From the NCBI RefSeq assembly GCF_000010305.1, contig NC_012489.1, positions 806,001 to 870,000 of the forward strand: DNA of 64,000 bases, read 5' to 3'. Position 1 is the first letter of the stretch. Each line of letters opens with the position of its first letter. The notes beneath the pieces are model-generated. The model did not search any database and had not been told where the DNA came from. It saw only the letters and a list, made by a program, of their open reading frames with translations. This DNA is from Gemmatimonas aurantiaca T-27 (lineage in GTDB: Bacteria > Gemmatimonadota > Gemmatimonadetes > Gemmatimonadales > Gemmatimonadaceae). This document shows positions 1 through 64,000 of the stretch, in pieces. The translations under genes and the position numbers were made by a program.

Positions 1-2
1 GT

Positions 3-416
3 GCGGCGCGGCAATCGACGGTGACCATACGATTCCTGGGGGCGCAGGATCGGCAATGCGCACTGCCGCGCATCTATGCCGAGGCCGATGCGTTTGTCTA
101 TGCGTCCGCGACGGAGACGTTGGGGTTGGTGGTGCTGGAGGCGATGGCGGCCGGACTGCCAGTGATCGCCACCCCAGCGGGGGGCATCGCCGAACATCTG
201 CGCGACGACATCAACGGTCTCGCCTATCCCACCGGCGATTGTGGACGCTGTGCCGACGCCATGTCCCGTATGCTGACCGATGCCCTTGCCCGTGTGCGCC
301 TCGCCAAAGGTGCGCGCGCAACGGCCGAACAACGCTCGTGGGACAGCGAGCTGCAGCGACTGGATGTGAGCTATCGCGAAGTGCTGGCCCGCTCCCGCGA
401 GTCCCACGGCATCTGA
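3..416 (+). CDS. Glycosyltransferase family 4, C-terminal part (5' end outside window)
   Basis: This is the C-terminal 137 residues or so of a GT4-type sugar transferase; the reading frame is open to the window edge, so the start is missing. The visible part is the nucleotide-sugar binding half of a GT-B fold. It contains the stretch YASATETLGLVVLEAMAAG, where the E-x7-E pair (ETLGLVVLE) is the usual GT4 donor-binding and catalytic signature, followed by the common GLPVIATPAGG turn. The donor and acceptor cannot be told. It converges on the minus-strand glycosyltransferase ending at 371, and the two 3' ends overlap by 46 bases. Together with the next four genes it suggests a locus for surface or membrane glycan assembly. 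Confidence 0.85.
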   Translation, partial: AARQSTVTIRFLGAQDRQCALPRIYAEADAFVYASATETLGLVVLEAMAAGLPVIATPAGGIAEHLRDDINGLAYPTGDCGRCADAMSRMLTDALARVRLAKGARATAEQRSWDSELQRLDVSYREVLARSRESHGI

Positions 417-1579
417 AGCGCGCGGTAGTCGTCGATCAAGGTGTCCCAAATGACATCCCAGCGTTTCGACGAAGCAAAGGCCAGCGCTTTGGCTTGTGCC
501 GTGAGTCGGGTGTCGGGATCGGCCAGCAGGCGCAACACCGCATCAGTGAACGCCTGTGTGTCGCCAGGCCGCACCAGCCAGCCACGATCCGGCGCCAGTT
601 GTTCGCGCGTAGGGCCAACATCGGCACCGATCACCGGCGTGCCCGAGGCCATGGCTTCCAGCAACACATTGCCAAAGGTGTCGGTGGTGCTGGGAAACAG
701 CAGCACATCGCTCGACGCAAACGCTTCACTCAAGGCATGGCCATCCAAACGACCCGTGATCAGCGTGCCGGTTGGTGCGGATGCCCGCACGGTCTCTTCG
801 TATGGCCCGTCACCAACAATCAGGAAGCGCACACGCTCCGGGCAGGTGGCATGCAGTTGTTGCATGCACCCGAGTACCACATCCAGTCCTTTCTCCAGTC
901 CGAGTCGTCCGATGTACGACACCACCAGGGTATTGTCATCGGCGTCGAGCTGAGCCCGTAGTGCCGAGGATCGATGCGTCGGGGAGAAGCGTGCCGAGTC
1001 TACTCCGCGTGACCACTCTCGGCATTGCTGGAATCCATGGGCCTCGATTTCCCGGATGATGGATTGGGTCGGGCAGTAGGTACGCAGCCCTCCATTGTGA
1101 AACCATCGCAGGTAGTGCCATCCCGGTTCGGCCAGCATTCCCAGTCCATAGTGCTCGGCGTAGGCCGTGAAGCTGGTGTGGTACGACGACACGAAGGGTA
1201 CATCGAGTTCACGGGCAACAGCGCGTCCGGCCAACCCAATGCCAAACTCGGTGGCCGCATGCACAATGGTGGGCCGGAAGTCTTCGAGCTGGCGGCGGAT
1301 ATCACGGCGCGCTGGCCACGCCAGGCGGAGCTGCGGGTACGCCCAGAAACGACGACCGGGAAATCGCTCCACGGTCGCGGCGTCTGCCGCAGCGTCAGGA
1401 AGCGCCGCCATGGCGTCGGCGTCGTCCGCCACGGTGAAGACACGCACCGTGCCGTCTCGTTCCTGTACGGCATCCACCAGACGGGCCAGTGTGCGCGCCA
1501 CACCATTCACTTGCGGTGTGAAGGTGTCGGTGAAGAGCGCGAGACGCAGGGGCACAGAGGCGTGACCAGGAGAACTCAT
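371..1579 (-). CDS. GT4 family glycosyltransferase (mannosyltransferase-like)
   Basis: A 402-residue GT-B sugar transferase. The N-terminus reads LRLALFTDTFTPQVNGVART, the acceptor-side opening typical of GT4 enzymes related to bacterial GDP-mannose-dependent mannosyltransferases. The C-terminal half has YIGRLGLEKGLDVVLG and TDTFGNVLLEAMASGTPV, so the first acidic residue of the usual E-x7-E motif is Asp here. I start it at the ATG at 1579 because that codon overlaps the stop of the upstream deacetylase-like gene (ATGA) and precedes the conserved N-terminus; the frame stays open upstream to about 1732 without conserved sequence. Last gene of a minus-strand set 4118 to 371. The actual sugar is not deducible. 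Confidence 0.88.
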   Translation of the reverse strand: MSSPGHASVPLRLALFTDTFTPQVNGVARTLARLVDAVQERDGTVRVFTVADDADAMAALPDAAADAATVERFPGRRFWAYPQLRLAWPARRDIRRQLEDFRPTIVHAATEFGIGLAGRAVARELDVPFVSSYHTSFTAYAEHYGLGMLAEPGWHYLRWFHNGGLRTYCPTQSIIREIEAHGFQQCREWSRGVDSARFSPTHRSSALRAQLDADDNTLVVSYIGRLGLEKGLDVVLGCMQQLHATCPERVRFLIVGDGPYEETVRASAPTGTLITGRLDGHALSEAFASSDVLLFPSTTDTFGNVLLEAMASGTPVIGADVGPTREQLAPDRGWLVRPGDTQAFTDAVLRLLADPDTRLTAQAKALAFASSKRWDVIWDTLIDDYRALQMPWDSRERASTSR

Positions 1580-2328
1580 GAACAGATCGAGCGATACGTG
1601 ACGGTCGTGCGTTCGCGCGACCAATGGATCAATGCGTGTTGCACGGACTGCGCGGTGATGGGGTGCGCGAGATCCTGGGGGTGCAGCGCAATGCGTACGA
1701 GTGGTGTGGATCGCAACCGGAGGCGATGCCACCGGGCGACCACGTCTGAGAGGCGCGCCCGGATCTCGGTGCGAGCGCTCCAGCGCACTACGGGCGCCGG
1801 TGCGTGTGGCTGGTGGTGACGATGGACGTGTTCGACATCTTCACTGCACCGAAGCTGCGGATACTGTTGTGCCAGTGTTTGCACGACCTGGTGTGTGCTC
1901 GAAGGCGCCAACCACGCCGGCGGCACGAAGCCCACCGGGTTCAGACCCAGCGCCAGCAGACGGTCCATGCCTCGTGTGATGCGTGCGGACGCCGCATGGG
2001 GCGACAGCGTCAGAAACTCGCCTTCGTGTGCCGTACGACCCAATGCACGCCATTCGTGCATCCATGTGCGCGGAGATCCCACTTCATCATGGCGTTCACC
2101 ATGCAACAGGATGTCTGCTCCCGATGCTTCGGCGTCGCGCAGCCATTCCACGAATGTGGAGTGGGCTTCGATCGGCCACTCGCCATGCCAGTTGGGCACC
2201 ACGAAGAGCGCCGGCGTGATGTCGTGCGCCCGGCACCAGTTCCACAGTGTGTGCACGCCATCGGCCAGCGCCGGGGTCACGTCATGGATGGAGACGAGCA
2301 GTTGCCGTGATGATGCATCCCCCATCAT
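1576..2328 (-). CDS. Polysaccharide deacetylase-like protein (DUF2334 type)
   Basis: A 250-residue protein of the NodB/polysaccharide-deacetylase superfamily, most like the DUF2334 branch. The motif LLVSIHDVTPAL at residues 9-20 holds the first metal-site Asp, and ILLHGERHDE holds the His-x3-His type pair. The usual role is removal of an acyl group from an amino sugar, but DUF2334 proteins are poorly characterised, so the substrate is unknown. No signal peptide is seen, so it probably acts in the cytoplasm. Its start overlaps the stop of the upstream glycosyltransferase (ATGA) and its stop overlaps the start of the downstream one, so all three are translationally coupled and probably act on one glycan. 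Confidence 0.78.
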   Translation of the reverse strand: MMGDASSRQLLVSIHDVTPALADGVHTLWNWCRAHDITPALFVVPNWHGEWPIEAHSTFVEWLRDAEASGADILLHGERHDEVGSPRTWMHEWRALGRTAHEGEFLTLSPHAASARITRGMDRLLALGLNPVGFVPPAWLAPSSTHQVVQTLAQQYPQLRCSEDVEHVHRHHQPHAPAPVVRWSARTEIRARLSDVVARWHRLRLRSTPLVRIALHPQDLAHPITAQSVQHALIHWSRERTTVTYRSICS

Positions 2329-3584
2329 CGTCCGCGCAGCACATCGTCATAGACGGCGAACAACCGATCGAATACGGTCGTCCAGTCGTGCTCCGACTCG
2401 GCGAACCTGCGACCGGCACTGCCCAACGCCGGCAAGTCACTGCGTATCAGCGCGACGGCCTCTTCAGCCAATGACGCGGCGTGATGCGGCACAAAGAGTC
2501 GACCAGCGCCACTCGCGCGCACATGGTCCGCCACACCGCCCGCGTCGGCCGACAGGACGGGTGTGCCACTGGCCAGGGCTTCCAACGCCGAGAGGCCAAA
2601 CGTCTCGACGGCACCGGGAGCGACATACACATCGAGCGCTGCCAGCAAGTCTGCCAGTGCGCCACGATCGTGCAGGAAGGGCAGGAAGTGCACTCGTTCC
2701 GCATAGGGATGCGCACGGAGACGAGGCGCCATGGGGCCGGCGCCAGCCAGCACCAGCCGGGCGCCGGTCGCACGCTCCACGGCGGGCCAGGCATCGAGCA
2801 CCACGTCGAGATCTTTCTCTCGGGCGAAACGTCCTACGAATCCCGCGAGCGGCGCATCAGGCAGGCCATGCCGGGCGCGAGTTTCTGCTCGTGTGGCTTT
2901 GCGCAGCGGAGTGAACGTATCGAGGTCCACACCCAACGGCACACGGGCAATGCGATCGATGCCTTCGCGCGCCAGATCACGGGCCGCAGAGTGCGAGGCG
3001 ACGATGGTCACGGGAAAGAGCGCGTCCAGGCGTCGCATGTAGCGCCACGCCGAGTGGTACACGAGGTGCTGCGCGGGGCGCCAACTGCCGGCACGGGGCG
3101 CAAACATCTGCGGCAGGTTGGTATGGTGGAAACACACCAACGGCACATCGAGCATGCGTGTGGCGTGACGCACGATCCACGGCACGATGAACGGACTGCC
3201 GATCTCGATGAGATGGGGACGTTCGTGCTGCACGATACGTGAGATCGACCGTGTCGCCAGCATGAAGCGATACGGACGCTGGCGGGGAATGGGCGGTCCT
3301 GCGAGGCGATAGGTGCGCACCCCTTCCCCATCTTCCACACCATCGCGCGCGCCGGGCACCAGCATGACATGACGCAGAGATGGGCGGGCGGCGACGTATC
3401 GTGCCTTCTCGAGCAGGTACGTGCGAATGCCGCCACTCGTATCGCCGAACCACTCGGTCACGTCGAGAATGCCCCGCGTGGCGTTGGGGCGTAGGCGTGG
3501 TGGCAGCGTGTCGGTGCGAAGCGTGAGGCGCGCGTCGAGCGGAAATGCCGTGGTGGTCACAGCCTGCGGTCCATCGTATCCCAC
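2325..3584 (-). CDS. GT4 family glycosyltransferase
   Basis: A 419-residue GT-B glycosyltransferase. Visible features are a GGIRTYLLEKARY acceptor loop near residue 50, the ARVPLGVDLDTFTP turn, GFVGRFAREKDLDVVL at the start of the donor domain, and ETFGLSALEALASGTPVLSA, a standard E-x7-E motif. The start is a GTG at 3584, 12 bases after the stop of the PAP2 gene; no strong Shine-Dalgarno is visible. A 30-residue N-terminal stretch before the first conserved sequence makes the exact start uncertain. The 3' end overlaps the deacetylase-like gene by four bases. Substrates are not predictable from sequence alone. Confidence 0.88.
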   Translation of the reverse strand: MGYDGPQAVTTTAFPLDARLTLRTDTLPPRLRPNATRGILDVTEWFGDTSGGIRTYLLEKARYVAARPSLRHVMLVPGARDGVEDGEGVRTYRLAGPPIPRQRPYRFMLATRSISRIVQHERPHLIEIGSPFIVPWIVRHATRMLDVPLVCFHHTNLPQMFAPRAGSWRPAQHLVYHSAWRYMRRLDALFPVTIVASHSAARDLAREGIDRIARVPLGVDLDTFTPLRKATRAETRARHGLPDAPLAGFVGRFAREKDLDVVLDAWPAVERATGARLVLAGAGPMAPRLRAHPYAERVHFLPFLHDRGALADLLAALDVYVAPGAVETFGLSALEALASGTPVLSADAGGVADHVRASGAGRLFVPHHAASLAEEAVALIRSDLPALGSAGRRFAESEHDWTTVFDRLFAVYDDVLRGR

Positions 3585-3596
3585 ATCAGGCGTGTG

Positions 3597-4118
3597 TCAG
3601 GCGAGCATCGGGTAGGCCGTGATCAGCGCGATCGCTTGACCCACGAGCACATCACCCGGGTAGTGCACACCCAGCGCAACGCGGGAGAATCCGACCACGC
3701 AGGCGATGATCAGCAATGGCAGCGTGAACATGGGAAACGCCGCGGCAAACCCCACTGCCACGGCCATCGCGGCGCACGCGTGACCGCTGGGAAACGAGAA
3801 GCGATCGGGTACGTGGATGAGCGCTTCGAACGACAGGCGCGTCGAGGGGCGTGGTCGTCCGACGGTACGCTTGACCACCTGCACGACAAGGTGGGACAAT
3901 CCAAGCAGCAACAGAATGCGCCACACCAGTGGCACGCTGACGGCGGGCAGACTGAGGGCGGCCAGACAGGCGCCGATCGATCCACGCGCGCCGCCAGCGT
4001 GAGTGATCAACATCCAGAAGTGCCGGGGGCGGGCCGGTGCGCTGGGCGACAAGGCCCAGCGCGTGAACAGTGCACGGTCCCGCGCATCGAGATGGTGCAG
4101 CCAGGATTGCATGGCCAC
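3597..4118 (-). CDS. PAP2 family membrane phosphatase
   Basis: A 173-residue integral membrane phosphatase of the PAP2 (type 2 phosphatidic acid phosphatase) superfamily. All three catalytic blocks are present: KRTVGRPRP at residues 83-91, PSGH at 110-113, and SRVALGVHYPGD at 145-156, with the catalytic His and Asp of the last block intact. Several hydrophobic segments (around 47-82 and 115-145) would place the active site on the periplasmic face. Family members dephosphorylate phosphatidic acid, undecaprenyl pyrophosphate or related lipid phosphates. As first gene of the glycosyltransferase set it may recycle a lipid carrier or trim a lipid acceptor, which is inference. An alternative ATG lies two codons downstream. 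Confidence 0.88.
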   Translation of the reverse strand: MAMQSWLHHLDARDRALFTRWALSPSAPARPRHFWMLITHAGGARGSIGACLAALSLPAVSVPLVWRILLLLGLSHLVVQVVKRTVGRPRPSTRLSFEALIHVPDRFSFPSGHACAAMAVAVGFAAAFPMFTLPLLIIACVVGFSRVALGVHYPGDVLVGQAIALITAYPMLA

Positions 4119-4225
4119 ACATTGGCGGTGCCTGATGACGGTTCAGACACCGCCTGGTGACTGCGGTGTAACGCGTGGGCTACGGGTCCCGCACGGCCCG
4201 GTGCCGTCAAAACACCGGGCCTTCC

Positions 4226-5416
4226 TCAGCGGCGCGTGCGCTCCCGTACGATCAGGGCGTTGCCCACCTCGCGTTCCCCGGCGGCGTCCGTGGGCACGTT
4301 CACCACCCGGCCGTCGATCACCATGGTGGTGGAGCCACCACCATCGAAGTTGAGGGCATGCCATGCGCCCAGCGTGCGCAGGAACTCGGCCAGTTCGACC
4401 AGCGTCATGCCCACGCTGTTGGTGGCACGCCCATCGACGGTCACCAGCCACGCGGTCTGCCCAGAGCGTGACACGGCGATGGCCGTGCGCGGATGACGCG
4501 CCTCGGCATTGCGCGAAATCGTGCCCTCCAGGGTGGCCGCACGGGCCGCGACATTTTCACCATCCTGCAACACCAGCGGCCAGCCGCCGATCACGGCTTT
4601 GGGCGCGCGCTGCGAGGTGAGTCGCGGCCATGTATTGAGGTGCACCCGAACCGTGTCAAAGCGCGACATCGCGGCCACGCCCGCCGCGCGGTCACCGGTG
4701 CCCACCAACAACGCGCCATCACGCGGAATGGCGCCGCCGCTGCGGCTGCTGGCGGTGTCGGGCGCCGCATAGAGCAGGGTGTCGCCACGCACGCCGATCG
4801 GGCGCAGGCGCAGCTCCGCGACCCGACCCGTGTCGGTGGGCGCTGTGGCGCCGTAGCGCGCCGTGTACAGCGCGGTGCTTTCGTATCGGCCCTTCGGCTT
4901 ACTGTTGATGCTCAGCACCGGAACGGCACTGGTCCGCGTCCAGGCCCGCGCGTCCAGGATGAACCGGCCGAACGTCAGTCCGCCAGCGGGATCAATCGCC
5001 ACCTGGCCGTGCACATTGTCATAGGTGTCGTACGGGGAGTCCGTGAGTGGCAATCCTTTCCACCACTCGCCGCCGAGCACCTGGTTGTTTTCATTCTCGC
5101 CCGTGGCAAGGTCGAAGAAGTCGGCGTTGACCGCCACGCGCACGCGACTGGTATCGGACTGCACGCGCTTCGCCATCAGGGATGTGCGCTCTCGTCCCTG
5201 GAGGGCATCCTTTGCCCGCACCACGTCGAGCGAGAGGGCCGGGTTCTGCAGGTCGATCTCCACAATATGGAATCGCCATGGGCCACGCGGGTCGAGGCGC
5301 ACCTCGTGCCGCAGGCCCGGCGCGAGCTGGTTGAGGCTCGGGCGCACGTCCGCGGGGGTGCCCGCTGCGGGACGGCACGCGGAGAGCGCCCCGACGATCA
5401 GGAACGTCATCGCCAT
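4226..5416 (-). CDS. Phosphodiester glycosidase domain lipoprotein (NAGPA type)
   Basis: A 396-residue exported lipoprotein ending in a phosphodiester-glycosidase (NAGPA, formerly DUF2233) domain. The start at 5416 gives MAMTFLIVGALSAC, a short lipoprotein signal with Cys as the acylated residue; longer upstream frame has no conserved sequence. Domain landmarks are VNADFFD near residue 105, GGWPLVLQDGE, AWLVTVDGR, and FDGGGSTTMVIDG near the C-terminus. The human relative uncovers mannose 6-phosphate by removing GlcNAc from a phosphodiester; bacterial members are thought to cleave sugar phosphodiesters in exopolysaccharide or teichoic-acid-like polymers. It is divergent from the TonB receptor at 5537 and separated by 107 bases from the PAP2 gene. 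Confidence 0.85.
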   Translation of the reverse strand: MAMTFLIVGALSACRPAAGTPADVRPSLNQLAPGLRHEVRLDPRGPWRFHIVEIDLQNPALSLDVVRAKDALQGRERTSLMAKRVQSDTSRVRVAVNADFFDLATGENENNQVLGGEWWKGLPLTDSPYDTYDNVHGQVAIDPAGGLTFGRFILDARAWTRTSAVPVLSINSKPKGRYESTALYTARYGATAPTDTGRVAELRLRPIGVRGDTLLYAAPDTASSRSGGAIPRDGALLVGTGDRAAGVAAMSRFDTVRVHLNTWPRLTSQRAPKAVIGGWPLVLQDGENVAARAATLEGTISRNAEARHPRTAIAVSRSGQTAWLVTVDGRATNSVGMTLVELAEFLRTLGAWHALNFDGGGSTTMVIDGRVVNVPTDAAGEREVGNALIVRERTRR

Positions 5417-5536
5417 GCGCGAATTGCTTGGCTGAGCGCCAGTCCGCAGGGAGATGCTGGTCACACCAGCCTTCTCCCGATATTTTGGGTGCAGAAGTTC
5501 CACCATCGTTACATCCCCCTCGGATACGGAAACCCC

Positions 5537-8368
5537 ATGTCCCCAGCGTCGTACAGGCGCCTGCTGACCCCTGCCTCATGGGTCGCACGGGTGCTTGTCG
5601 CCGGAGCGCTCGTCGTGCTCCACAGCACCACCGCGATTGCGCAGAATACCATAACACTCGAAGGTGCGGTGAAAGGAGACGGCGCCCCGATTGTCGGCGC
5701 CCAGATCACCATCACCAATGTGGCGACCAATGAAGTCGCACGCGCGCTGACCCGCGCGACCGGCGACTTCCGTGTGCTGGGTCTGTATTCCGGCCAGTAC
5801 ACGGTCAATGTGCGTGCGATCGGCTACCGGCAGCGCACGGATACCGTGCAGTTGGTGATCGGTCAGCGTGCGCGTCTCGAGTTCGAACTCGAGAAGGGTG
5901 CGGCCGAACTCGAGGCGCAGACCGTCGTGGCGGAGCGCGTGAAGCAGGTGGAAGTCCAGCGCATGTCGGTGTCGGCGCCGGTCATGAAGGAAGAAATCGA
6001 AAATCTTCCCTTCAACTCGCGTGGCATCATGAACCTTGCCGGCATCGCGCCGGGCATCAAGACGTACTCGGCGCAGTCGGGCCGGACGTTGCCCTCGGGC
6101 GGCGCCGCGCCGGACCTTCGTTTCTTCAACGTCTACATGGACGGCGTCGAAATGAAGAGCCTCTACAACGGCAACATCGTCGGCCTTGGCCAGACGGGTT
6201 CGCCGCTGCCGCAGGAAGGTCTCGAACAGTTCCGCGTGTACCTCAATCCGTACGATGCGGAGTTCACGCGCGCGGGTTCGTACGTGATCAGCGCGGAAAG
6301 CCGTCGTGGCACGAACCAGTGGAAGGGTTCGGGCTTCGGCTTCCTGCAGAACAAGAACATGCTGGCACGCAATGCGTTCCAGACCAAGGTGCCGGACTAT
6401 GGCCGCACCCAGCTCGGTTTCAACATCGCCGGCCCGCTCAAGAAGGACAAACTGTTCATTGCCACGAGCTATGAACTCACGAGCACGGATTTTTATCTCG
6501 ACGTGAATCCGATCAGCGGTCCGTGGGATCAGTACCGCGGTTCGTTCCTGGCACCGAACAAGAACCACACGGGCTTCACGCGCCTCACCTACGTGCAGAG
6601 CCCGCGCATCACGTATGACTTCATGGGCTCGGCCCGCTACCTGCGCGGCGAAGGCAACTTCGGCGCCCGCACGGCGGCCATCAGCGGCATCTCGCAGACC
6701 TACGACATCTATACGGCGCAGCTCCGTCAGCGCTACCTGTCGCAGGGCGGCAACTTCGTGAACGAAGCCAGCCTGCAGTATGTGAGCTGGAGCCACAACG
6801 AAGCGCCGCTCACGCCGGGCCGTCAGATGACCTACCCGGGTGTCATCCTGGGGACGTCGGGCTTCCCGCTCATCCTCACGGAAAAGCACTTCCGCGCGGT
6901 GAACCGGTCCACGCTGAACATCGACAATGCCGGCGGATCGCACGTGGTCAAGTTCGGTGTCGAACTCAGCACGATCGACGCCATGCAGAACCAGCCGAAC
7001 AATGTGAACGGCACGTTCAACTTTGCGACCGACACCTCGACGATGCCGCTCTCGGCCTCGATCGCGGTGGGCTTCAACGACCGCACCGGCACGTCGGACG
7101 CGATCGCCAACGCCACGGGCTACACCACTGGTCTCTACATCAATGACGAGTGGCGCATGAAGCCCAACTTCACGCTGTCGCTCGGTCTGCGCTGGGATGC
7201 CGAGTTCAACACGATGAACAACGACTACGTCACGCCGTGGTCGAAGGACCCCGTGCTGACGGCGATCCCGTCGCTCAAGGACTACATCAACACCGGCAAC
7301 CGCAAGAACCAGCTCGGCAACATCTCGCCGCGTATCTCGTTCTCGTGGGATCCGTTCAAGGACAACCGCACGTTCGTGCGTGGCGGCTTCGGCATCATCT
7401 ACGACCGCGTCACGAGCTTCATGGGCTTCCAGGAACGCCGCAACTCCACGTGGCGCACCTACACGTTCGCCAATCCGGGCACCACGGATCCGGACGTGTT
7501 GCGTCAGCGCGTGATCGCCGGTGGCGTCACGGCCGCTGCGCCGATCCTGATGAACAACAACATGAAGACGCCGAACGCCAAGCAGATGTCCATCGGCTTC
7601 GGTCACCAGCTCACGAGCGAATTCGGCTTCAATGTCGACTATGTGCGCCAGCACATGGACAACCTGTACGTGCAGCGCAACCCGAACTACGTCGATCGTT
7701 CGGTGACGCCCAACGTGCGTAAGCTGACGCCGGCGTTCGGCGACATCCTGATCTGGGATGACATCGGTCAGTCGGACTATTCGTCGGTGCTGCTCCAGGC
7801 CACCTACCAGCGCAACAAGATGCGCTTCAACCTGGCCTACACGTTGGGTTGGTATCAGGGTGACTTCGATACGGCGGCGCTGCCGACGTACACGTACAAC
7901 TTCCTGTTCAACCGTCAGCGTACCACGGGCGACGAACGTCACCGCATCGTCCTGTCGGACATCGTGCCGTTGCCGCTTGGCTTCACGTTCTCGTCGGTGG
8001 CCACGATCGCCAGCCCGCGTCCGTTCCTCACGACCGATGGTCGTGATATCAACCTGAACAACGTGCTGGGTGATGACTATCCGGGCGGTACGCCGACGGC
8101 TACGGGCAACCGGACCACGATGCCGGCCAACTCGTGGAACAACTGGTACCGCACGGTGGATGTGCGTCTGACGCGCTCGCTGTTCACCTGGAACTCCACC
8201 AAGGTCAGCGCATCGGCTGAAGCGTTCAACGTGTTCAACTTCAACAACACGTTGTCGTTCGGTGGTACGCAGTTCCTGGCCAACGGCAATCCGGTTGCGT
8301 CCTTCGGTCGCCCGACGGCTGCCTACGGCGCCCGCATGGGCCAGGTCGGCATGCGCTTCGAGTTCTAA
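5537..8368 (+). CDS. TonB-dependent receptor, Oar-like, with carboxypeptidase-regulatory domain
   Basis: A 943-residue outer-membrane protein. The start at 5537 gives a signal peptide ending around TTAIAQ, followed by a carboxypeptidase-regulatory-like beta domain (about 37-120: GAPIVGAQITITN, GDFRVLGLYSGQYTVNVRAIGY). A plug domain follows, then a long series of amphipathic strands ending in the terminal aromatic MGQVGMRFEF typical of BAM-targeted barrels. It resembles the Myxococcus Oar/OmpA-related TonB receptors. Such proteins import large ligands such as peptides, glycans or siderophores, but the ligand is unknown. The frame is open far upstream (to 4493) but that part lies antisense over the glycosidase gene and is not used. 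A strong hairpin terminator follows at 8400. Confidence 0.9.
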   Translation: MSPASYRRLLTPASWVARVLVAGALVVLHSTTAIAQNTITLEGAVKGDGAPIVGAQITITNVATNEVARALTRATGDFRVLGLYSGQYTVNVRAIGYRQRTDTVQLVIGQRARLEFELEKGAAELEAQTVVAERVKQVEVQRMSVSAPVMKEEIENLPFNSRGIMNLAGIAPGIKTYSAQSGRTLPSGGAAPDLRFFNVYMDGVEMKSLYNGNIVGLGQTGSPLPQEGLEQFRVYLNPYDAEFTRAGSYVISAESRRGTNQWKGSGFGFLQNKNMLARNAFQTKVPDYGRTQLGFNIAGPLKKDKLFIATSYELTSTDFYLDVNPISGPWDQYRGSFLAPNKNHTGFTRLTYVQSPRITYDFMGSARYLRGEGNFGARTAAISGISQTYDIYTAQLRQRYLSQGGNFVNEASLQYVSWSHNEAPLTPGRQMTYPGVILGTSGFPLILTEKHFRAVNRSTLNIDNAGGSHVVKFGVELSTIDAMQNQPNNVNGTFNFATDTSTMPLSASIAVGFNDRTGTSDAIANATGYTTGLYINDEWRMKPNFTLSLGLRWDAEFNTMNNDYVTPWSKDPVLTAIPSLKDYINTGNRKNQLGNISPRISFSWDPFKDNRTFVRGGFGIIYDRVTSFMGFQERRNSTWRTYTFANPGTTDPDVLRQRVIAGGVTAAAPILMNNNMKTPNAKQMSIGFGHQLTSEFGFNVDYVRQHMDNLYVQRNPNYVDRSVTPNVRKLTPAFGDILIWDDIGQSDYSSVLLQATYQRNKMRFNLAYTLGWYQGDFDTAALPTYTYNFLFNRQRTTGDERHRIVLSDIVPLPLGFTFSSVATIASPRPFLTTDGRDINLNNVLGDDYPGGTPTATGNRTTMPANSWNNWYRTVDVRLTRSLFTWNSTKVSASAEAFNVFNFNNTLSFGGTQFLANGNPVASFGRPTAAYGARMGQVGMRFEF

Positions 8369-8399
8369 CACTCGGGCAACCTGCCTACGCTGCAAGACA

Positions 8400-8431
8400 A
8401 AGGGCCCGGACGAGCAATCGTCCGGGCCCTT
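8400..8431. terminator. Bidirectional hairpin terminator
   Basis: A perfect 14-bp stem (AAGGGCCCGGACGA with its complement) closed by a GCAA loop lies between two convergent genes. The trailing tract is short on the plus strand (TTCGTAT) and TTTGTCTT-like on the minus strand, so it can serve both the TonB receptor and the glycosidase gene ending at 8461. Confidence 0.8.
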
Positions 8432-8460
8432 CGTATATGCTGGTGTTGATGACGTCTACA

Positions 8461-10779
8461 TCACTTGCCGGGTGGGATCAGCTCGAGCACCAGTCCTTCC
8501 AACACACCCACCGGCACGCGGAGCTCTTGCGACCCCGCCTTGAGCGTGCCCAACTCCTGCTGGCCATTGCTGTCGTGACGCACGATGCGCGCGCCAGCCG
8601 CCACGCCGAGTTGCGCCGGATCGATCGTGAGCACTGCCTCGACCGCCTCGAGGTTGATGCCGGCCAGCGCCACCGCCACACGGCCATCGGCTGCCTTCCA
8701 CGCGCCGCTCAGCACCTCTGGCGTTTTGATATGCGCCTCCGTCGGGCCACCCAAGCGCGCCGCGTAGATCGAGATGCGTGACAGCAGCAGATCGACCTCT
8801 GGCACCTGTACCTTGGGCGCACGAATGAACTCACCCGTCTGGAAGAAGTCACGCAGGCCGTACCGCAGACGGGCGAGCTTGCCGAAGTAGTCCATCTCCC
8901 GACGACGGGCCGTGAGCTGGTCGGGCAGGAAGTTCGCGATGGTGGGCTGCATGCCCCACACGAACATGCGTGCCTGCTCGAGATGGAATTGCCGTACGAA
9001 TTTTTCGTCGAGTAACTGCATCGCCGTGGCCGGACGCTTTTCCTTCGGCCACAGATCGTCGTACGGCGGCAGCGTGAGTGACCCGTAGGTGCCGTAGGTG
9101 AGCGCATACGGATGATACGCCGCCTGGAACATCGGGATCACTTCCCAGCCGCTCGCCGGATCCATGTAGCGTTCCTGGCTCACCTGCAGCGTGAGGAAGG
9201 CATCGAGGTCGGGCATCCAGCTCTCGCCACCACCTTCTCCGGCAAAGCCTCGTCCTTCGCCGCCTCGTGTGCGCAGCGATTTGGCCAGTTCACGGAAACC
9301 CTGCATCCAGTAGTTGCCGCCGCCCACCGGATGCCCGTGTCCCTTGCTCCAGTCGATGAGACTCAGCACGGCCTGGTCCATGTAGATGCCGTCGATGCCG
9401 TACTGATTGAGCACCGTATCGGCGATGCCCACGTACTTGTTGCGCCAGAACTCGTTGTACGGGTTCATCGTGGCACAGGGCAGTGGATTGAACACGTTGT
9501 ACGTCTCGAGACGCACGGTGCCATCCCGCTCGCGCACGGCCCATTGCTCCGCGCCGTCTTTGGTCCAGCTTGGGGTGTTGGTGCACCACAGCCGTTGGTT
9601 CATGTACACGATGGCGTGCAGGCCCTCGGCATGGGCCTTGGCTACGGCCTTGGTGAACGGCGCGGCGCCTTCACGTGGCGGGATGTAGTCGGGGAAGCTC
9701 GTGTCGTAGGGGCCGTGGTGCCACCAGTGCCAGAACACATTCACCGGCAGCCCGACATCCTTCTGCAGGGCCGCCGCGGGTTCGAGCACCACATCGGAAC
9801 GTCCGCGGTTCCACTCCCACGCGCCGGCATCGGTCATCCACTTGGGCGTGATACCCGAGTGCAGACGGCTTTCTCGTGCCCAATACTGCTTCGTACCCCA
9901 CGCGCGATAGCGCTCCACGGCGCTCAGCCAGTCGCCAGGCACCACACCCACGATCGCATGGTACGAGGGCGCGTAGTTGCTGTTCTTGCCCGGATCGCTG
10001 AGCACATGCACCATGGCATACCCGGTGCTGTCGCCGCCACCTTCGCCCCAGAGCGAAAAACTCTTGCGATAGGCTGCCGTATCGTCGGCCGCGAAGTACA
10101 TGCCTCCGCGCTCCGGGTGCGACAGGGCCACCATCTGCATCGAGGTGGCACCGGGATAGGCGAATTCGAGCCGCTTGCCCTTGCCGTCGGTGCCGGCCAG
10201 CATCGTGCGCGGTTGCCGCGTACGCTGGCCCATCCAGGACGGCACCGCCAATTCGGCGCCTTCTTCCACCGTGATGCCTGTGAGGCGCGGGAAGTGCACC
10301 TGCTCCACGGACACGGTGTCCATGCCGCTCAGGGCGATGCTCCACGCTGTGGTGCTGTCGCTGCGCAGGCTCACCCGCGCGGTCACGGCCAATTGCGCGA
10401 GAGGCGCCGGGAACTCGCGCCATTCCAGCACGAGTGTGTCGCCCTCCTTGCGATTGATCGTGAACAGCTTGGCCTGCGACGCGGCGAGGGTATGACGGGC
10501 CGAGTCACCGCCGATGTCCAGGGTCCACAGACCGAGCGAGTCGGTGGGGCGTCCGGCGAGCTGGCGGCCGGTACCATCCACCAGCTTCACCACATGCCCA
10601 TCCTGCTGGGAAAGCGTGACCTTGATGCCGGAGGAATTCAGGGTGGGATCGACATCCGTGCAGGCCAACAGGCCGAGCGATGCTGCAACAGGAAGGGTGC
10701 GAAACAACAACCGCCGCACCAATTGGCGCGGCGGCTGGTTCACGACGCCTTCCGAACGGGAGACCGAACGATGGGGCAT
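8461..10779 (-). CDS. Glycoside hydrolase-like lipoprotein (DUF6259 type)
   Basis: A 772-residue exported protein. With the start at 10779 the N-terminus has a basic stretch (RRLLFRTLPVAASLGLLAC) and a lipobox ending at Cys, so it should be a lipoprotein. The central region has alpha-galactosidase-like (beta/alpha)8 barrel sequence, for example VNVFWHWWHHGPYDTSFPDY, GLHAIVYMNQRLWC and YGIDGIYMDQAVL. The last block probably holds a catalytic carboxylate. The C-terminal part looks like a beta-sandwich. DUF6259-type proteins are predicted glycosidases without a firmly known substrate. It lies 35 bases downstream of the NamZ-like lipoprotein gene and probably shares its transcript, suggesting a joint role in degrading external glycan. 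Confidence 0.78.
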   Translation of the reverse strand: MPHRSVSRSEGVVNQPPRQLVRRLLFRTLPVAASLGLLACTDVDPTLNSSGIKVTLSQQDGHVVKLVDGTGRQLAGRPTDSLGLWTLDIGGDSARHTLAASQAKLFTINRKEGDTLVLEWREFPAPLAQLAVTARVSLRSDSTTAWSIALSGMDTVSVEQVHFPRLTGITVEEGAELAVPSWMGQRTRQPRTMLAGTDGKGKRLEFAYPGATSMQMVALSHPERGGMYFAADDTAAYRKSFSLWGEGGGDSTGYAMVHVLSDPGKNSNYAPSYHAIVGVVPGDWLSAVERYRAWGTKQYWARESRLHSGITPKWMTDAGAWEWNRGRSDVVLEPAAALQKDVGLPVNVFWHWWHHGPYDTSFPDYIPPREGAAPFTKAVAKAHAEGLHAIVYMNQRLWCTNTPSWTKDGAEQWAVRERDGTVRLETYNVFNPLPCATMNPYNEFWRNKYVGIADTVLNQYGIDGIYMDQAVLSLIDWSKGHGHPVGGGNYWMQGFRELAKSLRTRGGEGRGFAGEGGGESWMPDLDAFLTLQVSQERYMDPASGWEVIPMFQAAYHPYALTYGTYGSLTLPPYDDLWPKEKRPATAMQLLDEKFVRQFHLEQARMFVWGMQPTIANFLPDQLTARRREMDYFGKLARLRYGLRDFFQTGEFIRAPKVQVPEVDLLLSRISIYAARLGGPTEAHIKTPEVLSGAWKAADGRVAVALAGINLEAVEAVLTIDPAQLGVAAGARIVRHDSNGQQELGTLKAGSQELRVPVGVLEGLVLELIPPGK

Positions 10780-10814
10780 GGTGATGGTTGAAAGAGAGGA
10801 GATGTCCTGCCCGA

Positions 10815-12146
10815 TCACTGATAGATGAGATACGGCTTCACGAGATCGCGGAACTTCGCGGCATCCGCATCCCACTGCTTGATCAGCTCATCCACCGTAT
10901 TCGCTTCCACCGCCTTGGTGAGCTTGTCGGTGCCCGCCAGGCGATCGATGCCACGAATGCGACCCGCCGCATTGGCCGACGGCTCACGCCACTTGAACTC
11001 CTGCGGGTGTGCCGCATAGAACGCGCGCAACAGACGAATGCCCACTTCCACCGGGCGCACGGTATTCCGATCCGTGACCTTCACGGAGATCATCGGGATG
11101 GTCTCGCCACCGAACTTGTAGCCGGCTTCGATGGTGCGCGTGGCCGTGTCGAACTGCACGCCCGGCAGCTTGAGCGCGTTGAGTTCGGCCGCCATGGCCA
11201 CATTGTCCTTGAGGTACGCCGCGCCGATCAGTGTGAACGGCGAATCGGTGCCACGGCCTTCCGTCGCGTTCGTGCCTTCGAAGAACACCGTGCCCGGGTA
11301 CAGCAGTTCCGCGTCGAGCGTACGCAGGTTCGGCGACGGATTCACCCGCGGAATGCCCGTCTCATCGAACCACATCGAGCGCGTGTAGTTCTTCATCGGC
11401 ACCACGGTCAACTGGGCATTGATGGCCTTCGTCTCCACGAGGTAGCGCATCAGTTCACCCACCGTGAGACCGTATCGCAGGGCCACCGCGTGCTGACCCA
11501 CCAGCGAGCGGAACGGCAGTTCGAGGATGTTGCCTTCGATCACGTCGGCGCGGATCGGGTTCGGACGATCGAGGATGACGATGGGCTTCTTGGCCGCCTC
11601 CATCGCCAGCGCCAGCGTCCACTCGTACGTGTACACGCGAGCGCCCACGTCCTGGATGTCGTACACGAGCACGTCGATGTCCTTCACCATGTCGGCCGTA
11701 GGTGTCTCTACGGTGCCGTACAGCGAGTACACCTTCACGCCGGTCTTCTCGTCCACACCCGACGAAATCTTTTCGCCGGCCTTGGCTTCACCGCGGATGC
11801 CATGCTCGGGGCCGTACAGCGCGACGAGGTTCACGCCTTCGGCCTTGAACAGCAGGTCCACCGTGCTTTCGCCGGCGCGATTGCGACCGGAGTGATTCGT
11901 GAGCAGACCGACTTTTTTGCCCTTCAGCAGGTGCAGCGAATCGGTGAGCAGCACCTCCACGCCCGGGATGACGTTCCCGGTGGCGGTGGCGGCTGCGGCG
12001 GCCGCGGTGCTGTCCTTGGCGGCCGTATCGGCAGCGGGGGAGCAGGCGGCCGCCATCAGGAGCGATGTGGCGAGAGCGAAGCGGGTGACACCCGTGGTGC
12101 GGCGTTGACGGTGGTCACCGGGAGCGCAGGAAATGCGAGAGGCCAT
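10815..12146 (-). CDS. namZ: Exo-beta-N-acetylmuramidase NamZ-like lipoprotein (DUF1343)
   Basis: A 443-residue protein of the DUF1343 family, whose characterised Bacteroidetes and Bacillus member NamZ removes terminal MurNAc from peptidoglycan fragments. A signal with lipobox MAAAC ends near residue 35, then an Ala/Thr-rich linker. Family landmarks include VGLLTNHSGRNRAGEST, ALYGPEHGIRGEAKAGE, LVYDIQDVGARVYTYEWTL, VILDRPNPI and FEGTNATEGRGTDSPF. Length is close to the family norm. It starts two bases after the stop of the zinc protease gene, so both are likely co-transcribed. A second family member without signal lies at 14934. Enzyme activity is inferred from family only. Confidence 0.88.
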   Translation of the reverse strand: MASRISCAPGDHRQRRTTGVTRFALATSLLMAAACSPAADTAAKDSTAAAAAATATGNVIPGVEVLLTDSLHLLKGKKVGLLTNHSGRNRAGESTVDLLFKAEGVNLVALYGPEHGIRGEAKAGEKISSGVDEKTGVKVYSLYGTVETPTADMVKDIDVLVYDIQDVGARVYTYEWTLALAMEAAKKPIVILDRPNPIRADVIEGNILELPFRSLVGQHAVALRYGLTVGELMRYLVETKAINAQLTVVPMKNYTRSMWFDETGIPRVNPSPNLRTLDAELLYPGTVFFEGTNATEGRGTDSPFTLIGAAYLKDNVAMAAELNALKLPGVQFDTATRTIEAGYKFGGETIPMISVKVTDRNTVRPVEVGIRLLRAFYAAHPQEFKWREPSANAAGRIRGIDRLAGTDKLTKAVEANTVDELIKQWDADAAKFRDLVKPYLIYQ

Positions 12147-12148
12147 GG

Positions 12149-14701
12149 TCAGCGAGGTTCGAGGATGGACGTGATGCGTTCAGCCAAGTCATTCCAATGT
12201 GCACGCGTGGTCGCCGAAGTGCTGCCCACTCCGAACGTCCGCGCGCTGCGTTGAATTTCGCGGAGCTGCTGACGCGCGAGCGCCGGCATGTCGCTGGTTT
12301 GGACCGCCGGTGCCGTGATGAACGGCAGGAAGCGCTGCGGGCCGCCAAATCCACCGCCGGGGCCGCCACCACCGGCCGGCGTCGTCGGCGGCGAGATGAG
12401 GGCCTCGAGACGCTGGATGTACACCCGCTGGAGCTGCCGGCGATTGAGATCGGTGGTCGCGTTGGGGAACACGGCCCGCGTCAGGTCACCCATGTACTCG
12501 GCCAACGGATACGCGCTCACGCCATCGTACCGCTCCGACTCGGCCATGCGACCCAAACGCCCCGGTGCGAGCAGCGACGTGATCAGCGCGGCCTGCCGCG
12601 TGGTCACGATCGGGTTCGGACCGATGCGGCTGGTGATCTCCTTCGGCTGCAACCACTCCGGCGTGGTGATGGCGGTGGCGCTCAGGAAGGCCAGTGCCGC
12701 CTTCTGACGCGCCTTGGGCACGACCTTGTACACCGCGCCCGACTGCTCACCCGTCTTGAGGTCCACTTCCACACCGCCGATCACGGTGGCCACATGGCCC
12801 ATGTTGCCGAACCAGCGACCCACCGACTCTTCGTACACTTCCCGCAATTCGGTGAAGTCTTCACCGGGCGCCGTGGTCCACTGCACGAGCTGTGGAATCA
12901 TGCGCTTGTAGTTCGCCGTCGAATACGTCGATGCCTTCACCGGATCGTCGCCCAGATCTTCCGTCTGATTGCGCGGATCGGCCGAACCGGCCTGCTGCGC
13001 CACGTAGCGGTATGGGAACGGCGTGTTCTGGTTCACCAGCCAGTCGTGCAACACCTTGCGTTCCGCTTCCGGCGACGGCGTGTTGGTGACGCGGTAGCCC
13101 CAGTTGATCGCATAGTCGTCGAAGGGTCCGAGGCGACGGATGAAATCCTTGGCCTGCAGACCGTCACCCGGCTGTGCGATGTAGTTCTGACGTGCGTAGT
13201 CCATGATGGTCGCGCTCACGCCGTACTTCCGCGTGAAGGTCACGCTGCGCAGGGAGTCCACCGGGAACGACGCCGATGCGATCATATTGTGCTGCAAGCC
13301 GAGCGCGTGGCCGATTTCGTGCGTGATCACTTGCCGCATCGTCTCGCCCATCAGCTCGTCGGGCATGTTGAGCGTGCGCGCCGCCGGGTTGGCAGCGCCG
13401 GTCTCCATGATGAGCCAGTTGCGATACGAGCGCATGTGGTTGTGGTACCACGTGATCTCGCTGTTGATGATCTCACCCGAACGCGGGTCATGCGTGTGCG
13501 GGCCTGTCGCGTTGCGCGTCAGGCTCGCCGCCCAGCGCACGATGCTGTAACGCGCATCGTCCATATCGAAGTCGGGATCTTCCGACGCGCTGGGTACGTC
13601 CTTGGCAATGATGGCGTTCTTGAACCCCGCCTTCTCGAACACCTTCTGCCAGTCTTCCACGCCCTGCTTCACGAAGGGCTTCCAGCGGGTCGGCGTGGCG
13701 GGATCGAGATAGTACACGATCGGCTTCACGGGCTCGACGAGTTCACCGCGCGCGTAGGCCGCCGGATCCTTCGGTTCGAGGCGCCAGCGCGTGATGAACG
13801 TCTGGCTTTCGGCCTTCTGGACATCGAGACCGTAGTTGATGCGATCCACCGTGAAGTAGCCCACCCGTGCGTCGGAGTACCGTGCGCGCATCGGGGTCTT
13901 CGGCAGCAACACGATCGACTGACGCGTTTCCATCGTCACTGAACCACCGTCCGGATCACTGGGCGGCGTGGCGGCGTCGAAGGTCTGCACCTGACGGACT
14001 TCCACATTGATCGGGAAGCCGCGGACGCTCGCGATGTAGGAGCGCGCCGGATCGTAGCGGCGCACGCCATACGCGCGGCGCTGGTTGGCATCGAGCCCCG
14101 AGGTGGCCGGATTGTCCGAACCGAAGAAATCGGTCACGTCGATGACGGCCGACGCGCTGTCGCGTCCATAGGCCGCCACCGGGAAGGCCCCGATGATGGC
14201 CGGGTAGTAGTTCTGGGCAACGCTCTTCGCGATGGGCAGCGAATCGTCGGCGACGGCCGCAGTGCTGATACTCTTGAGCAGCACGCGGTCGCCCACACGC
14301 TCCCACCGCACGAGCCGTTCATTGAGCGAGCTGCCGGCGCTCTGGAAGCCGCCCGAACCGGCCGGCACACCGGCCACGCGCGTGACCATCAAAAAGTCGC
14401 GCCCCATGAGCGAGTCGGGCACTTCGAACAGGAAGCGCTCGTCGACCTTGTGTACCGTGATGCCACCGCGATCGGTGCGGGCGCGTGACGGAACGACTTG
14501 GGCATAGGGCCGAGGGCCGCGCGTCGCGCCCCCCTGACCAGCCGCAGGCGGTTGACCCGTGGTGGCCGCTGCCGCGCCACCGGCGGCGCCAGCACCAGTT
14601 GCCGGAGGATTCTGCGCGGCGAGGGAAGTCGAGGTCACGGCCAAGGCACCCAGCAGGGCGGCCAATCGTGACGGGAGAGGGACCAGCGAAGGTCTGATCA
14701 T
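12149..14701 (-). CDS. Secreted zinc-dependent metalloprotease (DUF5117/DUF4953 type)
   Basis: An 850-residue exported protease. Starting at 14701 gives a signal peptide (MIRPSLVPLPSRLAALLGAL, then VTSTSLAAQ) and a low-complexity Gly/Ala/Pro stretch to about residue 75. Next is a DUF5117-like beta domain, then the catalytic domain with HEIGHALGLQH at residues 461-471, an intact metzincin HExxHxxGxxH zinc site. Homologues are widespread in Bacteroidetes and Gemmatimonadetes and are presumed extracytoplasmic proteases of unknown substrate. A short Gly-rich run (GGGGPGGGFGG) lies near the C-terminus. The longer frame to 14935 overlaps the divergent gene start and lacks conserved sequence, so I reject it. 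First gene of the three-gene set ending at 8461. Confidence 0.88.
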   Translation of the reverse strand: MIRPSLVPLPSRLAALLGALAVTSTSLAAQNPPATGAGAAGGAAAATTGQPPAAGQGGATRGPRPYAQVVPSRARTDRGGITVHKVDERFLFEVPDSLMGRDFLMVTRVAGVPAGSGGFQSAGSSLNERLVRWERVGDRVLLKSISTAAVADDSLPIAKSVAQNYYPAIIGAFPVAAYGRDSASAVIDVTDFFGSDNPATSGLDANQRRAYGVRRYDPARSYIASVRGFPINVEVRQVQTFDAATPPSDPDGGSVTMETRQSIVLLPKTPMRARYSDARVGYFTVDRINYGLDVQKAESQTFITRWRLEPKDPAAYARGELVEPVKPIVYYLDPATPTRWKPFVKQGVEDWQKVFEKAGFKNAIIAKDVPSASEDPDFDMDDARYSIVRWAASLTRNATGPHTHDPRSGEIINSEITWYHNHMRSYRNWLIMETGAANPAARTLNMPDELMGETMRQVITHEIGHALGLQHNMIASASFPVDSLRSVTFTRKYGVSATIMDYARQNYIAQPGDGLQAKDFIRRLGPFDDYAINWGYRVTNTPSPEAERKVLHDWLVNQNTPFPYRYVAQQAGSADPRNQTEDLGDDPVKASTYSTANYKRMIPQLVQWTTAPGEDFTELREVYEESVGRWFGNMGHVATVIGGVEVDLKTGEQSGAVYKVVPKARQKAALAFLSATAITTPEWLQPKEITSRIGPNPIVTTRQAALITSLLAPGRLGRMAESERYDGVSAYPLAEYMGDLTRAVFPNATTDLNRRQLQRVYIQRLEALISPPTTPAGGGGPGGGFGGPQRFLPFITAPAVQTSDMPALARQQLREIQRSARTFGVGSTSATTRAHWNDLAERITSILEPR

Positions 14702-14933
14702 GTGCGCAGGCGGTGCAGGGGTGTGGAGGTGCCCATCGCCAACTGTACGCTGCGCACCCGGCCGGCGCTGCCCTCCCCGGTCGAATCCAGGAACAAAGCT
14801 CGGGACGGTCGCCCCAGCCAGCTCGCCTTTCCGGTCACCCGCGCGCGCCAGGGCACAAAATGTCCGTGGTAGATTGTGACCGCGGACTGCCACCACCGGT
14901 CGCGCGCCCTCACCCTTCCGACCTCGCCCGACC

Positions 14934-16139
14934 ATGCCTGTCCGATTCGGTGTCGATGTCCTGCTTGATCAACTGGAACGGCCCGGCGCACCAGCCCGGA
15001 GGGGGCGCGCCGGCCTGGTCACCAATGATGCAGCACGGCTCGCGGCCGAGGGCACCCACTACAGTCGTTCGGCGCTGATCGACGCCGGGCTTCCCATTCA
15101 GCGGCTCTTTGGCCCCGAGCACGGCTTGGTGGCCACCGAAGCCGATGGAGCGGCCGTGCACGATCGTGTGGATGGGCGCACGGGGCTGCCCGTGGTGTCG
15201 CTGTATGGTGCGCGGATGCGCCCCGCGCCTGACCACTTGGCCGATCTGGATGTCATGCTGTTCGACATCCCCGATATCGGCGCGCGGTGTTACACGTATG
15301 CGTGGACCCTCTTTCATGTGCTGCATGCCTGTGCGGAGGCAGGTCTACCCGTTGTCGTGCTGGATCGCCCCAATCCGTTGGGTGGTTGTGCGCACGCGGC
15401 CGAAGGCCCGGTGCTCACCGAGGCCTGCCGCTCATTCCTCGGCGAAGATGACATCCCGTTGCGCCACAGTCTCACCCTCGGCGAGTTGGCGAGACTGTGG
15501 CAACAGGAGCATCTCCCTGGCGTGTCACTCGAAGTGATCCCGTGCGAAGAATGGGAACGGAAGCGCGCGTGGCCCGCCGTCGGGCGCCCCTGGGTGCCAA
15601 CATCACCCGCCATGCCGCACTTCGAGTGCGCCATCTGGTACACAGGCACCTGTCTTTTCGAAGCCACCAATCTCAGTGTCGGCCGGGGGACCGACCGTCC
15701 GTTCGCGCAGGTTGGTGCGCCCTGGCTCGACGCTGCCGCACTCATCGAGATGGTGGAGGCAGAGGCGTCTGATGCTGGCGCGGTGCTCAGCGCATGCCAC
15801 TTCACACCCGCCGAGGGCCCCAACGTCGGCACCGGTTGTCATGGTGTGCGGGTGCTGAGCCGCGCTTCCGACGATGACGCGTCCTGGATTGCGCAACACA
15901 CCAGCCCCGTGCGACTGGGCCTCGCGCTGCTCGATGCCATCGTGCGGCTGCACCCGACGCAATTTCAGTGGGCGGTGTATCCCACAGCGGCCAACCCCAG
16001 CGGAGCAGACCACTTTGCTCGGCTCATCGGACGCGCCGACCTCCGGGATCGTGTCGGACATCTCACGCCCGCAGAGCGACATGCCATCACGCAGGTATCG
16101 GCGTGGCGTGAGCGCACCGCATCGGCGCGTCTGTACTGA
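14934..16139 (+). CDS. DUF1343/NamZ-family protein without signal peptide
   Basis: A 401-residue second member of the DUF1343 (exo-beta-N-acetylmuramidase NamZ) family. Shared blocks are GRAGLVTNDAARLA, IQRLFGPEHGL, VMLFDIPDIGARCYTYAWTL, VVLDRPNPLGG and FEATNLSVGRGTDRPF, aligning with the lipoprotein copy at 10815. Unlike that copy it begins directly with the catalytic domain (MPVRFGVDVLLDQLE) and has no signal peptide, so it should be cytoplasmic. A reasonable inference is that one enzyme acts on peptidoglycan fragments outside and the other on imported muropeptide-derived disaccharides. The ATG at 14934 fits the conserved N-terminus. It is divergent from the protease gene, with 232 bases between start codons. 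Confidence 0.85.
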   Translation: MPVRFGVDVLLDQLERPGAPARRGRAGLVTNDAARLAAEGTHYSRSALIDAGLPIQRLFGPEHGLVATEADGAAVHDRVDGRTGLPVVSLYGARMRPAPDHLADLDVMLFDIPDIGARCYTYAWTLFHVLHACAEAGLPVVVLDRPNPLGGCAHAAEGPVLTEACRSFLGEDDIPLRHSLTLGELARLWQQEHLPGVSLEVIPCEEWERKRAWPAVGRPWVPTSPAMPHFECAIWYTGTCLFEATNLSVGRGTDRPFAQVGAPWLDAAALIEMVEAEASDAGAVLSACHFTPAEGPNVGTGCHGVRVLSRASDDDASWIAQHTSPVRLGLALLDAIVRLHPTQFQWAVYPTAANPSGADHFARLIGRADLRDRVGHLTPAERHAITQVSAWRERTASARLY

Positions 16140-16175
16140 GCGCCCGCACCGCATACACTTGTACCTGCATCTCGC

Positions 16176-18653
16176 GTGAACACGCTGCCAACATCGGTGT
16201 CGTCCCAAGACACAGCCGACGAATGGCTCTGGGGCTGGGATCCCACACCCGCCATTGTGTCGGTCTGGGCGAATGATGCGGGGCAGGCCATTGTGTGGCG
16301 GCGTCCGGAAGGAGGAGCGCTGGTACGGGAAGACGCGCGCTTCCGGCCATGGCTGTTGCTGGCCAGCCTCGAGGATCTCGAAGCCTCTGGTGTGCCGTAC
16401 GCGGCCGAATCGCAGACGGGCCAGAACACCGGCATCCGATACCGCGAACTCCATGGCCCCGGCGCACTGCGCTACGTGGTCTCGGCCGATCGCTGGCGTA
16501 CACTCGAACAGGCCATCACACGCGGTGCCTCGCAGCGCACCGGCGTGCGCATCACGCGACTACAGCAGCTCGATCGCCATGCGCGTCATATCCTGCCGCC
16601 CGACGAGCAATACCTGGTCGCCACAGGACGCAACTACTTCCGTGATCTCAGCTTCGCACAACTGCGACGGGCGCAGTTCGACCTCGAGACCACCGGACTC
16701 GATCCGGCTACGGACCGCATTTTTCTCATCGCACTCCGTTCGCCGGAAGGTGCCGTAGGCTTGCTCGAAGCCAAGGGCGATGATGACGCCGCCGAAGCGT
16801 CATTGTTGCGGCGCTTTGCTGCGGCCATTCAGCGCATCGACCCCGATGTGCTCGAGAATCACAATCTGCATGGTTTCGACCTGCCGTTTCTGCATCGCCG
16901 TGCAAAACAGTTGGGTGTGTCCCTCGTGTTGGGTCGGCTGGCCGGTGTGCCGTTGCAGGAACGGGTCGCGATGCGTGGCACGCGGGTGCCAGCGGATACC
17001 CGTGCAAAACAGGGCGGGGAGTCTGCCGATGAGGCCGAAGGACATACATCAGCAGCGACCATGTCCGATCGCCGTGTACGGTTCGTGGCACCGGGGCGTG
17101 AGTGCATCGATACACTCGACGCCGTACGCCGGTACGACTTTGCGGTGCGGGACTTGCCTGGCCACGGGCTCAAGCCTGTGGCACGACACTTCGGCCTGGC
17201 CGGTCCTGAACGCGAGCTCATTCGTGGTGATCGCATTCACGAGGTCTATCGCACCGATCCCGCTCGTGTACGTCGCTATGCCACGGCCGACGTCACCGAA
17301 GTGGAGGGACTGGCCCGCCTGCTCGGCGGCGCCGCGTTTGCGCTGGCCCGCATCGCACCGCGCCGATATGAGCGCCTAGCGGACGCCGGGCCGGCAACCG
17401 GTGTGATCGATCCGATGCTGGTGCGCACATACCTGCGGGCCGGTGAAGCCGTGCCGGCGTACGCCAGCACTGACGGCACCGTGCACAGTGGTGCGGCGCT
17501 GCACTTGTTCACGTCGGGTGTGGCGCAGCGCATCGTGAAGGCCGACGTGGCCAGTCTGTATCCGTCGCTGATGCGCGAATATCAGATCGGCCCGCGCAGC
17601 GATCACCTCGGCGCTTTGTTGATGCTGGTTGACCGGCTCGTGCAGCAACGACTCGCTGCCAAGGCACGGGCGCGAGCTGCCGCACCGGGGTCGGATGAAC
17701 AATTCACACAGGAAGCGCTTTCGGCCGCGATGAAGCTGGTCGTCAACTCGGCCTACGGATACATGGCCGCCGGCGAGGGGCTGACACGATTTGCCGATGT
17801 GCATGCCGCGAACGAGGTGACCCGCCGCGGTCGTGAAACACTCCGGCAGATGTGCCGGGCGCTCGCCGAGCGTGGCGTGACGCTGCTCGAAGCGGATACC
17901 GACGGTATCTATTTCGCGGTGCCCACGGAATGGAGCGAAGCCGACGAACGACGCGTGGTGGATGAAGTGGCCTCGCTATTGCCTCCACTGGTGCGGCTCG
18001 AGTTTGAAGGACGCTATGCGGCCATGCTTTCGCATGAACCCAAGAACTACGCGCTGCTCACCCGCGACGAGCGTCTCGTGCTCAAAGGGGTGGCCTTCCG
18101 CTCCAGTCGTGCCGAGCCGTTCGGTGAACAGTTCCTGCGCGCCGCCATCGAGTGTCTGCTGCAGGACGATGTGGTGGGCGTGCGTCGGGTGTTCGTGAAC
18201 ACAATCACCGCAATTGCTCGGGGCGAAATGCCAACGGCCGACCTGACATCCCGTGTACGGCTGCGAAAATCTCCTGTGGCCTATGCGGGAACACGAGGGG
18301 ATCGTCGTGAGTTTGCGTACGAAGCGATGTTGCAGAGTGGTCGAACGACATGGCGCATTGGCGAGCGGGTCCGTGTATATCGTACGACGGGCGGCGGTCG
18401 CATCATCGATGAGATCGATGACGAATTGCGCCTCGATGACGACCCGCGGGACTATGACCGTGCGTACTACATCGCATTGTTGCGTCGTACGTTCGCAACC
18501 AGACTCGACCGCGCGTTTACGCCGCAAGATTTTGCGGTGGTTTTTGCCGACCCGCGACAGTTGCCGCTGTTCCCATCTGGCATCGAGCACATTCGCCCGA
18601 TCGCCACACGCATTGATGAAGAATGGGCGGCGCTCGCGGAGCCGGCGAAGTAA
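16176..18653 (+). CDS. Family B DNA polymerase
   Basis: An 825-residue B-family DNA polymerase with proofreading exonuclease. Exo I is FDLETTGL (Asp169, Glu171), Exo II is NHNLHGFDLPFL, Exo III is YATADVTEV. Polymerase motif A is DVASLYPSLM starting at Asp457, motif B is KLVVNSAYG (Lys520 to Gly528), and motif C is DTDG at 574-577, so every catalytic Asp is present. Length is near E. coli Pol II (783). Start is a GTG at 16176; there is no upstream alternative that improves the N-terminus. Pol II-type enzymes work in translesion synthesis and damage repair, the likely role here. An EEP-family nuclease gene follows after nine bases, suggesting co-expression. Confidence 0.93.
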   Translation: MNTLPTSVSSQDTADEWLWGWDPTPAIVSVWANDAGQAIVWRRPEGGALVREDARFRPWLLLASLEDLEASGVPYAAESQTGQNTGIRYRELHGPGALRYVVSADRWRTLEQAITRGASQRTGVRITRLQQLDRHARHILPPDEQYLVATGRNYFRDLSFAQLRRAQFDLETTGLDPATDRIFLIALRSPEGAVGLLEAKGDDDAAEASLLRRFAAAIQRIDPDVLENHNLHGFDLPFLHRRAKQLGVSLVLGRLAGVPLQERVAMRGTRVPADTRAKQGGESADEAEGHTSAATMSDRRVRFVAPGRECIDTLDAVRRYDFAVRDLPGHGLKPVARHFGLAGPERELIRGDRIHEVYRTDPARVRRYATADVTEVEGLARLLGGAAFALARIAPRRYERLADAGPATGVIDPMLVRTYLRAGEAVPAYASTDGTVHSGAALHLFTSGVAQRIVKADVASLYPSLMREYQIGPRSDHLGALLMLVDRLVQQRLAAKARARAAAPGSDEQFTQEALSAAMKLVVNSAYGYMAAGEGLTRFADVHAANEVTRRGRETLRQMCRALAERGVTLLEADTDGIYFAVPTEWSEADERRVVDEVASLLPPLVRLEFEGRYAAMLSHEPKNYALLTRDERLVLKGVAFRSSRAEPFGEQFLRAAIECLLQDDVVGVRRVFVNTITAIARGEMPTADLTSRVRLRKSPVAYAGTRGDRREFAYEAMLQSGRTTWRIGERVRVYRTTGGGRIIDEIDDELRLDDDPRDYDRAYYIALLRRTFATRLDRAFTPQDFAVVFADPRQLPLFPSGIEHIRPIATRIDEEWAALAEPAK

Positions 18654-18662
18654 CTTCACGGC

Positions 18663-19631
18663 ATGCCTCCCTTTCCGAAGCCGTCCATCGATTTCACGTG
18701 CGACGTGGCCGCCGAAAAGCGCGCGTTGCGTGCGCACAAAAAACTCCGCGGCATTCCGGCAAAGACTGCCGATACGGTGCTCATTGCCACCTGGAATGTG
18801 GCGAACCTTGGGGCACAGCAACGACGCGATGAAGACTTTGCGCTCATTGCCGAGATGTTGAGCTGGTTCGATCTCGTGGCGGTGCAGGAGGTCAACGACA
18901 ACTTTGCCGATCTCGCCTATATCGTGCAGCTCATGGGCACGAAGTACCGCTACGTGATGTCCGATGCTTCGGGCAACAACGAGCGCATGGCCTTCGTGTA
19001 CGACTCGCGCAAAGTGAAATTGTCCGAGGAAATTGGCGAAGTGGCGTTCCCGCCGTCGCAGTACAAGTCGGTGAGTGTCGAAGGGGCAAGCGGAGCCTTT
19101 GCCGGCTTCGATCGCAGTCCCTACCTCGGCACGTTCGTCGCAGAGCATTTCAGTCTCACGCTGCTCAACGTGCACCTGTACTTCGGTGGAGAGCAGGAGG
19201 CACACATCCACCGACGTGCGCTCGAGACGGCGGCCGTGGCGCGATGGTCGCGACTGCGGGCAGCCAGCAAGTACGCCACCACCCGCGATGTGCTCGCCCT
19301 TGGCGACTTCAACATGCCCCGCGGCGAACCGGGCAATCTGGTGTACAGTGCGGCCACCCAGGCGGGGCTCAAGCGGCCCGCACACTCCTCACAGGTGCCA
19401 TCCGCCATCGCGTCCGACAATCAGTACGACCAGATCCTGTATTTCCCCGAACAGACCGAACCGAAGCTCAAGACCATGGGCGTGTTCGACTACGACACCG
19501 CGATCTTCAGCGCACTCTGGAACGGCGCGGTGAACCAGGATCGCAAGAAGTTCTGTGCGTATCTCCGCTACTACATGTCCGATCATCGCCCGGTGTGGTG
19601 CCAGATGAGCATGGCGCCGCAGTCTGGCTGA
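18663..19631 (+). CDS. Endonuclease/exonuclease/phosphatase (EEP) family protein
   Basis: A 322-residue protein of the DNase I-like EEP superfamily. Active-site blocks are ATWNVANLG (Asn45), VQEVNDN (Glu76), LNVHLYFGG, ALGDFNMPRG (Asp215, Asn217) and SDHRPVW (Asp307, His308), all intact. There is no signal peptide, so a cytoplasmic nuclease or phosphodiesterase role is most likely. It follows the family B polymerase by nine bases, hinting at a DNA-repair pairing, which is inference. EEP enzymes act on DNA, RNA, phospholipids or inositol phosphates, so the substrate is open. The stop sits seven bases before a long inverted-repeat element. Confidence 0.88.
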   Translation: MPPFPKPSIDFTCDVAAEKRALRAHKKLRGIPAKTADTVLIATWNVANLGAQQRRDEDFALIAEMLSWFDLVAVQEVNDNFADLAYIVQLMGTKYRYVMSDASGNNERMAFVYDSRKVKLSEEIGEVAFPPSQYKSVSVEGASGAFAGFDRSPYLGTFVAEHFSLTLLNVHLYFGGEQEAHIHRRALETAAVARWSRLRAASKYATTRDVLALGDFNMPRGEPGNLVYSAATQAGLKRPAHSSQVPSAIASDNQYDQILYFPEQTEPKLKTMGVFDYDTAIFSALWNGAVNQDRKKFCAYLRYYMSDHRPVWCQMSMAPQSG

Positions 19632-19637
19632 TTGGGT

Positions 19638-19795
19638 ACAGCGGGGGGAACACAGATGACACAAAAACAAAAACAACAAACGCACAGATACCACTTGGAT
19701 AGGAATAGGTCCGGTCTACGATCATCAATTTTTCATTTTTAGTTGTATCTGTGCTTTTCAGCTTTTCTTTGTGTCCTCTGTGTTCCCCCCGCTGT
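19638..19795. repeat. AT-rich imperfect inverted-repeat element between convergent genes
   Basis: A 158-base element fills most of the gap between two convergent genes. Its outer ends are perfect 18-base inverted copies (acagcggggggaacacag at 19638-19655 and its complement at 19778-19795). The inner arm ends match over 10 bases (19682-19691 with 19745-19754). The arm middles are A-rich and T-rich and pair partially through a GACACAAA core. The centre, about 50 bases, is AT-rich. Base composition is far from the flanking genes. It could be a small non-autonomous mobile element or a bidirectional terminator; no target duplication is evident. Confidence 0.75.
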
Positions 19796-19885
19796 TCAAT
19801 GCTCCAATCCGACTCCGTCAAATGAAAATGCGGAGAACGTCTGCACGTCCCCCGCACTCTCAATTCTGACAAAGCTCCAGACTCG

Positions 19886-21721
19886 CTACGGTTTTGCGGC
19901 AGCCTTGGGTGTCTGCCACTCACCACGCAGCCAATCCACGACCATCTCGATTTCGCGTTGCGTCAGCGTCTTTTCGGTGCCAAACGACGGCATGCGATCA
20001 TTGTCGCGACCGAAGAAGCGCGGATGCGTCGGATCGGCTACGAAATCGATCGTCCAAGCGCGTGAACCCCAGTCGGTGAGTTCCGGGCTGTCGGTGCCCA
20101 CATCCTGGAACTTGTGGCACTCGGCGCAGCCGCTCGAGGTGTTGCGCATGAAGGCAACACCCGACGCGATACGGGCGCTGTCGCGCACGTCCAGCGCCGA
20201 CTGTGAGCGCAGCTTGGCCTGGTAGGAGAGGGCCAATACCACGTTCTCGCGGGTGAGCTCTTCGTCCTCGTCTTCCGGCATGTGATCGGCCAGCCACATG
20301 GCCATGTCACCTTCGGCGTGGATCGTGCCACCCCAGTAGCGCGACGTCAGGATGGTATCGGCATGGAGGAAGCCCCTCACCCACTCGCGCGAGCCAAAGC
20401 CCTTGAGGTCGGACGCCGAGATAGAGTCCTTCGGCAGCGGATTGCCCAGGCCATCGTGCCCGTCGAAGCGATGGCAGGAGGCGCAGTTCTGTGAGAAGAT
20501 GCGCGGACCGCGCGTGTAGGCATCGTCGCGCATCAGCGAAAGCGCACCCGTGATCGGCACACCGCCGTTGGCCAGTTCCACCGCACGCGCCGCATCACGC
20601 TTGGCCGTGGCCTTGGCCGCCTGGAACTCCACGTCGTTGCGATCGGCCGACATCGCCTGCCAGGTGAGCAACGCGACGCCGAACAGCATCACGCCCATGA
20701 AGCCCAGGTTGAAGCGATGACCCAGGCGCCACTTTCCGATGATCGGCATCGCGGCAAGCGTCAACAGCAGCACCGTCGGCAGCACGATGGCGCCGATGAT
20801 CTCCGTCTTGCCAGGGAAGTACTTCAGCATCTGAAACAGGAACAGGAAGTACCACTCGGGGCGTGCCGCCGAGAACTGTTCCGAAGGATCAGCCGGAGCG
20901 CCGAGCGGGGCTCCGTGCTCGCGAACGACGAAGAACAGCACGACCATCAGCACCGCGAGGCAGGCCACCACATCCTTGAGGATCTGCTCGGGCCAGAAGC
21001 CTTCGTCAGGGCCCTTGAGCGGCTGCTTGGGCGTGATGCCGTGCCGGCGGAACAGGTACACGTGCCCGACGATGAACAGAATGATCACGCCGGGAATCAC
21101 ACCAGCGTGCAGCGCCAGGAATCGTGAGAGTGTTTGGTGCCCATAGTTGGCACCGCCCACCACCACCGTTTGTGCCGCCTGGCCCACGATGGGACTCATG
21201 CCCACCAGGTTGGTGGAGACCGCCGTGGACCAATAGCCGTTCTGATCCCACGGCAGCAGGTAGCCAGTGAGGGACAGCGCCAGAATGAGCAACAGCAACA
21301 CCACGCCGAACCAGTAGTTCACTTCGCGTGGTGCCTTGTACGCGCCGTCGATGATGACCTGCATGAGGTGCAGTACCAGCAGCACGGTCATCGCCTGGGC
21401 GACGAAGTGGTGCAAGCCACGCAGGAACCAACCACCCCACATCTGATGCTGGATGAAGTACACACTTTCCCACGCCGACTGCGTGCTGGGGCTGTACGAC
21501 ATCCACAGGAACGTGCCCGTGATGACCTGCACCACGAAGAAGAACGACAGCGTGCTGCCCCACACGTACCGCCAGCGTGAGCCGCCCGGGACGTTTTCGA
21601 ACAGCACTTCGTTCAACAGCCCCTTGAAGCCGGTGCGGTTGTCGAGCCACGCCTCGGCTTTCTTCAGATTGCTGCCGCCTGTTTCAGGTTCCGGCGATCC
21701 GTCGTTGTGATGATGCGCCAT
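19886..21721 (-). CDS. Cytochrome b fused to two c-type heme motifs (bc complex)
   Basis: A 611-residue fusion: full-length cytochrome b (about 1-370), then a periplasmic c-type part. Heme-b ligands appear as HHFVAQAMTVLLVLH (13 residues between first and last His) and HAGVIPGVIILFIVGH (14 between), a b6-like spacing. The quinol-site PEWY sits in ARPEWYFLFLFQ. The C-terminal part has CASCH (Cys413) and CAECH (Cys532), two separate c-heme sites. The complex oxidises quinol and passes electrons through the Rieske protein to heme c. The Rieske gene is directly upstream with overlapping stop and start (ATGA). No separate cytochrome c1 gene is seen, so the fused domain probably replaces it. It is also near the cytochrome b562 gene at 22624. 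Confidence 0.92.
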   Translation of the reverse strand: MAHHHNDGSPEPETGGSNLKKAEAWLDNRTGFKGLLNEVLFENVPGGSRWRYVWGSTLSFFFVVQVITGTFLWMSYSPSTQSAWESVYFIQHQMWGGWFLRGLHHFVAQAMTVLLVLHLMQVIIDGAYKAPREVNYWFGVVLLLLILALSLTGYLLPWDQNGYWSTAVSTNLVGMSPIVGQAAQTVVVGGANYGHQTLSRFLALHAGVIPGVIILFIVGHVYLFRRHGITPKQPLKGPDEGFWPEQILKDVVACLAVLMVVLFFVVREHGAPLGAPADPSEQFSAARPEWYFLFLFQMLKYFPGKTEIIGAIVLPTVLLLTLAAMPIIGKWRLGHRFNLGFMGVMLFGVALLTWQAMSADRNDVEFQAAKATAKRDAARAVELANGGVPITGALSLMRDDAYTRGPRIFSQNCASCHRFDGHDGLGNPLPKDSISASDLKGFGSREWVRGFLHADTILTSRYWGGTIHAEGDMAMWLADHMPEDEDEELTRENVVLALSYQAKLRSQSALDVRDSARIASGVAFMRNTSSGCAECHKFQDVGTDSPELTDWGSRAWTIDFVADPTHPRFFGRDNDRMPSFGTEKTLTQREIEMVVDWLRGEWQTPKAAAKP

Positions 21722-22257
21722 CAGACGGGGATCTTGTCGGGGGAGCCTTTGCGGAAGTTCTGGAACTTCACCCAGATCTCCCCATTCCGGACTTCCGCCG
21801 TCAGTTCGTCCATCCCGCGCGGACTCGGGCTCTTCGGGTCAGCGATGGCACCACTGATCGCGAACGCGCTTTTGTGGCAGGGGCAGAAGTACCCCTGCGT
21901 GGCCGCGCGGTATCCCACCGAACATCCCAGGTGCGGACACACGGAATTGAGCACGCGCACCGTGTCGTCGCCGGTGCGCTGCACATACACCGAGCCGATG
22001 GGCACGTTTTCCGTCTTGTTCCAGGCATCCACCAGCGTATCGAGCACCGGGAACTTGCGTGGTTCGCCGTTTTCGGGCAGCGAGGAGAAGGGCGCGATGC
22101 GCACCATGCCACGGGTGTCCGACTTGCGGCGCAGGGGGTCGAGGAACGTCAGCACACCGGCGACGGGCGCCACGACGGAAATGAGGCCGCCCACGACGAT
22201 CGCAGCGGCCTTGGTGACGAAATTGCGCCGGTTGGGCGCCTGCTGGTTCTCGGACAT
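21721..22257 (-). CDS. Rieske iron-sulfur protein of the bc complex
   Basis: A 178-residue Rieske [2Fe-2S] protein. Cluster ligands are in CPHLGC (Cys107, His109) and CPCHKS (Cys125, His128 region), with the two disulfide cysteines also present. The N-terminus NRRNFVTKAAAIVVGGLISVV is a twin-arginine-type signal that normally stays as the membrane anchor. The start at 22257 is the only ATG giving that N-terminus; the frame runs on upstream without conserved sequence. The gene overlaps the cytochrome b-c fusion by one base pair of the start/stop, so the two are made together. The protein shuttles electrons from quinol at the PEWY site to heme c. Confidence 0.93.
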   Translation of the reverse strand: MSENQQAPNRRNFVTKAAAIVVGGLISVVAPVAGVLTFLDPLRRKSDTRGMVRIAPFSSLPENGEPRKFPVLDTLVDAWNKTENVPIGSVYVQRTGDDTVRVLNSVCPHLGCSVGYRAATQGYFCPCHKSAFAISGAIADPKSPSPRGMDELTAEVRNGEIWVKFQNFRKGSPDKIPV

Positions 22258-22623
22258 GTCGTCGTGGTGATCCGGGAAAACGCGGACGGCCTCTGGGCGG
22301 GAGGAGGCCGGGTGAGGAACGGTCGGAAGCGAGGTGACCTGACTGTGCGGACCCGGTGGGAACACCAGCGACACAACGGCACCTCTGCACAACGGGTCTC
22401 AGTGGGGATAGTACGCAATGCGCACATGAATTGCTGCCCCACGCCACCCCCGGTGGGTCACCAACCGGAACACCACGCGGCCGTTACGGTACATCGGCAG
22501 ACGGGGACCAGCGAACAGGCCGACCGGCACGTAATTCCTGCCAGATACGCCCGCATCTGACATCCCGAATCGGACACCCGGGTGCCCCGCGATCTCCCAC
22601 CTCCCTCAGGACACGCTTCTACT
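22258..22623. other. Divergent intergenic region, Rieske gene / cytochrome b562 gene
   Basis: These 366 bases separate two divergent electron-transport genes and must hold both promoters. I see no convincing -35/-10 pair. The one clear element is a 10-base perfect palindrome CACCCGGGTG at 22575-22584, about 40 bases before the cytochrome b562 start. No open frame here shows conserved protein sequence. Confidence 0.5.
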
Positions 22624-23082
22624 ATGCAACTTCGAGTTCGTCAGCTCGGCGCCCTTTGCGTCCTCGCACTCGCACTCACGCAGGCAGCTTTTCGTTTCCA
22701 GGATGACGAAAAGACGCCTCTCGGTAAGAAGATGGCCGCCATCAACACCGCTTTCAAAGCCGTTGGCCGCCAGATCGACGACCCCACCAAGAACGCCAGC
22801 ACCCTGAAGCAGCTCGATGTCATCGAGACCAACGCCAAGGAAGCGATGGCGCTCGACCCCGAGAAGAAGGGGCAGGTCCCGGCCGCCCAGCAGGCCAAGT
22901 TCGTGGCCGACTACAAGGCCGGCATGAAGGTGTTCCTCGACACTGTGACCAAGCTTCGCACGGCCGTGAAGGCCGGCAACAACGCCGAAGCGTCGAAGAT
23001 CATCGACACCATGAAGGACCAGCAGCGCGACGGCCACAAGGAATTCCGCATCCGCAAGGCGGGCGCGCCGCCGGGCCTCTGA
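22624..23082 (+). CDS. cybC: Cytochrome b562-like periplasmic protein
   Basis: A 152-residue exported protein with a signal peptide (start 22624, signal to about ALTQAAFR) and a helical mature part of about 125 residues. The mature N-terminus TPLGKKMAAINTAFKAV lines up with E. coli cytochrome b562 around its Met7 ligand. The C-terminal RDGHKEFR lines up with the block around His102, so both heme axial ligands are conserved. The two Cys of the related cytochrome c-prime CxxCH motif are absent, which fits non-covalent heme b. Length fits a four-helix bundle. It would carry electrons in the periplasm, and its position beside the bc complex genes suggests it is a partner. A strong terminator follows at 23121. 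Confidence 0.72.
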   Translation: MQLRVRQLGALCVLALALTQAAFRFQDDEKTPLGKKMAAINTAFKAVGRQIDDPTKNASTLKQLDVIETNAKEAMALDPEKKGQVPAAQQAKFVADYKAGMKVFLDTVTKLRTAVKAGNNAEASKIIDTMKDQQRDGHKEFRIRKAGAPPGL

Positions 23083-23120
23083 TCGGCACGCGTTCCTGAG
23101 ACTGTGGGCTCGGTATTCGA

Positions 23121-23158
23121 AGCGCCCCGCACCAAGTCCGGTGCGGGGCGCTGTTTTT
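23121..23158 (+). terminator. Rho-independent terminator after cytochrome b562 gene
   Basis: A perfect 13-bp stem (AGCGCCCCGCACC with its complement) with a six-base loop is followed by GTTTTT. It also sits downstream of the convergent MOSC gene, though the T tract favours the plus strand. Confidence 0.9.
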
Positions 23159-23213
23159 CAGTGGCAGGACGAAGATGTGATGAGTGTGGCACCCCGTTGA
23201 TCGCCGCCCCACA

Positions 23214-23978
23214 CTAGTTGGGCCCGATGAGCCGAGCCTGATCGGATCGGGCGCCGCCCTGCCGCAACTGGCGCTCGAGTGTTGCGCGTAGTGCCTGAGC
23301 CAGAGATGGGCAGGCCATGAGCGCCGCGAGGTCTGCAGGATCGGCTGCTCTGGCGTACCGCAGCGCAAACACACGCGCCACGGTCCACTCCGGATGTGGA
23401 CAGGATTCAACGATGACGGACTGTCCGGCTTCGAGCAGACCTTCTTCGAGCACCCGGTAGTACCAGCCCGTTCGTCCGCTTTGCTGAACGCGCGCCGCGA
23501 GATCGTGAATGCGCCATCGACGGGCGATCTTCCAGCACGGACTGCGCGGCTGCGCCACCTGCAGGACCACACTGCCGATGCGGTGCACATCACCAATGGC
23601 CACATCGGCTTCGGTCATGCCGTCGATCGTGAGATTCTCGCCGAATGCTCCCGCGCCCAATGGACCGGCCGCGACTTCCCGCAGATACGTGGCCAATTCT
23701 GCCTGCCACATCGGGTAGTGGGAAGCGGCATAGGCCAGTACGGCCTTGTCCGGCCCACCGTGATGCACCCGATCGGCTTGCCCATCCCCCACGAGGTTCG
23801 TGGTGCCGACATGCACCGGCCCGTGCACGGCGGTCTTGACGAATCCCGTGGTCCATTCCCGATCGAAGGCATGATCCGCGCCCGGGCTGCCGAAGGTCTG
23901 CGGCAATCCGACCTGCACCGACTGCAGTGACTGCACACGAAGCGTGTGATCCGACGGGTGTTGCGCGGCGTGATTCAT
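23214..23978 (-). CDS. MOSC domain protein, YiiM-like
   Basis: A 254-residue MOSC-domain protein with the C-terminal helical (3-alpha) extension of the YiiM group. Landmarks are VHHGGPDKAVLAYAASHY, GAFGENLTI, and PRSPCWKIARRW, whose Cys is the proposed molybdenum-cofactor sulfur carrier. E. coli YiiM reduces N-hydroxylated base analogues as a molybdenum-cofactor enzyme, so a detoxifying reductase role is plausible. The start overlaps the stop of the MarR-type regulator gene (ATGA), so the two are co-translated. The regulator may therefore sense a substrate of this enzyme, which is inference. Confidence 0.85.
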   Translation of the reverse strand: MNHAAQHPSDHTLRVQSLQSVQVGLPQTFGSPGADHAFDREWTTGFVKTAVHGPVHVGTTNLVGDGQADRVHHGGPDKAVLAYAASHYPMWQAELATYLREVAAGPLGAGAFGENLTIDGMTEADVAIGDVHRIGSVVLQVAQPRSPCWKIARRWRIHDLAARVQQSGRTGWYYRVLEEGLLEAGQSVIVESCPHPEWTVARVFALRYARAADPADLAALMACPSLAQALRATLERQLRQGGARSDQARLIGPN

Positions 23979-24703
23979 GGCGCTCCCGCACAGCGTGGCG
24001 CCGTGAGGTCGCCATCACTCGGTGTCTTCTCGAACCGGCGAAATCGTGCCTCGGCCACATCGTCGATTTCCTGCAGGTAGTCCGGACAATCCAGGCGTAG
24101 TGCCCGATCACCAAACGGTGCGTCGACAAAAGCACAGTGATGTGGGCGCTCGCCGTCCTCTGGATGTGCCCAGGGGCGAAAGAACTGGCAGCTCACGCAC
24201 ATGCGGGCCGGCGCGATGTCGCCGCGCTCCTGCAGCGTGTGCACCATCTTCGTGAGTGAGCGCAGAAAAGCGGCCTGCTCGTCGGGTGTGAGAGCATCGA
24301 CCACGGCCGCGACAAACTCCGGTCCACTTTCTCCGCGGCGCGCCTCGTCCTGACCGAGTGCCGTCAATGTGAGGGCAATGGCCCGGCCATCGTCATCGGC
24401 GCGGGTTTTCTCCACGAACCCTTTGGCCACGAGCGCTTTCACGGCATCACTGGCCGTGGGCAACGTGACGGCCAGGCCATCGGCCACCGCCGAAAGCCGC
24501 AACGGTACGGCGCTCGCATGAAGCAGGGCGAGTACCTGCGCCTGGGTTGGCGTCAGTCCACGCGGACCATTCTCCCGCCACGCGTGCGTGCGGAGGGCCA
24601 GGCCGAGTTTGAACAGGCCGGCACCGACCTGCTGCACGAGCGGATCCGGCGCCGGATCGGCATCAGGATTGGTGGATCGAGGCGTGGGCGTGGATCGAGG
24701 CAC
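23975..24703 (-). CDS. MarR family regulator with Cys-rich C-terminal extension
   Basis: A 242-residue regulator. The winged-helix MarR domain (about 21-150) includes LTPTQAQVLALLH and LAVTLPTASDAVKALVAKGFVEKTR, the recognition helix and wing. After it comes a non-standard tail with four cysteines (169, 172, 190, 206) and a His pair, in CVSCQFFRPW, HHCAFVDAPFG and LDCPDY. These could bind metal or an Fe-S cluster, or act as a redox switch. I use the GTG at 24703. The ATG at 24769 is possible, but it would put one of two palindromic operators inside the coding region. It is coupled to the MOSC gene and divergent from a secreted-protein gene. The likely targets are the palindromes at 24753 and 24780. 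Confidence 0.8.
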   Translation of the reverse strand: MPRSTPTPRSTNPDADPAPDPLVQQVGAGLFKLGLALRTHAWRENGPRGLTPTQAQVLALLHASAVPLRLSAVADGLAVTLPTASDAVKALVAKGFVEKTRADDDGRAIALTLTALGQDEARRGESGPEFVAAVVDALTPDEQAAFLRSLTKMVHTLQERGDIAPARMCVSCQFFRPWAHPEDGERPHHCAFVDAPFGDRALRLDCPDYLQEIDDVAEARFRRFEKTPSDGDLTAPRCAGAP

Positions 24704-24740
24704 GGAAGCAGCGGACGAAGGGCACAGGCAAAACTGTGGG

Positions 24741-24769
24741 TTGACAGGAAAATAAGGACTCCTTAGCAT
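24741..24769 (+). promoter_or_regulatory. Promoter of the secreted-protein gene at 24815
   Basis: A perfect -35 box TTGACA (24741-24746) is followed after 17 bases by TAGCAT (24764-24769), four of six matches to the -10 consensus. Transcription would begin near 24776. The operator palindrome at 24753-24765 occupies the spacer and touches the -10 box. Confidence 0.65.
24753..24765. promoter_or_regulatory. Palindromic operator 1 (MarR-type)
   Basis: TAAGGACTCCTTA, a perfect 13-base palindrome around a central C, lies between the -35 and -10 boxes. It matches operator 2 at all but the outer and central positions, giving the shared pattern T-W-AGGA-S-TCCT-W-A. Confidence 0.65.
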
Positions 24770-24779
24770 TTTGCTACAC

Positions 24780-24792
24780 TTAGGAGTCCTAA
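24780..24792. promoter_or_regulatory. Palindromic operator 2 (MarR-type)
   Basis: TTAGGAGTCCTAA, a perfect 13-base palindrome around a central G, lies at the expected transcription start. Its centre is 27 bases from that of operator 1. A dimeric regulator bound here would block the plus-strand promoter; the divergent MarR gene is the obvious candidate. Confidence 0.65.
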
Positions 24793-24814
24793 CTAACTCT
24801 CAATCCACGGAACC

Positions 24815-25654
24815 ATGTCCAATCATTTCCCAACACCAAAGGGGTCCGGCTCCAGTCGGATCGGTCGTTCCGCGCTGCTGGCTGGCGCGTTGATTGCCAG
24901 CATTGCGGGTGGGGGACTGTACGCCCTGTCGTCGGACACGCCCGACCGCATCGACTCCCCGGCCAAAGATGCGACGTCCAAGACACTCGAAGGTGCCCGC
25001 CTCGCGCCGTTCGATCTGGTGCAGACCACGGTCACCCGTGAAGGGACGAAGCTGGTGTTCGTTGAGCGGGTCAGCGGCAAGGCGGGGGCGTCGACTCCGA
25101 CCCCGTCAGGCAAGCTGGCCGGCAGTGGCGTGTTCTCGTACGTCTGGCCTACGTCGCTGGACCCGTCCGTCGTGGGGTTCGAGGGCAAGACCGGCACGCT
25201 CGCCCTGGCAGCCACGTCGCACCCCGATTTCGACGATACGCCGCACTACGACGAAAATGGCGATGGCGATCCCAAGAACGACGGCAATCTCTGGCACTCC
25301 CATTGGGTCGTGCTCACGCCCGACGAGTCCTGTGGTCCCGGCGCGCTCAAAGTGCGCGACATCCAGTCCGGCACCACGCCGAAGTTGCCGGCCACCTGGC
25401 CAGGCTTGCCGATCTTCATCGACAGCCCGGGCTACGAACCGGAACTCACCGGCAACAGCATCCGCGTCGACGTGCCGCTCAAGGACATGGGCTTTCCCAG
25501 CACTTTCCAGTTCGATGGCGTCACCGCCGCGCTGCGGGTGAACGACAGCGTGCACAATCCACTGCTGTGTGTGGTGGACGTATTCGACATTGCCTCGCGG
25601 ACTCTTACCCTGCCGGGCAAGGTGGACGCGGGTGGAGCGACGGCGCGTCGGTGA
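24815..25654 (+). CDS. Unrecognised exported protein
   Basis: I do not recognise the family. The 279-residue product has an N-terminal hydrophobic segment (SALLAGALIASIAGGGLYAL, residues 19-38) that could be a signal peptide or anchor. A Ser/Thr/Lys-rich linker follows, then a beta-rich globular part. The stretch DENGDGDPKNDGN near residue 147 is rich in Asp, Asn and Gly in an EF-hand or calcium-loop-like pattern, next to LWHSHWVVLTPDESCGPGAL, which has two His and one of two Cys. The gene has the best sigma-70 promoter in the area and two palindromic operators, so it is probably repressed by the divergent MarR-type regulator. Its role may be linked to the MOSC enzyme or to stress. Confidence 0.75.
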   Translation: MSNHFPTPKGSGSSRIGRSALLAGALIASIAGGGLYALSSDTPDRIDSPAKDATSKTLEGARLAPFDLVQTTVTREGTKLVFVERVSGKAGASTPTPSGKLAGSGVFSYVWPTSLDPSVVGFEGKTGTLALAATSHPDFDDTPHYDENGDGDPKNDGNLWHSHWVVLTPDESCGPGALKVRDIQSGTTPKLPATWPGLPIFIDSPGYEPELTGNSIRVDVPLKDMGFPSTFQFDGVTAALRVNDSVHNPLLCVVDVFDIASRTLTLPGKVDAGGATARR

Positions 25655-25862
25655 CCCGTGCCGCAGCATGGTTCACATGCTCTGGACGCAGTGCTGTGGC
25701 GAATCATCTCTCTTCGACCGAGCACCCATCGCGATGCTCGGTCGGAGCACGTTTCGTGCGATCGCGCCGCTGGGTTCACTCTCCATATGCGATCTTGGCA
25801 CTACTCCAATGTCTCAAGGCGCTGGGACATATTCATCAACAACCATAGACGGAGAACGTCGC

Positions 25863-26285
25863 ATGTTGCTCGTTGCGTCACGCTGCGTTCGCGGGGTAGG
25901 CCGAGGCCTTGGCTTGATGGTTGTCGGGATCATTGGTGCTGCTTGCAACAGCAGCGCCCTTGTAGAGTCACCTCTCCGCACCGCCATGGTGTTTGGAACC
26001 GTGCTTGTTGACGGATCTCCTGCCGTCGGGAGGACGCTGGCAAGTCGAGTAACCAGGCCGGACTGTCAGAGACTTGCGCCGATGTATGGAAATGGTGTTG
26101 TAGGAGCCGATGGTAGATACAAGATATTTGTCGCTGGCGAGACCAGCGAAGGTCGGGTTTGCGTGCGCGTAGGCCTTCCTCCGGTATCTGGCTCTGATAC
26201 GACTTGGGCAACCGGCCTTGTGGGCGTTCGCACGAGCGAGCCTTTCGATATCGTTCGTGTCGATCTGGCCCGAGGAACGCCATAG
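25863..26285 (+). CDS. Small hypothetical lipoprotein
   Basis: A 140-residue putative lipoprotein. The start at 25863 gives a hydrophobic signal (VGRGLGLMVVGIIGAAC) with Cys as lipidation site. The rest looks like one beta-sandwich repeat of the carboxypeptidase-regulatory type (AMVFGTVLVDGSPAVGRTL, VGADGRYKIFVAGET). The frame is open upstream to 25569 but overlaps the preceding gene and has no conserved content. Function is unknown. Confidence 0.6.
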   Translation: MLLVASRCVRGVGRGLGLMVVGIIGAACNSSALVESPLRTAMVFGTVLVDGSPAVGRTLASRVTRPDCQRLAPMYGNGVVGADGRYKIFVAGETSEGRVCVRVGLPPVSGSDTTWATGLVGVRTSEPFDIVRVDLARGTP

Positions 26286-26604
26286 TTCAGCGCGCGCTCT
26301 GAGAGCAACCAAGAGCCTTGAGTGATGTATGCCCGTCGGGCTACAGATGTGCATCCGCGGGCATGATGGTTCTGCCATTGCGTGTCCACTGAAGGCAAAG
26401 GGAGTACTGGGTAGACGCTGACACGCAACGCCTTGGCAAACGCATTCGAGCTCATTGGAGCCGCGATCCCCTGAATCAGAGAAAAGCGGTGAACTTTGTT
26501 GGGGCTCAGTGAGACAAAAGCGGCTCGGGGATCGGCTGGCGTCGTGTTCGCGCCCACTCGGTTCTCAGTTGACAAATCAATCTATTTTGATTTGAATATC
26601 CTAC
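26286..26604. other. Intergenic region before arsR
   Basis: Apart from the arsR promoter and operator at its right end, these 319 bases show no recognisable gene. A minus-strand open frame (26066-26575) crosses it but also covers the lipoprotein gene antisense and has no family features. Confidence 0.5.
26569..26597 (+). promoter_or_regulatory. arsR promoter with ArsR-type operator
   Basis: The -35 box TTGACA (26569-26574) and TTGAAT (26592-26597) are 17 bases apart. Between them lies the inverted repeat AAATCAA-N6-TTGATTT (arms 26574-26580 and 26587-26593), which contains ATCAA-N6-TTGAT, the usual form of ArsR/SmtB boxes. Binding would cover the whole spacer, so arsR should be autorepressed and released by arsenite. 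Confidence 0.75.
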
Positions 26605-26940
26605 ATGGTCACCGGCACTACTCTTGATCTGGCACGATCCGCCAAGCTCTTTCATGCTCTCTCAGATGAAACCCGCTTGGCGATTCTCGATATGCTCAGA
26701 GATGGCGAGCTCTGTGTGTGTGATCTGCAGACGGCCTTTGACGCGGCGCAGTCGCGGCTTTCCTACCACCTCAAGGTGCTCAAGGCCGTCGGATTGGTCT
26801 CTGATCGCCTAGAAGGCCGGTGGTCTTACTACTCGATCATCCCCAACGGCCTGAACGAAGTACATGACATCGTACGTGTACTGGCAACAGAAGGCGCCTC
26901 ACAGCGCAAGCTGAAGGTGATGGGCAAGTGCTGCGGGTAG
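26605..26940 (+). CDS. arsR: ArsR family arsenic-responsive repressor
   Basis: A 111-residue ArsR/SmtB winged-helix repressor. The metal-sensing ELCVCDL motif (Cys37, Cys39) lies in the alpha-3 helix as in classical arsenite sensors. The recognition helix is AQSRLSYHLKVLKAVGLV, and the wing is RLEGRWSYYS. A C-terminal KCCG gives extra thiols that may serve as the third arsenite ligand. It heads an operon with arsM, a metallophosphoesterase and acr3. Operators with the same ATCAA-N6-TTGAT form lie before this gene and before arsM. It should repress both until As(III) binds. Confidence 0.92.
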   Translation: MVTGTTLDLARSAKLFHALSDETRLAILDMLRDGELCVCDLQTAFDAAQSRLSYHLKVLKAVGLVSDRLEGRWSYYSIIPNGLNEVHDIVRVLATEGASQRKLKVMGKCCG

Positions 26941-26965
26941 GTGTGGTGTTTTTTTTGCTCTTGTA

Positions 26966-26983
26966 CATCAACAAATTTTGATG
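26966..26983. promoter_or_regulatory. Second ArsR-type operator, before arsM
   Basis: CATCAA-N6-TTGATG (arms 26966-26971 and 26978-26983) repeats the architecture of the operator at the arsR promoter: ATCAA, six-base spacer, TTGAT. It lies 10 bases before the arsM start. No clear promoter is seen with it, so it may work as a roadblock or as an internal control point. Confidence 0.65.
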
Positions 26984-26992
26984 GGGTAACCG

Positions 26993-27892
26993 ATGACAAC
27001 GCCCGTTGATGTTTCCGACGTGGTGCGTTCCAAGTACGGCGAGGCGGCCCGCCGTGTACTGAATGCGGAAGGGGCGGCGGCCGAAAGCTGCTGCGGCCCG
27101 GTCAATTCCTGCTGTGGCGGCAGTGCCTTCAATGGCATGGTCGATCCGATCACCAGCAATCTCTATGTGAACGGCGAGAGCGACGTGCTGCCGTCCGCCG
27201 CGATGCTGGCCTCGCTCGGGTGCGGCAATCCCACCGCGCTGGCTCAGCTCAATCCGGGCGAAGTGGTCCTGGATCTGGGCTCTGGCGGCGGCATCGACGT
27301 GCTGCTTTCCGCGCGGCGTGTCGGACCCACGGGAAAGGCCTACGGGCTCGATATGACCGACGACATGCTCACGCTCGCTCGGAAGAATGCGACTGAAGCG
27401 GGCGTGACCAATGTCGAGTTTCTGAAGGGACAGATCGAACACATTCCTCTGCCCGATGCCTCAGTCGATGTCATCATCTCGAACTGTGTCATCAACCTCT
27501 CCGGTGACAAGCGCCGCGTGCTCGCGGAAGCGTTTCGGGTCCTCAAGCCTGGCGGCCGCTTCGCGATCAGCGATGTCGTTGTGCGGGGAGAGGTTCCCGA
27601 AGCCGTGCGCCGCAGCATGGAGCTGTGGGTGGGCTGTGTCGCCGGCGCGCTCGAGGAAACCCAGTTCAAGGCTCTGCTCACAGAGGTCGGGTTTGTTGGC
27701 CCCGACGTGGAACCCACGCGCATGTACAAGAGTGAAGATGCGCGGGTGTTCCTGAATGATGCCGGGATCGATGTCGATGCCAATCTCGATCAGATCGACG
27801 GCCGGTTCATGGCCGCGTTTGTTCGGGCGACCAAGCCCGTTTCGACATCACCGACATCAGGGGCCTGTTGTGGTCCCGACTGCTGCCCATAA
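26993..27892 (+). CDS. arsM: Arsenite methyltransferase ArsM
   Basis: A 299-residue SAM-dependent As(III) methyltransferase. The SAM motif is VVLDLGSGGGIDVLL (about 91-105). The three cysteines that bind As(III) in characterised ArsM proteins are present as Cys77 (SLGCGNP), Cys165 (SNCVINL) and Cys215 (WVGCVAGA). Extra Cys clusters occur at the N-terminus (SCCGPVNSCCGG) and the C-terminus (ACCGPDCCP), which may collect arsenite. It methylates As(III) to methylated arsenicals using reduced thiol. It follows arsR with its own ArsR-type operator at 26966. Confidence 0.93.
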   Translation: MTTPVDVSDVVRSKYGEAARRVLNAEGAAAESCCGPVNSCCGGSAFNGMVDPITSNLYVNGESDVLPSAAMLASLGCGNPTALAQLNPGEVVLDLGSGGGIDVLLSARRVGPTGKAYGLDMTDDMLTLARKNATEAGVTNVEFLKGQIEHIPLPDASVDVIISNCVINLSGDKRRVLAEAFRVLKPGGRFAISDVVVRGEVPEAVRRSMELWVGCVAGALEETQFKALLTEVGFVGPDVEPTRMYKSEDARVFLNDAGIDVDANLDQIDGRFMAAFVRATKPVSTSPTSGACCGPDCCP

Positions 27893-27903
27893 AGGATAGG
27901 CTC

Positions 27904-28659
27904 ATGCGCTACGCTCTCATCTCAGATATTCACGCCAACCTGCATGCACTGGATGCGGTGCTGGCGGACATTGATGCGCGAAAGGGCATCGCGGCGATCT
28001 ACCACCTGGGCGATCTCGTCGGATACTCAGCGTTCCCCAACGAAGTCGTTGACCGACTGCGTGCACGGGCGATCGCCGGCATCGCGGGCAACTACGACAG
28101 TACGGTTGGCACCGACTACAAGCATTGTGGCTGCAAGGTCGAAAGCCCAAGGCAGGAAGAGCTGGCGCATATCAGCTATGAATACACCAGGCAGGCCGTT
28201 TCTCTCGCGACAAAGCAGTATCTCGCCACGCTGCCATTCTCGATCGATCTGCGTCCGCTCGGCGGGCATCTGAAAGGCCCACGGCTCATGCTCGTCCATG
28301 GCACGCCGACTCTGAACACGCTCTACTGGACGGCCGACCGCTCGGATGAGTTCTGTCTGACGATGGCGAAGAATGCTGGCTTGAATGCCGGCGATATGGT
28401 CGCCTTCGGTCACACGCACAAGCCGTGGTACCGGGAAGTTGGCGGTGTGCATTTCGTCAACACGGGCAGCGTCGGCCGCCCCAAGGATGGAGATGCCCGT
28501 GCAGGCTACGTGATTGTCGATCTCGGTGGCACTGCTCCAGAGATTGAGTTTGTGCGCGTGCCCTACGACGTGGATGCGGCCGTTCAGGCCGTGGCTGCTG
28601 CTGGATTGCCAGAAGGGTTTGGAGATTTTCTGCGCAGTGGTGGTGCGCCTGCGCTATGA
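27904..28659 (+). CDS. Metallophosphoesterase in the ars operon
   Basis: A 251-residue calcineurin-like metallophosphoesterase with all metal-site blocks: ALISDIHANLHAL (Asp, His), HLGDLVGYSAFPNEVV (Asp), GIAGNYDST (Asn), LVHGTP (His) and FGHTHKPWYREV (His pair). Start 27904 is 11 bases after arsM and matches the family N-terminus. Such phosphatases are found in ars clusters of several phyla, but their substrate is not established; breakdown of arseno-sugar phosphates or a regulatory nucleotide are possibilities only. The stop overlaps the acr3 start (ATGA), so it is translated together with the arsenite pump. Confidence 0.85.
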   Translation: MRYALISDIHANLHALDAVLADIDARKGIAAIYHLGDLVGYSAFPNEVVDRLRARAIAGIAGNYDSTVGTDYKHCGCKVESPRQEELAHISYEYTRQAVSLATKQYLATLPFSIDLRPLGGHLKGPRLMLVHGTPTLNTLYWTADRSDEFCLTMAKNAGLNAGDMVAFGHTHKPWYREVGGVHFVNTGSVGRPKDGDARAGYVIVDLGGTAPEIEFVRVPYDVDAAVQAVAAAGLPEGFGDFLRSGGAPAL

Positions 28660-29807
28660 GCTCCTCGGTGTCTCCAGCTACTCCTGTCACGGTGTCGGTC
28701 ACTGGTCGATTGTCGACTATCGACCGCCTGCTGCCAGTGTGGATTCTCTTGGCGATGATCGCCGGGGTGCTGTTGGGGCGTCTCGTTCCCGATCTCGGCG
28801 CGATACTGGATCGCGTTCAGGTCGCAGGCGTATCGGTGCCGATTGCAATCGGCTTGTTGTGGATGATGTACCCGGTTCTGGCTAAGGTGCGATACGAAAC
28901 CATTGCCGATCATGTCCGCGACGGTCGGCTGCTGTGGACCTCTTTGCTGCTGAACTGGGTCGTGGGCCCGCTGCTCATGCTGGGGCTTGCCTGGCTGTTT
29001 CTCCCTGATCTTCCGGAGTATCGCAACGGCCTCGTTCTCATTGGGCTGGCGCGCTGTATCGCGATGGTGCTGATCTGGAACTCATTGGCGTGCGGCTCCG
29101 CGGAATTGGCGGCGGTGCTCGTAGCTCTCAACTCTGTCTTTCAGATCCTCACCTATTCTGTGCTGGGATGGCTCTTTCTCACCGTCATCCCGGGCTGGTT
29201 CGGTGGAACGACCGCCGTTCTTGATGTCACGATGGGGCCGATCGCGGTCAGCGTCCTCGTCTTTCTCGGAATTCCTCTGCTCGCGGGCTATCTCACACGT
29301 CGCCTGCTCGTGGCTCGTCGCGGCAACGGGTGGTATGAGAGCGTCTTCTTGCCCCGGATCGGACCGACTGCGCTACTGGGCCTGCTGTACACCATCGTGC
29401 TGATGTTTGCGATGCAGGGGCATCGTCTCGTTGAATTGCCGCTCGACGTGGTCCGTATTTCTGTCCCGCTGCTCGTGTACTTCCTGCTGATGTTCGGCTT
29501 CGGTTTCTGGTTTTCGCGCCGGATGGGTTTCGACTATGAGAGCACCACGGCTCTGGCCTTTACCGCGACCGGCAACAATTTCGAACTGGCGATTGCCGTA
29601 GCTGTGGCGACGTTCGGCATCGGATCGGGGGAAGCTCTGGCGGCCGTGGTAGGACCGTTGATCGAAGTGCCCGCGCTTATTGGTCTCGTGCATGTGGCGC
29701 TCTGGGCACGACAGCGCTTTTTCAGGCAAACGAGGATTCAGGACCCGCGCGGTGGCAGATCAGCTCACGGCGGAGAGGGGCGCCGTTCCCACGGCAGTGG
29801 TGCGTAA
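28656..29807 (+). CDS. acr3: ACR3 family arsenite efflux permease
   Basis: A 383-residue membrane protein of the ACR3 arsenite permease family with about ten hydrophobic helices. The conserved Cys of the transport path is in GLARCIAMVLIWNSLACG, and helix VVGPLIEVPALIGLVHVAL near the C-terminus is typical. It exports As(III) using the proton gradient. The last 20 or so residues (from about RIQDPRGG) are not ACR3 sequence: they are read out of frame across the start of a redoxin remnant in the overlapping frame, so the natural stop appears lost. The permease core ends before this and should be functional. Confidence 0.92.
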   Translation: MSSSVSPATPVTVSVTGRLSTIDRLLPVWILLAMIAGVLLGRLVPDLGAILDRVQVAGVSVPIAIGLLWMMYPVLAKVRYETIADHVRDGRLLWTSLLLNWVVGPLLMLGLAWLFLPDLPEYRNGLVLIGLARCIAMVLIWNSLACGSAELAAVLVALNSVFQILTYSVLGWLFLTVIPGWFGGTTAVLDVTMGPIAVSVLVFLGIPLLAGYLTRRLLVARRGNGWYESVFLPRIGPTALLGLLYTIVLMFAMQGHRLVELPLDVVRISVPLLVYFLLMFGFGFWFSRRMGFDYESTTALAFTATGNNFELAIAVAVATFGIGSGEALAAVVGPLIEVPALIGLVHVALWARQRFFRQTRIQDPRGGRSAHGGEGRRSHGSGA

Positions 29808-30047
29808 CACGGCCAGTGTGCTCGGCCGTCTATGCGGCGCGCGCAACACTCCTCAGTACACCATCGTCGATCCGACGGGTGTGCTGTGCTGCGCCATGCG
29901 GGCGCGATCGACGACAAGCCTTCCACGAAAACCGCGGACATTGCCGGAGCCCAGAACTACGTGCGCGCTGCGCTCGGCGCAGGACTGGACGGGAAGGCGA
30001 TCGTCACGACCCAGACGCAGCCATATGGGTGCACTGTGCAGTATTGA
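29749..30047 (+). pseudogene. Broken redoxin/thioredoxin-like gene remnant
   Basis: Two frames together give the C-terminal half of a redoxin-domain protein. The first (29749 to about 29895) reads VADQLTAERGAVPTAVVRNT, LCGARNTPQYTIVDPTGVL. After a frame change near 29890-29897 the second reads HAGAIDDKPSTKTADIAGA, NYVRAALGAGLDGKAIVTT, then QTQPYGCTVQY and a stop. The order CxTPQ-like turn, IVDPTG, AIDD and the PYGC end is that of TlpA/AhpC-like redoxins. The N-terminal half with the active-site CxxC is missing. It overlaps the acr3 3' end, so an ars-operon redoxin was probably deleted and frameshifted. Confidence 0.7.
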
Positions 30048-31072
30048 GCTCCGAAGATGGCGAGCGGGCAGGCCGCGGTTTGCGGCCTGCCTCGCCACGA
30101 CTGCTACGGAGCTGTATCGAATATTCGATCCAGCAACTTGCTGAAGAGCTGTGCGCAGACGGCCCCCACGGCGCCTACGCCAATACGTTGGAGCGATAGA
30201 CGTCGCGGCTTTCGCGCTCTCTGGCGAGGGGAATGCCGCCGGGACTTCTGAGAAGCCGGCCTCTTGGGGGAAACGTACGATCTGCGCTTTGCACGACGAC
30301 GGTGGAGCTTCGCGCTCCGGGATCGGATTGGGGCCATCGGTAGTCTGGGAGAATGAGCCTCGCCAACTGAGTTCGAAGGGATTTCCGAATGCAGAAGGCG
30401 TATGGGTAACCCGGGTGGGGGTCCTCGATTCCTCAATCTCGGCTTGGCCTCCGTCCTCGAGTGCGGAAACCCCACCAATCGAGAGTCCCTTCGGACTGCC
30501 ATCTCAATGTTGGAGCCTTCTTGATCGACCGCAGGCTCCTCACTGAATGGACAGGGCCCTCTAGGGGCCTCCTCCAAGATTCGGACTGCCAGACTGCTCT
30601 ATGGCGCAATCGCGATGGCCTAGAAAAGGCCGGGCTTTGCTGACATTCGTGGGATTACCACAAGTCCTGAGCCGTTCATTGGGTTGTGTAGGTATGACGT
30701 CGATCTCCTACTCGGTGTTGGCGTGCACGACCGTCCGGCTATGCCCGACCCGATCCACGTGGACGGCCGCCTCCGAGGACCGGTCGGCGACCGTCGAAGA
30801 GGTGGCAAACCATGCGGTGGCGTTCGCGGGGGGTATGGTCACCGGTTTCAGGGGGAGCACCTTGGAACGAAATGCACCTCTGGGGGCCGGCCTTGGCGAT
30901 GGATCATCGTCAAGACTTCGCCTAGCGAGGTCCAATCCTTGTGACAGCTCCGCCACCAAGTTCTGACCACCTTGCTTGGCGAAGCTGCATTGGTTTGAAG
31001 CTCCTCGAAGCGCCACCTCCGGCAAGGCAGAATCTTGCTCGCGTCGCGCCGCACGATTCTGCGCGTCCTGCG
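30048..31072. other. About 1 kb without a recognisable gene
   Basis: Several short open frames exist on both strands (for example 30151-30546 plus and 30104-30577 minus) but none shows a conserved motif, consistent codon bias or plausible start. GC is lower than in flanking housekeeping genes. It lies between a broken redoxin gene and the Abi-type gene, so I read it as decayed or rearranged accessory DNA. Confidence 0.5.
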
Positions 31073-31936
31073 TTATTCGGCGCTCGATGGGGGCTGCTTC
31101 GCAGCCTTGCGCTCGGCTTTCTTGGCCTCCTTTTCTGCCTTCCGCCGCGCGGCGTCTTCCAGGATGGTGTCGATGCTGCTGAGCAGTCGCACGTACGCCT
31201 GCTCCAGCGCCTCTGGCGTATCGAGCTTCGCGACGGGGTCGTAGAAACGAGAGACCAGCGCGGCGTGCGACGAACCGAGCCACTTGAGTCCGCGCAGGAT
31301 CGAAGCGTACTGGTCCTTCGGGGCCGGACTGGTGTCCCCCTTGGGCCAGATCGGCTCGTGGTGAAAGACACGATTCCTGAACTGACGAAGGCCGTTGAAG
31401 GTCGTGCGAATCGAGGTCATGAGCTCGTCCGGAGCGCCCGGGAACACGGCCAGTTGAAGATCGGGCCACAGCACCACGCTGTCGGTGCCAGGCGCGTCGT
31501 AGGCCGTTTCTAGCATGCCCACCCAGAGCCCGAACGAGGTCGCGGCCACCAGATCATCGTGCGTACGGAGGGCGGTCTGTTTCGGATTCTTGCTCGAGAT
31601 CTTGTCGAGCGCCCGGTCGACCGTGGCTGTGCCGCCGCGATGGACTACGATGGCCGGGTTCCGCGTGAGCCAGGACGGGACCCGGCGATAGTCGACCGGA
31701 TCAGGCCCGACCACCACGGTCGGCCCGACGGCCCGGTCGATGCGCGTGCGAAGGTCGACCTCCAGCAGCTGGAGGGCCGGATACACGGCCTTGCAGAGGT
31801 CGATATTCCAGTAATACCGGGCCAGTGCGCGTCCGAGATCACCTTTCTCCTTGGCCAGATAGGGCCGCAGTCGCGGCTCCTCAATCAAGGCCTTGAGCTG
31901 TCCGAAGTAGGAGGATTGCGCGGCGGTCAGGGACAT
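31073..31936 (-). CDS. Abi family (AbiD/AbiF-like) HEPN-type protein
   Basis: A 287-residue protein of the Abi abortive-infection family. Residues 41-70 (YYWNIDLCKAVYPALQLLEV then DLRTRIDRAV) match the family's first helical core, and LVAATSFGLWVGML (129-142) the second. The motif FRNRVFHHEPIW (186-197) has Arg187 and His192 as the R-x4-H pair of HEPN RNases, next to the family's HHEP block. A Lys/Ala-rich tail (about 262-285) follows. Family members abort phage growth by RNA cleavage or translation arrest. Its upstream region (31945-32016) has two hairpins with an identical loop core, recalling the structured RNAs reported near abiF genes. It lies in the accessory island, 0.5 kb from an IS element. 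Confidence 0.8.
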   Translation of the reverse strand: MSLTAAQSSYFGQLKALIEEPRLRPYLAKEKGDLGRALARYYWNIDLCKAVYPALQLLEVDLRTRIDRAVGPTVVVGPDPVDYRRVPSWLTRNPAIVVHRGGTATVDRALDKISSKNPKQTALRTHDDLVAATSFGLWVGMLETAYDAPGTDSVVLWPDLQLAVFPGAPDELMTSIRTTFNGLRQFRNRVFHHEPIWPKGDTSPAPKDQYASILRGLKWLGSSHAALVSRFYDPVAKLDTPEALEQAYVRLLSSIDTILEDAARRKAEKEAKKAERKAAKQPPSSAE

Positions 31937-31944
31937 GGTATTCT

Positions 31945-32016
31945 TCTCGCACTGAGCCGATTCGTCGGCCCCCGATGGACCCGCCAGAGCTATTCGTAGC
32001 CCTGGCGGTTTTTTTT
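31945..32016. ncRNA. Candidate structured RNA / leader next to the abi gene
   Basis: Two hairpins share the loop-and-closing-pair core ACGAAT (minus strand). The first is GCCGA-CGAA-TCGGC at 31956-31969. The second is a long stem, CCGCCAG with CTGGCGG (31981-31987 and 32002-32008) and inner GCTA/TAGC around CGAA, at 31981-32008. On the plus strand the loops are TTCG and the second stem is followed by eight T (32009-32016), a textbook terminator. So either a plus-strand RNA antisense to the abi start ends here, or a minus-strand leader RNA precedes abi. Direction is unresolved. A conserved abiF RNA motif is known near such genes; whether this is one needs a covariance search. Confidence 0.5.
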
Positions 32017-32431
32017 GTTCCGGGACAAGATAATGGTGCGTTCCTCACCGACGGGCTTCGCACGGGACTGTCCTGATCGCTTCGCCAAGCCGAATCGACA
32101 GCGGGTCGACGGGAGGTGGGGGTTGGCGTCGAACCAGTCGTTGGTGAAGGTGCCGTACACTTGGCGAGATTGAATACACGCCCTCATGCGCGTGCCCAGG
32201 GCTGTGTGACGGTGCGCCGTCAAATTGCTCACCTATCAATGCGCTCTCTGCCAGCAAAGTGCGAGCTTCAAAAGCACTCTGCTCAATACACTTACGGTAG
32301 CGAGACTGGTCTCCAACTGCGATTGTTGGCGTTCCCATCCTCGATCGAAAAGATCTTCACGATGTGAGGCAGCTAATTGTTCCGGTGCCAGCAGGTCGGT
32401 AGCGGCCGAGCGAGAGGACCGAAGCTGACGG
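32017..32431. other. Unexplained DNA between Abi element and IS element
   Basis: A stretch of 415 bases without a recognisable gene. A minus-strand frame (31990-32232, 80 codons) has some protein-like sequence (RQVYGTFTNDWFDANPHLP) but runs into the hairpin region and matches no family I know. It may be a fragment of a gene cut by IS activity. Confidence 0.45.
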
Positions 32432-32500
32432 GGTAATCCCCCCGGAAATTAGGGGTCGTCAATAGTGGAATTTTCTCGTACCGTTTTCGAGGAGGATTCC

Positions 32501-32767
32501 ATGAAGAAGTCACGATTTACGGACAGCCAGATCATCGCGGTCTTGAAGGAGGCGGAGCTCGGGACACCGGTGCCGGAGCTCTGCCGATCGCACAGCATCA
32601 GCTCGGCGACGTTCAATAAATGGCGCGCCAAATTCGGGGGCATGGACGTGTCCATGGTCACGCGGATGAAAGAGCTGGAGGAAGAGAATCGGCGACGCAA
32701 GAAGATGTATGCCGAGGCGCAGCTCAGCACCGATCTCCTGAAGGAAGCCCTCGCAAAAAAATGGTGA
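32501..32767 (+). CDS. IS3-family transposase OrfA
   Basis: An 88-residue helix-turn-helix protein starting at ATG 32501 behind an ideal ribosome site GGAGGA (32491-32496). It has the IS3 OrfA layout: DNA-binding HTH ([20 protein letters not shown] with [20 protein letters not shown]), then a leucine-zipper-like coiled coil ([20 protein letters not shown]). Seven A residues at 32755-32761 just before its stop form an A-AAA-AAA slippery site for -1 frameshifting into OrfB. Alone it binds the IS ends and limits transposition. Confidence 0.9.
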
Positions 32768-33588
32768 GGCCATCGCAACGTCGCGCGATGGCCCACCACG
32801 CCGTGAATGCGCAGCGCACCACCATCCGCCACGCGTGCGCGACGTTCGCGCTCAGCGAGACGTGCTATCGGTATCAGCGCAAACACGCCGACGAGAATGC
32901 CGTGATCGCCGACTGGCTGGTGCGGCTTACGACGGCGTATCGCACGTGGGGCTTCGGCTTGTGCTTCTTGCATCTGCGCAACGTGCGAGGGTTCACCTGG
33001 AACCACAAACGCGTGTATCGCATCTATCGTTCACTCGAACTGAACCTCCGCATCAGCCCGCGGAAGCGGCTCATGCGCGCCACGCCGGCACCTTTGGCGG
33101 TGCCTGACGCGATCAATCAGACGTGGTCGATGGATTTCATGCACGACCAACTCCGCGATGGACGCACGTTTCGTCTCTTCAACGTGATCGACGACTTCAA
33201 TCGCGAAGGCCTCCTGATCGAGGCCGATCTGTCGCTTCCCGCGGAACGCGTCGTGCGAGCGCTCAATCAGCTCATCACGTGGCGTGGACAGCCGCAACGT
33301 ATTCGCTGTGACAACGGCCCCGAGTACATCGGGCACGTCATGCACGCGTGGGCCAAGCAACGCCACATCCAGCTCGATTTCATTCAGCCTGGGAAGCCCC
33401 AACAGAACGCGTACGTCGAACGCTACAATCGCACGGTACGGCACGACTGGCTATCGCAGTGGCTCTTCGACAGCATCGCCGACGTGCAGGAATCCGCGAC
33501 ACGCTGGCTCTGGACATACAACAACGATCGACCGAATATGGCCCTGGGTGGCATCACCCCGAGCATGAAACTCACACGCGTAGCCTAG
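32761..33588 (+). CDS. IS3-family transposase OrfB (DDE integrase)
   Basis: The catalytic part, 275 residues if counted from ATG 32761, lies in the -1 frame relative to OrfA and would normally be made as an OrfAB fusion by slippage on the seven-A run. The rve integrase core has Asp125 (TWSMDFMHD), Asp184 ([10 protein letters not shown]) and Glu220 ([10 protein letters not shown]), with exactly 35 residues between the last two as in IS3 enzymes. The N-terminal HTH-like region has [12 protein letters not shown] and [11 protein letters not shown]. No internal stop is seen, so the element looks intact. Confidence 0.9.
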
Positions 33589-33733
33589 CTCCACTTACGA
33601 CGCCCCCTAAAAACGGGGGGATTACCATTCCCATCCTCTTTTTCGTGCCTTTTGCAGTAGTTGACGGGGCAAATCGGAATGAACGCCTGGCTGTGATTCA
33701 CTCGGGAGTTCCTGAGTATCTCGACCACCCCCC

Positions 33734-33770
33734 AAACAAAAACCCGCCAACGATGTAACTCGTTGACGGG
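33734..33770 (-). terminator. Rho-independent terminator of the tRNA cluster
   Basis: On the minus strand an 11-bp stem (CCCGTCAACGA with TCGTTGGCGGG, one G-U pair) with loop GTTACA is followed by TTTTTGTTT. It lies 17 bases beyond tRNA-Pro and ends the five-gene tRNA transcript. Confidence 0.88.
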
Positions 33771-33786
33771 CTTCTATTTCTCACAG

Positions 33787-33860
33787 TCGGGGCGACTGGA
33801 TTTGAACCAGCGACCTCCTGCTCCCGAAGCAGGCGCTCTACCGGGCTAAGCTACGCCCCG
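33787..33860 (-). tRNA. tRNA-Pro(CGG)
   Basis: Complete cloverleaf: acceptor CGGGGCG/CGCCCCG with discriminator A, anticodon arm CCTGC-TTCGGGA-GCAGG with anticodon CGG, and T-arm loop TTCAAAT. The 3' CCA is not encoded. Last gene of the minus-strand tRNA cluster. Confidence 0.96.
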
Positions 33861-33894
33861 TGCGATTCCGGTTCCCATCGATCCGCTCCCACAA

Positions 33895-33968
33895 CGCGCC
33901 TGGAAGGACTCGAACCTCCAACCTTCTGATCCGTAGTCAGATGCTCTATCCAATTGAGCTACAGGCGC
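33895..33968 (-). tRNA. tRNA-Arg(ACG)
   Basis: Acceptor GCGCCTG/CAGGCGC with discriminator G, and anticodon arm TCTGA-CTACGGA-TCAGA. Anticodon ACG needs A34 to inosine editing (TadA) to read all CGN-type codons it serves. T-loop TTCGAGT. CCA not encoded. Confidence 0.96.
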
Positions 33969-34084
33969 AGAAAACTACCGTTCCGGAACCGCACCCCTCG
34001 CCTTTCGGTGAAGGTCCAGCAACCTAGTAACTCCCGGTGGCGCTCGCTACTGGCCACACCACCAACAATCACCAGGGTCCAACA

Positions 34085-34158
34085 TGGGTCGTACAAGACT
34101 CGAACTTGTGACCTCCACGATGTCAACGTGGCGCTCTAACCAACTGAGCTAACGACCC
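34085..34158 (-). tRNA. tRNA-Val(GAC)
   Basis: Acceptor GGGTCGT/ACGACCC with discriminator A, anticodon arm CCACG-TTGACAT-CGTGG giving anticodon GAC, T-loop TTCGAGT. CCA not encoded. Third gene of the cluster. Confidence 0.96.
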
Positions 34159-34210
34159 GGACATCGAACAACACCTACCCGGCTTGGAACCGGTCCTGCA
34201 CACCAGCAAA

Positions 34211-34283
34211 AGCGGGAAACGGGACTCGAACCCGCGACCCCAACCTTGGCAAGGTTGTGCTCTACCAACTGAGCTATTCCCGC
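34211..34283 (-). tRNA. tRNA-Gly(GCC)
   Basis: Acceptor GCGGGAA/TTCCCGC with discriminator T, anticodon arm CAACC-TTGCCAA-GGTTG giving anticodon GCC, T-loop TTCGAGT. CCA not encoded. Second gene of the cluster. Confidence 0.96.
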
Positions 34284-34371
34284 AACACACCCCAACCGGT
34301 CACCAGCCCCGATCAGAGCTTCCGTACGGCACACGACCACCCTTGCAGATGGCCAACGCACCGCCCCGGGA

Positions 34372-34444
<73 letters not shown>

Positions 34445-34511
34445 GGGCGCGACACCCTCGCAAACGGCAGCCCCGAAAGGGCACCCGCCAGCGAGGGCGT
34501 CAGGAACGCGC

Positions 34512-34540
34512 AGTCTAGTCGGGTGTATGTCTGCCGTCAA
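34512..34540 (-). promoter_or_regulatory. tRNA-cluster promoter
   Basis: On the minus strand, TTGACG (34535-34540) and TAGACT (34512-34517) are separated by 17 bases, a good sigma-70-type promoter. The start point would be near 34505, giving a leader of about 60 bases before tRNA-Ala. Confidence 0.75.
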
Positions 34541-34736
34541 GCAGAGTTGGCTGAATCGCACTGGCGAAAGCCACCCCTTGGCGTATCTTGCTTGGCTCCC
34601 CCTGTAGCGCCTGTGCTTTTCGCGACCGCTGACAACGCAGGCCGTGGGATACACGTTGGCTCAGAAGGGATGCTCACCGGCGCCGATGTGCTGGCTGCCG
34701 ATCGCACGACCCATTCGCATTCACGTTTCATCGTCA

Positions 34737-34754
34737 GGGATGTGGTCACATCCC
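34737..34754. promoter_or_regulatory. 18-base palindrome before the sigma-factor gene
   Basis: GGGATGTG-GT-CACATCCC is a perfect inverted repeat with a two-base centre, ending 20 bases before the ATG at 34775. It may be an operator or a 5'-leader hairpin near the ribosome site. Confidence 0.5.
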
Positions 34755-34774
34755 CTCAGGGCTCATAGAACTCC

Positions 34775-35662
34775 ATGACTGAAGTCAAGCGGAAGCGCCG
34801 TCGCGCTGCCCCCGCCGGCATCGCACCCAGCGAGCCGGAACGCGACATCCTCGACCAGTACCTGTACGAAGTCAGCACCTATCCGCTCCTCAAGGCCGCT
34901 GAAGAAATCGAGCTGGCCAAGAAGATCCGTGCCGGCGATCAGGACGCGCTCCAGGAACTGGTCAAGCGCAATCTCCGTTTCGTCATCTCCGTTGCCAAAA
35001 AGTACCAGAACCGCGGCCTGCCCCTCATCGACCTGATCGGGGAAGGCAACGTCGGTCTGCTCACGGCGGCCCGGAAGTTCGATCCCGATCAGGGCGTCAA
35101 GTTCATCTCGTACGCCGTGTGGTGGATCCGGCAGGCCATCCTGTCGTCGCTGGCTCGCCAGGGACGCACCGTGCGTGTGCCGCTCAACCGCACCGCCGAC
35201 CTGTCGCGCATCATCAAGGCCTCCGAAATCCTCCGCCAGAAGCTCCGCCGTGAGCCCTCGCCGGAAGAACTCGCGCAGGTCACCGGTCTGTCGGTCGACG
35301 TCGTGCAGTCCCTCGCCGCCCTGAACACCGGCGACGTGCGCCTCGACGCGCCCATGGATCCCGATGGCGATCGCTCGCTCATCGAGCGCTTCGTGGCCGA
35401 CGAGATGCCCGACACGGAAGAGGAGGCCATGAACCGCTTCCTCACCGATGAAATCGAGCAGGCGCTGTCCACGCTGCCCCCGCGCGATGCCAAGGTGCTT
35501 CGCCTCTACTTCGGTCTCGAAGGCGGACGCGAACATACCCTCGAAGAGATCGGCTCCATGCTCGGCGTTACCCGCGAGCGCGTGCGTCAGTTGCGTGACC
35601 GGGCGCTCAAGCGGCTGCGTGAGGGTGATGTGGGTCGCGCCTTGTCCAGCTTTGCCGCGTAA
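34775..35662 (+). CDS. RNA polymerase sigma factor, RpoD/SigA family
   Basis: A 295-residue group 1/2 sigma-70 factor with regions 1.2 to 4 but no region 1.1, the short form also typical of Bacteroidetes primary sigma factors. Region 1.2 is DILDQYLYEVSTYPLL. Region 2 includes NLRFVISVAKKYQNRGLPLI and GVKFISYAVWWIRQAIL, with the -10 reading helix. Region 3 is EILRQKLRREPSPEELAQVT. Region 4 ends in HTLEEIGSMLGVTRERVRQL, with the -35 helix. A basic N-terminus (KRKRRR) precedes. It directs RNA polymerase to housekeeping-type promoters; whether it is the primary or an alternative factor needs the rest of the genome. A full-length minus-strand mirror frame is an artefact. Confidence 0.93.
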   Translation: MTEVKRKRRRAAPAGIAPSEPERDILDQYLYEVSTYPLLKAAEEIELAKKIRAGDQDALQELVKRNLRFVISVAKKYQNRGLPLIDLIGEGNVGLLTAARKFDPDQGVKFISYAVWWIRQAILSSLARQGRTVRVPLNRTADLSRIIKASEILRQKLRREPSPEELAQVTGLSVDVVQSLAALNTGDVRLDAPMDPDGDRSLIERFVADEMPDTEEEAMNRFLTDEIEQALSTLPPRDAKVLRLYFGLEGGREHTLEEIGSMLGVTRERVRQLRDRALKRLREGDVGRALSSFAA

Positions 35663-35663
35663 C

Positions 35664-35798
35664 AACGGGGAAGGTGAACAGGGGGAAAGTTGGAAAGACG
35701 ACAGGAAGCAGGACTACGGGGCGCCCATCACGGCGCCCCGTTTTGCTGTCCTGCCCCCTCGGTCCTCTCCAACTCGCCCCCTGTTCACCTTCCCCGTT
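35664..35798. repeat. Long imperfect palindromic element after the sigma-factor gene
   Basis: A 135-base inverted repeat starts one base after the sigma-factor stop. Outer arms of 31 bases (35664-35694 and 35768-35798) pair with only two mismatches; each outer end reads AACGGGGAAGGTGAACAGGG. A second, weaker block of similarity continues inward to a perfect terminator hairpin at 35716-35741. Its plan (long purine-rich end repeats, short centre, between genes) resembles the element at 19638-19795. Confidence 0.78.
35716..35744 (+). terminator. Rho-independent terminator of the sigma-factor gene
   Basis: A perfect 10-bp stem ACGGGGCGCC/GGCGCCCCGT with loop CATCAC, then TTT. It sits at the centre of the longer palindromic element. 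Confidence 0.82.
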
Positions 35799-35856
35799 AT
35801 TCCCATCACCACCACCTCCTGTCGAAATCCCAAGCCGACAGTAGATTTGTGATTCC

Positions 35857-36714
35857 ATGATCGAGTTCAAGGACGTCCACAAGGCCTTTGGCCCCAAGCA
35901 GGTGCTCCGCGGCTTCTCCCTTCAGGTCGAAGAAGGAGAAACCATGGTCATCATCGGCTATTCGGGCACCGGCAAGTCCGTCGCCATCAAACACATCGTT
36001 GGCCTGCTCGAACCCGATGCCGGCGAAGTGTGGGTCGATGGCAAGCGTGTCGACACGTTGGCCCGCAAGGATCTCTACGCCCTGCGTGGCAGCATCGGCT
36101 ACGTCTTCCAGTTCGCGGCGCTCTTCGACTCCATGACCATCGGCGAGAATGTCGCCATGGGACTGCGCAAGCAGGGCACCCTCTCGGAATCCGAGATCAC
36201 GGCCCGCGTCGCGGAAGCGCTCAACCTCGTCGATCTGCCGGATGTGCAGAATCGCATGCCGGCCGAGTTGTCTGGTGGCATGCGCAAGCGTGTTGGTATC
36301 GCGCGCGCGATTGCCCTGCGCCCCAAGTACATCCTGTACGACGAACCGACCACCGGCCTCGACCCGGTCACGTCGGCGACCATCGATGCGCTGATGGTCC
36401 GTATGCGTGAGCAGCTTGGCGTGACGGGGATCGTCATCACGCACGACATGCGCAGCGCGTACACGGTGGGCACGCGCATTGCCATGCTGTACGAAGGCAA
36501 GGTGCGCGCCGTGGGCACGGTGAAGGAAATCCAGGAGACCACGGATCCGCTCATCCGGCAGTTCATCGAAGGGCGTGCCACGCTCGAAGGCAGTGCGCCG
36601 CTCATTGGCACCGATGCTGCTCTCAAAGCGGCCACGGAAGTGGGCGCCGCGATTGCGGCCGAAGTGGAAGCCGAAAGCGAACAGGCCACCGCACGTCCGG
36701 GCGGCCTGCGCTGA
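35857..36714 (+). CDS. ABC transporter ATPase, MlaF-like
   Basis: A 285-residue ATP-binding subunit of the Mla/Mkl lipid-transport type. Walker A is GYSGTGKS, the Q-loop is in YVFQFAALFDSMT (the FQ.ALFDS block typical of MlaF), signature LSGGMRKRVGIARA, Walker B YILYDEPTTGLD and switch His in VITHD. MlaF powers phospholipid exchange between inner and outer membranes with a permease (MlaE) and an MCE protein (MlaD). Those partners are not in this window. An Ala/Glu-rich tail of about 40 residues extends beyond the usual end. Its stop overlaps the Nudix start (TGATG). Confidence 0.9.
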   Translation: MIEFKDVHKAFGPKQVLRGFSLQVEEGETMVIIGYSGTGKSVAIKHIVGLLEPDAGEVWVDGKRVDTLARKDLYALRGSIGYVFQFAALFDSMTIGENVAMGLRKQGTLSESEITARVAEALNLVDLPDVQNRMPAELSGGMRKRVGIARAIALRPKYILYDEPTTGLDPVTSATIDALMVRMREQLGVTGIVITHDMRSAYTVGTRIAMLYEGKVRAVGTVKEIQETTDPLIRQFIEGRATLEGSAPLIGTDAALKAATEVGAAIAAEVEAESEQATARPGGLR

Positions 36715-37202
36715 TGTCATCACCCTCCCGCAATCCGCGCAAGCGCTCGTCGCGTGCGCGCCTCGAGACATCGGCGGGAGGAGTCGTCTATCGGCTGCAG
36801 GGCGGGGTGCCGTACTTCCTGCTCATTCGTGACAGCTATCGGAATTGGGGATTTCCCAAGGGACATCTCGAGACCGATGAGTCGCCCGACACCGCCGCCG
36901 TGCGCGAAGTTCGTGAAGAAACCGGACTGACGGACGTCACGCTCGACGGGGCCATCGATACCATCGATTGGTTCTTCCGTTTCCGCGGCCGACTCGTGCA
37001 CAAGGTGTGTCATTTTTTTCTCATGCACACCGACGTGGAACGCACCACACCACAGCGTGCCGAAGGCATCACGGCGTGCCGATGGGTGGCTTTCGACGAA
37101 GCCTCGACGCTGGTGTCGTATGCCAACGCGCGCGACGTGCTGCGGCTGGCGAATGCGATGGTGCACGGCATCGACCCCTCGCGCGATCCGGCGTCGGCAT
37201 GA
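36714..37202 (+). CDS. Nudix hydrolase
   Basis: A 162-residue Nudix-fold hydrolase. The Nudix box runs from GHLETDESPDTAAVREVREE to TGL and fits G-x5-E-x7-REU-x-EE-x-GU exactly. The preceding SAGGVVYRLQGG and GFPKGH resemble diadenosine tetraphosphate hydrolase-like or MutT-like enzymes, and a basic N-terminus (RNPRKRSSRARLE) is present. It should hydrolyse a nucleoside diphosphate derivative with Mg2+; the substrate is unknown. Translationally coupled to the MlaF-like gene upstream and to the AraC-type gene downstream (ATGA), an unusual trio. Confidence 0.9.
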   Translation: MSSPSRNPRKRSSRARLETSAGGVVYRLQGGVPYFLLIRDSYRNWGFPKGHLETDESPDTAAVREVREETGLTDVTLDGAIDTIDWFFRFRGRLVHKVCHFFLMHTDVERTTPQRAEGITACRWVAFDEASTLVSYANARDVLRLANAMVHGIDPSRDPASA

Positions 37203-38086
37203 AGGTGACTGCTCGCACGACTACGGACCCGACCGCAGGCGGGTTGTGCCTGATCACGTTGCTGCGTCGTGAGCGCGCACGTGCCCTCGTGCGCACGGCC
37301 TTTCCCCGTCGACGTGCCCATCTGATCAGTGCCCGCGCCGCCACCGAGGTCGAGGAGCACCTGCTCAAGGATCTCGTCGACGCGGTGATCATCGATGCCG
37401 GTGCCGGCGACGATGTCCAGCGGTTGCTCGCGCGCGCTGAAGAATTCTCGAGCATTCCGTTTTTTCTGGTGACGCCCCTGCTGCCCGCGGATGCGCCCCT
37501 CCTGGCCCGCGCCGCCGAGGCGGGAGTGTGCGAGATCCTGATCGAAGGGGTGGACGACACCGTGGCCCGAGACCTCGTGGCCCGTCGCGCGTTCTCCACG
37601 CGCTTCGAACGGGCACTGGGCGCGCCTCCGCCGTCCCTGCACCTGGAAACCGCCCTGCAGCTCGCGGTCTGGCAAAGTGTGGTCCGTCGCGCCGGCCGGC
37701 CGGTGCGCACCGATCAGTTGGCCAAGGAGCTCAGTGTCTCGCGGGAACACCTGTCCCGCAGCTTCGCGGTGGGGCAGGCACCAACCCTCAAGAAGGTCAT
37801 CGACCTGGTGCGGGTGCTGGCGGCGGCCGAACTGTCCAAGAATGCCGGCTTCGATGTCCGGGACGTGGCTCAGGTCCTGGGGTTCGCCAGCTCGTCGCAC
37901 CTGTCCAGCACCACCCAACGCCTCGTGGGGGCCAAAGCCTCCAGTCTCTCCCGTCTGCGGACCATGGACCTGCTGCAGCGCTTCGAGCGCCATGCGGCCA
38001 CGGCCGATGACCCGTCCGAGTCGCTGTCCGAGTCGCCGGCCGAACGGACCACGGTGGACGAGGCACCGCCGGCCCCGATCGTGTAA
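37199..38086 (+). CDS. AraC-type HTH regulator with receiver-like N-terminus
   Basis: A 295-residue putative regulator. The first 120 residues have a receiver-like alternation (CLITLLRRERARALVRTAF, VDAVIIDAGAGDDVQ, IPFFLVTPLLPADAPLLARA), with Asp in VIIDAG near the phosphorylation position, though the fold assignment is tentative. The C-terminal part is an AraC-like double HTH: VRTDQLAKELSVSREHLSRS and AELSKNAGFDVRDVAQVLGF then ASSSHLSSTTQRLVG. A low-complexity acidic tail follows. The start at 37199 overlaps the Nudix stop (ATGA). It lies just before the atp genes and could regulate them, but the site there is CRP-like rather than AraC-like. Confidence 0.75.
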   Translation: MKVTARTTTDPTAGGLCLITLLRRERARALVRTAFPRRRAHLISARAATEVEEHLLKDLVDAVIIDAGAGDDVQRLLARAEEFSSIPFFLVTPLLPADAPLLARAAEAGVCEILIEGVDDTVARDLVARRAFSTRFERALGAPPPSLHLETALQLAVWQSVVRRAGRPVRTDQLAKELSVSREHLSRSFAVGQAPTLKKVIDLVRVLAAAELSKNAGFDVRDVAQVLGFASSSHLSSTTQRLVGAKASSLSRLRTMDLLQRFERHAATADDPSESLSESPAERTTVDEAPPAPIV

Positions 38087-38093
38087 CTCCGCC

Positions 38094-38130
38094 TTGCCCT
38101 CCACGGACTCCTTGTGATAATTTTCACAAG
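38094..38130 (+). promoter_or_regulatory. atpA promoter with CRP/FNR-type palindrome
   Basis: TTGCCC (38094-38099) and GATAAT (38116-38121) are 16 bases apart, with TG one base before the -10 box (extended type). The inverted repeat CTTGTGA-N6-TCACAAG (38111-38130) lies over the -10 box and contains TGTGA-N6-TCACA, the exact consensus half-sites of CRP. In this position a bound regulator would repress. Confidence 0.6.
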
Positions 38131-38172
38131 CTGTCCCCGAAACTTTACGACCGCAAATAAAGCCCCTGTATC

Positions 38173-39744
<1,572 letters not shown>

Positions 39745-39756
39745 GCCACCTGAATC

Positions 39757-42086
<2,330 letters not shown>

Positions 42087-42088
42087 TC

Positions 42089-42349
42089 GTGAGTGACGTC
42101 CTGAAGGTGTCGGTGATCTCTCCCGAGCGTGTGCTGTTCGAAGGCACCGCTCGCGGCGTGATCGCGCCCGCCTTCGACGGGGAGATCGGCATCCTGCCCA
42201 TGCACGCGCCGCTCATGACGCTGCTGGGCAAGGGCATCCTGCGCGTGGATACTGTGCAGGGCGAGCAGCGCTTCACCGTCGATGGTGGCTTCCTGCAGGT
42301 GGTGGACAATCAGGTGCGCGTGGTGACGGAGCAGGCCAGCGCGGCCTGA
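42089..42349 (+). CDS. atpC: F1 ATP synthase subunit epsilon, short form
   Basis: An 86-residue epsilon subunit starting at GTG 42089, two bases after atpD. Only the N-terminal beta-sandwich is present (LKVSVISPERVLFEGTARGV, GEIGILPMHAPLMTLLGKG, FTVDGGFLQVVDNQVRVVTE). The C-terminal two-helix domain of the usual 130-140 residue protein is missing. That hairpin is the part that inhibits ATP hydrolysis in E. coli and Bacillus, so inhibition here must differ. Short epsilon subunits are known in some other phyla such as Chlorobi. A strong terminator follows, so this is not a sequencing cut. Confidence 0.93.
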   Translation: MSDVLKVSVISPERVLFEGTARGVIAPAFDGEIGILPMHAPLMTLLGKGILRVDTVQGEQRFTVDGGFLQVVDNQVRVVTEQASAA

Positions 42350-42374
42350 CCGCCCGCGGTGCACAGGGGTCGGT

Positions 42375-42418
42375 GAGGGGCACGGGATTTCTACGGAAAT
42401 CTCGTGCCTCTCGTTTTT
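42375..42418 (+). terminator. Rho-independent terminator of the atp operon
   Basis: A long stem (42375-42391 with 42396-42412, with wobble pairs) closed by TACG is followed by GTTTTT. It ends the atpA-G-D-C transcript. Confidence 0.9.
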
Positions 42419-42534
42419 CTCACCGATGCAACGTCCGGGAGTGGTGAGGCGTAAGTCCTTAGGGCAAGGGCAATCCCCGTCCGGTCCCACGCGATGCGTC
42501 AGCATTGACCCCGCTCTGGTCTTCCCCCCGTCAC

Positions 42535-43569
42535 ATGCCTCTGCGAGTCGTCGTTCTCGGTCAGGTCCCCCCCGCTCTGGAGCAGCAGCTCGGAGAGCTC
42601 GCGGGTTCGATGGATCTGACACTGATCGGACCGGTTTCCGATCTCGCGGCAGCGCAGACTGCGTTGTCGTCTCCTGTGCCTGATATCGCCGTGGTGAGCA
42701 CGGCACTGCTGGATGGTTCGGCGTTTTCGTTCATTCGCGGGCTCGCCGCCAATCAGCGTCCGGTGTCGGTGATTTTCGTCGGCAGCAAAGACGAAGACGC
42801 CGTCGCTGCTTTCGAGTTGCAGGCCACGGATTTTGTGTTGTGGCCCGCGCCGGCGGCACGTGTCCACGAAGCGCTCACGCGTGCCCGTCAGCAGGTGTTG
42901 CAGCTTGCGCTGCTCCGCACTGCCGACGAGTTGCAGCGCCTGCTCGGCGAAGCTACTGCAGCCGGAGGCGTTGACCTCGGCGCCGTGTTCAATGGACGCC
43001 TGGCTGCCGCGTCGCTGGCTGGTGCTTCACTGGGCAATGGCAACGGTCATGCCGATGCCAACGGCAACGGCCATGGTCAGCGTCGTCGTCGCACCTTGGG
43101 TGGTGCCAGCACCGGCACACTCATCGCCACCTCACCGTGGCGTGCCGCGCCGCGTCCGCTCGATGGTCGCGTCAATCGCGTGCGTGAGGGGGCGGAAGAG
43201 GCGGTACTCGACCTGTCGCTCGAAGACGGCGGTCGTTCGGCCGCCGGTGAAGGTCGTCCGCTGCGGGTATTGGTGCGCGAAGGCCGTCGCACCCGGTTTG
43301 TGCCGCTGGCCGATGTGGATTGGTTCGAGGCGGACGGCAACTACATCCGTGTGCATGCCGGCGGCGAACGCTATCGCACGCGTGGTACGATCACGGCGAT
43401 CGAAGCCGCACTCGATCCGCGCCAGTTCGTGCGCATTCACCGGCGGATCGTGGTGAACATGGATCGTGTGCGCGAGATGAGCCCGTTGCCCGGAGGCGAT
43501 GGTCTGCTCATGCTGGGTAATGGGTCCACGTTGCGGTTGTCCCGCACGTACCGGTCGCGAGTGCGTTAG
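42535..43569 (+). CDS. LytTR regulator with degenerate receiver domain
   Basis: A 344-residue protein: receiver-like domain (1-118), variable linker, and a C-terminal LytTR DNA-binding domain (about 235-344). The receiver has the fold pattern (LRVVVLGQ, PDIAVVSTALLDG, VSVIFVGSKDEDAVAAFELQ) but Ser55 stands where the phosphorylated Asp normally is, so phosphorylation is unlikely. The linker holds a low-complexity GNGNGHADANGNGHGQRRRR stretch. LytTR landmarks are FVPLADVDWFEADGNYIRVH and FVRIHRRIVVNMDRV. Start at ATG 42535 precedes the conserved LRVVVLG. No histidine kinase is adjacent. It could respond to a partner protein or to concentration rather than to phosphate. Confidence 0.85.
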   Translation: MPLRVVVLGQVPPALEQQLGELAGSMDLTLIGPVSDLAAAQTALSSPVPDIAVVSTALLDGSAFSFIRGLAANQRPVSVIFVGSKDEDAVAAFELQATDFVLWPAPAARVHEALTRARQQVLQLALLRTADELQRLLGEATAAGGVDLGAVFNGRLAAASLAGASLGNGNGHADANGNGHGQRRRRTLGGASTGTLIATSPWRAAPRPLDGRVNRVREGAEEAVLDLSLEDGGRSAAGEGRPLRVLVREGRRTRFVPLADVDWFEADGNYIRVHAGGERYRTRGTITAIEAALDPRQFVRIHRRIVVNMDRVREMSPLPGGDGLLMLGNGSTLRLSRTYRSRVR

Positions 43570-43615
43570 TCGCCTCGTCCTGCTACGTGTGCCCGGTCAC
43601 AGGACTGGTCACTTT

Positions 43616-43647
43616 GAGCGCTCCGCGGCTTCTGCTGCGGGGCGCTC
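43616..43647 (+). terminator. Possible terminator after the LytTR gene
   Basis: An 11-bp imperfect stem GAGCGCTCCGC/GCGGGGCGCTC with a ten-base loop lies 46 bases after the LytTR gene. The trailing T tract is weak (TTGG), so termination may be partial or Rho-dependent. Confidence 0.5.
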
Positions 43648-43733
43648 TTGGCATATTGGTGGAACCGTCCCGGTCGCCAACGCGTACCATGGACGTCGGA
43701 TCACCCACGAGGAACCATCATGCAGGAGTGTTC

Positions 43734-44459
43734 ATGTTGACAGCCTTTCGCGCGTGCACAGCACGTGTGAGTTCTCCAACACTGACGAGAGCGTCCGCGA
43801 CCGCGATGACCGCGAGCGTGATCGCATGGTTGGCGGTGGCGCCGGCACTCGAGGCGCAGGCGTTCAACTATCCGTCGATGCAAACGCCACGCGCGAGTGA
43901 GCGTGACTACACGGCAGCGGCGGTGGGTGGTGGTGGCACGTCGTTGCTGTTCCAGTGGCGCGAGGGCGTCGGCAATGGCGCGATGCACTGGCAACTCGAT
44001 GCAGGCTTTGCGGATCCCAAGGGCCGGGTGGATCCGTTGTTGTTCGTGGGTGGGGGACTTGGCAAGGAAATGGTGCGCGCATCGGGTGATCAACCGCTCG
44101 ATGTACTCCTCACCGCCGGAGTGGGTGCGGCGTTTGGCAACGGGACCTATTTCCGCATCCCGGTGGGGGCGAGTATCGGGCATACGTTTCCGCTCGACGA
44201 CGGCATGAGCATCACGCCGTTTGCCCACCCCCGTGTGTCCATCGACTATTGCAGCACGTGCCGTTCGAGCCTCATTGCCGGGCCGCGTCGCAGCAAGTCG
44301 TCGGCGAGCATCAACTTCGATGTGGGCGCCGATTGGCGTGTAAATCCGCAGTTCTCACTGCGTCTGGCGGCGAGCTTCGGCGGGTCGGATATCGTGGGGA
44401 GTGACGAGTCGGTTGGCGTGGGTCTCAACTGGACACCGGCCGCATTGTCACGGCGCTGA
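43734..44459 (+). CDS. Putative outer-membrane beta-barrel protein
   Basis: A 241-residue exported protein. Start at ATG 43734 is chosen because AGGAG (43724-43728) sits five bases before it and a signal peptide follows (TAMTASVIAWLAVAPALEAQ). The mature part is a series of alternating strands (GTSLLFQWREGVGNGAMHWQ, LLTAGVGAAFGNGTYFRIPV, FSLRLAASFGGSDIVG), ending in a strand near VGVGLNWTP. This pattern fits a small outer-membrane barrel. Family and ligand are not recognised. A strong terminator follows at 44485. Confidence 0.7.
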   Translation: MLTAFRACTARVSSPTLTRASATAMTASVIAWLAVAPALEAQAFNYPSMQTPRASERDYTAAAVGGGGTSLLFQWREGVGNGAMHWQLDAGFADPKGRVDPLLFVGGGLGKEMVRASGDQPLDVLLTAGVGAAFGNGTYFRIPVGASIGHTFPLDDGMSITPFAHPRVSIDYCSTCRSSLIAGPRRSKSSASINFDVGADWRVNPQFSLRLAASFGGSDIVGSDESVGVGLNWTPAALSRR

Positions 44460-44484
44460 AATCGGTGGTGTGAGCGGTGGGAAA

Positions 44485-44518
44485 GGCAGTGCATCGGAGT
44501 CCGGTGCACTGCCTTTTT
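44485..44518 (+). terminator. Rho-independent terminator after the barrel gene
   Basis: A perfect 9-bp stem GGCAGTGCA/TGCACTGCC with an 11-base loop is followed by TTTTT (44514-44518). Confidence 0.9.
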
Positions 44519-44932
44519 CGTTTCGTCAAGATTGCGTTTTCATTTAGTGCTGGGACAAAATGGGATATGTGGGGCCGAGAAGAATTTCTTGGGTTGGGAT
44601 TGCCACGTTGTGACGTGGACGGTACTCTTGCTGTTCCTCGGGTAGGGCCAAGTGACAGGCAGTTTGTCCCCGTCATATGCGATTGGTCCGTTCGATTGAT
44701 CTGTTACACCCATACATCAGCCTTTGGTCCTAAATTTCGAGGGTTCGGCGCGTTGTTCGCAGCCGCTCCGACGTTTGGGATGAACCCCTGGTCCCGATCT
44801 CCGTGATCGGTCCCTGCTCCGATGCACCCCTCCACGGGCTTGCATCGGGTGTGTGCGCCGGCGTCGCCAAATGGTGGCTCCGGGAAGTCCCCTCCCCCGT
44901 TTCCGGCTGTCAGAATACGCCGAGGGCTGAGC
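44519..44932. other. Intergenic region before the SusC-like gene
   Basis: About 410 bases of noticeably lower GC than the genes around it. No protein frame with family features is present. It should hold the promoter of the SusC/SusD locus, but I cannot point to a clear -35/-10 pair. Confidence 0.5.
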
Positions 44933-47900
44933 ATGTCGAGACTGATGCGGTGGTTGTACCGGTATCCCCTGTTGGCGGCAGGACTCACGGCGGCGCCGCT
45001 GGCGGCGCAAGCGCAAGCACAGGGTCCAGCAGTCATCACGGGTGTCGTGCGGAGCGAGTTTGGCGATCCGCTCGAAAACGCGAACGTGTACATCGTCGAA
45101 CTGGCGATATCGATCGGCACCAATCCCGCCGGCCGGTACACGCTCACCATTCCGGCAGACCGCATCCGCGGTCAAGTCGTGCAACTGCGTGCACGCGCCA
45201 TCGGATACAAGGCCGATGTCAAGCCGCTCACACTGCGCGCCGGCAATCAGACCTTCGATTGGTCCCTGCAAAAAGACGTCAATCGTCTGCAGGAAGTGGT
45301 GACGACGGGTGTGACCGGTGCCACGGAGCAGAAGAAGCTGGCGTTTTCGGTGGCGCAGGTGAGTGACAAGGACATGCCGGTGCCAGGCTCCAACCCCCTG
45401 TCACAGCTACAGGGTAAGGTGGCCGGTGCGAACATCGTGTCGGCTACCGGCAGACCGGGTTCGGCGCCCGCCATCATTCTGCGTGGCCCCCAGTCGATCA
45501 ATGCCAGTGGTCGTGGACAGGATCCGCTGTACATCATCGACGGCGTGATCTCGCAGGGTGGTCTACAGGACATCAACCCGCAGGACATCGAGAATATCGA
45601 AGTCGTGAAGGGTGCCGCCGCGTCGTCGCTGTACGGATCGCGCGCTGGCAATGGCGTCATCCAGATCACCACGCGCTCCGGCAAGAATCAGTCGGAAGGT
45701 GTGCGCTTCCGGGCGCAGGTGGAGTACGGACAGTCGAATATCGAGAACGAGTACCAGTATCCGTCCACGCACTTCATGCTGATGGACGAAACGGCCTCGC
45801 GATTCTGCACGGTGGTGTCGGGTGCACAGGACTGCTCGCGTACCATCGACATCTATCAGGAAGCGTACCGCATCAACAATGACGCGGGCGACTTCTCGCT
45901 CTCACCGGCCACCATTGCGAATGATGCCGGCATCGCCAGAAATCCTGGCGCGATCCTGGCCCGTTCGCTGTTTCAGGTCAACGAGTTTCCGAAGGTGTAC
46001 AACCCGATCAAGCAGTTCGTGACCAACGGCGAGACCATGAACACCACGCTGGATGCCACCGGCCGCGTGGGCCGCACGAACTTCTTCAGTTCCATCAACC
46101 AGCTCCGCCAGGAAGGCTCGGTGATGTTCATGTCGGGGTACACGCGCAATTCGATGCGCATGAACCTCGACCAGCAGTTGGGCAACAACGTCAATTTCTC
46201 ACTGCGTTCGTCGTACTCCACCGCCAATGATTACAACTCCGGCGGCAACTTCTTCGGCCTGACGCGGCAGCCCGCCAACGCTGAACTGCTGCGGACCGAT
46301 GCGAAGGGGCGCATCTTCATTCGCAGTGTGGCCCAGCAGCAGGGTGCGCAGAACGTCAACCCGGCTTATGGCGCGCAGAACTTCCGGCCGCTCAATCGCA
46401 TCGACCGTTTCGTCGGTAATGCGGTGGCGCGGTGGACTCCGCTTTCCTGGCTCGATGCCGAGGCCAATTTCGGGTACGACAACCGCAGCAACTTTCAGGA
46501 ATGGCAGCAGGACCGCGGTTATCGCACGTCCGCTCAGAGCGCCACCAACAACGGTGAGAACCGTCGTCTGGCCGGTCGTTCCTACTCCCTGAATGCGAGC
46601 GGCAATGTGTCGGCCCGTCGGAACTGGTTCGCCGACGCGCTCACGTCCCGTCTGACACTGCGTTACCTGTATGAAGCGCAGGACAACCGGGATTCCGAAG
46701 CTCGTGGCCAGAACTTGGCGGTGCCTGGCCTGTTCCGTCCGGATGCGGCGATCACGCCGACGCTGTACAACGGCACCACCGAGCAGGTGCGCCAGTTGGG
46801 TTTCTTCACGAACCTCGATCTCGACTACAAGGGGCGGTACATCTTCGGCGCCTTGATGCGTCGTGATGCCTCCTCGTTGTTTGGCGCGGCGGAACGCTGG
46901 AAGACCTACGGCCGTGGCTCACTGGCCTGGCGTTTGTCGGATGAACCGTGGTTCGGTTTCGACAACTCCATCTCCGATCTCAAGTTCCGTGTGTCGGTGG
47001 GGCAGGCCGGCAACCGCCCACAGTTTTCGGCGCAATACGAGACCTTCACGATCGGCGCTGGTGGTGCCCTGAGTCCCAATACCCTGGGCAACAAGAATCT
47101 GCGTCCGGAAGTCTCCACCGAGACCGAAATGGGCATGGATCTGGAGCTGTTCAGCCGGTACGGTCTGACGGTCACGAAGTCGCGCAACGTCATCGACGAC
47201 CAGATCCTCAATCCGTTGCTCCCGGCTGCCGCCGGCTTTGCGCGGCAATGGGTGAATGCGGGTCAGCTCACGAACAACACGTGGGAAGTCTCGCTCAACA
47301 TTCCGATCATCAGTTCGCGCGCCGTCGACTATTCGGCCCGCATCAACTATGATCGCACGCGTTCCGTGATCACCAAGCTGAACATCCCTGAATACTTCGA
47401 AAGTGCCAACAGTCAGCAAGGCACTGAGCAGATGTTCAAGATCGTGCAGGGTGGTAGCATGGGCCAGATTTATGGTCGTCGCTTTGTGAGCCAGTGCAGT
47501 GAGCTCCCTGCGGATTTCCAGTCGCGCTGCGGTGCAGGTCTCGACTATCAGCGCAACAGTGATGGCTTCGTCGTGTACGTTGGTCAGGGCAATACTCAGG
47601 CCGACGGCATCACGAAGAATCTGTGGATGACGCGTGTGCCTGCGGCCCAGGCGCCGTGGGCTGGTGGTACGACGGCGGATCCGCTCAACTGGGGCTTCCC
47701 CATCCTGGTGCGCGACGCATCGGGTAGTGTGCCGGTGCTTCCGGTCGGCAACGCGCTGCCGGACTATCGCTGGTCCCTGTCGCAGAACTTCCGCTACAAG
47801 CGCTTGACGGCCTTCGGCCTGCTCGATGCCACGGTCGGCAAGGACATCTTCAATATCGGTCGTCAGTGGTCGTTCGGTGACTTCATGCACAAGGACGCCG

Positions 47901-48265
47901 ACCAGGCGGGCAAGTCAGTCGCCGACGCACGTCCGATGGGCTACTACTTCCGCGCCGTGTCCACGGGTGGCATCGGTGGCATGTACGACGTGCTTGGGCC
48001 GAACAACAACACCGTGGAAGACGCGAGCTTCGTGAAGATCCGTGAAGTCTCGCTGGGCTATCGCCTCGGCTCTGTGGGCGGATTCGGCAACTGGACGGTG
48101 TCGGTGATCGGCCGCAACCTGATGACCTTCTCCAAGTACAAGGGCTTCGATCCCGAAGTTGGCACCGCGGGTGGCGCACTGGGCTCGGGCGTGCTGAACG
48201 CCGTCGATGCCTTCGTGTTCCCGAATCTTCGCCAGTTCACGTTCTCACTCAGCACCAGCTTCTGA
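44933..48265 (+). CDS. SusC/RagA-like TonB-linked outer-membrane protein
   Basis: An 1110-residue receptor of the SusC/RagA group. A signal peptide (LLAAGLTAAPLAAQAQAQ) is followed by a carboxypeptidase-regulatory domain (VITGVVRSEFGDPLENANVY), then a plug with LQGKVAGANIVSATGRPGSA and DPLYIIDGVI, and a barrel ending LRQFTFSLSTSF. Blocks such as IENIEVVKGAAASSLYGSRA and GNGVIQITTRSG are diagnostic. Start 44933 is used because it gives the signal; the frame opens earlier without signal features. It pairs with the SusD-like lipoprotein at 48341 to import a polymer, probably a glycan or peptide, using TonB energy. Confidence 0.93.
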   Translation: MSRLMRWLYRYPLLAAGLTAAPLAAQAQAQGPAVITGVVRSEFGDPLENANVYIVELAISIGTNPAGRYTLTIPADRIRGQVVQLRARAIGYKADVKPLTLRAGNQTFDWSLQKDVNRLQEVVTTGVTGATEQKKLAFSVAQVSDKDMPVPGSNPLSQLQGKVAGANIVSATGRPGSAPAIILRGPQSINASGRGQDPLYIIDGVISQGGLQDINPQDIENIEVVKGAAASSLYGSRAGNGVIQITTRSGKNQSEGVRFRAQVEYGQSNIENEYQYPSTHFMLMDETASRFCTVVSGAQDCSRTIDIYQEAYRINNDAGDFSLSPATIANDAGIARNPGAILARSLFQVNEFPKVYNPIKQFVTNGETMNTTLDATGRVGRTNFFSSINQLRQEGSVMFMSGYTRNSMRMNLDQQLGNNVNFSLRSSYSTANDYNSGGNFFGLTRQPANAELLRTDAKGRIFIRSVAQQQGAQNVNPAYGAQNFRPLNRIDRFVGNAVARWTPLSWLDAEANFGYDNRSNFQEWQQDRGYRTSAQSATNNGENRRLAGRSYSLNASGNVSARRNWFADALTSRLTLRYLYEAQDNRDSEARGQNLAVPGLFRPDAAITPTLYNGTTEQVRQLGFFTNLDLDYKGRYIFGALMRRDASSLFGAAERWKTYGRGSLAWRLSDEPWFGFDNSISDLKFRVSVGQAGNRPQFSAQYETFTIGAGGALSPNTLGNKNLRPEVSTETEMGMDLELFSRYGLTVTKSRNVIDDQILNPLLPAAAGFARQWVNAGQLTNNTWEVSLNIPIISSRAVDYSARINYDRTRSVITKLNIPEYFESANSQQGTEQMFKIVQGGSMGQIYGRRFVSQCSELPADFQSRCGAGLDYQRNSDGFVVYVGQGNTQADGITKNLWMTRVPAAQAPWAGGTTADPLNWGFPILVRDASGSVPVLPVGNALPDYRWSLSQNFRYKRLTAFGLLDATVGKDIFNIGRQWSFGDFMHKDADQAGKSVADARPMGYYFRAVSTGGIGGMYDVLGPNNNTVEDASFVKIREVSLGYRLGSVGGFGNWTVSVIGRNLMTFSKYKGFDPEVGTAGGALGSGVLNAVDAFVFPNLRQFTFSLSTSF

Positions 48266-48340
48266 TCCGCCGACCGGCCTGCATGGTGCCGCGCATGTGC
48301 GCGACCGTGTGGGCCGGGGCATCTCTTACGAGGATATTCG

Positions 48341-49966
48341 ATGCGCAAGCATATCTCGACACTCGTGACGGGTGGAACGTTGCTGGGGCTCGCTGCCTGC
48401 GGCGACAATCTCGCTGTCACGAACTTGAACAACCCCGACGTCCAGCGTGCGTACTCCACGCCGGCCGGTATTGAAGGCGTCATCGCCGGCATTGGCGTGC
48501 AGGTCTTCAACGCCCAACGCGCGACGGAATCAGTCAACACGCAGGCTCGCATTCTTTCCGGCGAGAACATCGCGTCGGTGGCGAACTTCGGTATGGCTGC
48601 CCGCAGTGCCTTGCCCCGTTCCATCATCTCCAACGAGCTGGGCAACGACAACCAGGTTGGCAATATTGCCAACTTCAACACGTTCACCCGTCAGTCACGC
48701 TCCGCATCAAACGGTGTGGCGGCCGTGAATCGTCTGGTTGCCAGTGGCGGAACAATCGGCAGCACGGCCCAGAATGCCCGTGCCAAAGCCTTCGGATTCC
48801 TGATGCTGGGCCACGCGCTTGGCAATCTGGCGCTCGCGTACGATTCGGCAGCCATCGTGACACCAGCCACGCCATCTGAGGAAGTGCCTGGCTTGTCCGC
48901 GGCTCCAGCGGTCGGCGCGGCGTCCTTGGCCATGCTCGATTCGGCAATCGCGCAAGCGCGCCTCACGGTGACCGGCAGCAATGGCTTTCCGTTGCCCACC
49001 ACGTGGCTCAATGGTCAGGCGCTTTCTGCTGACGGTTTCATCCGATATGCGCGTTCACTCAAGGCACGGTATCGGGCGGGAGTCGCGCGCACACCGGCGC
49101 AACGTGGTTCGGTGGCGTGGGCGGAAGTCATCGCGGATGCCACGAACGGCATCACCGCTGACTTCACGATCAACGTGGGCGGTGGTTCGGGTTGGACGGC
49201 GGCCTACGACATGACACAGATGTACGTGACGGGTGGATGGCACGCCGTGCCGTATTTCTACTACGGCATGGCCGATGTATCCGGCGCCTATGACGCGTGG
49301 TTGGCTGTAGACGTGGGTAGCCGCCGCGCCTTCACGGTGGTCACACCGGACAAGCGTTGGCCGGCCGGCGACACCCGTACCGCACAGCAGGCCGCTGGCC
49401 CGACCAACACGCTGCCCACGGGTGTGTACTTCCGCAACCGCCCCACGGGGGATGACGTGCCGCTGGTCGGTCCTGGTGACTCGCAGTACGACCATCGCCG
49501 CTACGGCGCTTCCAATCTGAACAACTCCACGGGGCCGTACACTGAGATGTCGAAGACGGAGATCGACATGTTGGCCGCGGAGGGCTACATCCGCACGGGC
49601 AACATCCCCGCTGCCGTGGCGCTCATCAATGTCACGCGCGTGAAGAACGGACTCGAAGCCATTCCGACGAACATCTCGGCCACGGCCCCGATTTCCACTT
49701 CTGCGAGCTGTGTGCCGCGCGTGCCGCAGGGGCCGAACTTCACCAGCACGGCCTGTGGTACGGTGCTCGAAGCCATGAAGTACGAGAAGCGCATGGAAAC
49801 CGCGTATACCGGCTACATGATCTGGTTTGCCGACAATCGTGGTTGGGGTGACCTCGTGACCGGCACGGTGGTGGAGTGGCCGGTGCCATATCAGGAGATG
49901 CAGGTGCGCCAGCAGAAGTATTACAACGGCACCAATCGCTCCGTGCGCGGCACGTACGGCTTCTGA
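48341..49966 (+). CDS. SusD/RagB-like surface lipoprotein
   Basis: A 541-residue lipoprotein with lipobox LGLAAC (Cys20), paired with the SusC-like gene 75 bases upstream. The N-terminus DNLAVTNLNNPDVQRAYSTP and the later ATPSEEVPGLSAAPAVGAAS and AAEGYIRTGNIPAAVALINVT blocks are typical of Gemmatimonadetes-type RagB/SusD proteins with TPR-like helices. The C-terminal YEKRMETAYTGYMIWFADNR is also conserved in such proteins. SusD proteins cap the SusC barrel and bind the ligand at the surface. Confidence 0.85.
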   Translation: MRKHISTLVTGGTLLGLAACGDNLAVTNLNNPDVQRAYSTPAGIEGVIAGIGVQVFNAQRATESVNTQARILSGENIASVANFGMAARSALPRSIISNELGNDNQVGNIANFNTFTRQSRSASNGVAAVNRLVASGGTIGSTAQNARAKAFGFLMLGHALGNLALAYDSAAIVTPATPSEEVPGLSAAPAVGAASLAMLDSAIAQARLTVTGSNGFPLPTTWLNGQALSADGFIRYARSLKARYRAGVARTPAQRGSVAWAEVIADATNGITADFTINVGGGSGWTAAYDMTQMYVTGGWHAVPYFYYGMADVSGAYDAWLAVDVGSRRAFTVVTPDKRWPAGDTRTAQQAAGPTNTLPTGVYFRNRPTGDDVPLVGPGDSQYDHRRYGASNLNNSTGPYTEMSKTEIDMLAAEGYIRTGNIPAAVALINVTRVKNGLEAIPTNISATAPISTSASCVPRVPQGPNFTSTACGTVLEAMKYEKRMETAYTGYMIWFADNRGWGDLVTGTVVEWPVPYQEMQVRQQKYYNGTNRSVRGTYGF

Positions 49967-49971
49967 TCGTG

Positions 49972-50463
49972 ATGCCTCGTTTGTTGAGTGCGATCCCTGC
50001 TCGGAGTTTTGCCCGGCCGGTTATGGTGGCCGTGTGGTCGTGGACCTTGTTGCTCCAGATCGGCTGCTATTCACACGGGCCGATTCAGACCGCGCCACCC
50101 CCGGTGGCAGAACAGGTGGGCGTTGTACTCAACGATCGTGGCAGGGCACTGCTCGCTGATCGCGTCGGCCCGATCATCCAGCGCATCGAAGGGCGCCAGG
50201 TGAAACGGCAAAACGGTGAAGTGACGGTCGCCGTGTCCCAGGTGGTGGATCTTCGTGGCAACACCACCAAGTGGACCGGCGAAGAAGTCACGATTCCTGA
50301 AGACGCGATCATGGGCTATCAGCCGCGCAAGTTCTCGAAACTCAAGACCTTTCTGCTGGTCGGTGCCGTGGTGGCTGGCATCGCCGCGACGATCGCTGGT
50401 GCGTTGGACATCTTCGGCACGCCACGATCGGACCTGCCAGGCGATCCGCCATCACAGTCCTGA
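49972..50463 (+). CDS. Unknown lipoprotein in the SusC/SusD locus
   Basis: A 163-residue protein with signal MVAVWSWTLLLQIGC (lipidation Cys likely) and a second hydrophobic segment near the C-terminus (LLVGAVVAGIAATIAGALDI). Between them a beta-rich stretch has KRQNGEVTVAVSQVVDLRGN. Start at 49972, three codons after the SusD stop; a GTG at 49969 is an alternative. I do not recognise a family. Position suggests it belongs to the SusC/SusD operon. Confidence 0.65.
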   Translation: MPRLLSAIPARSFARPVMVAVWSWTLLLQIGCYSHGPIQTAPPPVAEQVGVVLNDRGRALLADRVGPIIQRIEGRQVKRQNGEVTVAVSQVVDLRGNTTKWTGEEVTIPEDAIMGYQPRKFSKLKTFLLVGAVVAGIAATIAGALDIFGTPRSDLPGDPPSQS

Positions 50464-50529
50464 ACTGATATGCATTCGTTCACGGCATCGACTCGCTCGC
50501 TTTCTGACGCTCAATCCCGGAGTGCAACC

Positions 50530-51372
50530 ATGCGGTTTCTGCGATTCGCATTGCTCGGTGCAGCCCTCGGCCTGACGGCCGGGTGCAGTGAACCCAGCGA
50601 TGATCCGACTTCACCCAACATTCCACCGCTGGCGTACGTGCGTTACATCAACGCCGTGCCAGACACGCTGAACACGACGGTTCGCTTCATCGATCAAACG
50701 GCGTATTCGCCAATGACGTTCGTCAACGTCCCGTTCCGCGGACTGGGTCAGGGTAACTATCAGCCGACCCAGGCAGGCGCTCGCAAGTTCCGGGTCTTCA
50801 CCGCAGATGCCACGAACTTCACCACCGCAGGAAATACGCAAATCCTGGTCGATACCACGGTCACGTTCGAACAGGGGAAGTACTACACGCTGCTCCACAT
50901 GGGGTACGCGCGGGCGGGATCGTCCCCGAAGCAGAGATTGGTGGTGATCACCGATGCGCTGCCCACACCGGGCGCGAACGTTGCACTTCGGACGATCAAT
51001 GCCGCACTGGGAATGGGTGCGGTGGACGTCTACAAGCTGGCGACAGCGACGACGCCCATCTCCGGGTCTCCGCTCTTTCCCGCACTGGCAAGCGAGGCCG
51101 TATCGGCATATCAGGCCTTTACGCCGGGGGCCTTTGCAGCGCAGGTCGCGACGGCTGGCAGCACGACGGCGGTTGCAGCGGCACTCGCCCCCGCGGGTAC
51201 CGCCGGCTCCAGCACCGCTGATCCCATCGGTGGTGCCACGGTGGCTGGATCGGTGATCACCGCTCTTGCCTTCCCCGCAACTCCGGCCAATTCCGCTGGT
51301 ACGCGCTTCACGACCCCCGGCGTCGTGTACTTCATCGACAAGCACCCGCCGCGCACGACACCGAACCCGTAA
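50530..51372 (+). CDS. DUF4397 domain lipoprotein
   Basis: A 280-residue lipoprotein (MRFLRFALLGAALGLTAGC) with a DUF4397-type domain: AYVRYINAVPDTLNTTVRFI and FEQGKYYTLLHMGYARAG, then NVALRTINAALGMGAVDVYK as a second repeat. DUF4397 proteins are exported beta-sandwich proteins of unknown role, common in Bacteroidetes and Gemmatimonadetes. Start 50530 is chosen for the lipoprotein signal. It probably continues the SusC/SusD operon. Confidence 0.78.
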   Translation: MRFLRFALLGAALGLTAGCSEPSDDPTSPNIPPLAYVRYINAVPDTLNTTVRFIDQTAYSPMTFVNVPFRGLGQGNYQPTQAGARKFRVFTADATNFTTAGNTQILVDTTVTFEQGKYYTLLHMGYARAGSSPKQRLVVITDALPTPGANVALRTINAALGMGAVDVYKLATATTPISGSPLFPALASEAVSAYQAFTPGAFAAQVATAGSTTAVAAALAPAGTAGSSTADPIGGATVAGSVITALAFPATPANSAGTRFTTPGVVYFIDKHPPRTTPNP

Positions 51373-51504
51373 CAGCATACGGGTACCGCAACACATGGGG
51401 AGTTGGCTGAGGCCGGCTCCCCATTGTTATTTCAGACTGTCGCCCGGATCCAATCCGTGGCACTATTCAATGATCCGAGCGGCTTTCGCCCCCACTGCCG
51501 TGAC

Positions 51505-52266
51505 ATGGTGCCAATTCATTCGATCCAATCGCGGTTGGTCTGTCTTGCGGCATCCTGCGTGCTTCTGGGTGCCGGTAACGTCGATGCGCAGATCCTGCGC
51601 GGCACCGCGCGTACGCAGGGATCCGATCGACCCATCGAAAACGCACGCATTACCGCGCTGCTGACCGATGGGCGCGGTGTGGGCGCGACGACCACCGATG
51701 ATCGCGGGCGCTTCCATCTCAGGGTGTCGTCCAGCGGAGCGCCTTTTGTCGTGACGGTGACGCGGTTGGGTATGCGGCCCACCACATCCAACAGCATCAT
51801 GGCCGGAGAGCGGGACACGCTCGATGTCGACTTCAATGTGCATGAAGAGGGCATTGTCACGGATACGATGAAGGTGGTGGCGGCACCACGGCTCAACGAG
51901 ATCCGACTTCAGGAAGCAAAGCGACGCGGCTGGAAGGTGTTTTCCCCCATCGAGATTGCCGAAACCCGCGAGCGCGTGAACTCCTTCGAGGATCTGCTGC
52001 GTTCGACGGGGTATCCGGGGCTGATCATTTCGCCGCGCCGCGACGATTGCATTCGGTCGACCCGGTTGAATCGCTGCATCACGGTCGTGGTGGATGGTGT
52101 CCCGCTGTCCGGCACCAATCCCCTGATCAATCCGCGCGACGTGTATTTCATGGCGGTGCTTTCACCAAGTCAGGCGCAACTGCAATTCGGTGAGCGGGCA
52201 TTTTACGGTGCGCTGGTCGTGTACACCCGCGCCTATGGCGACAAGTACGAACGCGATCGTCACTGA
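51505..52266 (+). CDS. Exported protein with regulatory-like and plug-like domains
   Basis: A 253-residue exported protein. After a signal (LVCLAASCVLLGAGNVDAQ) comes a carboxypeptidase-regulatory-like domain (LRGTARTQGSDRPIENARIT), then a segment resembling a TonB-receptor plug (VNSFEDLLRSTGYPGLIIS, CITVVVDGVPLSG, DVYFMAVLSPSQAQLQFG, ALVVYTRAYG) but no barrel. Such short plug-only proteins are frequent in Gemmatimonadetes and may act as periplasmic or surface adaptors. Two Cys near residue 180 may form a disulfide. Last gene of the SusC/SusD region. Confidence 0.72.
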   Translation: MVPIHSIQSRLVCLAASCVLLGAGNVDAQILRGTARTQGSDRPIENARITALLTDGRGVGATTTDDRGRFHLRVSSSGAPFVVTVTRLGMRPTTSNSIMAGERDTLDVDFNVHEEGIVTDTMKVVAAPRLNEIRLQEAKRRGWKVFSPIEIAETRERVNSFEDLLRSTGYPGLIISPRRDDCIRSTRLNRCITVVVDGVPLSGTNPLINPRDVYFMAVLSPSQAQLQFGERAFYGALVVYTRAYGDKYERDRH

Positions 52267-52302
52267 ACCCTGGCTGGAAACTGTCTGTGCCCGCGGCGCG
52301 GT

Positions 52303-53613
52303 TCAGGACAGTTGATCGACTACCAGTTGCAGTGACTGCGCGGTGGCGCCCAGTGAGTCCTGGACGACCGCGCGGGCGCGTCCGCCCGCAGTGATGCGTA
52401 CCGCGGGCGTTGTGAGCCAGGCCTGCAGTGTGCGCTCGAGGAGCGCGCGGTCGCCCGATATGGCGCCTTCCGCAGCCAACAACAGCCCCGCTTCACGGCT
52501 CATGGAGTGCGCCGGGCCAAACAGCACCGGCGCACCAAACGCTGCCGGTTCGATCACGGAGTGCAATCCGGCCGAGTGAAAGCCGCCTCCTACGAACGTC
52601 ATGTCGGCGAGCGCGTACAGGTCACCCAACACCCCGACTCGATCCACGACGATGACATCTGCCGTGGATACATCGACGGTGCCCTCTTCCACCTCACGCA
52701 AGGTTGCGCATTGTAGCGCTGCATTGCGGGTCCATGTCAGGATGGGCGTGAGGTGTGAGGTCGTGGGTTCGTGGGGGGCAATGATCAGGCGCGCGGCAGG
52801 ATGTGCCCGACGCACCGCCTCCCACATCGGCAACAGCACCGCCTCGTCTGCCGGCCAGGTGGAGCCAGCCACCATGGTGGGGCGATCGCTGTGCAGGGCC
52901 GTGAGCAATGGTGACGCGCGGTCGACGCGCTGGGCACGTTGCCATACCTGATCGAATCGTGTGTCGCCGGTGATGTGCAGCGTGTCGGTGCGCACACCGA
53001 GCTCGATCAGTCGTTCACCATTGGCCTGATCGATCGCGCCAACGGCCGACAGCGCACGATAGGCATCCTGCGTCAGTGCGCGAGCCAGCGTACCACGTCG
53101 ACCGGATCCGGGGGCCACGGTACCACTGAGCAGCACCACCGGAACCCCACGGGCGGCCGCGCGCTCCACGAGCACCGGCCAGATGTCGAGCTTGGAGAAC
53201 ACCAGCACCGACGGCGTGAGGGCCGTCAGCATACGATCGGCCGCGCTCGCGGTGTCGAAGGCCAGATAGTCGGCGAAGTCGGCACCGATGCTGGTCGCAA
53301 ACGACGCGGCACTGGGCGAGAACCAGGAGTAGGCGAGCTGCACACCGGGATGCTGTTCGCGCAGGGCGTGGGCCACCGGGCGCGCCTGCAATCCTTCACC
53401 CACCGACGGCGCATGCATCCACACGAGCGGTCGACTCGGATCGCGATGCTGTTTCGCCTGACGTTCCCAACGCGCCAGCACGCCGCGGCGAGCGCGGAAG
53501 GTACGCAGCAGCTTGTTGGCCTGCGGCGCCGCACTGTCTGCGGTGGAGGCCGATGCGATCAGCGTGGCGAGGGCGCCGGCTCCGGCGTACAACGGGCGCA
53601 GCAGCGGATGCAC
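52303..53613 (-). CDS. waaA: 3-deoxy-D-manno-octulosonic acid transferase
   Basis: A 436-residue Kdo transferase (WaaA/KdtA, GT30). The N-terminal domain has LVWMHAPSVGEGLQARPVAH, with the catalytic Glu in SVGEG, and YSWFSPSAASF. The C-terminal domain has ITGDTRFDQVWQRA, MVAGSTWPADEAVLLPMWEA and TFVGGGFHSAGLHSVIEPAA, the CMP-Kdo binding part. A first hydrophobic helix (YAGAGALATLIAS) anchors it to the inner membrane. It adds Kdo to lipid A, showing a lipopolysaccharide-type outer membrane. Convergent with the plug-domain gene. Confidence 0.9.
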   Translation of the reverse strand: MHPLLRPLYAGAGALATLIASASTADSAAPQANKLLRTFRARRGVLARWERQAKQHRDPSRPLVWMHAPSVGEGLQARPVAHALREQHPGVQLAYSWFSPSAASFATSIGADFADYLAFDTASAADRMLTALTPSVLVFSKLDIWPVLVERAAARGVPVVLLSGTVAPGSGRRGTLARALTQDAYRALSAVGAIDQANGERLIELGVRTDTLHITGDTRFDQVWQRAQRVDRASPLLTALHSDRPTMVAGSTWPADEAVLLPMWEAVRRAHPAARLIIAPHEPTTSHLTPILTWTRNAALQCATLREVEEGTVDVSTADVIVVDRVGVLGDLYALADMTFVGGGFHSAGLHSVIEPAAFGAPVLFGPAHSMSREAGLLLAAEGAISGDRALLERTLQAWLTTPAVRITAGGRARAVVQDSLGATAQSLQLVVDQLS

Positions 53614-53648
53614 GGAACGCGGTCCTTGTGAACGCGAATGCGCGGCGG

Positions 53649-54440
53649 CTAGCGCCCGGGGCCCGGAGGAGCGCCGGCGGCCTGCGCGGCGGTGCGCTGC
53701 TTGAATCGCACGAGCGCGGTGTCGATGGCCTTCGCAAAGTCCGGGTAGGGCAGGGCACCACGCAGCATGAACTCACCCACCACAAACGACGGCGTGGATT
53801 GCACATTCGCCTGACTGGCCTGGCGAATATCGGCCTCCACCAGCGAGCGTATCGCTGGCGATTGACGGCAGGCGTTGAACGCCGTCAGGTCCAGCGATTG
53901 CTCGCGCGCGATGCGCGTGAGCAAGGGTGACACATCGTTCATCGTGCGCACGGTGCCCTGTGCAGCAAACAACGCATTGGAGTACGGCCAGAACTTGCCC
54001 TGCGCACCCGCACACATGGCGGCTTCCGATTCCGCCCGGGCATGCGGATGAATCCCCTCGAGTGGCAGGTGCAGGTAGGCGAATCGGATCTTGCCCGTCT
54101 TGATGTAGTCGCGCTCCAGATTGGCCATCGACGAATCGTGCCAGCTCTTGCAGTAGGGGCACTGATAGTCGGAGATCATCACCACCCACATCGCGCCAGT
54201 GCCCATCAAACGTCCCGAGTCGGCGCGCAGGGTCAGTGCGGAATCGGTGCCCGTTGGTGTGAGACCGGTCGACGTGGTGGTTGGGCCAGCAGGGGCGCCG
54301 GCGTTGGCATTGGCCGCCGCAGTCTGGGCGGCGGGTGGCGCCTTGCCATCCTCGGTACGGGCCTGATTGCAGGCGCTGGTCACAAAAGACAACGTGCCGG
54401 CGAGTAGGGCCAACACGGTCAGGCGGCGGGTCGAGGGCAT
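53649..54440 (-). CDS. DsbA-like thiol oxidoreductase lipoprotein
   Basis: A 263-residue exported protein of the DsbA/thioredoxin_4 group. Signal LLAGTLSFVTSAC (Cys24 lipidation), then an Ala/Thr/Pro-rich linker to about residue 65. The active site is CPYC (94-97) in VVMISDYQCPYCKSWH, and the cis-Pro loop is STPSFVVGE. CPYC and the inserted helical part (SPLLTRIAREQSLDLTAFNA) fit the group that includes BdbD and related disulfide oxidases or isomerases. It should work in the periplasm at the membrane, with an unknown partner. It lies 35 bases upstream of waaA and may be co-transcribed with it. Confidence 0.88.
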   Translation of the reverse strand: MPSTRRLTVLALLAGTLSFVTSACNQARTEDGKAPPAAQTAAANANAGAPAGPTTTSTGLTPTGTDSALTLRADSGRLMGTGAMWVVMISDYQCPYCKSWHDSSMANLERDYIKTGKIRFAYLHLPLEGIHPHARAESEAAMCAGAQGKFWPYSNALFAAQGTVRTMNDVSPLLTRIAREQSLDLTAFNACRQSPAIRSLVEADIRQASQANVQSTPSFVVGEFMLRGALPYPDFAKAIDTALVRFKQRTAAQAAGAPPGPGR

Positions 54441-54551
54441 CCCTGAAGCCTAGCGGATTGGCCCTACTCCCGCACCGGGAGGGGCGTTTCAGGGTGGCCT
54501 GGCGTGGGTTCCCGGGATTCACCGTAGATCGATGCCCAATTGCCTGAACTT

Positions 54552-54572
54552 CTGACACCCGGACGGTGTCAG
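54552..54572. promoter_or_regulatory. Palindromic hairpin before the TPM gene
   Basis: CTGACACC-N5-GGTGTCAG is a perfect 8-bp inverted repeat 24 bases before the TPM start, in the divergent region with the DsbA-like gene. It could be an operator for either gene or a leader hairpin. Confidence 0.45.
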
Positions 54573-54595
54573 GGACGTATGGACGATATCTTCCC

Positions 54596-55459
54596 ATGGT
54601 GATGAACTCTCTTCGCCGATCATTCGGCGCACTGACCTTGGTCGCGGCCCTGCTGGTGGCGTCGACCGGTCCGTTCGTGGCCACGGTGGCGGCGCAGGCG
54701 CCCAACACGGCACTGCCGCAGCCTGTCGGCTACGTCAACGACTTTGCCAGGGTGCTCGCCCCCGAGGCGTCGGGGCAGATCGAATCGCTGGCCCAGCGGG
54801 TCCATGCGGCGACGCGCGGTGACATGGTGGTGGTCACCCTGCCGGACCTCGGCGGGCGTCCGGTAGAAGAAGTGGCGCTGCGACTCGGCCGTGAATGGAA
54901 GGTCGGCTCCGACGCACAGGTGGGAGATGCCGCCCGCAATGCGGGTGTGATCATCCTGCTGGTGCCCAAGGAGACGTCCACCGATGGCCGCGGGTATTGC
55001 CGAGTCGAGACGGGCCAGGGCGCCGAAGGGTTCATCACCGACGCCACGGCGGGTGCGCTGTGTCGGTCGGTGACGCCGCTCTTCCAGGCGCGCGACTATT
55101 CGGGTGCGCTGGTGCAGCTCTCGGCGCAGGTGGCCGATCGGTATGCGCGGGCTTTTGGCGTTACGCTGGACGGGTTGCCGGAGCCACAACGGGCCCGTCG
55201 ACGCACCAACGATGAGGACTCGCCGTTTGCCACCATCGTGCTCATCGTGATCATCGTGATTGTGGTGAGTTCGATGAATGGTCGGCGTCGCGGCTGCGTC
55301 GGGTGTATCCCGCTGCCAATCCCGGGTGGCCCCATGATGGGTGGGGGCGGGCATGGTAGCTGGGGCGGCGGTGGGTTTGGTGGCGGCGGTGGTGGTGGGT
55401 TCGGCGGGTTCGGTGGTGGTGGTGGCTTCAGCGGAGGTGGCGGTGGCTCGAACTGGTAA
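54596..55459 (+). CDS. TPM domain membrane protein with Gly-rich tail
   Basis: A 287-residue YgcG/TPM-domain protein. A signal peptide (ALTLVAALLVASTGPFVATV) leads to a periplasmic TPM domain (VGYVNDFARVLAPEASGQIE, GDMVVVTLPDLGG, GVIILLVPKE, GRGYCRVETGQGAEGFITDA). A transmembrane helix follows (FATIVLIVIIVIVVSSM), then a tail rich in Gly (over 40 Gly near the end). TPM proteins are often encoded with LemA, as here two genes downstream, and help assemble or repair membrane complexes; TPM domains also occur in photosystem II repair. The Gly tail is common in this family. Confidence 0.9.
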   Translation: MVMNSLRRSFGALTLVAALLVASTGPFVATVAAQAPNTALPQPVGYVNDFARVLAPEASGQIESLAQRVHAATRGDMVVVTLPDLGGRPVEEVALRLGREWKVGSDAQVGDAARNAGVIILLVPKETSTDGRGYCRVETGQGAEGFITDATAGALCRSVTPLFQARDYSGALVQLSAQVADRYARAFGVTLDGLPEPQRARRRTNDEDSPFATIVLIVIIVIVVSSMNGRRRGCVGCIPLPIPGGPMMGGGGHGSWGGGGFGGGGGGGFGGFGGGGGFSGGGGGSNW

Positions 55460-55463
55460 GGGG

Positions 55464-56168
55464 ATGACGCTCGACGAGTTGGTGCAGCAGATCCGGCAGG
55501 TGCATGGCAATGCCCTGCAGGCTGTCGTGCTGTACGGATCGGCCGCCAGCGGCGAGGAGATCGCCGGACACTCCGACTTCAACGTCATGGTGCTGGCGGA
55601 GTCGTTGGCGCTGCCGCAGTTGCGCGCGCTGGGGCAGACCATGCGGGCCTGGCAAGAGGCGGGCAATCCTCCCGTACTCGAACTCACCACGCTCGAGTGG
55701 CGGGCGTCGGCCGACATCTTTCCGATGGAGTACGCCGATATCCTCGAGCGGCACCGGGTACTCACGGGTGTGCTGCCACTCGATGGCGTATCCGTGCGTC
55801 GCGCCGACCTGCGGCTGCAGGTGGAACAGGAGGCGATGGGCAAGCTGCTGCGCCTTCGCCGAGGGGTGATGGTGGCCGGCACCGACGCCGAACGCCAGCG
55901 TGATCTGCTGCGCCAGAGCGTGAGCACGCTGCTGGTGATCTTCCGTGCGGTGCTGCGCCTGGACGGCGAGGTGCCACCGAAGGATGCCCAGCAGGTGATC
56001 GATGCCGTGAGCACGCGCTGTGGCTTCGATCCCGAGCCGTATCAGCAGGCCGCTGCATTGCGCCGTGGTGTGGCCTTGGCCACGAAGGATGTCGAAGCGT
56101 TGCTCGAAGGCTACGTGGCCGGTATGACGACGCTTGTCCGTTATCTCGATGCGCTCGACGGGCGCTGA
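55464..56168 (+). CDS. Nucleotidyltransferase-like protein between TPM and LemA genes
   Basis: A 234-residue protein whose N-terminal half resembles a minimal nucleotidyltransferase (VVLYGSAASGEEIAGHSDFN, then VMVL). The GSx-G-SD core is present, but the second acidic residue of the usual D-x-D pair is Asn, so catalysis may be lost or altered. The C-terminal half is helical with TLLVIFRAVLRLDGEVPP. Start ATG 55464 lies four bases after the TPM stop; a GTG at 55443 would overlap that gene. Its place inside a TPM-LemA pair suggests a shared role in membrane homeostasis. Confidence 0.72.
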   Translation: MTLDELVQQIRQVHGNALQAVVLYGSAASGEEIAGHSDFNVMVLAESLALPQLRALGQTMRAWQEAGNPPVLELTTLEWRASADIFPMEYADILERHRVLTGVLPLDGVSVRRADLRLQVEQEAMGKLLRLRRGVMVAGTDAERQRDLLRQSVSTLLVIFRAVLRLDGEVPPKDAQQVIDAVSTRCGFDPEPYQQAAALRRGVALATKDVEALLEGYVAGMTTLVRYLDALDGR

Positions 56169-56207
56169 CTCTATTTTTCCGCACGACCAACCCTGAGGAG
56201 CAATCCG

Positions 56208-56825
56208 ATGACGACTTCGTTTCTGCATCTGACCCGTCGACGCGCGCTGCGTACCGTGGCGCGCATGGCCCTGGTGCTGCCGCTGGCGCTGTCCACGGGC
56301 GCCTGTGGTTACAACTCCATCCAGAGCTTCGATGAACAGGCCGCACAGGCCAAGCAGAACATCGATGCGCAGTTGCAGCGCCGCGCCGACCTGATCCCGA
56401 ATCTCGTGAACACCGTGAAGGGGTTTGCGAAGCAGGAAGAGTCCGTGCTCACGCAGGTCACGCAGGCCCGGGCCGGATTGGTGGGTGCGCTGCAGAAGCC
56501 GGGCGGATCCGACCCGGCCGAATTGGCAAACGCCAATCAGCAGTTGACGGGCGCACTGGGCCGCCTGAGCATCGCGATCGAGGCGTATCCCGAACTCAAG
56601 TCGAACGCGAACTTCCTGCAGTTGCAGGATGAGTTGACCGGCACGGAGAATCGTATTGCCGTATCCCGCACGGACTACAACGGGGCGGTGCGGCAGTACA
56701 ACGAGTACATCCGCAAGTTCCCGCAGGTGCTGACGGCCAAGGTCACGGGCGCCAAGCCACGCACCTACTTCGAAGTGACCGACGCGGCCTCGCGCGCGGC
56801 GCCGACCGTCGACTTCTCCAAGTAG
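56208..56825 (+). CDS. LemA family lipoprotein
   Basis: A 205-residue LemA-family protein with signal and lipobox LALSTGAC. The family core is FDEQAAQAKQNIDAQLQRRA, DLIPNLVNTVKGFAKQEESV, AYPELKSNANFLQLQDELTG and ENRIAVSRTDYNGAVRQYNE. LemA proteins are anchored helical-bundle proteins of unknown exact role, often partnered with TPM-domain proteins, as here. They may scaffold a membrane complex. A bidirectional terminator hairpin follows at 56846. Confidence 0.93.
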   Translation: MTTSFLHLTRRRALRTVARMALVLPLALSTGACGYNSIQSFDEQAAQAKQNIDAQLQRRADLIPNLVNTVKGFAKQEESVLTQVTQARAGLVGALQKPGGSDPAELANANQQLTGALGRLSIAIEAYPELKSNANFLQLQDELTGTENRIAVSRTDYNGAVRQYNEYIRKFPQVLTAKVTGAKPRTYFEVTDAASRAAPTVDFSK

Positions 56826-56845
56826 GCACGAGCGGTGTGAAAATG

Positions 56846-56876
56846 AACGGCCCCCGGTTTGTCGCCGGGGGCCGTT
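56846..56876. terminator. Bidirectional terminator between LemA and pilin genes
   Basis: A perfect 12-bp stem AACGGCCCCCGG/CCGGGGGCCGTT with a seven-base loop lies between convergent genes; TTTCC follows on the plus strand and TTCATTTTC on the minus strand. Confidence 0.82.
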
Positions 56877-56880
56877 TCCA

Positions 56881-57852
56881 TTACATCCGGTTTTTTTCGT
56901 AGAGCAGATTGCGTGGTGCGATCTTCCATTCGTACCATCGTGACACCGGAATGCCGCCATTCACGGCGGGGTCACTGCGCTGACTTTTGATCTTGGCCCG
57001 GATTTTCATGCCAATGATGTCATTGCCATCATTGGTGGTGTCGGCATCGAGGCCATTGTAGGTGGCATGCTCTGAGCCCATGGTGAAGAGCAACCGGGCC
57101 TGGAACTCCTCCACCTGGTTGGCCATCACGGCGCTGACCGGTTGGCCGGCGGTATTGAGCTTCTCGGCGCGCATCAACTGCTTCTTCGAGATATCCCGCC
57201 AATACATGTAGATGTTCAGCTTCTGGATCGACGTGCCTGAGCGCATCAGCAGCAGACTGTCGAGTCCCGAAGGGCGGTTCGCGAGTGTCTTCACGTTCAG
57301 GAAGTTCACGCGGAACAATGTCGACGAGCGATTGGACACCGAAGTGAGCAGCAGCAAGCGACGGGTGGATCCAACCTGCAGCTTCACCAGATCGCCACTC
57401 ACCAGCTCGTAGGTGCCGTTGACCTTCTGGAAGTCGATGCAGGTCGCACCGCACGTGCCGCCTGCCGGGTACGTGGGCAGCGTATCACCATCGTTGTAGA
57501 TGGGGTACACGGCCGCTTCGTTCGGCAGAAACGGCACACTGAGCACGGAGACTGTGTCGCCGCGCGAGTCCATGGAGGCAAAGACGGGCGTGCTGGTCAG
57601 CGCGATCCCGGCTTCCTGAATATCACGCGCCAATGACAGGCCCACAAAACGGGCGTCGCGATCCACGGTCTCGCGTAGCGTCCAGTTGCGACGGGTTTTC
57701 CAGCTCTGCATGGAGAACTGCGTCGCACTGGCGATGACCACCATGGCGACGGTCATCGAGATGAGGATTTCGGCGAGTGTGAAGCCGCGGCGGGCAAGCA
57801 TCCGTGCGCCAGTGCGCGCGCGCGGGATGCGTGATGAGCGAAGGGATTGCAT
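56881..57852 (-). CDS. Prepilin-like protein, PilW type
   Basis: A 323-residue protein with a class III signal: a basic leader then RRG-FTLAEILISMTVAMVVIA, with Gly at -1, Phe +1 and Glu +5, cut by prepilin peptidase. The large C-terminal domain and its place as last gene of a minor-pilin set suggest a PilW-like role in priming type IV pilus or secretion fibre assembly. A Cys pair (GGTCGATCIDF) may form a disulfide. Its start overlaps the stop of the PilV-like gene (TGATG). Confidence 0.82.
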   Translation of the reverse strand: MQSLRSSRIPRARTGARMLARRGFTLAEILISMTVAMVVIASATQFSMQSWKTRRNWTLRETVDRDARFVGLSLARDIQEAGIALTSTPVFASMDSRGDTVSVLSVPFLPNEAAVYPIYNDGDTLPTYPAGGTCGATCIDFQKVNGTYELVSGDLVKLQVGSTRRLLLLTSVSNRSSTLFRVNFLNVKTLANRPSGLDSLLLMRSGTSIQKLNIYMYWRDISKKQLMRAEKLNTAGQPVSAVMANQVEEFQARLLFTMGSEHATYNGLDADTTNDGNDIIGMKIRAKIKSQRSDPAVNGGIPVSRWYEWKIAPRNLLYEKNRM

Positions 57853-58316
57853 CAGGCCTCTCCGGACAGACCGTTGCCGCGGAACATCAGCGTGGTGAGT
57901 GTGACCGGCTGCGAGGAGCGTGGGAAGTCCACCCGCACATCGATGCGAATGAGATTCTGCCGCAATTGCCGCACGGTCAGCGTACGCACGAAGGCGCCAT
58001 CGGCCGATGTGATGCCCTCACTATTCAACCGCACGGCCGCTTCAGTTTCCAGGAGCCAGGGATCACGCGTGCGGACCTGCTCGACGTAGGCGCGCGCGAT
58101 GGCGATGGCATTGGTGCGATTCTGCGCGATGGTCTGCAGCGTGATCGTCTGCGAGTTGGCACCAGCGAGCGACAGCAAACCAACGGTCAGCAGTACCACG
58201 GCCACGATCATGGAAATGAGCGTGAAGCCGCGACGGGCCCGCAGTCGAGCCATCGGTCCGACTGCGACCGCGGGGCGTCGCCGACGTTCAGTGGACGAGA
58301 TCGAAGGGCGCATCAT
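57852..58316 (-). CDS. Prepilin-like protein, PilV type
   Basis: A 154-residue minor prepilin. The class III signal is RRG-FTLISMIVAVVLLTVGLLS, with Gly at -1 but Ser instead of Glu at +5. It should still be cut, but the +5 Glu that docks the next subunit is missing. The globular part is short and beta-rich (RIDVRVDFPRSSQPVTLTTL). Start at 58316 overlaps the stop of the FimT-like gene by ATGA; an ATG two codons earlier (58322) is possible. Confidence 0.8.
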   Translation of the reverse strand: MMRPSISSTERRRRPAVAVGPMARLRARRGFTLISMIVAVVLLTVGLLSLAGANSQTITLQTIAQNRTNAIAIARAYVEQVRTRDPWLLETEAAVRLNSEGITSADGAFVRTLTVRQLRQNLIRIDVRVDFPRSSQPVTLTTLMFRGNGLSGEA

Positions 58317-58885
58317 TTCCATCCTCCTTCCGGACTCCAGGTCCAGAATCGTGCGTTGCCGGAGGGCGCGACCGAAATGGCCACGACCGCTTTCGGCTCC
58401 AGGTCGGCCGTCATATAGACCACACCGGATGAGCCCATCGGTCGCACCAGACCGCGTGAATCGAATTCCACCCGCGAATTGGTGAACGTGACGGCCTGAC
58501 TGGACGCATCATCGGGGATACCAGGAGCGGCACCACGCCCGAAGGAGATGCCCTTCGGCAGCGGACGTTCGCCGAACCCACGCAACGCCTGCCATTCCGC
58601 GGCGGACTGGGTCAGTGTGCCGTCGCCATCGTGATCGAGGTAGCCACCGTACTGTTTCGTGGTGGTGTTGAACGACACACGGACCAACAGGCGCGTCGAC
58701 AACGAACGGGTACGCGCCACGTCGATGTCCTGGGCCATCTGCATACCGGCAAGCTGCAGCTCCGTACTGCGCGCAATACGGAAGCGCGGCGCCGCGATCG
58801 CCATCACGGCACCAACGATGGTGACGACAGCGATCAGTTCGAGGAGCGTGAAGCCCGCGCGGTGGCGGGACGAGTGTGCAGGCAT
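58313..58885 (-). CDS. Prepilin-like protein, FimT/GspH type
   Basis: A 190-residue minor pseudopilin of the FimT/GspH type. The signal HRAG-FTLLELIAVVTIVGAVMA has a normal Gly at -1 and Glu at +5. MQMAQDIDVARTRSLSTRLL is the conserved helix-to-head turn. The globular part includes GYLDHDGDGTLTQ, possibly a calcium-binding loop. Coupled to the PilV-like gene by ATGA and 11 bases after the PilX-like gene. Confidence 0.85.
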   Translation of the reverse strand: MPAHSSRHRAGFTLLELIAVVTIVGAVMAIAAPRFRIARSTELQLAGMQMAQDIDVARTRSLSTRLLVRVSFNTTTKQYGGYLDHDGDGTLTQSAAEWQALRGFGERPLPKGISFGRGAAPGIPDDASSQAVTFTNSRVEFDSRGLVRPMGSSGVVYMTADLEPKAVVAISVAPSGNARFWTWSPEGGWK

Positions 58886-58896
58886 GATTCAGGCCC

Positions 58897-60777
58897 TCAG
58901 TAGAGGGGACGGAAAGCGGTTTGCAAGACAGTGCCCACCGACGGGGTGCCGGGTGGCAATCGTTCAGGGAATCGGAAGTTCACGTCGAAGCTCCACTGGC
59001 GGGTGGGAGCGTCGTAGTAGGAGCCACCGCCGCCGGTGTTGTTCCACAAACCCGTCGAGTAGCGGCTCTGGAAGAGCGACACGAGTGAACCGGTATAGCG
59101 GAAGACGGAGGCGCCCCATGTTTCGAGGAAACGCGGGAAGTTCTCGAGACCTCCGCCGTAATTCGGCGATCCGCACCCGGCTCGCGCATAGTCACACGTG
59201 GTGGCCGAGTGTCCGGCGAGGAGGGCCGCGTTGACGGTACTCCCGCTCGACTGGCGTTTGCGGAAGTCGTACTGCAGTGTGTCGCACCAGCCACTGGTGG
59301 CGCCGCCCGTGCCGGTCTTGCACTTGGAACCATCGGCAATGGGGCTCCCGGGCAGCATACCGGGGTTGCCTGCTGGCGGATTCGACAGGAACGTGACGGC
59401 ATCGCCCATGATGGCGGCGGGTCGCCAGACCTGTGTGTTGTAGTCACCAAGCACATACATCGGGCGATCCGTCACCATGGTGAGGCCACCGGTATCCGAC
59501 GCGACGCGAGACTTGGGAAGTTGAGCGCCTCCCCGCAGTCGCACGGCCACATAGTCGTTGCCGACGTTGGTATTGGTGTTGTTGATCTCGAAGTAGATGA
59601 TGCGTGGTGCGCGTGTGGACGGCGCCGAGTCGCTCCAGATGCGCAAGCTGTCCACGTACACATCGATCAGGTCGACCCGCAGGTCTTCACGGCCGTCGTA
59701 GAAGGCGTTGGGCTTTGGTTTGAAGATCTTGCGGCACATCGCGGCAGACGGCAGCGTCAGCCCACCGGCGCGCGTCTGGGCCATCAAGGTGCTGCACAGC
59801 GTGGTGGGCGTCGCGCTGGCGAGACTGGCGGCATTGATCTGGATGTACCAGTCCGCCTTCCAGGCCATCTTCACCTCCTGCACCATGGGATCGTCGCCGC
59901 CTGCTTTGGGCAACACCAGCGTCACCGGCGCGAGATTCTCCGGCAACGGCAGCTTGAGTGGGCGCACGCCATGCGCACTGGTCATCAGGCGCCCGTTGAA
60001 CTTCTGCTCGGATCGGGTTTTGAATGCCGGACCGGACAGGCTGCGCGAATCGAAGTCCAGCTTCACGGCGGTGCCGGCGTTGTTGTTGATGTTCACGCCG
60101 TTCAAGCGGTTGTTGGCGTCCTTGCGATTCCAGAACGCGCTGTCAGGTGTGGTCAGGTTCGACTGGAACGTGACACTGTTCGACGACATGTAGAGGTTGC
60201 CGTTGGTGTGCACCCAACCGGCAAAATTCATGACTTGGCCAGGCAGGATCTCGAGGTCTTCTTCGTAGAACACACCAAACTGGAACAACGGGATGGTCTG
60301 CGCGTTCACCGACAGCACCGACATCGCGCGATTGCCGGAAGAGTCCTTGGCCGTTACGCGGATATCGATGGGCTGATTGAGCGAGTACAGACCCGCGAAC
60401 GGTCCCGAGGTGATGGTGCGGGAGATCGGCGCGCCGGTGGTCTGCGTGGTCTGCGTGATGTCATAACCGGGAATCTCCGGTGTCTGGATCGAGGAAATAT
60501 CCTCACCGTTGATGATCCCATCCTGCATCGCGGCGTCGAGCTGCGACATGATGTCGTCGGCACCGCCCTCCGAGGCATAGCTCACACGAGCGCCGCGATA
60601 GTCGGCGGTGGACGTGCGAGAGATCGTGGTCACCGCCGAAAGGCCGGCCAGCACGATCACGGAAAACATCACGAGCACGAGGAGTACCATCTCCAACGCA
60701 AATCCGCGGCGTGCACGGACGGCACGGCGCGACGGGGTCAGCGGCGAGAGGGCTTGGCGATTCGACAGACAGGGCAT
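58897..60777 (-). CDS. PilX-like large pilus-associated protein
   Basis: A 626-residue protein, first of the minor-pilin set. A basic leader is followed by RARRG-FALEMVLLVLVMFSVIV, with Gly at -1 but the acidic residue at +4 rather than +5. The long extracellular part has a repeat-poor beta structure, for example VMNFAGWVHTNGNLYMSSNS and APRIIYFEINNTNTNVGNDY, and several Cys that could form disulfides. It is much larger than classical PilX, so it may be a tip or adhesin-like component. Start at 60777 is used because it leads into the pilin signal. Confidence 0.7.
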   Translation of the reverse strand: MPCLSNRQALSPLTPSRRAVRARRGFALEMVLLVLVMFSVIVLAGLSAVTTISRTSTADYRGARVSYASEGGADDIMSQLDAAMQDGIINGEDISSIQTPEIPGYDITQTTQTTGAPISRTITSGPFAGLYSLNQPIDIRVTAKDSSGNRAMSVLSVNAQTIPLFQFGVFYEEDLEILPGQVMNFAGWVHTNGNLYMSSNSVTFQSNLTTPDSAFWNRKDANNRLNGVNINNNAGTAVKLDFDSRSLSGPAFKTRSEQKFNGRLMTSAHGVRPLKLPLPENLAPVTLVLPKAGGDDPMVQEVKMAWKADWYIQINAASLASATPTTLCSTLMAQTRAGGLTLPSAAMCRKIFKPKPNAFYDGREDLRVDLIDVYVDSLRIWSDSAPSTRAPRIIYFEINNTNTNVGNDYVAVRLRGGAQLPKSRVASDTGGLTMVTDRPMYVLGDYNTQVWRPAAIMGDAVTFLSNPPAGNPGMLPGSPIADGSKCKTGTGGATSGWCDTLQYDFRKRQSSGSTVNAALLAGHSATTCDYARAGCGSPNYGGGLENFPRFLETWGASVFRYTGSLVSLFQSRYSTGLWNNTGGGGSYYDAPTRQWSFDVNFRFPERLPPGTPSVGTVLQTAFRPLY

Positions 60778-60960
60778 GACAGCGTTCTCCGGTGGTGGCT
60801 GCACACCACGAGAACGATTATGGCCGCCCGTTGCAACGCTGATTCTGTCCTGCCACTCGCACGACGAAACAGTGGCCTATCACAATGTCATACTGCTCCG
60901 TCACATCCTGCGCATCGGGTGCCGGCATGTGACGTCCGGGCGACTGACCCGGACGGCGAG

Positions 60961-60993
60961 GCGATCAGGAAGCGATCAGGAAGTGATCAAGAG
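60961..60993. repeat. Short tandem repeat at the metG stop
   Basis: Three 11-base units (GCGATCAGGAA twice, then GTGATCAAGAG) run across the metG stop codon (60987-60989). Two are exact copies. It may reflect local slippage. Confidence 0.6.
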
Positions 60994-62534
60994 GCGGTCG
61001 GTTGCGGCTGCGGTCTGGGGAACAACGGATCCCCCTTCCTGACCTGCCACGCCGATACGTCGAGTGACTCGAGTTGGTCAAAACGTTGCGCGGAGACCTC
61101 GCCTGGCGCACCCAGCATGCGCCACAGTTGCGCGGACTTCTCCGGCATGAACGGCACCAGCAGCACCGTCTGTCGTGCGATGCGACGAATCAACGACGCG
61201 AGGATGACTTCGAGCTCGGCACGACGGGATTCATCCTTCGCGACGGTCCACGGCGCCGTGGCGGCCGTGAATTCGTTGGCTCGCGCCGTCAGACGCCCAA
61301 CGGCGGCCAGCCCCTCGTGCAACTGCCATCCGTTTTCGCCGTGCATGGCGCGGTGGTACTCCGCGATCTCCTCCGCGTCCCCCTGCTCGGCTTCCGGCAT
61401 CGCCGCCGTGGGCACCACACCGTCGAAATACTTCTCCACCATGGCCATCGCCCGACTCGCGAGATTGCCGAACGCATTGGCGAGATCGGCCGTGTAGCGT
61501 TCTTCGAAGCGTTCCCAGGAAAAGTTGCCATCGCCATCGAACGGCACCTCTCGCAGCAACACATAGCGGAAGGCGTCGACGCCGAAGCGATCGATGGCTT
61601 CACCCAGGTCGAGCTTCACGCCCGCACTCTTGGAGAAGCGCTCTCCACCGAGTTGCACGAAACCATGGGCCCACACCTGCTTGGGCAGCGGCAATCCTGC
61701 CGCCTGCAGCATGGCTGGCCAGATCACCACGTGAAAGCGCGTGATGTCCTTGCCGATGATGTGCAAATCGGCGGGCCAGCGCTGGTCGTATCCCTCGTCG
61801 GGAAAGCCGGTGGCCGTGAGATAGTTTGGCAGGGCATCGAACCACACATACGTGCCCTGCGTCTCCCCATTGGACAACACCAGTGGGAACGGCACCGCCC
61901 AGTCCAGGCGCGCGCGGGAGGCGGAAATGTCTTCGAGTCCCTGCGCGAGCAGCCCGAGAATCTCGTTGCGCCGGCTCGAGGGCTCGATGAAAGACGGGTT
62001 GGATGCGAGCAGATCCTGCAGGAATCCCTGATACTTCGACAGACGGAAGAACCAGTTGCGTTCTTCGACTTCTTCGAGCGTGCGCGTCGGGTGCAGCACA
62101 CACTTGCCGTCGACGATGTCGGCATCCTGCTTGAACGATTCACACCCCACGCAATACATGCCCGTGTACGACCGCTCGTAGAAGTCATCCGGGTTGCGTT
62201 CGGCAATACGGCGGATGAGCGTCTGCACACCGAGCTTGTGATGCGCTTCGGTGGTGCGAATGAACTGATCGTAGGAGATGCCAAGGCGGGACCACATCCC
62301 CTGAAAGCGGGCGGCAATGGTGTCGGTGAACGCCTGCGGGGCGACACCCTCCTTGGCGGCGGTCTGCTGGACCTTCTGACCGTGTTCGTCCATGCCGATG
62401 AGCAGATGGACGTCATCGCCACAGAGGCGGCGATATCGGGCGATGACATCGGCGCCGATTTTTTCGAGGGCATGGCCAAGGTGCGGGTCACCGTTGGCGT
62501 AGTCGATGGCGGTCGTCAGGTAGAAGCGAGACAT
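60987..62534 (-). CDS. metG: Methionyl-tRNA synthetase
   Basis: A 515-residue class I synthetase that charges tRNA-Met. The HIGH motif is HLGH (18-21) in YANGDPHLGHALEKIGADVI. The KMSKS-type loop is RFSKS with the catalytic Lys at 302, so the first two residues differ from KMSKS. One zinc knuckle is seen (YCVGCESF, then C-x-L-H). The C-terminal anticodon domain contains WERFEERYTADLANAFGNLA; the optional tRNA-binding (EMAP-like) extension is absent. It starts nine bases after the ricT stop. Confidence 0.95.
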   Translation of the reverse strand: MSRFYLTTAIDYANGDPHLGHALEKIGADVIARYRRLCGDDVHLLIGMDEHGQKVQQTAAKEGVAPQAFTDTIAARFQGMWSRLGISYDQFIRTTEAHHKLGVQTLIRRIAERNPDDFYERSYTGMYCVGCESFKQDADIVDGKCVLHPTRTLEEVEERNWFFRLSKYQGFLQDLLASNPSFIEPSSRRNEILGLLAQGLEDISASRARLDWAVPFPLVLSNGETQGTYVWFDALPNYLTATGFPDEGYDQRWPADLHIIGKDITRFHVVIWPAMLQAAGLPLPKQVWAHGFVQLGGERFSKSAGVKLDLGEAIDRFGVDAFRYVLLREVPFDGDGNFSWERFEERYTADLANAFGNLASRAMAMVEKYFDGVVPTAAMPEAEQGDAEEIAEYHRAMHGENGWQLHEGLAAVGRLTARANEFTAATAPWTVAKDESRRAELEVILASLIRRIARQTVLLVPFMPEKSAQLWRMLGAPGEVSAQRFDQLESLDVSAWQVRKGDPLFPRPQPQPTAS

Positions 62535-62543
62535 GCCCCAAAC

Positions 62544-63872
62544 CTAATCGTCGCTATCCTCGCCGTCGTCATCGGCATCATCCGAACCGGCATCGGGACC
62601 CTCAACACCATCGGTTTCCGACCGCCGCCGTTCTTCGGCGGCACGCAGACGCCGGCCGCCTCGACGCCCACGGCGACGCTTGCGCTTCGGCCCTTCGGCG
62701 GACGCTTCCGGTGCCGTGCCGTCGATGAGGGGCTCGCTCTCGCCATCGGCCATCGCGTCTTCGATCGCGTCTTCGCGAACGGCCTCCCCCGGAGAAGCGG
62801 CGGTCTCCCGGAGGTTCGTGGCCACCGGCGCGAGGCTGGGGCTGGGCTCGGACGCTGCCGGCTCGGGAGCACGCGACTCGGGCGGACGGCGATCGGCCAC
62901 TGCGCGCTGGCTGAAATCCGGCGAGGTGAGCAGGACCGTCTCGAACTCCTGCGTATCCAGCATGGAGGCCGTGGCCGCGTCCAGCATGCCACCGGACAGC
63001 GGCGACGGATGCTCCATGGTCGTGGAGAGCGTGGCCGCATCATAGCCATCGACTTCCGCACGCAGTTCCTCGAGCGACAAGATGCGAGAGTCACCTTCGG
63101 AGGTGCGTAGCGTCACCCGCTCATGGAAGATGTCGCAGGATATCACCTTCTCCTCGCCGCGTGACGTGACGAGGATCTTGCCTTCCTTGGGGAATTTGCG
63201 GCGGCTCAGCACGTAAAACTCGTGCTCATACCGCAGGCAGCACATGAGGCGACCACACGCCCCCGAAATCTGCTGCGGATTGAGCGACAGACGCTGATCC
63301 TTGGCGACTCCCAGATTGACCGGCCGCAGATCGGGGAGCCACGACGACGAGCAGTACTCGCGCCCACACCGTCCGACTCCGGACAGCCGCTTGGCTTCAT
63401 CGCGCACACCGATCTGCTTGAGCTCGATGCGGGTCTTGAACATCGACGCGAGATCGCGCACCAACGCCCGGAAATCCACCCGACGTTCGGCGGTGAAGTA
63501 GATCGTCAGCTTCCGACGATCCCACTGCCATTCCGCGTCGGTGAGCTTCATCACGAGGTTGTTGGCCTTCACGCGCTCCATGGCGGCGCGACGGGCCTGC
63601 TCGTTTTCGGCGGTCAGCGACCGGTCCAGGATCTCTTCTTCGCGCGACGCCAGGCGCAGGGCGCGACGCGGCGGGGGGGCAGAGCCACAGCCATGCGCAC
63701 AACCGCGGCAGCGGATGTCGGCCAGCTCACCGGTGGAATGCACACGACCGAAGTCCTCTCCCCGGTCGGCATCGACGATCACCGCCGCCTTGAGCGGTGG
63801 GGGCGTCTCGCCGTCCCAGGAGAAAAACTCCTTTCGGTTTCCGCGGAATGCGACTTCGATGAGATGAGCCAC
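62544..63872 (-). CDS. ricT: RicT/PSP1 domain protein
   Basis: A 442-residue PSP1-family protein, homologous to B. subtilis RicT (YaaT), which forms an Fe-S complex (RicT-RicA-RicF) affecting RNase Y maturation, sporulation and competence. The Cys-rich motifs are CRGCAHGCG, GRCGREYCSSSW and GACGRLMCCLRYEHEFY. Start is GTG at 63872, giving the conserved MAHLIEVAFRGN. A long acidic and basic low-complexity tail (about 345-442, rich in Glu, Pro, Arg; KRKRRRGRRGGRR) goes beyond the usual end. The ricT-metG order is common in bacteria. Confidence 0.9.
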   Translation of the reverse strand: MAHLIEVAFRGNRKEFFSWDGETPPPLKAAVIVDADRGEDFGRVHSTGELADIRCRGCAHGCGSAPPPRRALRLASREEEILDRSLTAENEQARRAAMERVKANNLVMKLTDAEWQWDRRKLTIYFTAERRVDFRALVRDLASMFKTRIELKQIGVRDEAKRLSGVGRCGREYCSSSWLPDLRPVNLGVAKDQRLSLNPQQISGACGRLMCCLRYEHEFYVLSRRKFPKEGKILVTSRGEEKVISCDIFHERVTLRTSEGDSRILSLEELRAEVDGYDAATLSTTMEHPSPLSGGMLDAATASMLDTQEFETVLLTSPDFSQRAVADRRPPESRAPEPAASEPSPSLAPVATNLRETAASPGEAVREDAIEDAMADGESEPLIDGTAPEASAEGPKRKRRRGRRGGRRLRAAEERRRSETDGVEGPDAGSDDADDDGEDSDD

Positions 63873-63903
63873 AGATGGTGCTACCGCGCGCGGTGCGCTG
63901 TGT

Positions 63904-63999
63904 TCACTCAGTGAACTGTCCCATCCGCAGGAACTTCTCGCGGCGCCGGCGAACAAGTTTGTCCGGCTTGAGGCGACGCAGCTCCTCGAGATTGCGGGT
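63904..63999 (-). CDS. accA: Probable acetyl-CoA carboxylase carboxyltransferase alpha, 3' end
   Basis: The last 31 codons of a minus-strand gene cut by the window edge: TRNLEELRRLKPDKLVRRRR then EKFLRMGQFTE and a stop. The LKP-L-x-x-R-x-x-KF-x-MG pattern matches the C-terminus of AccA, which transfers the carboxyl group to acetyl-CoA in fatty-acid synthesis. Identification rests on this short tail. It is upstream of ricT on the same strand, 31 bases apart. Confidence 0.65.
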   Translation of the reverse strand, partial: TRNLEELRRLKPDKLVRRRREKFLRMGQFTE

Positions 64000-64000
64000 G

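Follow-up and report, generated by a model that had tools for sequence, protein, structure and literature searches.

A compact module, in which a HEPN Abi gene is accompanied by a conserved structured RNA element, is present in the 64-kb stretch of DNA analyzed here (hereafter, the window). On balance, we favor the reading, drawn from comparative sequence analysis, that this RNA is an antitoxin for the HEPN RNase, as in AbiF/AbiFr, but that its gene is inverted and independently promoted. An original prediction, made from the letters of the window, had proposed a compact RNA-controlled anti-phage module; the pairing of a HEPN Abi protein with a conserved structured RNA is supported and is consistent with RNA control, and the idea of an RNA-controlled Abi module gains support. 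Of wider interest is a divergent, uncatalogued RNA as probable partner of the PD-T4-5 family.

The abi gene and its HEPN protein

The abi gene (31073–31936, minus strand; stop codon at 31073–31075, protein at 31076–31936) encodes an AbiF-like/PD-T4-5 HEPN protein of 287 aa. The catalytic motif R-[NHD]-xxx-H is present as R187-N188-RVF-H192, with its codons at 31361–31378 (minus strand), which confirms the R-x4-H motif that had been noted at Arg187 and His192. The RNRVFH sequence is conserved in an alignment of 64 homologues, where R187 is invariant and N188, R189, H192 and H193 are each found in at least 90%.

The original prediction had also called the protein a member of the Abi family. Since its score for Pfam Abi_2 (17.4 bits) lies under the gathering score (25.6), this label is retained on the strength of a PD-T4-5 match and of the fold. 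Abi_2 was matched by 37 of the 64 homologues at E ≤ 0.001, and the PD-T4-5 profile by all 64. The best defence-library match of the window protein is to PADLOC PD-T4-5 (E 2.5e-21); it is partial, with 74 bits over positions 35–210 of 309, against a profile given without a curated cut-off, while the full-length relatives L083 and L089 reach 407–453 bits with the same profile.

For an AlphaFold2 model of the window protein (pLDDT 91.6), the PDB holds a single clear relative: the PbAbiF dimer with its ncRNA, 8vz6 (Foldseek probability 0.99, E 0.08). Comparison of the model with 8vz6 by VIA gave Z 11.4 and rmsd 3.9 for 217 residues, with the next PDB entry at Z 5.3; entries ranked under 8vz6 (Z ≤ 5.3) were left out of use. 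A sequence search against solved structures gave no PDB match for the window protein, the kinship with PbAbiF being visible by fold alone. As modeled, the protein is of the AbiF-type HEPN fold and is predicted to be a relative of AbiF, the proposed ancestor of CRISPR Cas13.

As to its surroundings, the abi module is placed between two other groups of genes. At 26993–29807, genes for an ArsM-like methyltransferase, a calcineurin-like phosphoesterase and an SBF/ACR3-like transporter form what looks like an arsenic-resistance cluster; on the other side is an IS3-type insertion sequence, with a transposase pair at 32465–33588, followed at 33786–34444 by five tRNA genes (Pro, Arg, Val, Gly and Ala; minus strand). 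No attachment-site repeats flanking an island were found beyond tRNA similarity.

A small RNA element beside the abi start

Two hairpins lie beside the start of abi when the plus strand is read: hairpin 1 (GCCGA-UUCG-UCGGC, 31956–31969) and hairpin 2 (CCGCCAG-A-GCUA-UUCG-UAGC-C-CUGGCGG, 31981–32008), the latter being the stem of a rho-independent terminator that is completed by a tract of eight T (32009–32016). The hairpins have the UUCG loop and its closing pair in common, their apex AUUCGU on the plus strand being ACGAAT on the minus strand. Both the shared ACGAAT core and the eight T of the plus strand had been pointed out before, and we find them as described. The window has a single pair of tetraloop hairpins within 60 nt that have loop and closing pair in common, namely this one, compared with a mean of 0.05 per Markov-random sequence of 64 kb. 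A simple terminator scan did not report the hairpin with the T8 tract, probably because the scan does not allow for the 1x1 mismatch in the hairpin 2 stem.

The closest homologue of the window protein, encoded by locus L002 (= L033), has 63% amino acid identity and is the sole one this close in the genomes searched; a genome-wide scan for further close homologues found none besides it. From CUGAGCCGAUUCG to CUGGCGG, 52 of 57 alignment columns upstream of the two genes are identical (BLAST: 91%, E 5.7e-18). By comparison, only 40% of the fourfold sites of same-amino-acid codons of abi are identical between the two, and beyond the T run the sequences do not align, which argues that the element is under selection. 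L002 keeps both hairpins, and its T run consists of six T. RNA of the window type is known from two genomes only: a search for more in 395 Gemmatimonadota genomes gave G155 alone, and none was found in viral contigs.

Based on the conservation in L002, and on position and strand as in the distant homologues described below, the putative small RNA would span about 66 nt (31951–32016, plus strand, with inferred ends; ACUGAGCCGAUUCGUCGGCCCCCGAUGGACCCGCCAGAGCUAUUCGUAGCCCUGGCGGUUUUUUUU). An antisense RNA crossing the abi start codon had been suggested; the RNA does appear to be antisense, but its likely 5' end lies about 15 nt upstream of abi, and it is the promoter that overlaps the start.

The known abiF RNA motif, which had been cited for such genes, does not describe this region: RF03085 matched it on neither strand at E ≤ 10. 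The motif also gave no match in 101 Gemmatimonadota genomes, where control sequences likewise gave none; in phage phiC2 it was found, in the same orientation as abi. No credible Rfam match was obtained near abi in the window, in the homologues or in PD-T4-5-like loci. NsiR1 was rejected as a candidate for the window RNA (26 bits versus a gathering score of 39), as the terminator shape accounts for the match, and a REP-like repeat was ruled out because the element is single-copy in the genome.

The element might be no more than a palindrome and transcription terminator next to abi, with no RNA gene of its own function. The hairpin followed by T8 does have a typical terminator shape, which the weak NsiR1 match mirrors; however, the conservation in L002 takes in the entire 57-nt element, including hairpin 1, and not the flanks, and homologues hold conserved, covarying structures at this place, with promoters of their own. 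We therefore regard this explanation as very improbable.

RNA classes of distant homologues and the strand of the RNA

A set of about 70 distant loci, mostly with 25–36% protein identity, was drawn from Legionella, Chlorobia, Deltaproteobacteria, Cyanobacteria, Chloroflexi, Gammaproteobacteria and Gemmatimonadota. In most of these loci, a structured element directly adjoins the abi start codon. R1, the largest RNA class, shows two-sided changes in 11 of 16 pairs and a covariation score of 0.419, versus 0.171 in shuffles (reached in 0 of 500) and at most 0.133 when the alignment was slid. Applied to these loci, the R1 covariance model gave 42 matches at E ≤ 10, some of them in loci outside the training set; with few exceptions, the matches adjoin abi and are antisense to it. 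A search of whole genomes or records, 23 in number, gave 13 matches, one per genome and all beside abi. Some of the abi-linked matches come from the training set, and the absence of matches elsewhere is the informative part. The R1 pattern was not found in viral contigs, and the window RNA, at 8.2 bits, does not match the R1 model.

Separate classes are R2 (Gemmatimonadota, two hairpins) and an enterobacterial, a cyanobacterial and a Legionella class. RNA class tracks protein clade (10 changes versus 34 when shuffled), and in the tree a long stem (1.79) carries the window together with L002, in a part that also holds R1. Furthermore, upstream of abi in the four full-length PD-T4-5 relatives L083, L089, L068 and L061 lies a conserved divergent RNA, about 110 nt long, that ends in a GC hairpin in all four, with near-consensus sigma70 promoters for L083 and L089; no near match to the L089-type gene was found in E. 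coli genomes. Structural conservation near homologous abi genes is thus found in the form of clade-specific RNA families and not as one family. Judged from these loci, a divergent small RNA appears to accompany the PD-T4-5 family across many phyla, as clade-specific families with covariation, promoter geometry and terminators, none of which matches Rfam.

Three further observations concern R1 and R1-like letters. Another RNA class, in viral contigs (L143–L147, L150 and L151), lies about 20–110 nt upstream of abi, with a terminator on the abi-opposite strand; it has the R1-like letters UUCGUCACUG...CCGGACUG in reverse orientation and no good promoter. L062 holds a second R1-class copy (5910–5966, minus strand) downstream of abi and near the contig end, which perhaps serves a second, cut-off abi gene. 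A Pseudomonas aeruginosa plasmid (L154) has the R1-like letters GUCCUCUCCC...GGUGAUGA upstream of, and opposite to, a gene at 1195 that is abi-like and annotated as a hypothetical protein; a DUF6283 gene follows.

Some RNA genes have no abi gene alongside. In 198 genomes of the class, the R2 model gave 25 matches, 16 of which coincide with the places of abi homologues. Seven strong matches (93–122 bits) have no detectable abi gene beside them, and two weak ones (41 and 47 bits) are doubtful. The strong ones, all in Gemmatimonadota (L158, L159, L160, L161, L162/L163 and L164), are candidate solitary RNA antitoxins, as a trans-acting RNA antitoxin would allow an RNA gene to be kept without its toxin; these orphans could also belong to an unrecognized partner. 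Several orphan R2 RNAs were recognized by eye to be near type II toxin-antitoxin-like genes.

The orientation of the RNA had been called ambiguous, and for the window taken alone this holds; it is the homologues that place the RNA opposite abi. Compared with shuffles, the minus strand of the window folds with z -4.3 and the plus strand with z -1.6, so that folding energy taken alone favors the minus strand. On the plus strand, an alternative stem competes with hairpin 1, more weakly in L002 than in the window. Besides this fold, the same-strand arrangement in C. difficile and the reversed R1-like letters of the phage class L143–L147 would suit a functional minus-strand RNA co-transcribed with abi, either as a structured leader or as a same-strand antitoxin like that of AbiF-RCd22.

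Promoters, T runs, wobble pairs and the sequences upstream of orphan RNAs, however, all favor the plus strand. The putative promoter of the window RNA consists of a -35 element TTGCGC inside the abi coding sequence (31916–31921, plus strand) and, after N17, a -10 element TATTCT beside the abi start codon (31939–31944, plus strand); it is weak (score 6.7, p 0.038) and ends 6 nt before the RNA. L002 has TTGCGT-N17-TACAGT at the same place (p 0.046), with the same geometry and again 6 nt before the RNA. No sense promoter was found upstream in the window (score 1.0, p 0.55), which also speaks against a minus-strand RNA. Promoters were compared over 32 loci, both ends being given the same search space. 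On the strand opposite abi, 75% of the loci had a sigma70-like promoter with p ≤ 0.05, versus 12.5% on the sense side (median p 0.52), which is background. The -10 of the abi-opposite promoters usually ends 6–7 nt before the RNA, and versions with TTGACA-N17/18 are found in unrelated lineages.

Of 23 R1 RNAs, 16 have a T run after the stem when the abi-opposite strand is read, and none has one on the other side. Among pairs common to the folds of both strands, G.U (15) versus A.C (5) also favors the abi-opposite strand. The consensus fold of the Gemmatimonadota set reaches -41.7 kcal/mol on the abi-opposite strand versus -28.4 on the other, while the two strands of R1 fold equally well. Orphan RNAs L158, L160 and L161 have TTGCGY, 17 nt and GATACT-like letters upstream, and L162 keeps TTGCGC, while L159 and L164 have no such upstream sequence. 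In their -35, the window and L002 conform to the TTGCGY of the other Gemmatimonadota RNA genes, despite a lack of sequence kinship between the RNAs themselves.

Because these four lines of evidence agree, the window RNA is most likely encoded on the plus strand, opposite abi. A functional minus-strand RNA with an A-run leader was set aside on the same evidence, and we consider the minus-strand reading as a whole improbable. As a separate observation, TTGCGY 17 nt before a GATACT- or TATTCT-like -10 recurs at L003–L029, at L158–L162 and at 31916–31944 of the window, and is perhaps a Gemmatimonadota promoter variant.

Proposed mechanism and comparison with known systems

In the AbiF family, an adjacent RNA binds and neutralizes the toxin (PMC12373285; PMC12737573). 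In C. difficile AbiF-RCd22, the RNA lies upstream of the toxin gene on the same strand and carries two copies of a motif, and the PbAbiF dimer binds its RNA in two copies (PMC12373285). With these precedents, the window would hold a two-gene module of an AbiF/PD-T4-5-type HEPN ribonuclease toxin (minus strand) and a divergent RNA of about 66 nt (plus strand), whose promoter would lie within and at the toxin start and for which hairpin 2 and U8 would serve as its own terminator. The RNA, presumably made constitutively, would bind the HEPN dimer with one AUUCGU hairpin per protomer and block the RNase, as a type III-like antitoxin. By analogy with the two motif copies of RCd22 and the two RNAs bound by the PbAbiF dimer, one hairpin per protomer is a reasonable model. 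Phage infection might then lower the ratio of RNA to protein, or otherwise free the protein, which would cleave RNA and stop the cell, resulting in abortive infection.

As a secondary effect, the RNA may damp abi as a cis-antisense RNA, because an abi transcript started upstream would carry its complement in the leader. It is conceivable that this is its whole function, the plus-strand RNA blocking translation or stability of the abi mRNA in a type I-like manner without binding the protein. The RNA lies exactly opposite the abi leader, and an abi transcript from upstream of 32016 would contain its full complement, near the ribosome-binding region. In relatives, however, stems and unpaired motifs are strongly conserved, with covariation, RNA genes are kept without a nearby abi gene, and for AbiF, a relative by structure, direct binding by its RNA is known (PMC12373285). 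We thus consider a purely antisense function unlikely, and the antitoxin reading remains the one that we prefer.

Somewhat more tentatively, and with nearly even chances in our estimation, the PD-T4-5/Abi_2 family may in its entirety, over many phyla, consist of RNA-neutralized HEPN toxins with an inverted RNA gene, from which a divergent, self-terminating RNA is transcribed with a promoter that overlaps the start of the toxin. This RNA would diversify with the toxin clade, solitary RNAs would provide immunity against incoming toxin modules, and the family would form a sister branch to the lineage from AbiF to Cas13, set apart by its RNA architecture. With AbiF proposed as the ancestor of Cas13, such a sister family with its inverted, clade-specific RNAs would offer a second data set on the co-evolution of HEPN toxins and RNAs. 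A conserved divergent RNA would give PD-T4-5 a switch and extend RNA neutralization beyond the AbiF RNA of Rfam, and the RNA genes without a toxin are candidates for RNA-based anti-addiction.

PD-T4-5 itself is an abortive-infection gene from an E. coli plasmid, called 'a distant relative of AbiF/D' in the consulted part of its description, which mentions no RNA partner there (PMC9519451). In the open literature consulted, no divergent RNA partner of this family is described. PD-T4-5 is the best defence-library match of the window protein, which covers only part of the profile; the full-length relatives L083, L089, L068 and L061 also have a conserved divergent RNA.

With AbiF-AbiFr and AbiF-RCd22, the window module has in common the HEPN dimer fold with RNxxxH and a short structured RNA adjoining the toxin gene, with a terminator at the RNA 3' end, and with AbiF-RCd22 also a hairpin motif that occurs twice in one RNA. 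It differs in that the RNA gene is probably inverted, with its own promoter overlapping the toxin start, in that neither sequence nor structure of the RNA matches RF03085, and in that the protein matches by fold, without a PDB sequence match. Type I toxin-antitoxin systems are similar to the window module in having a short, stable RNA with its own promoter and terminator beside the toxin gene, with antisense overlap possible. Their toxins are for the most part small membrane peptides; here, in contrast, the toxin is a predicted HEPN RNase, and RNA genes related to its partner are found without a toxin gene.
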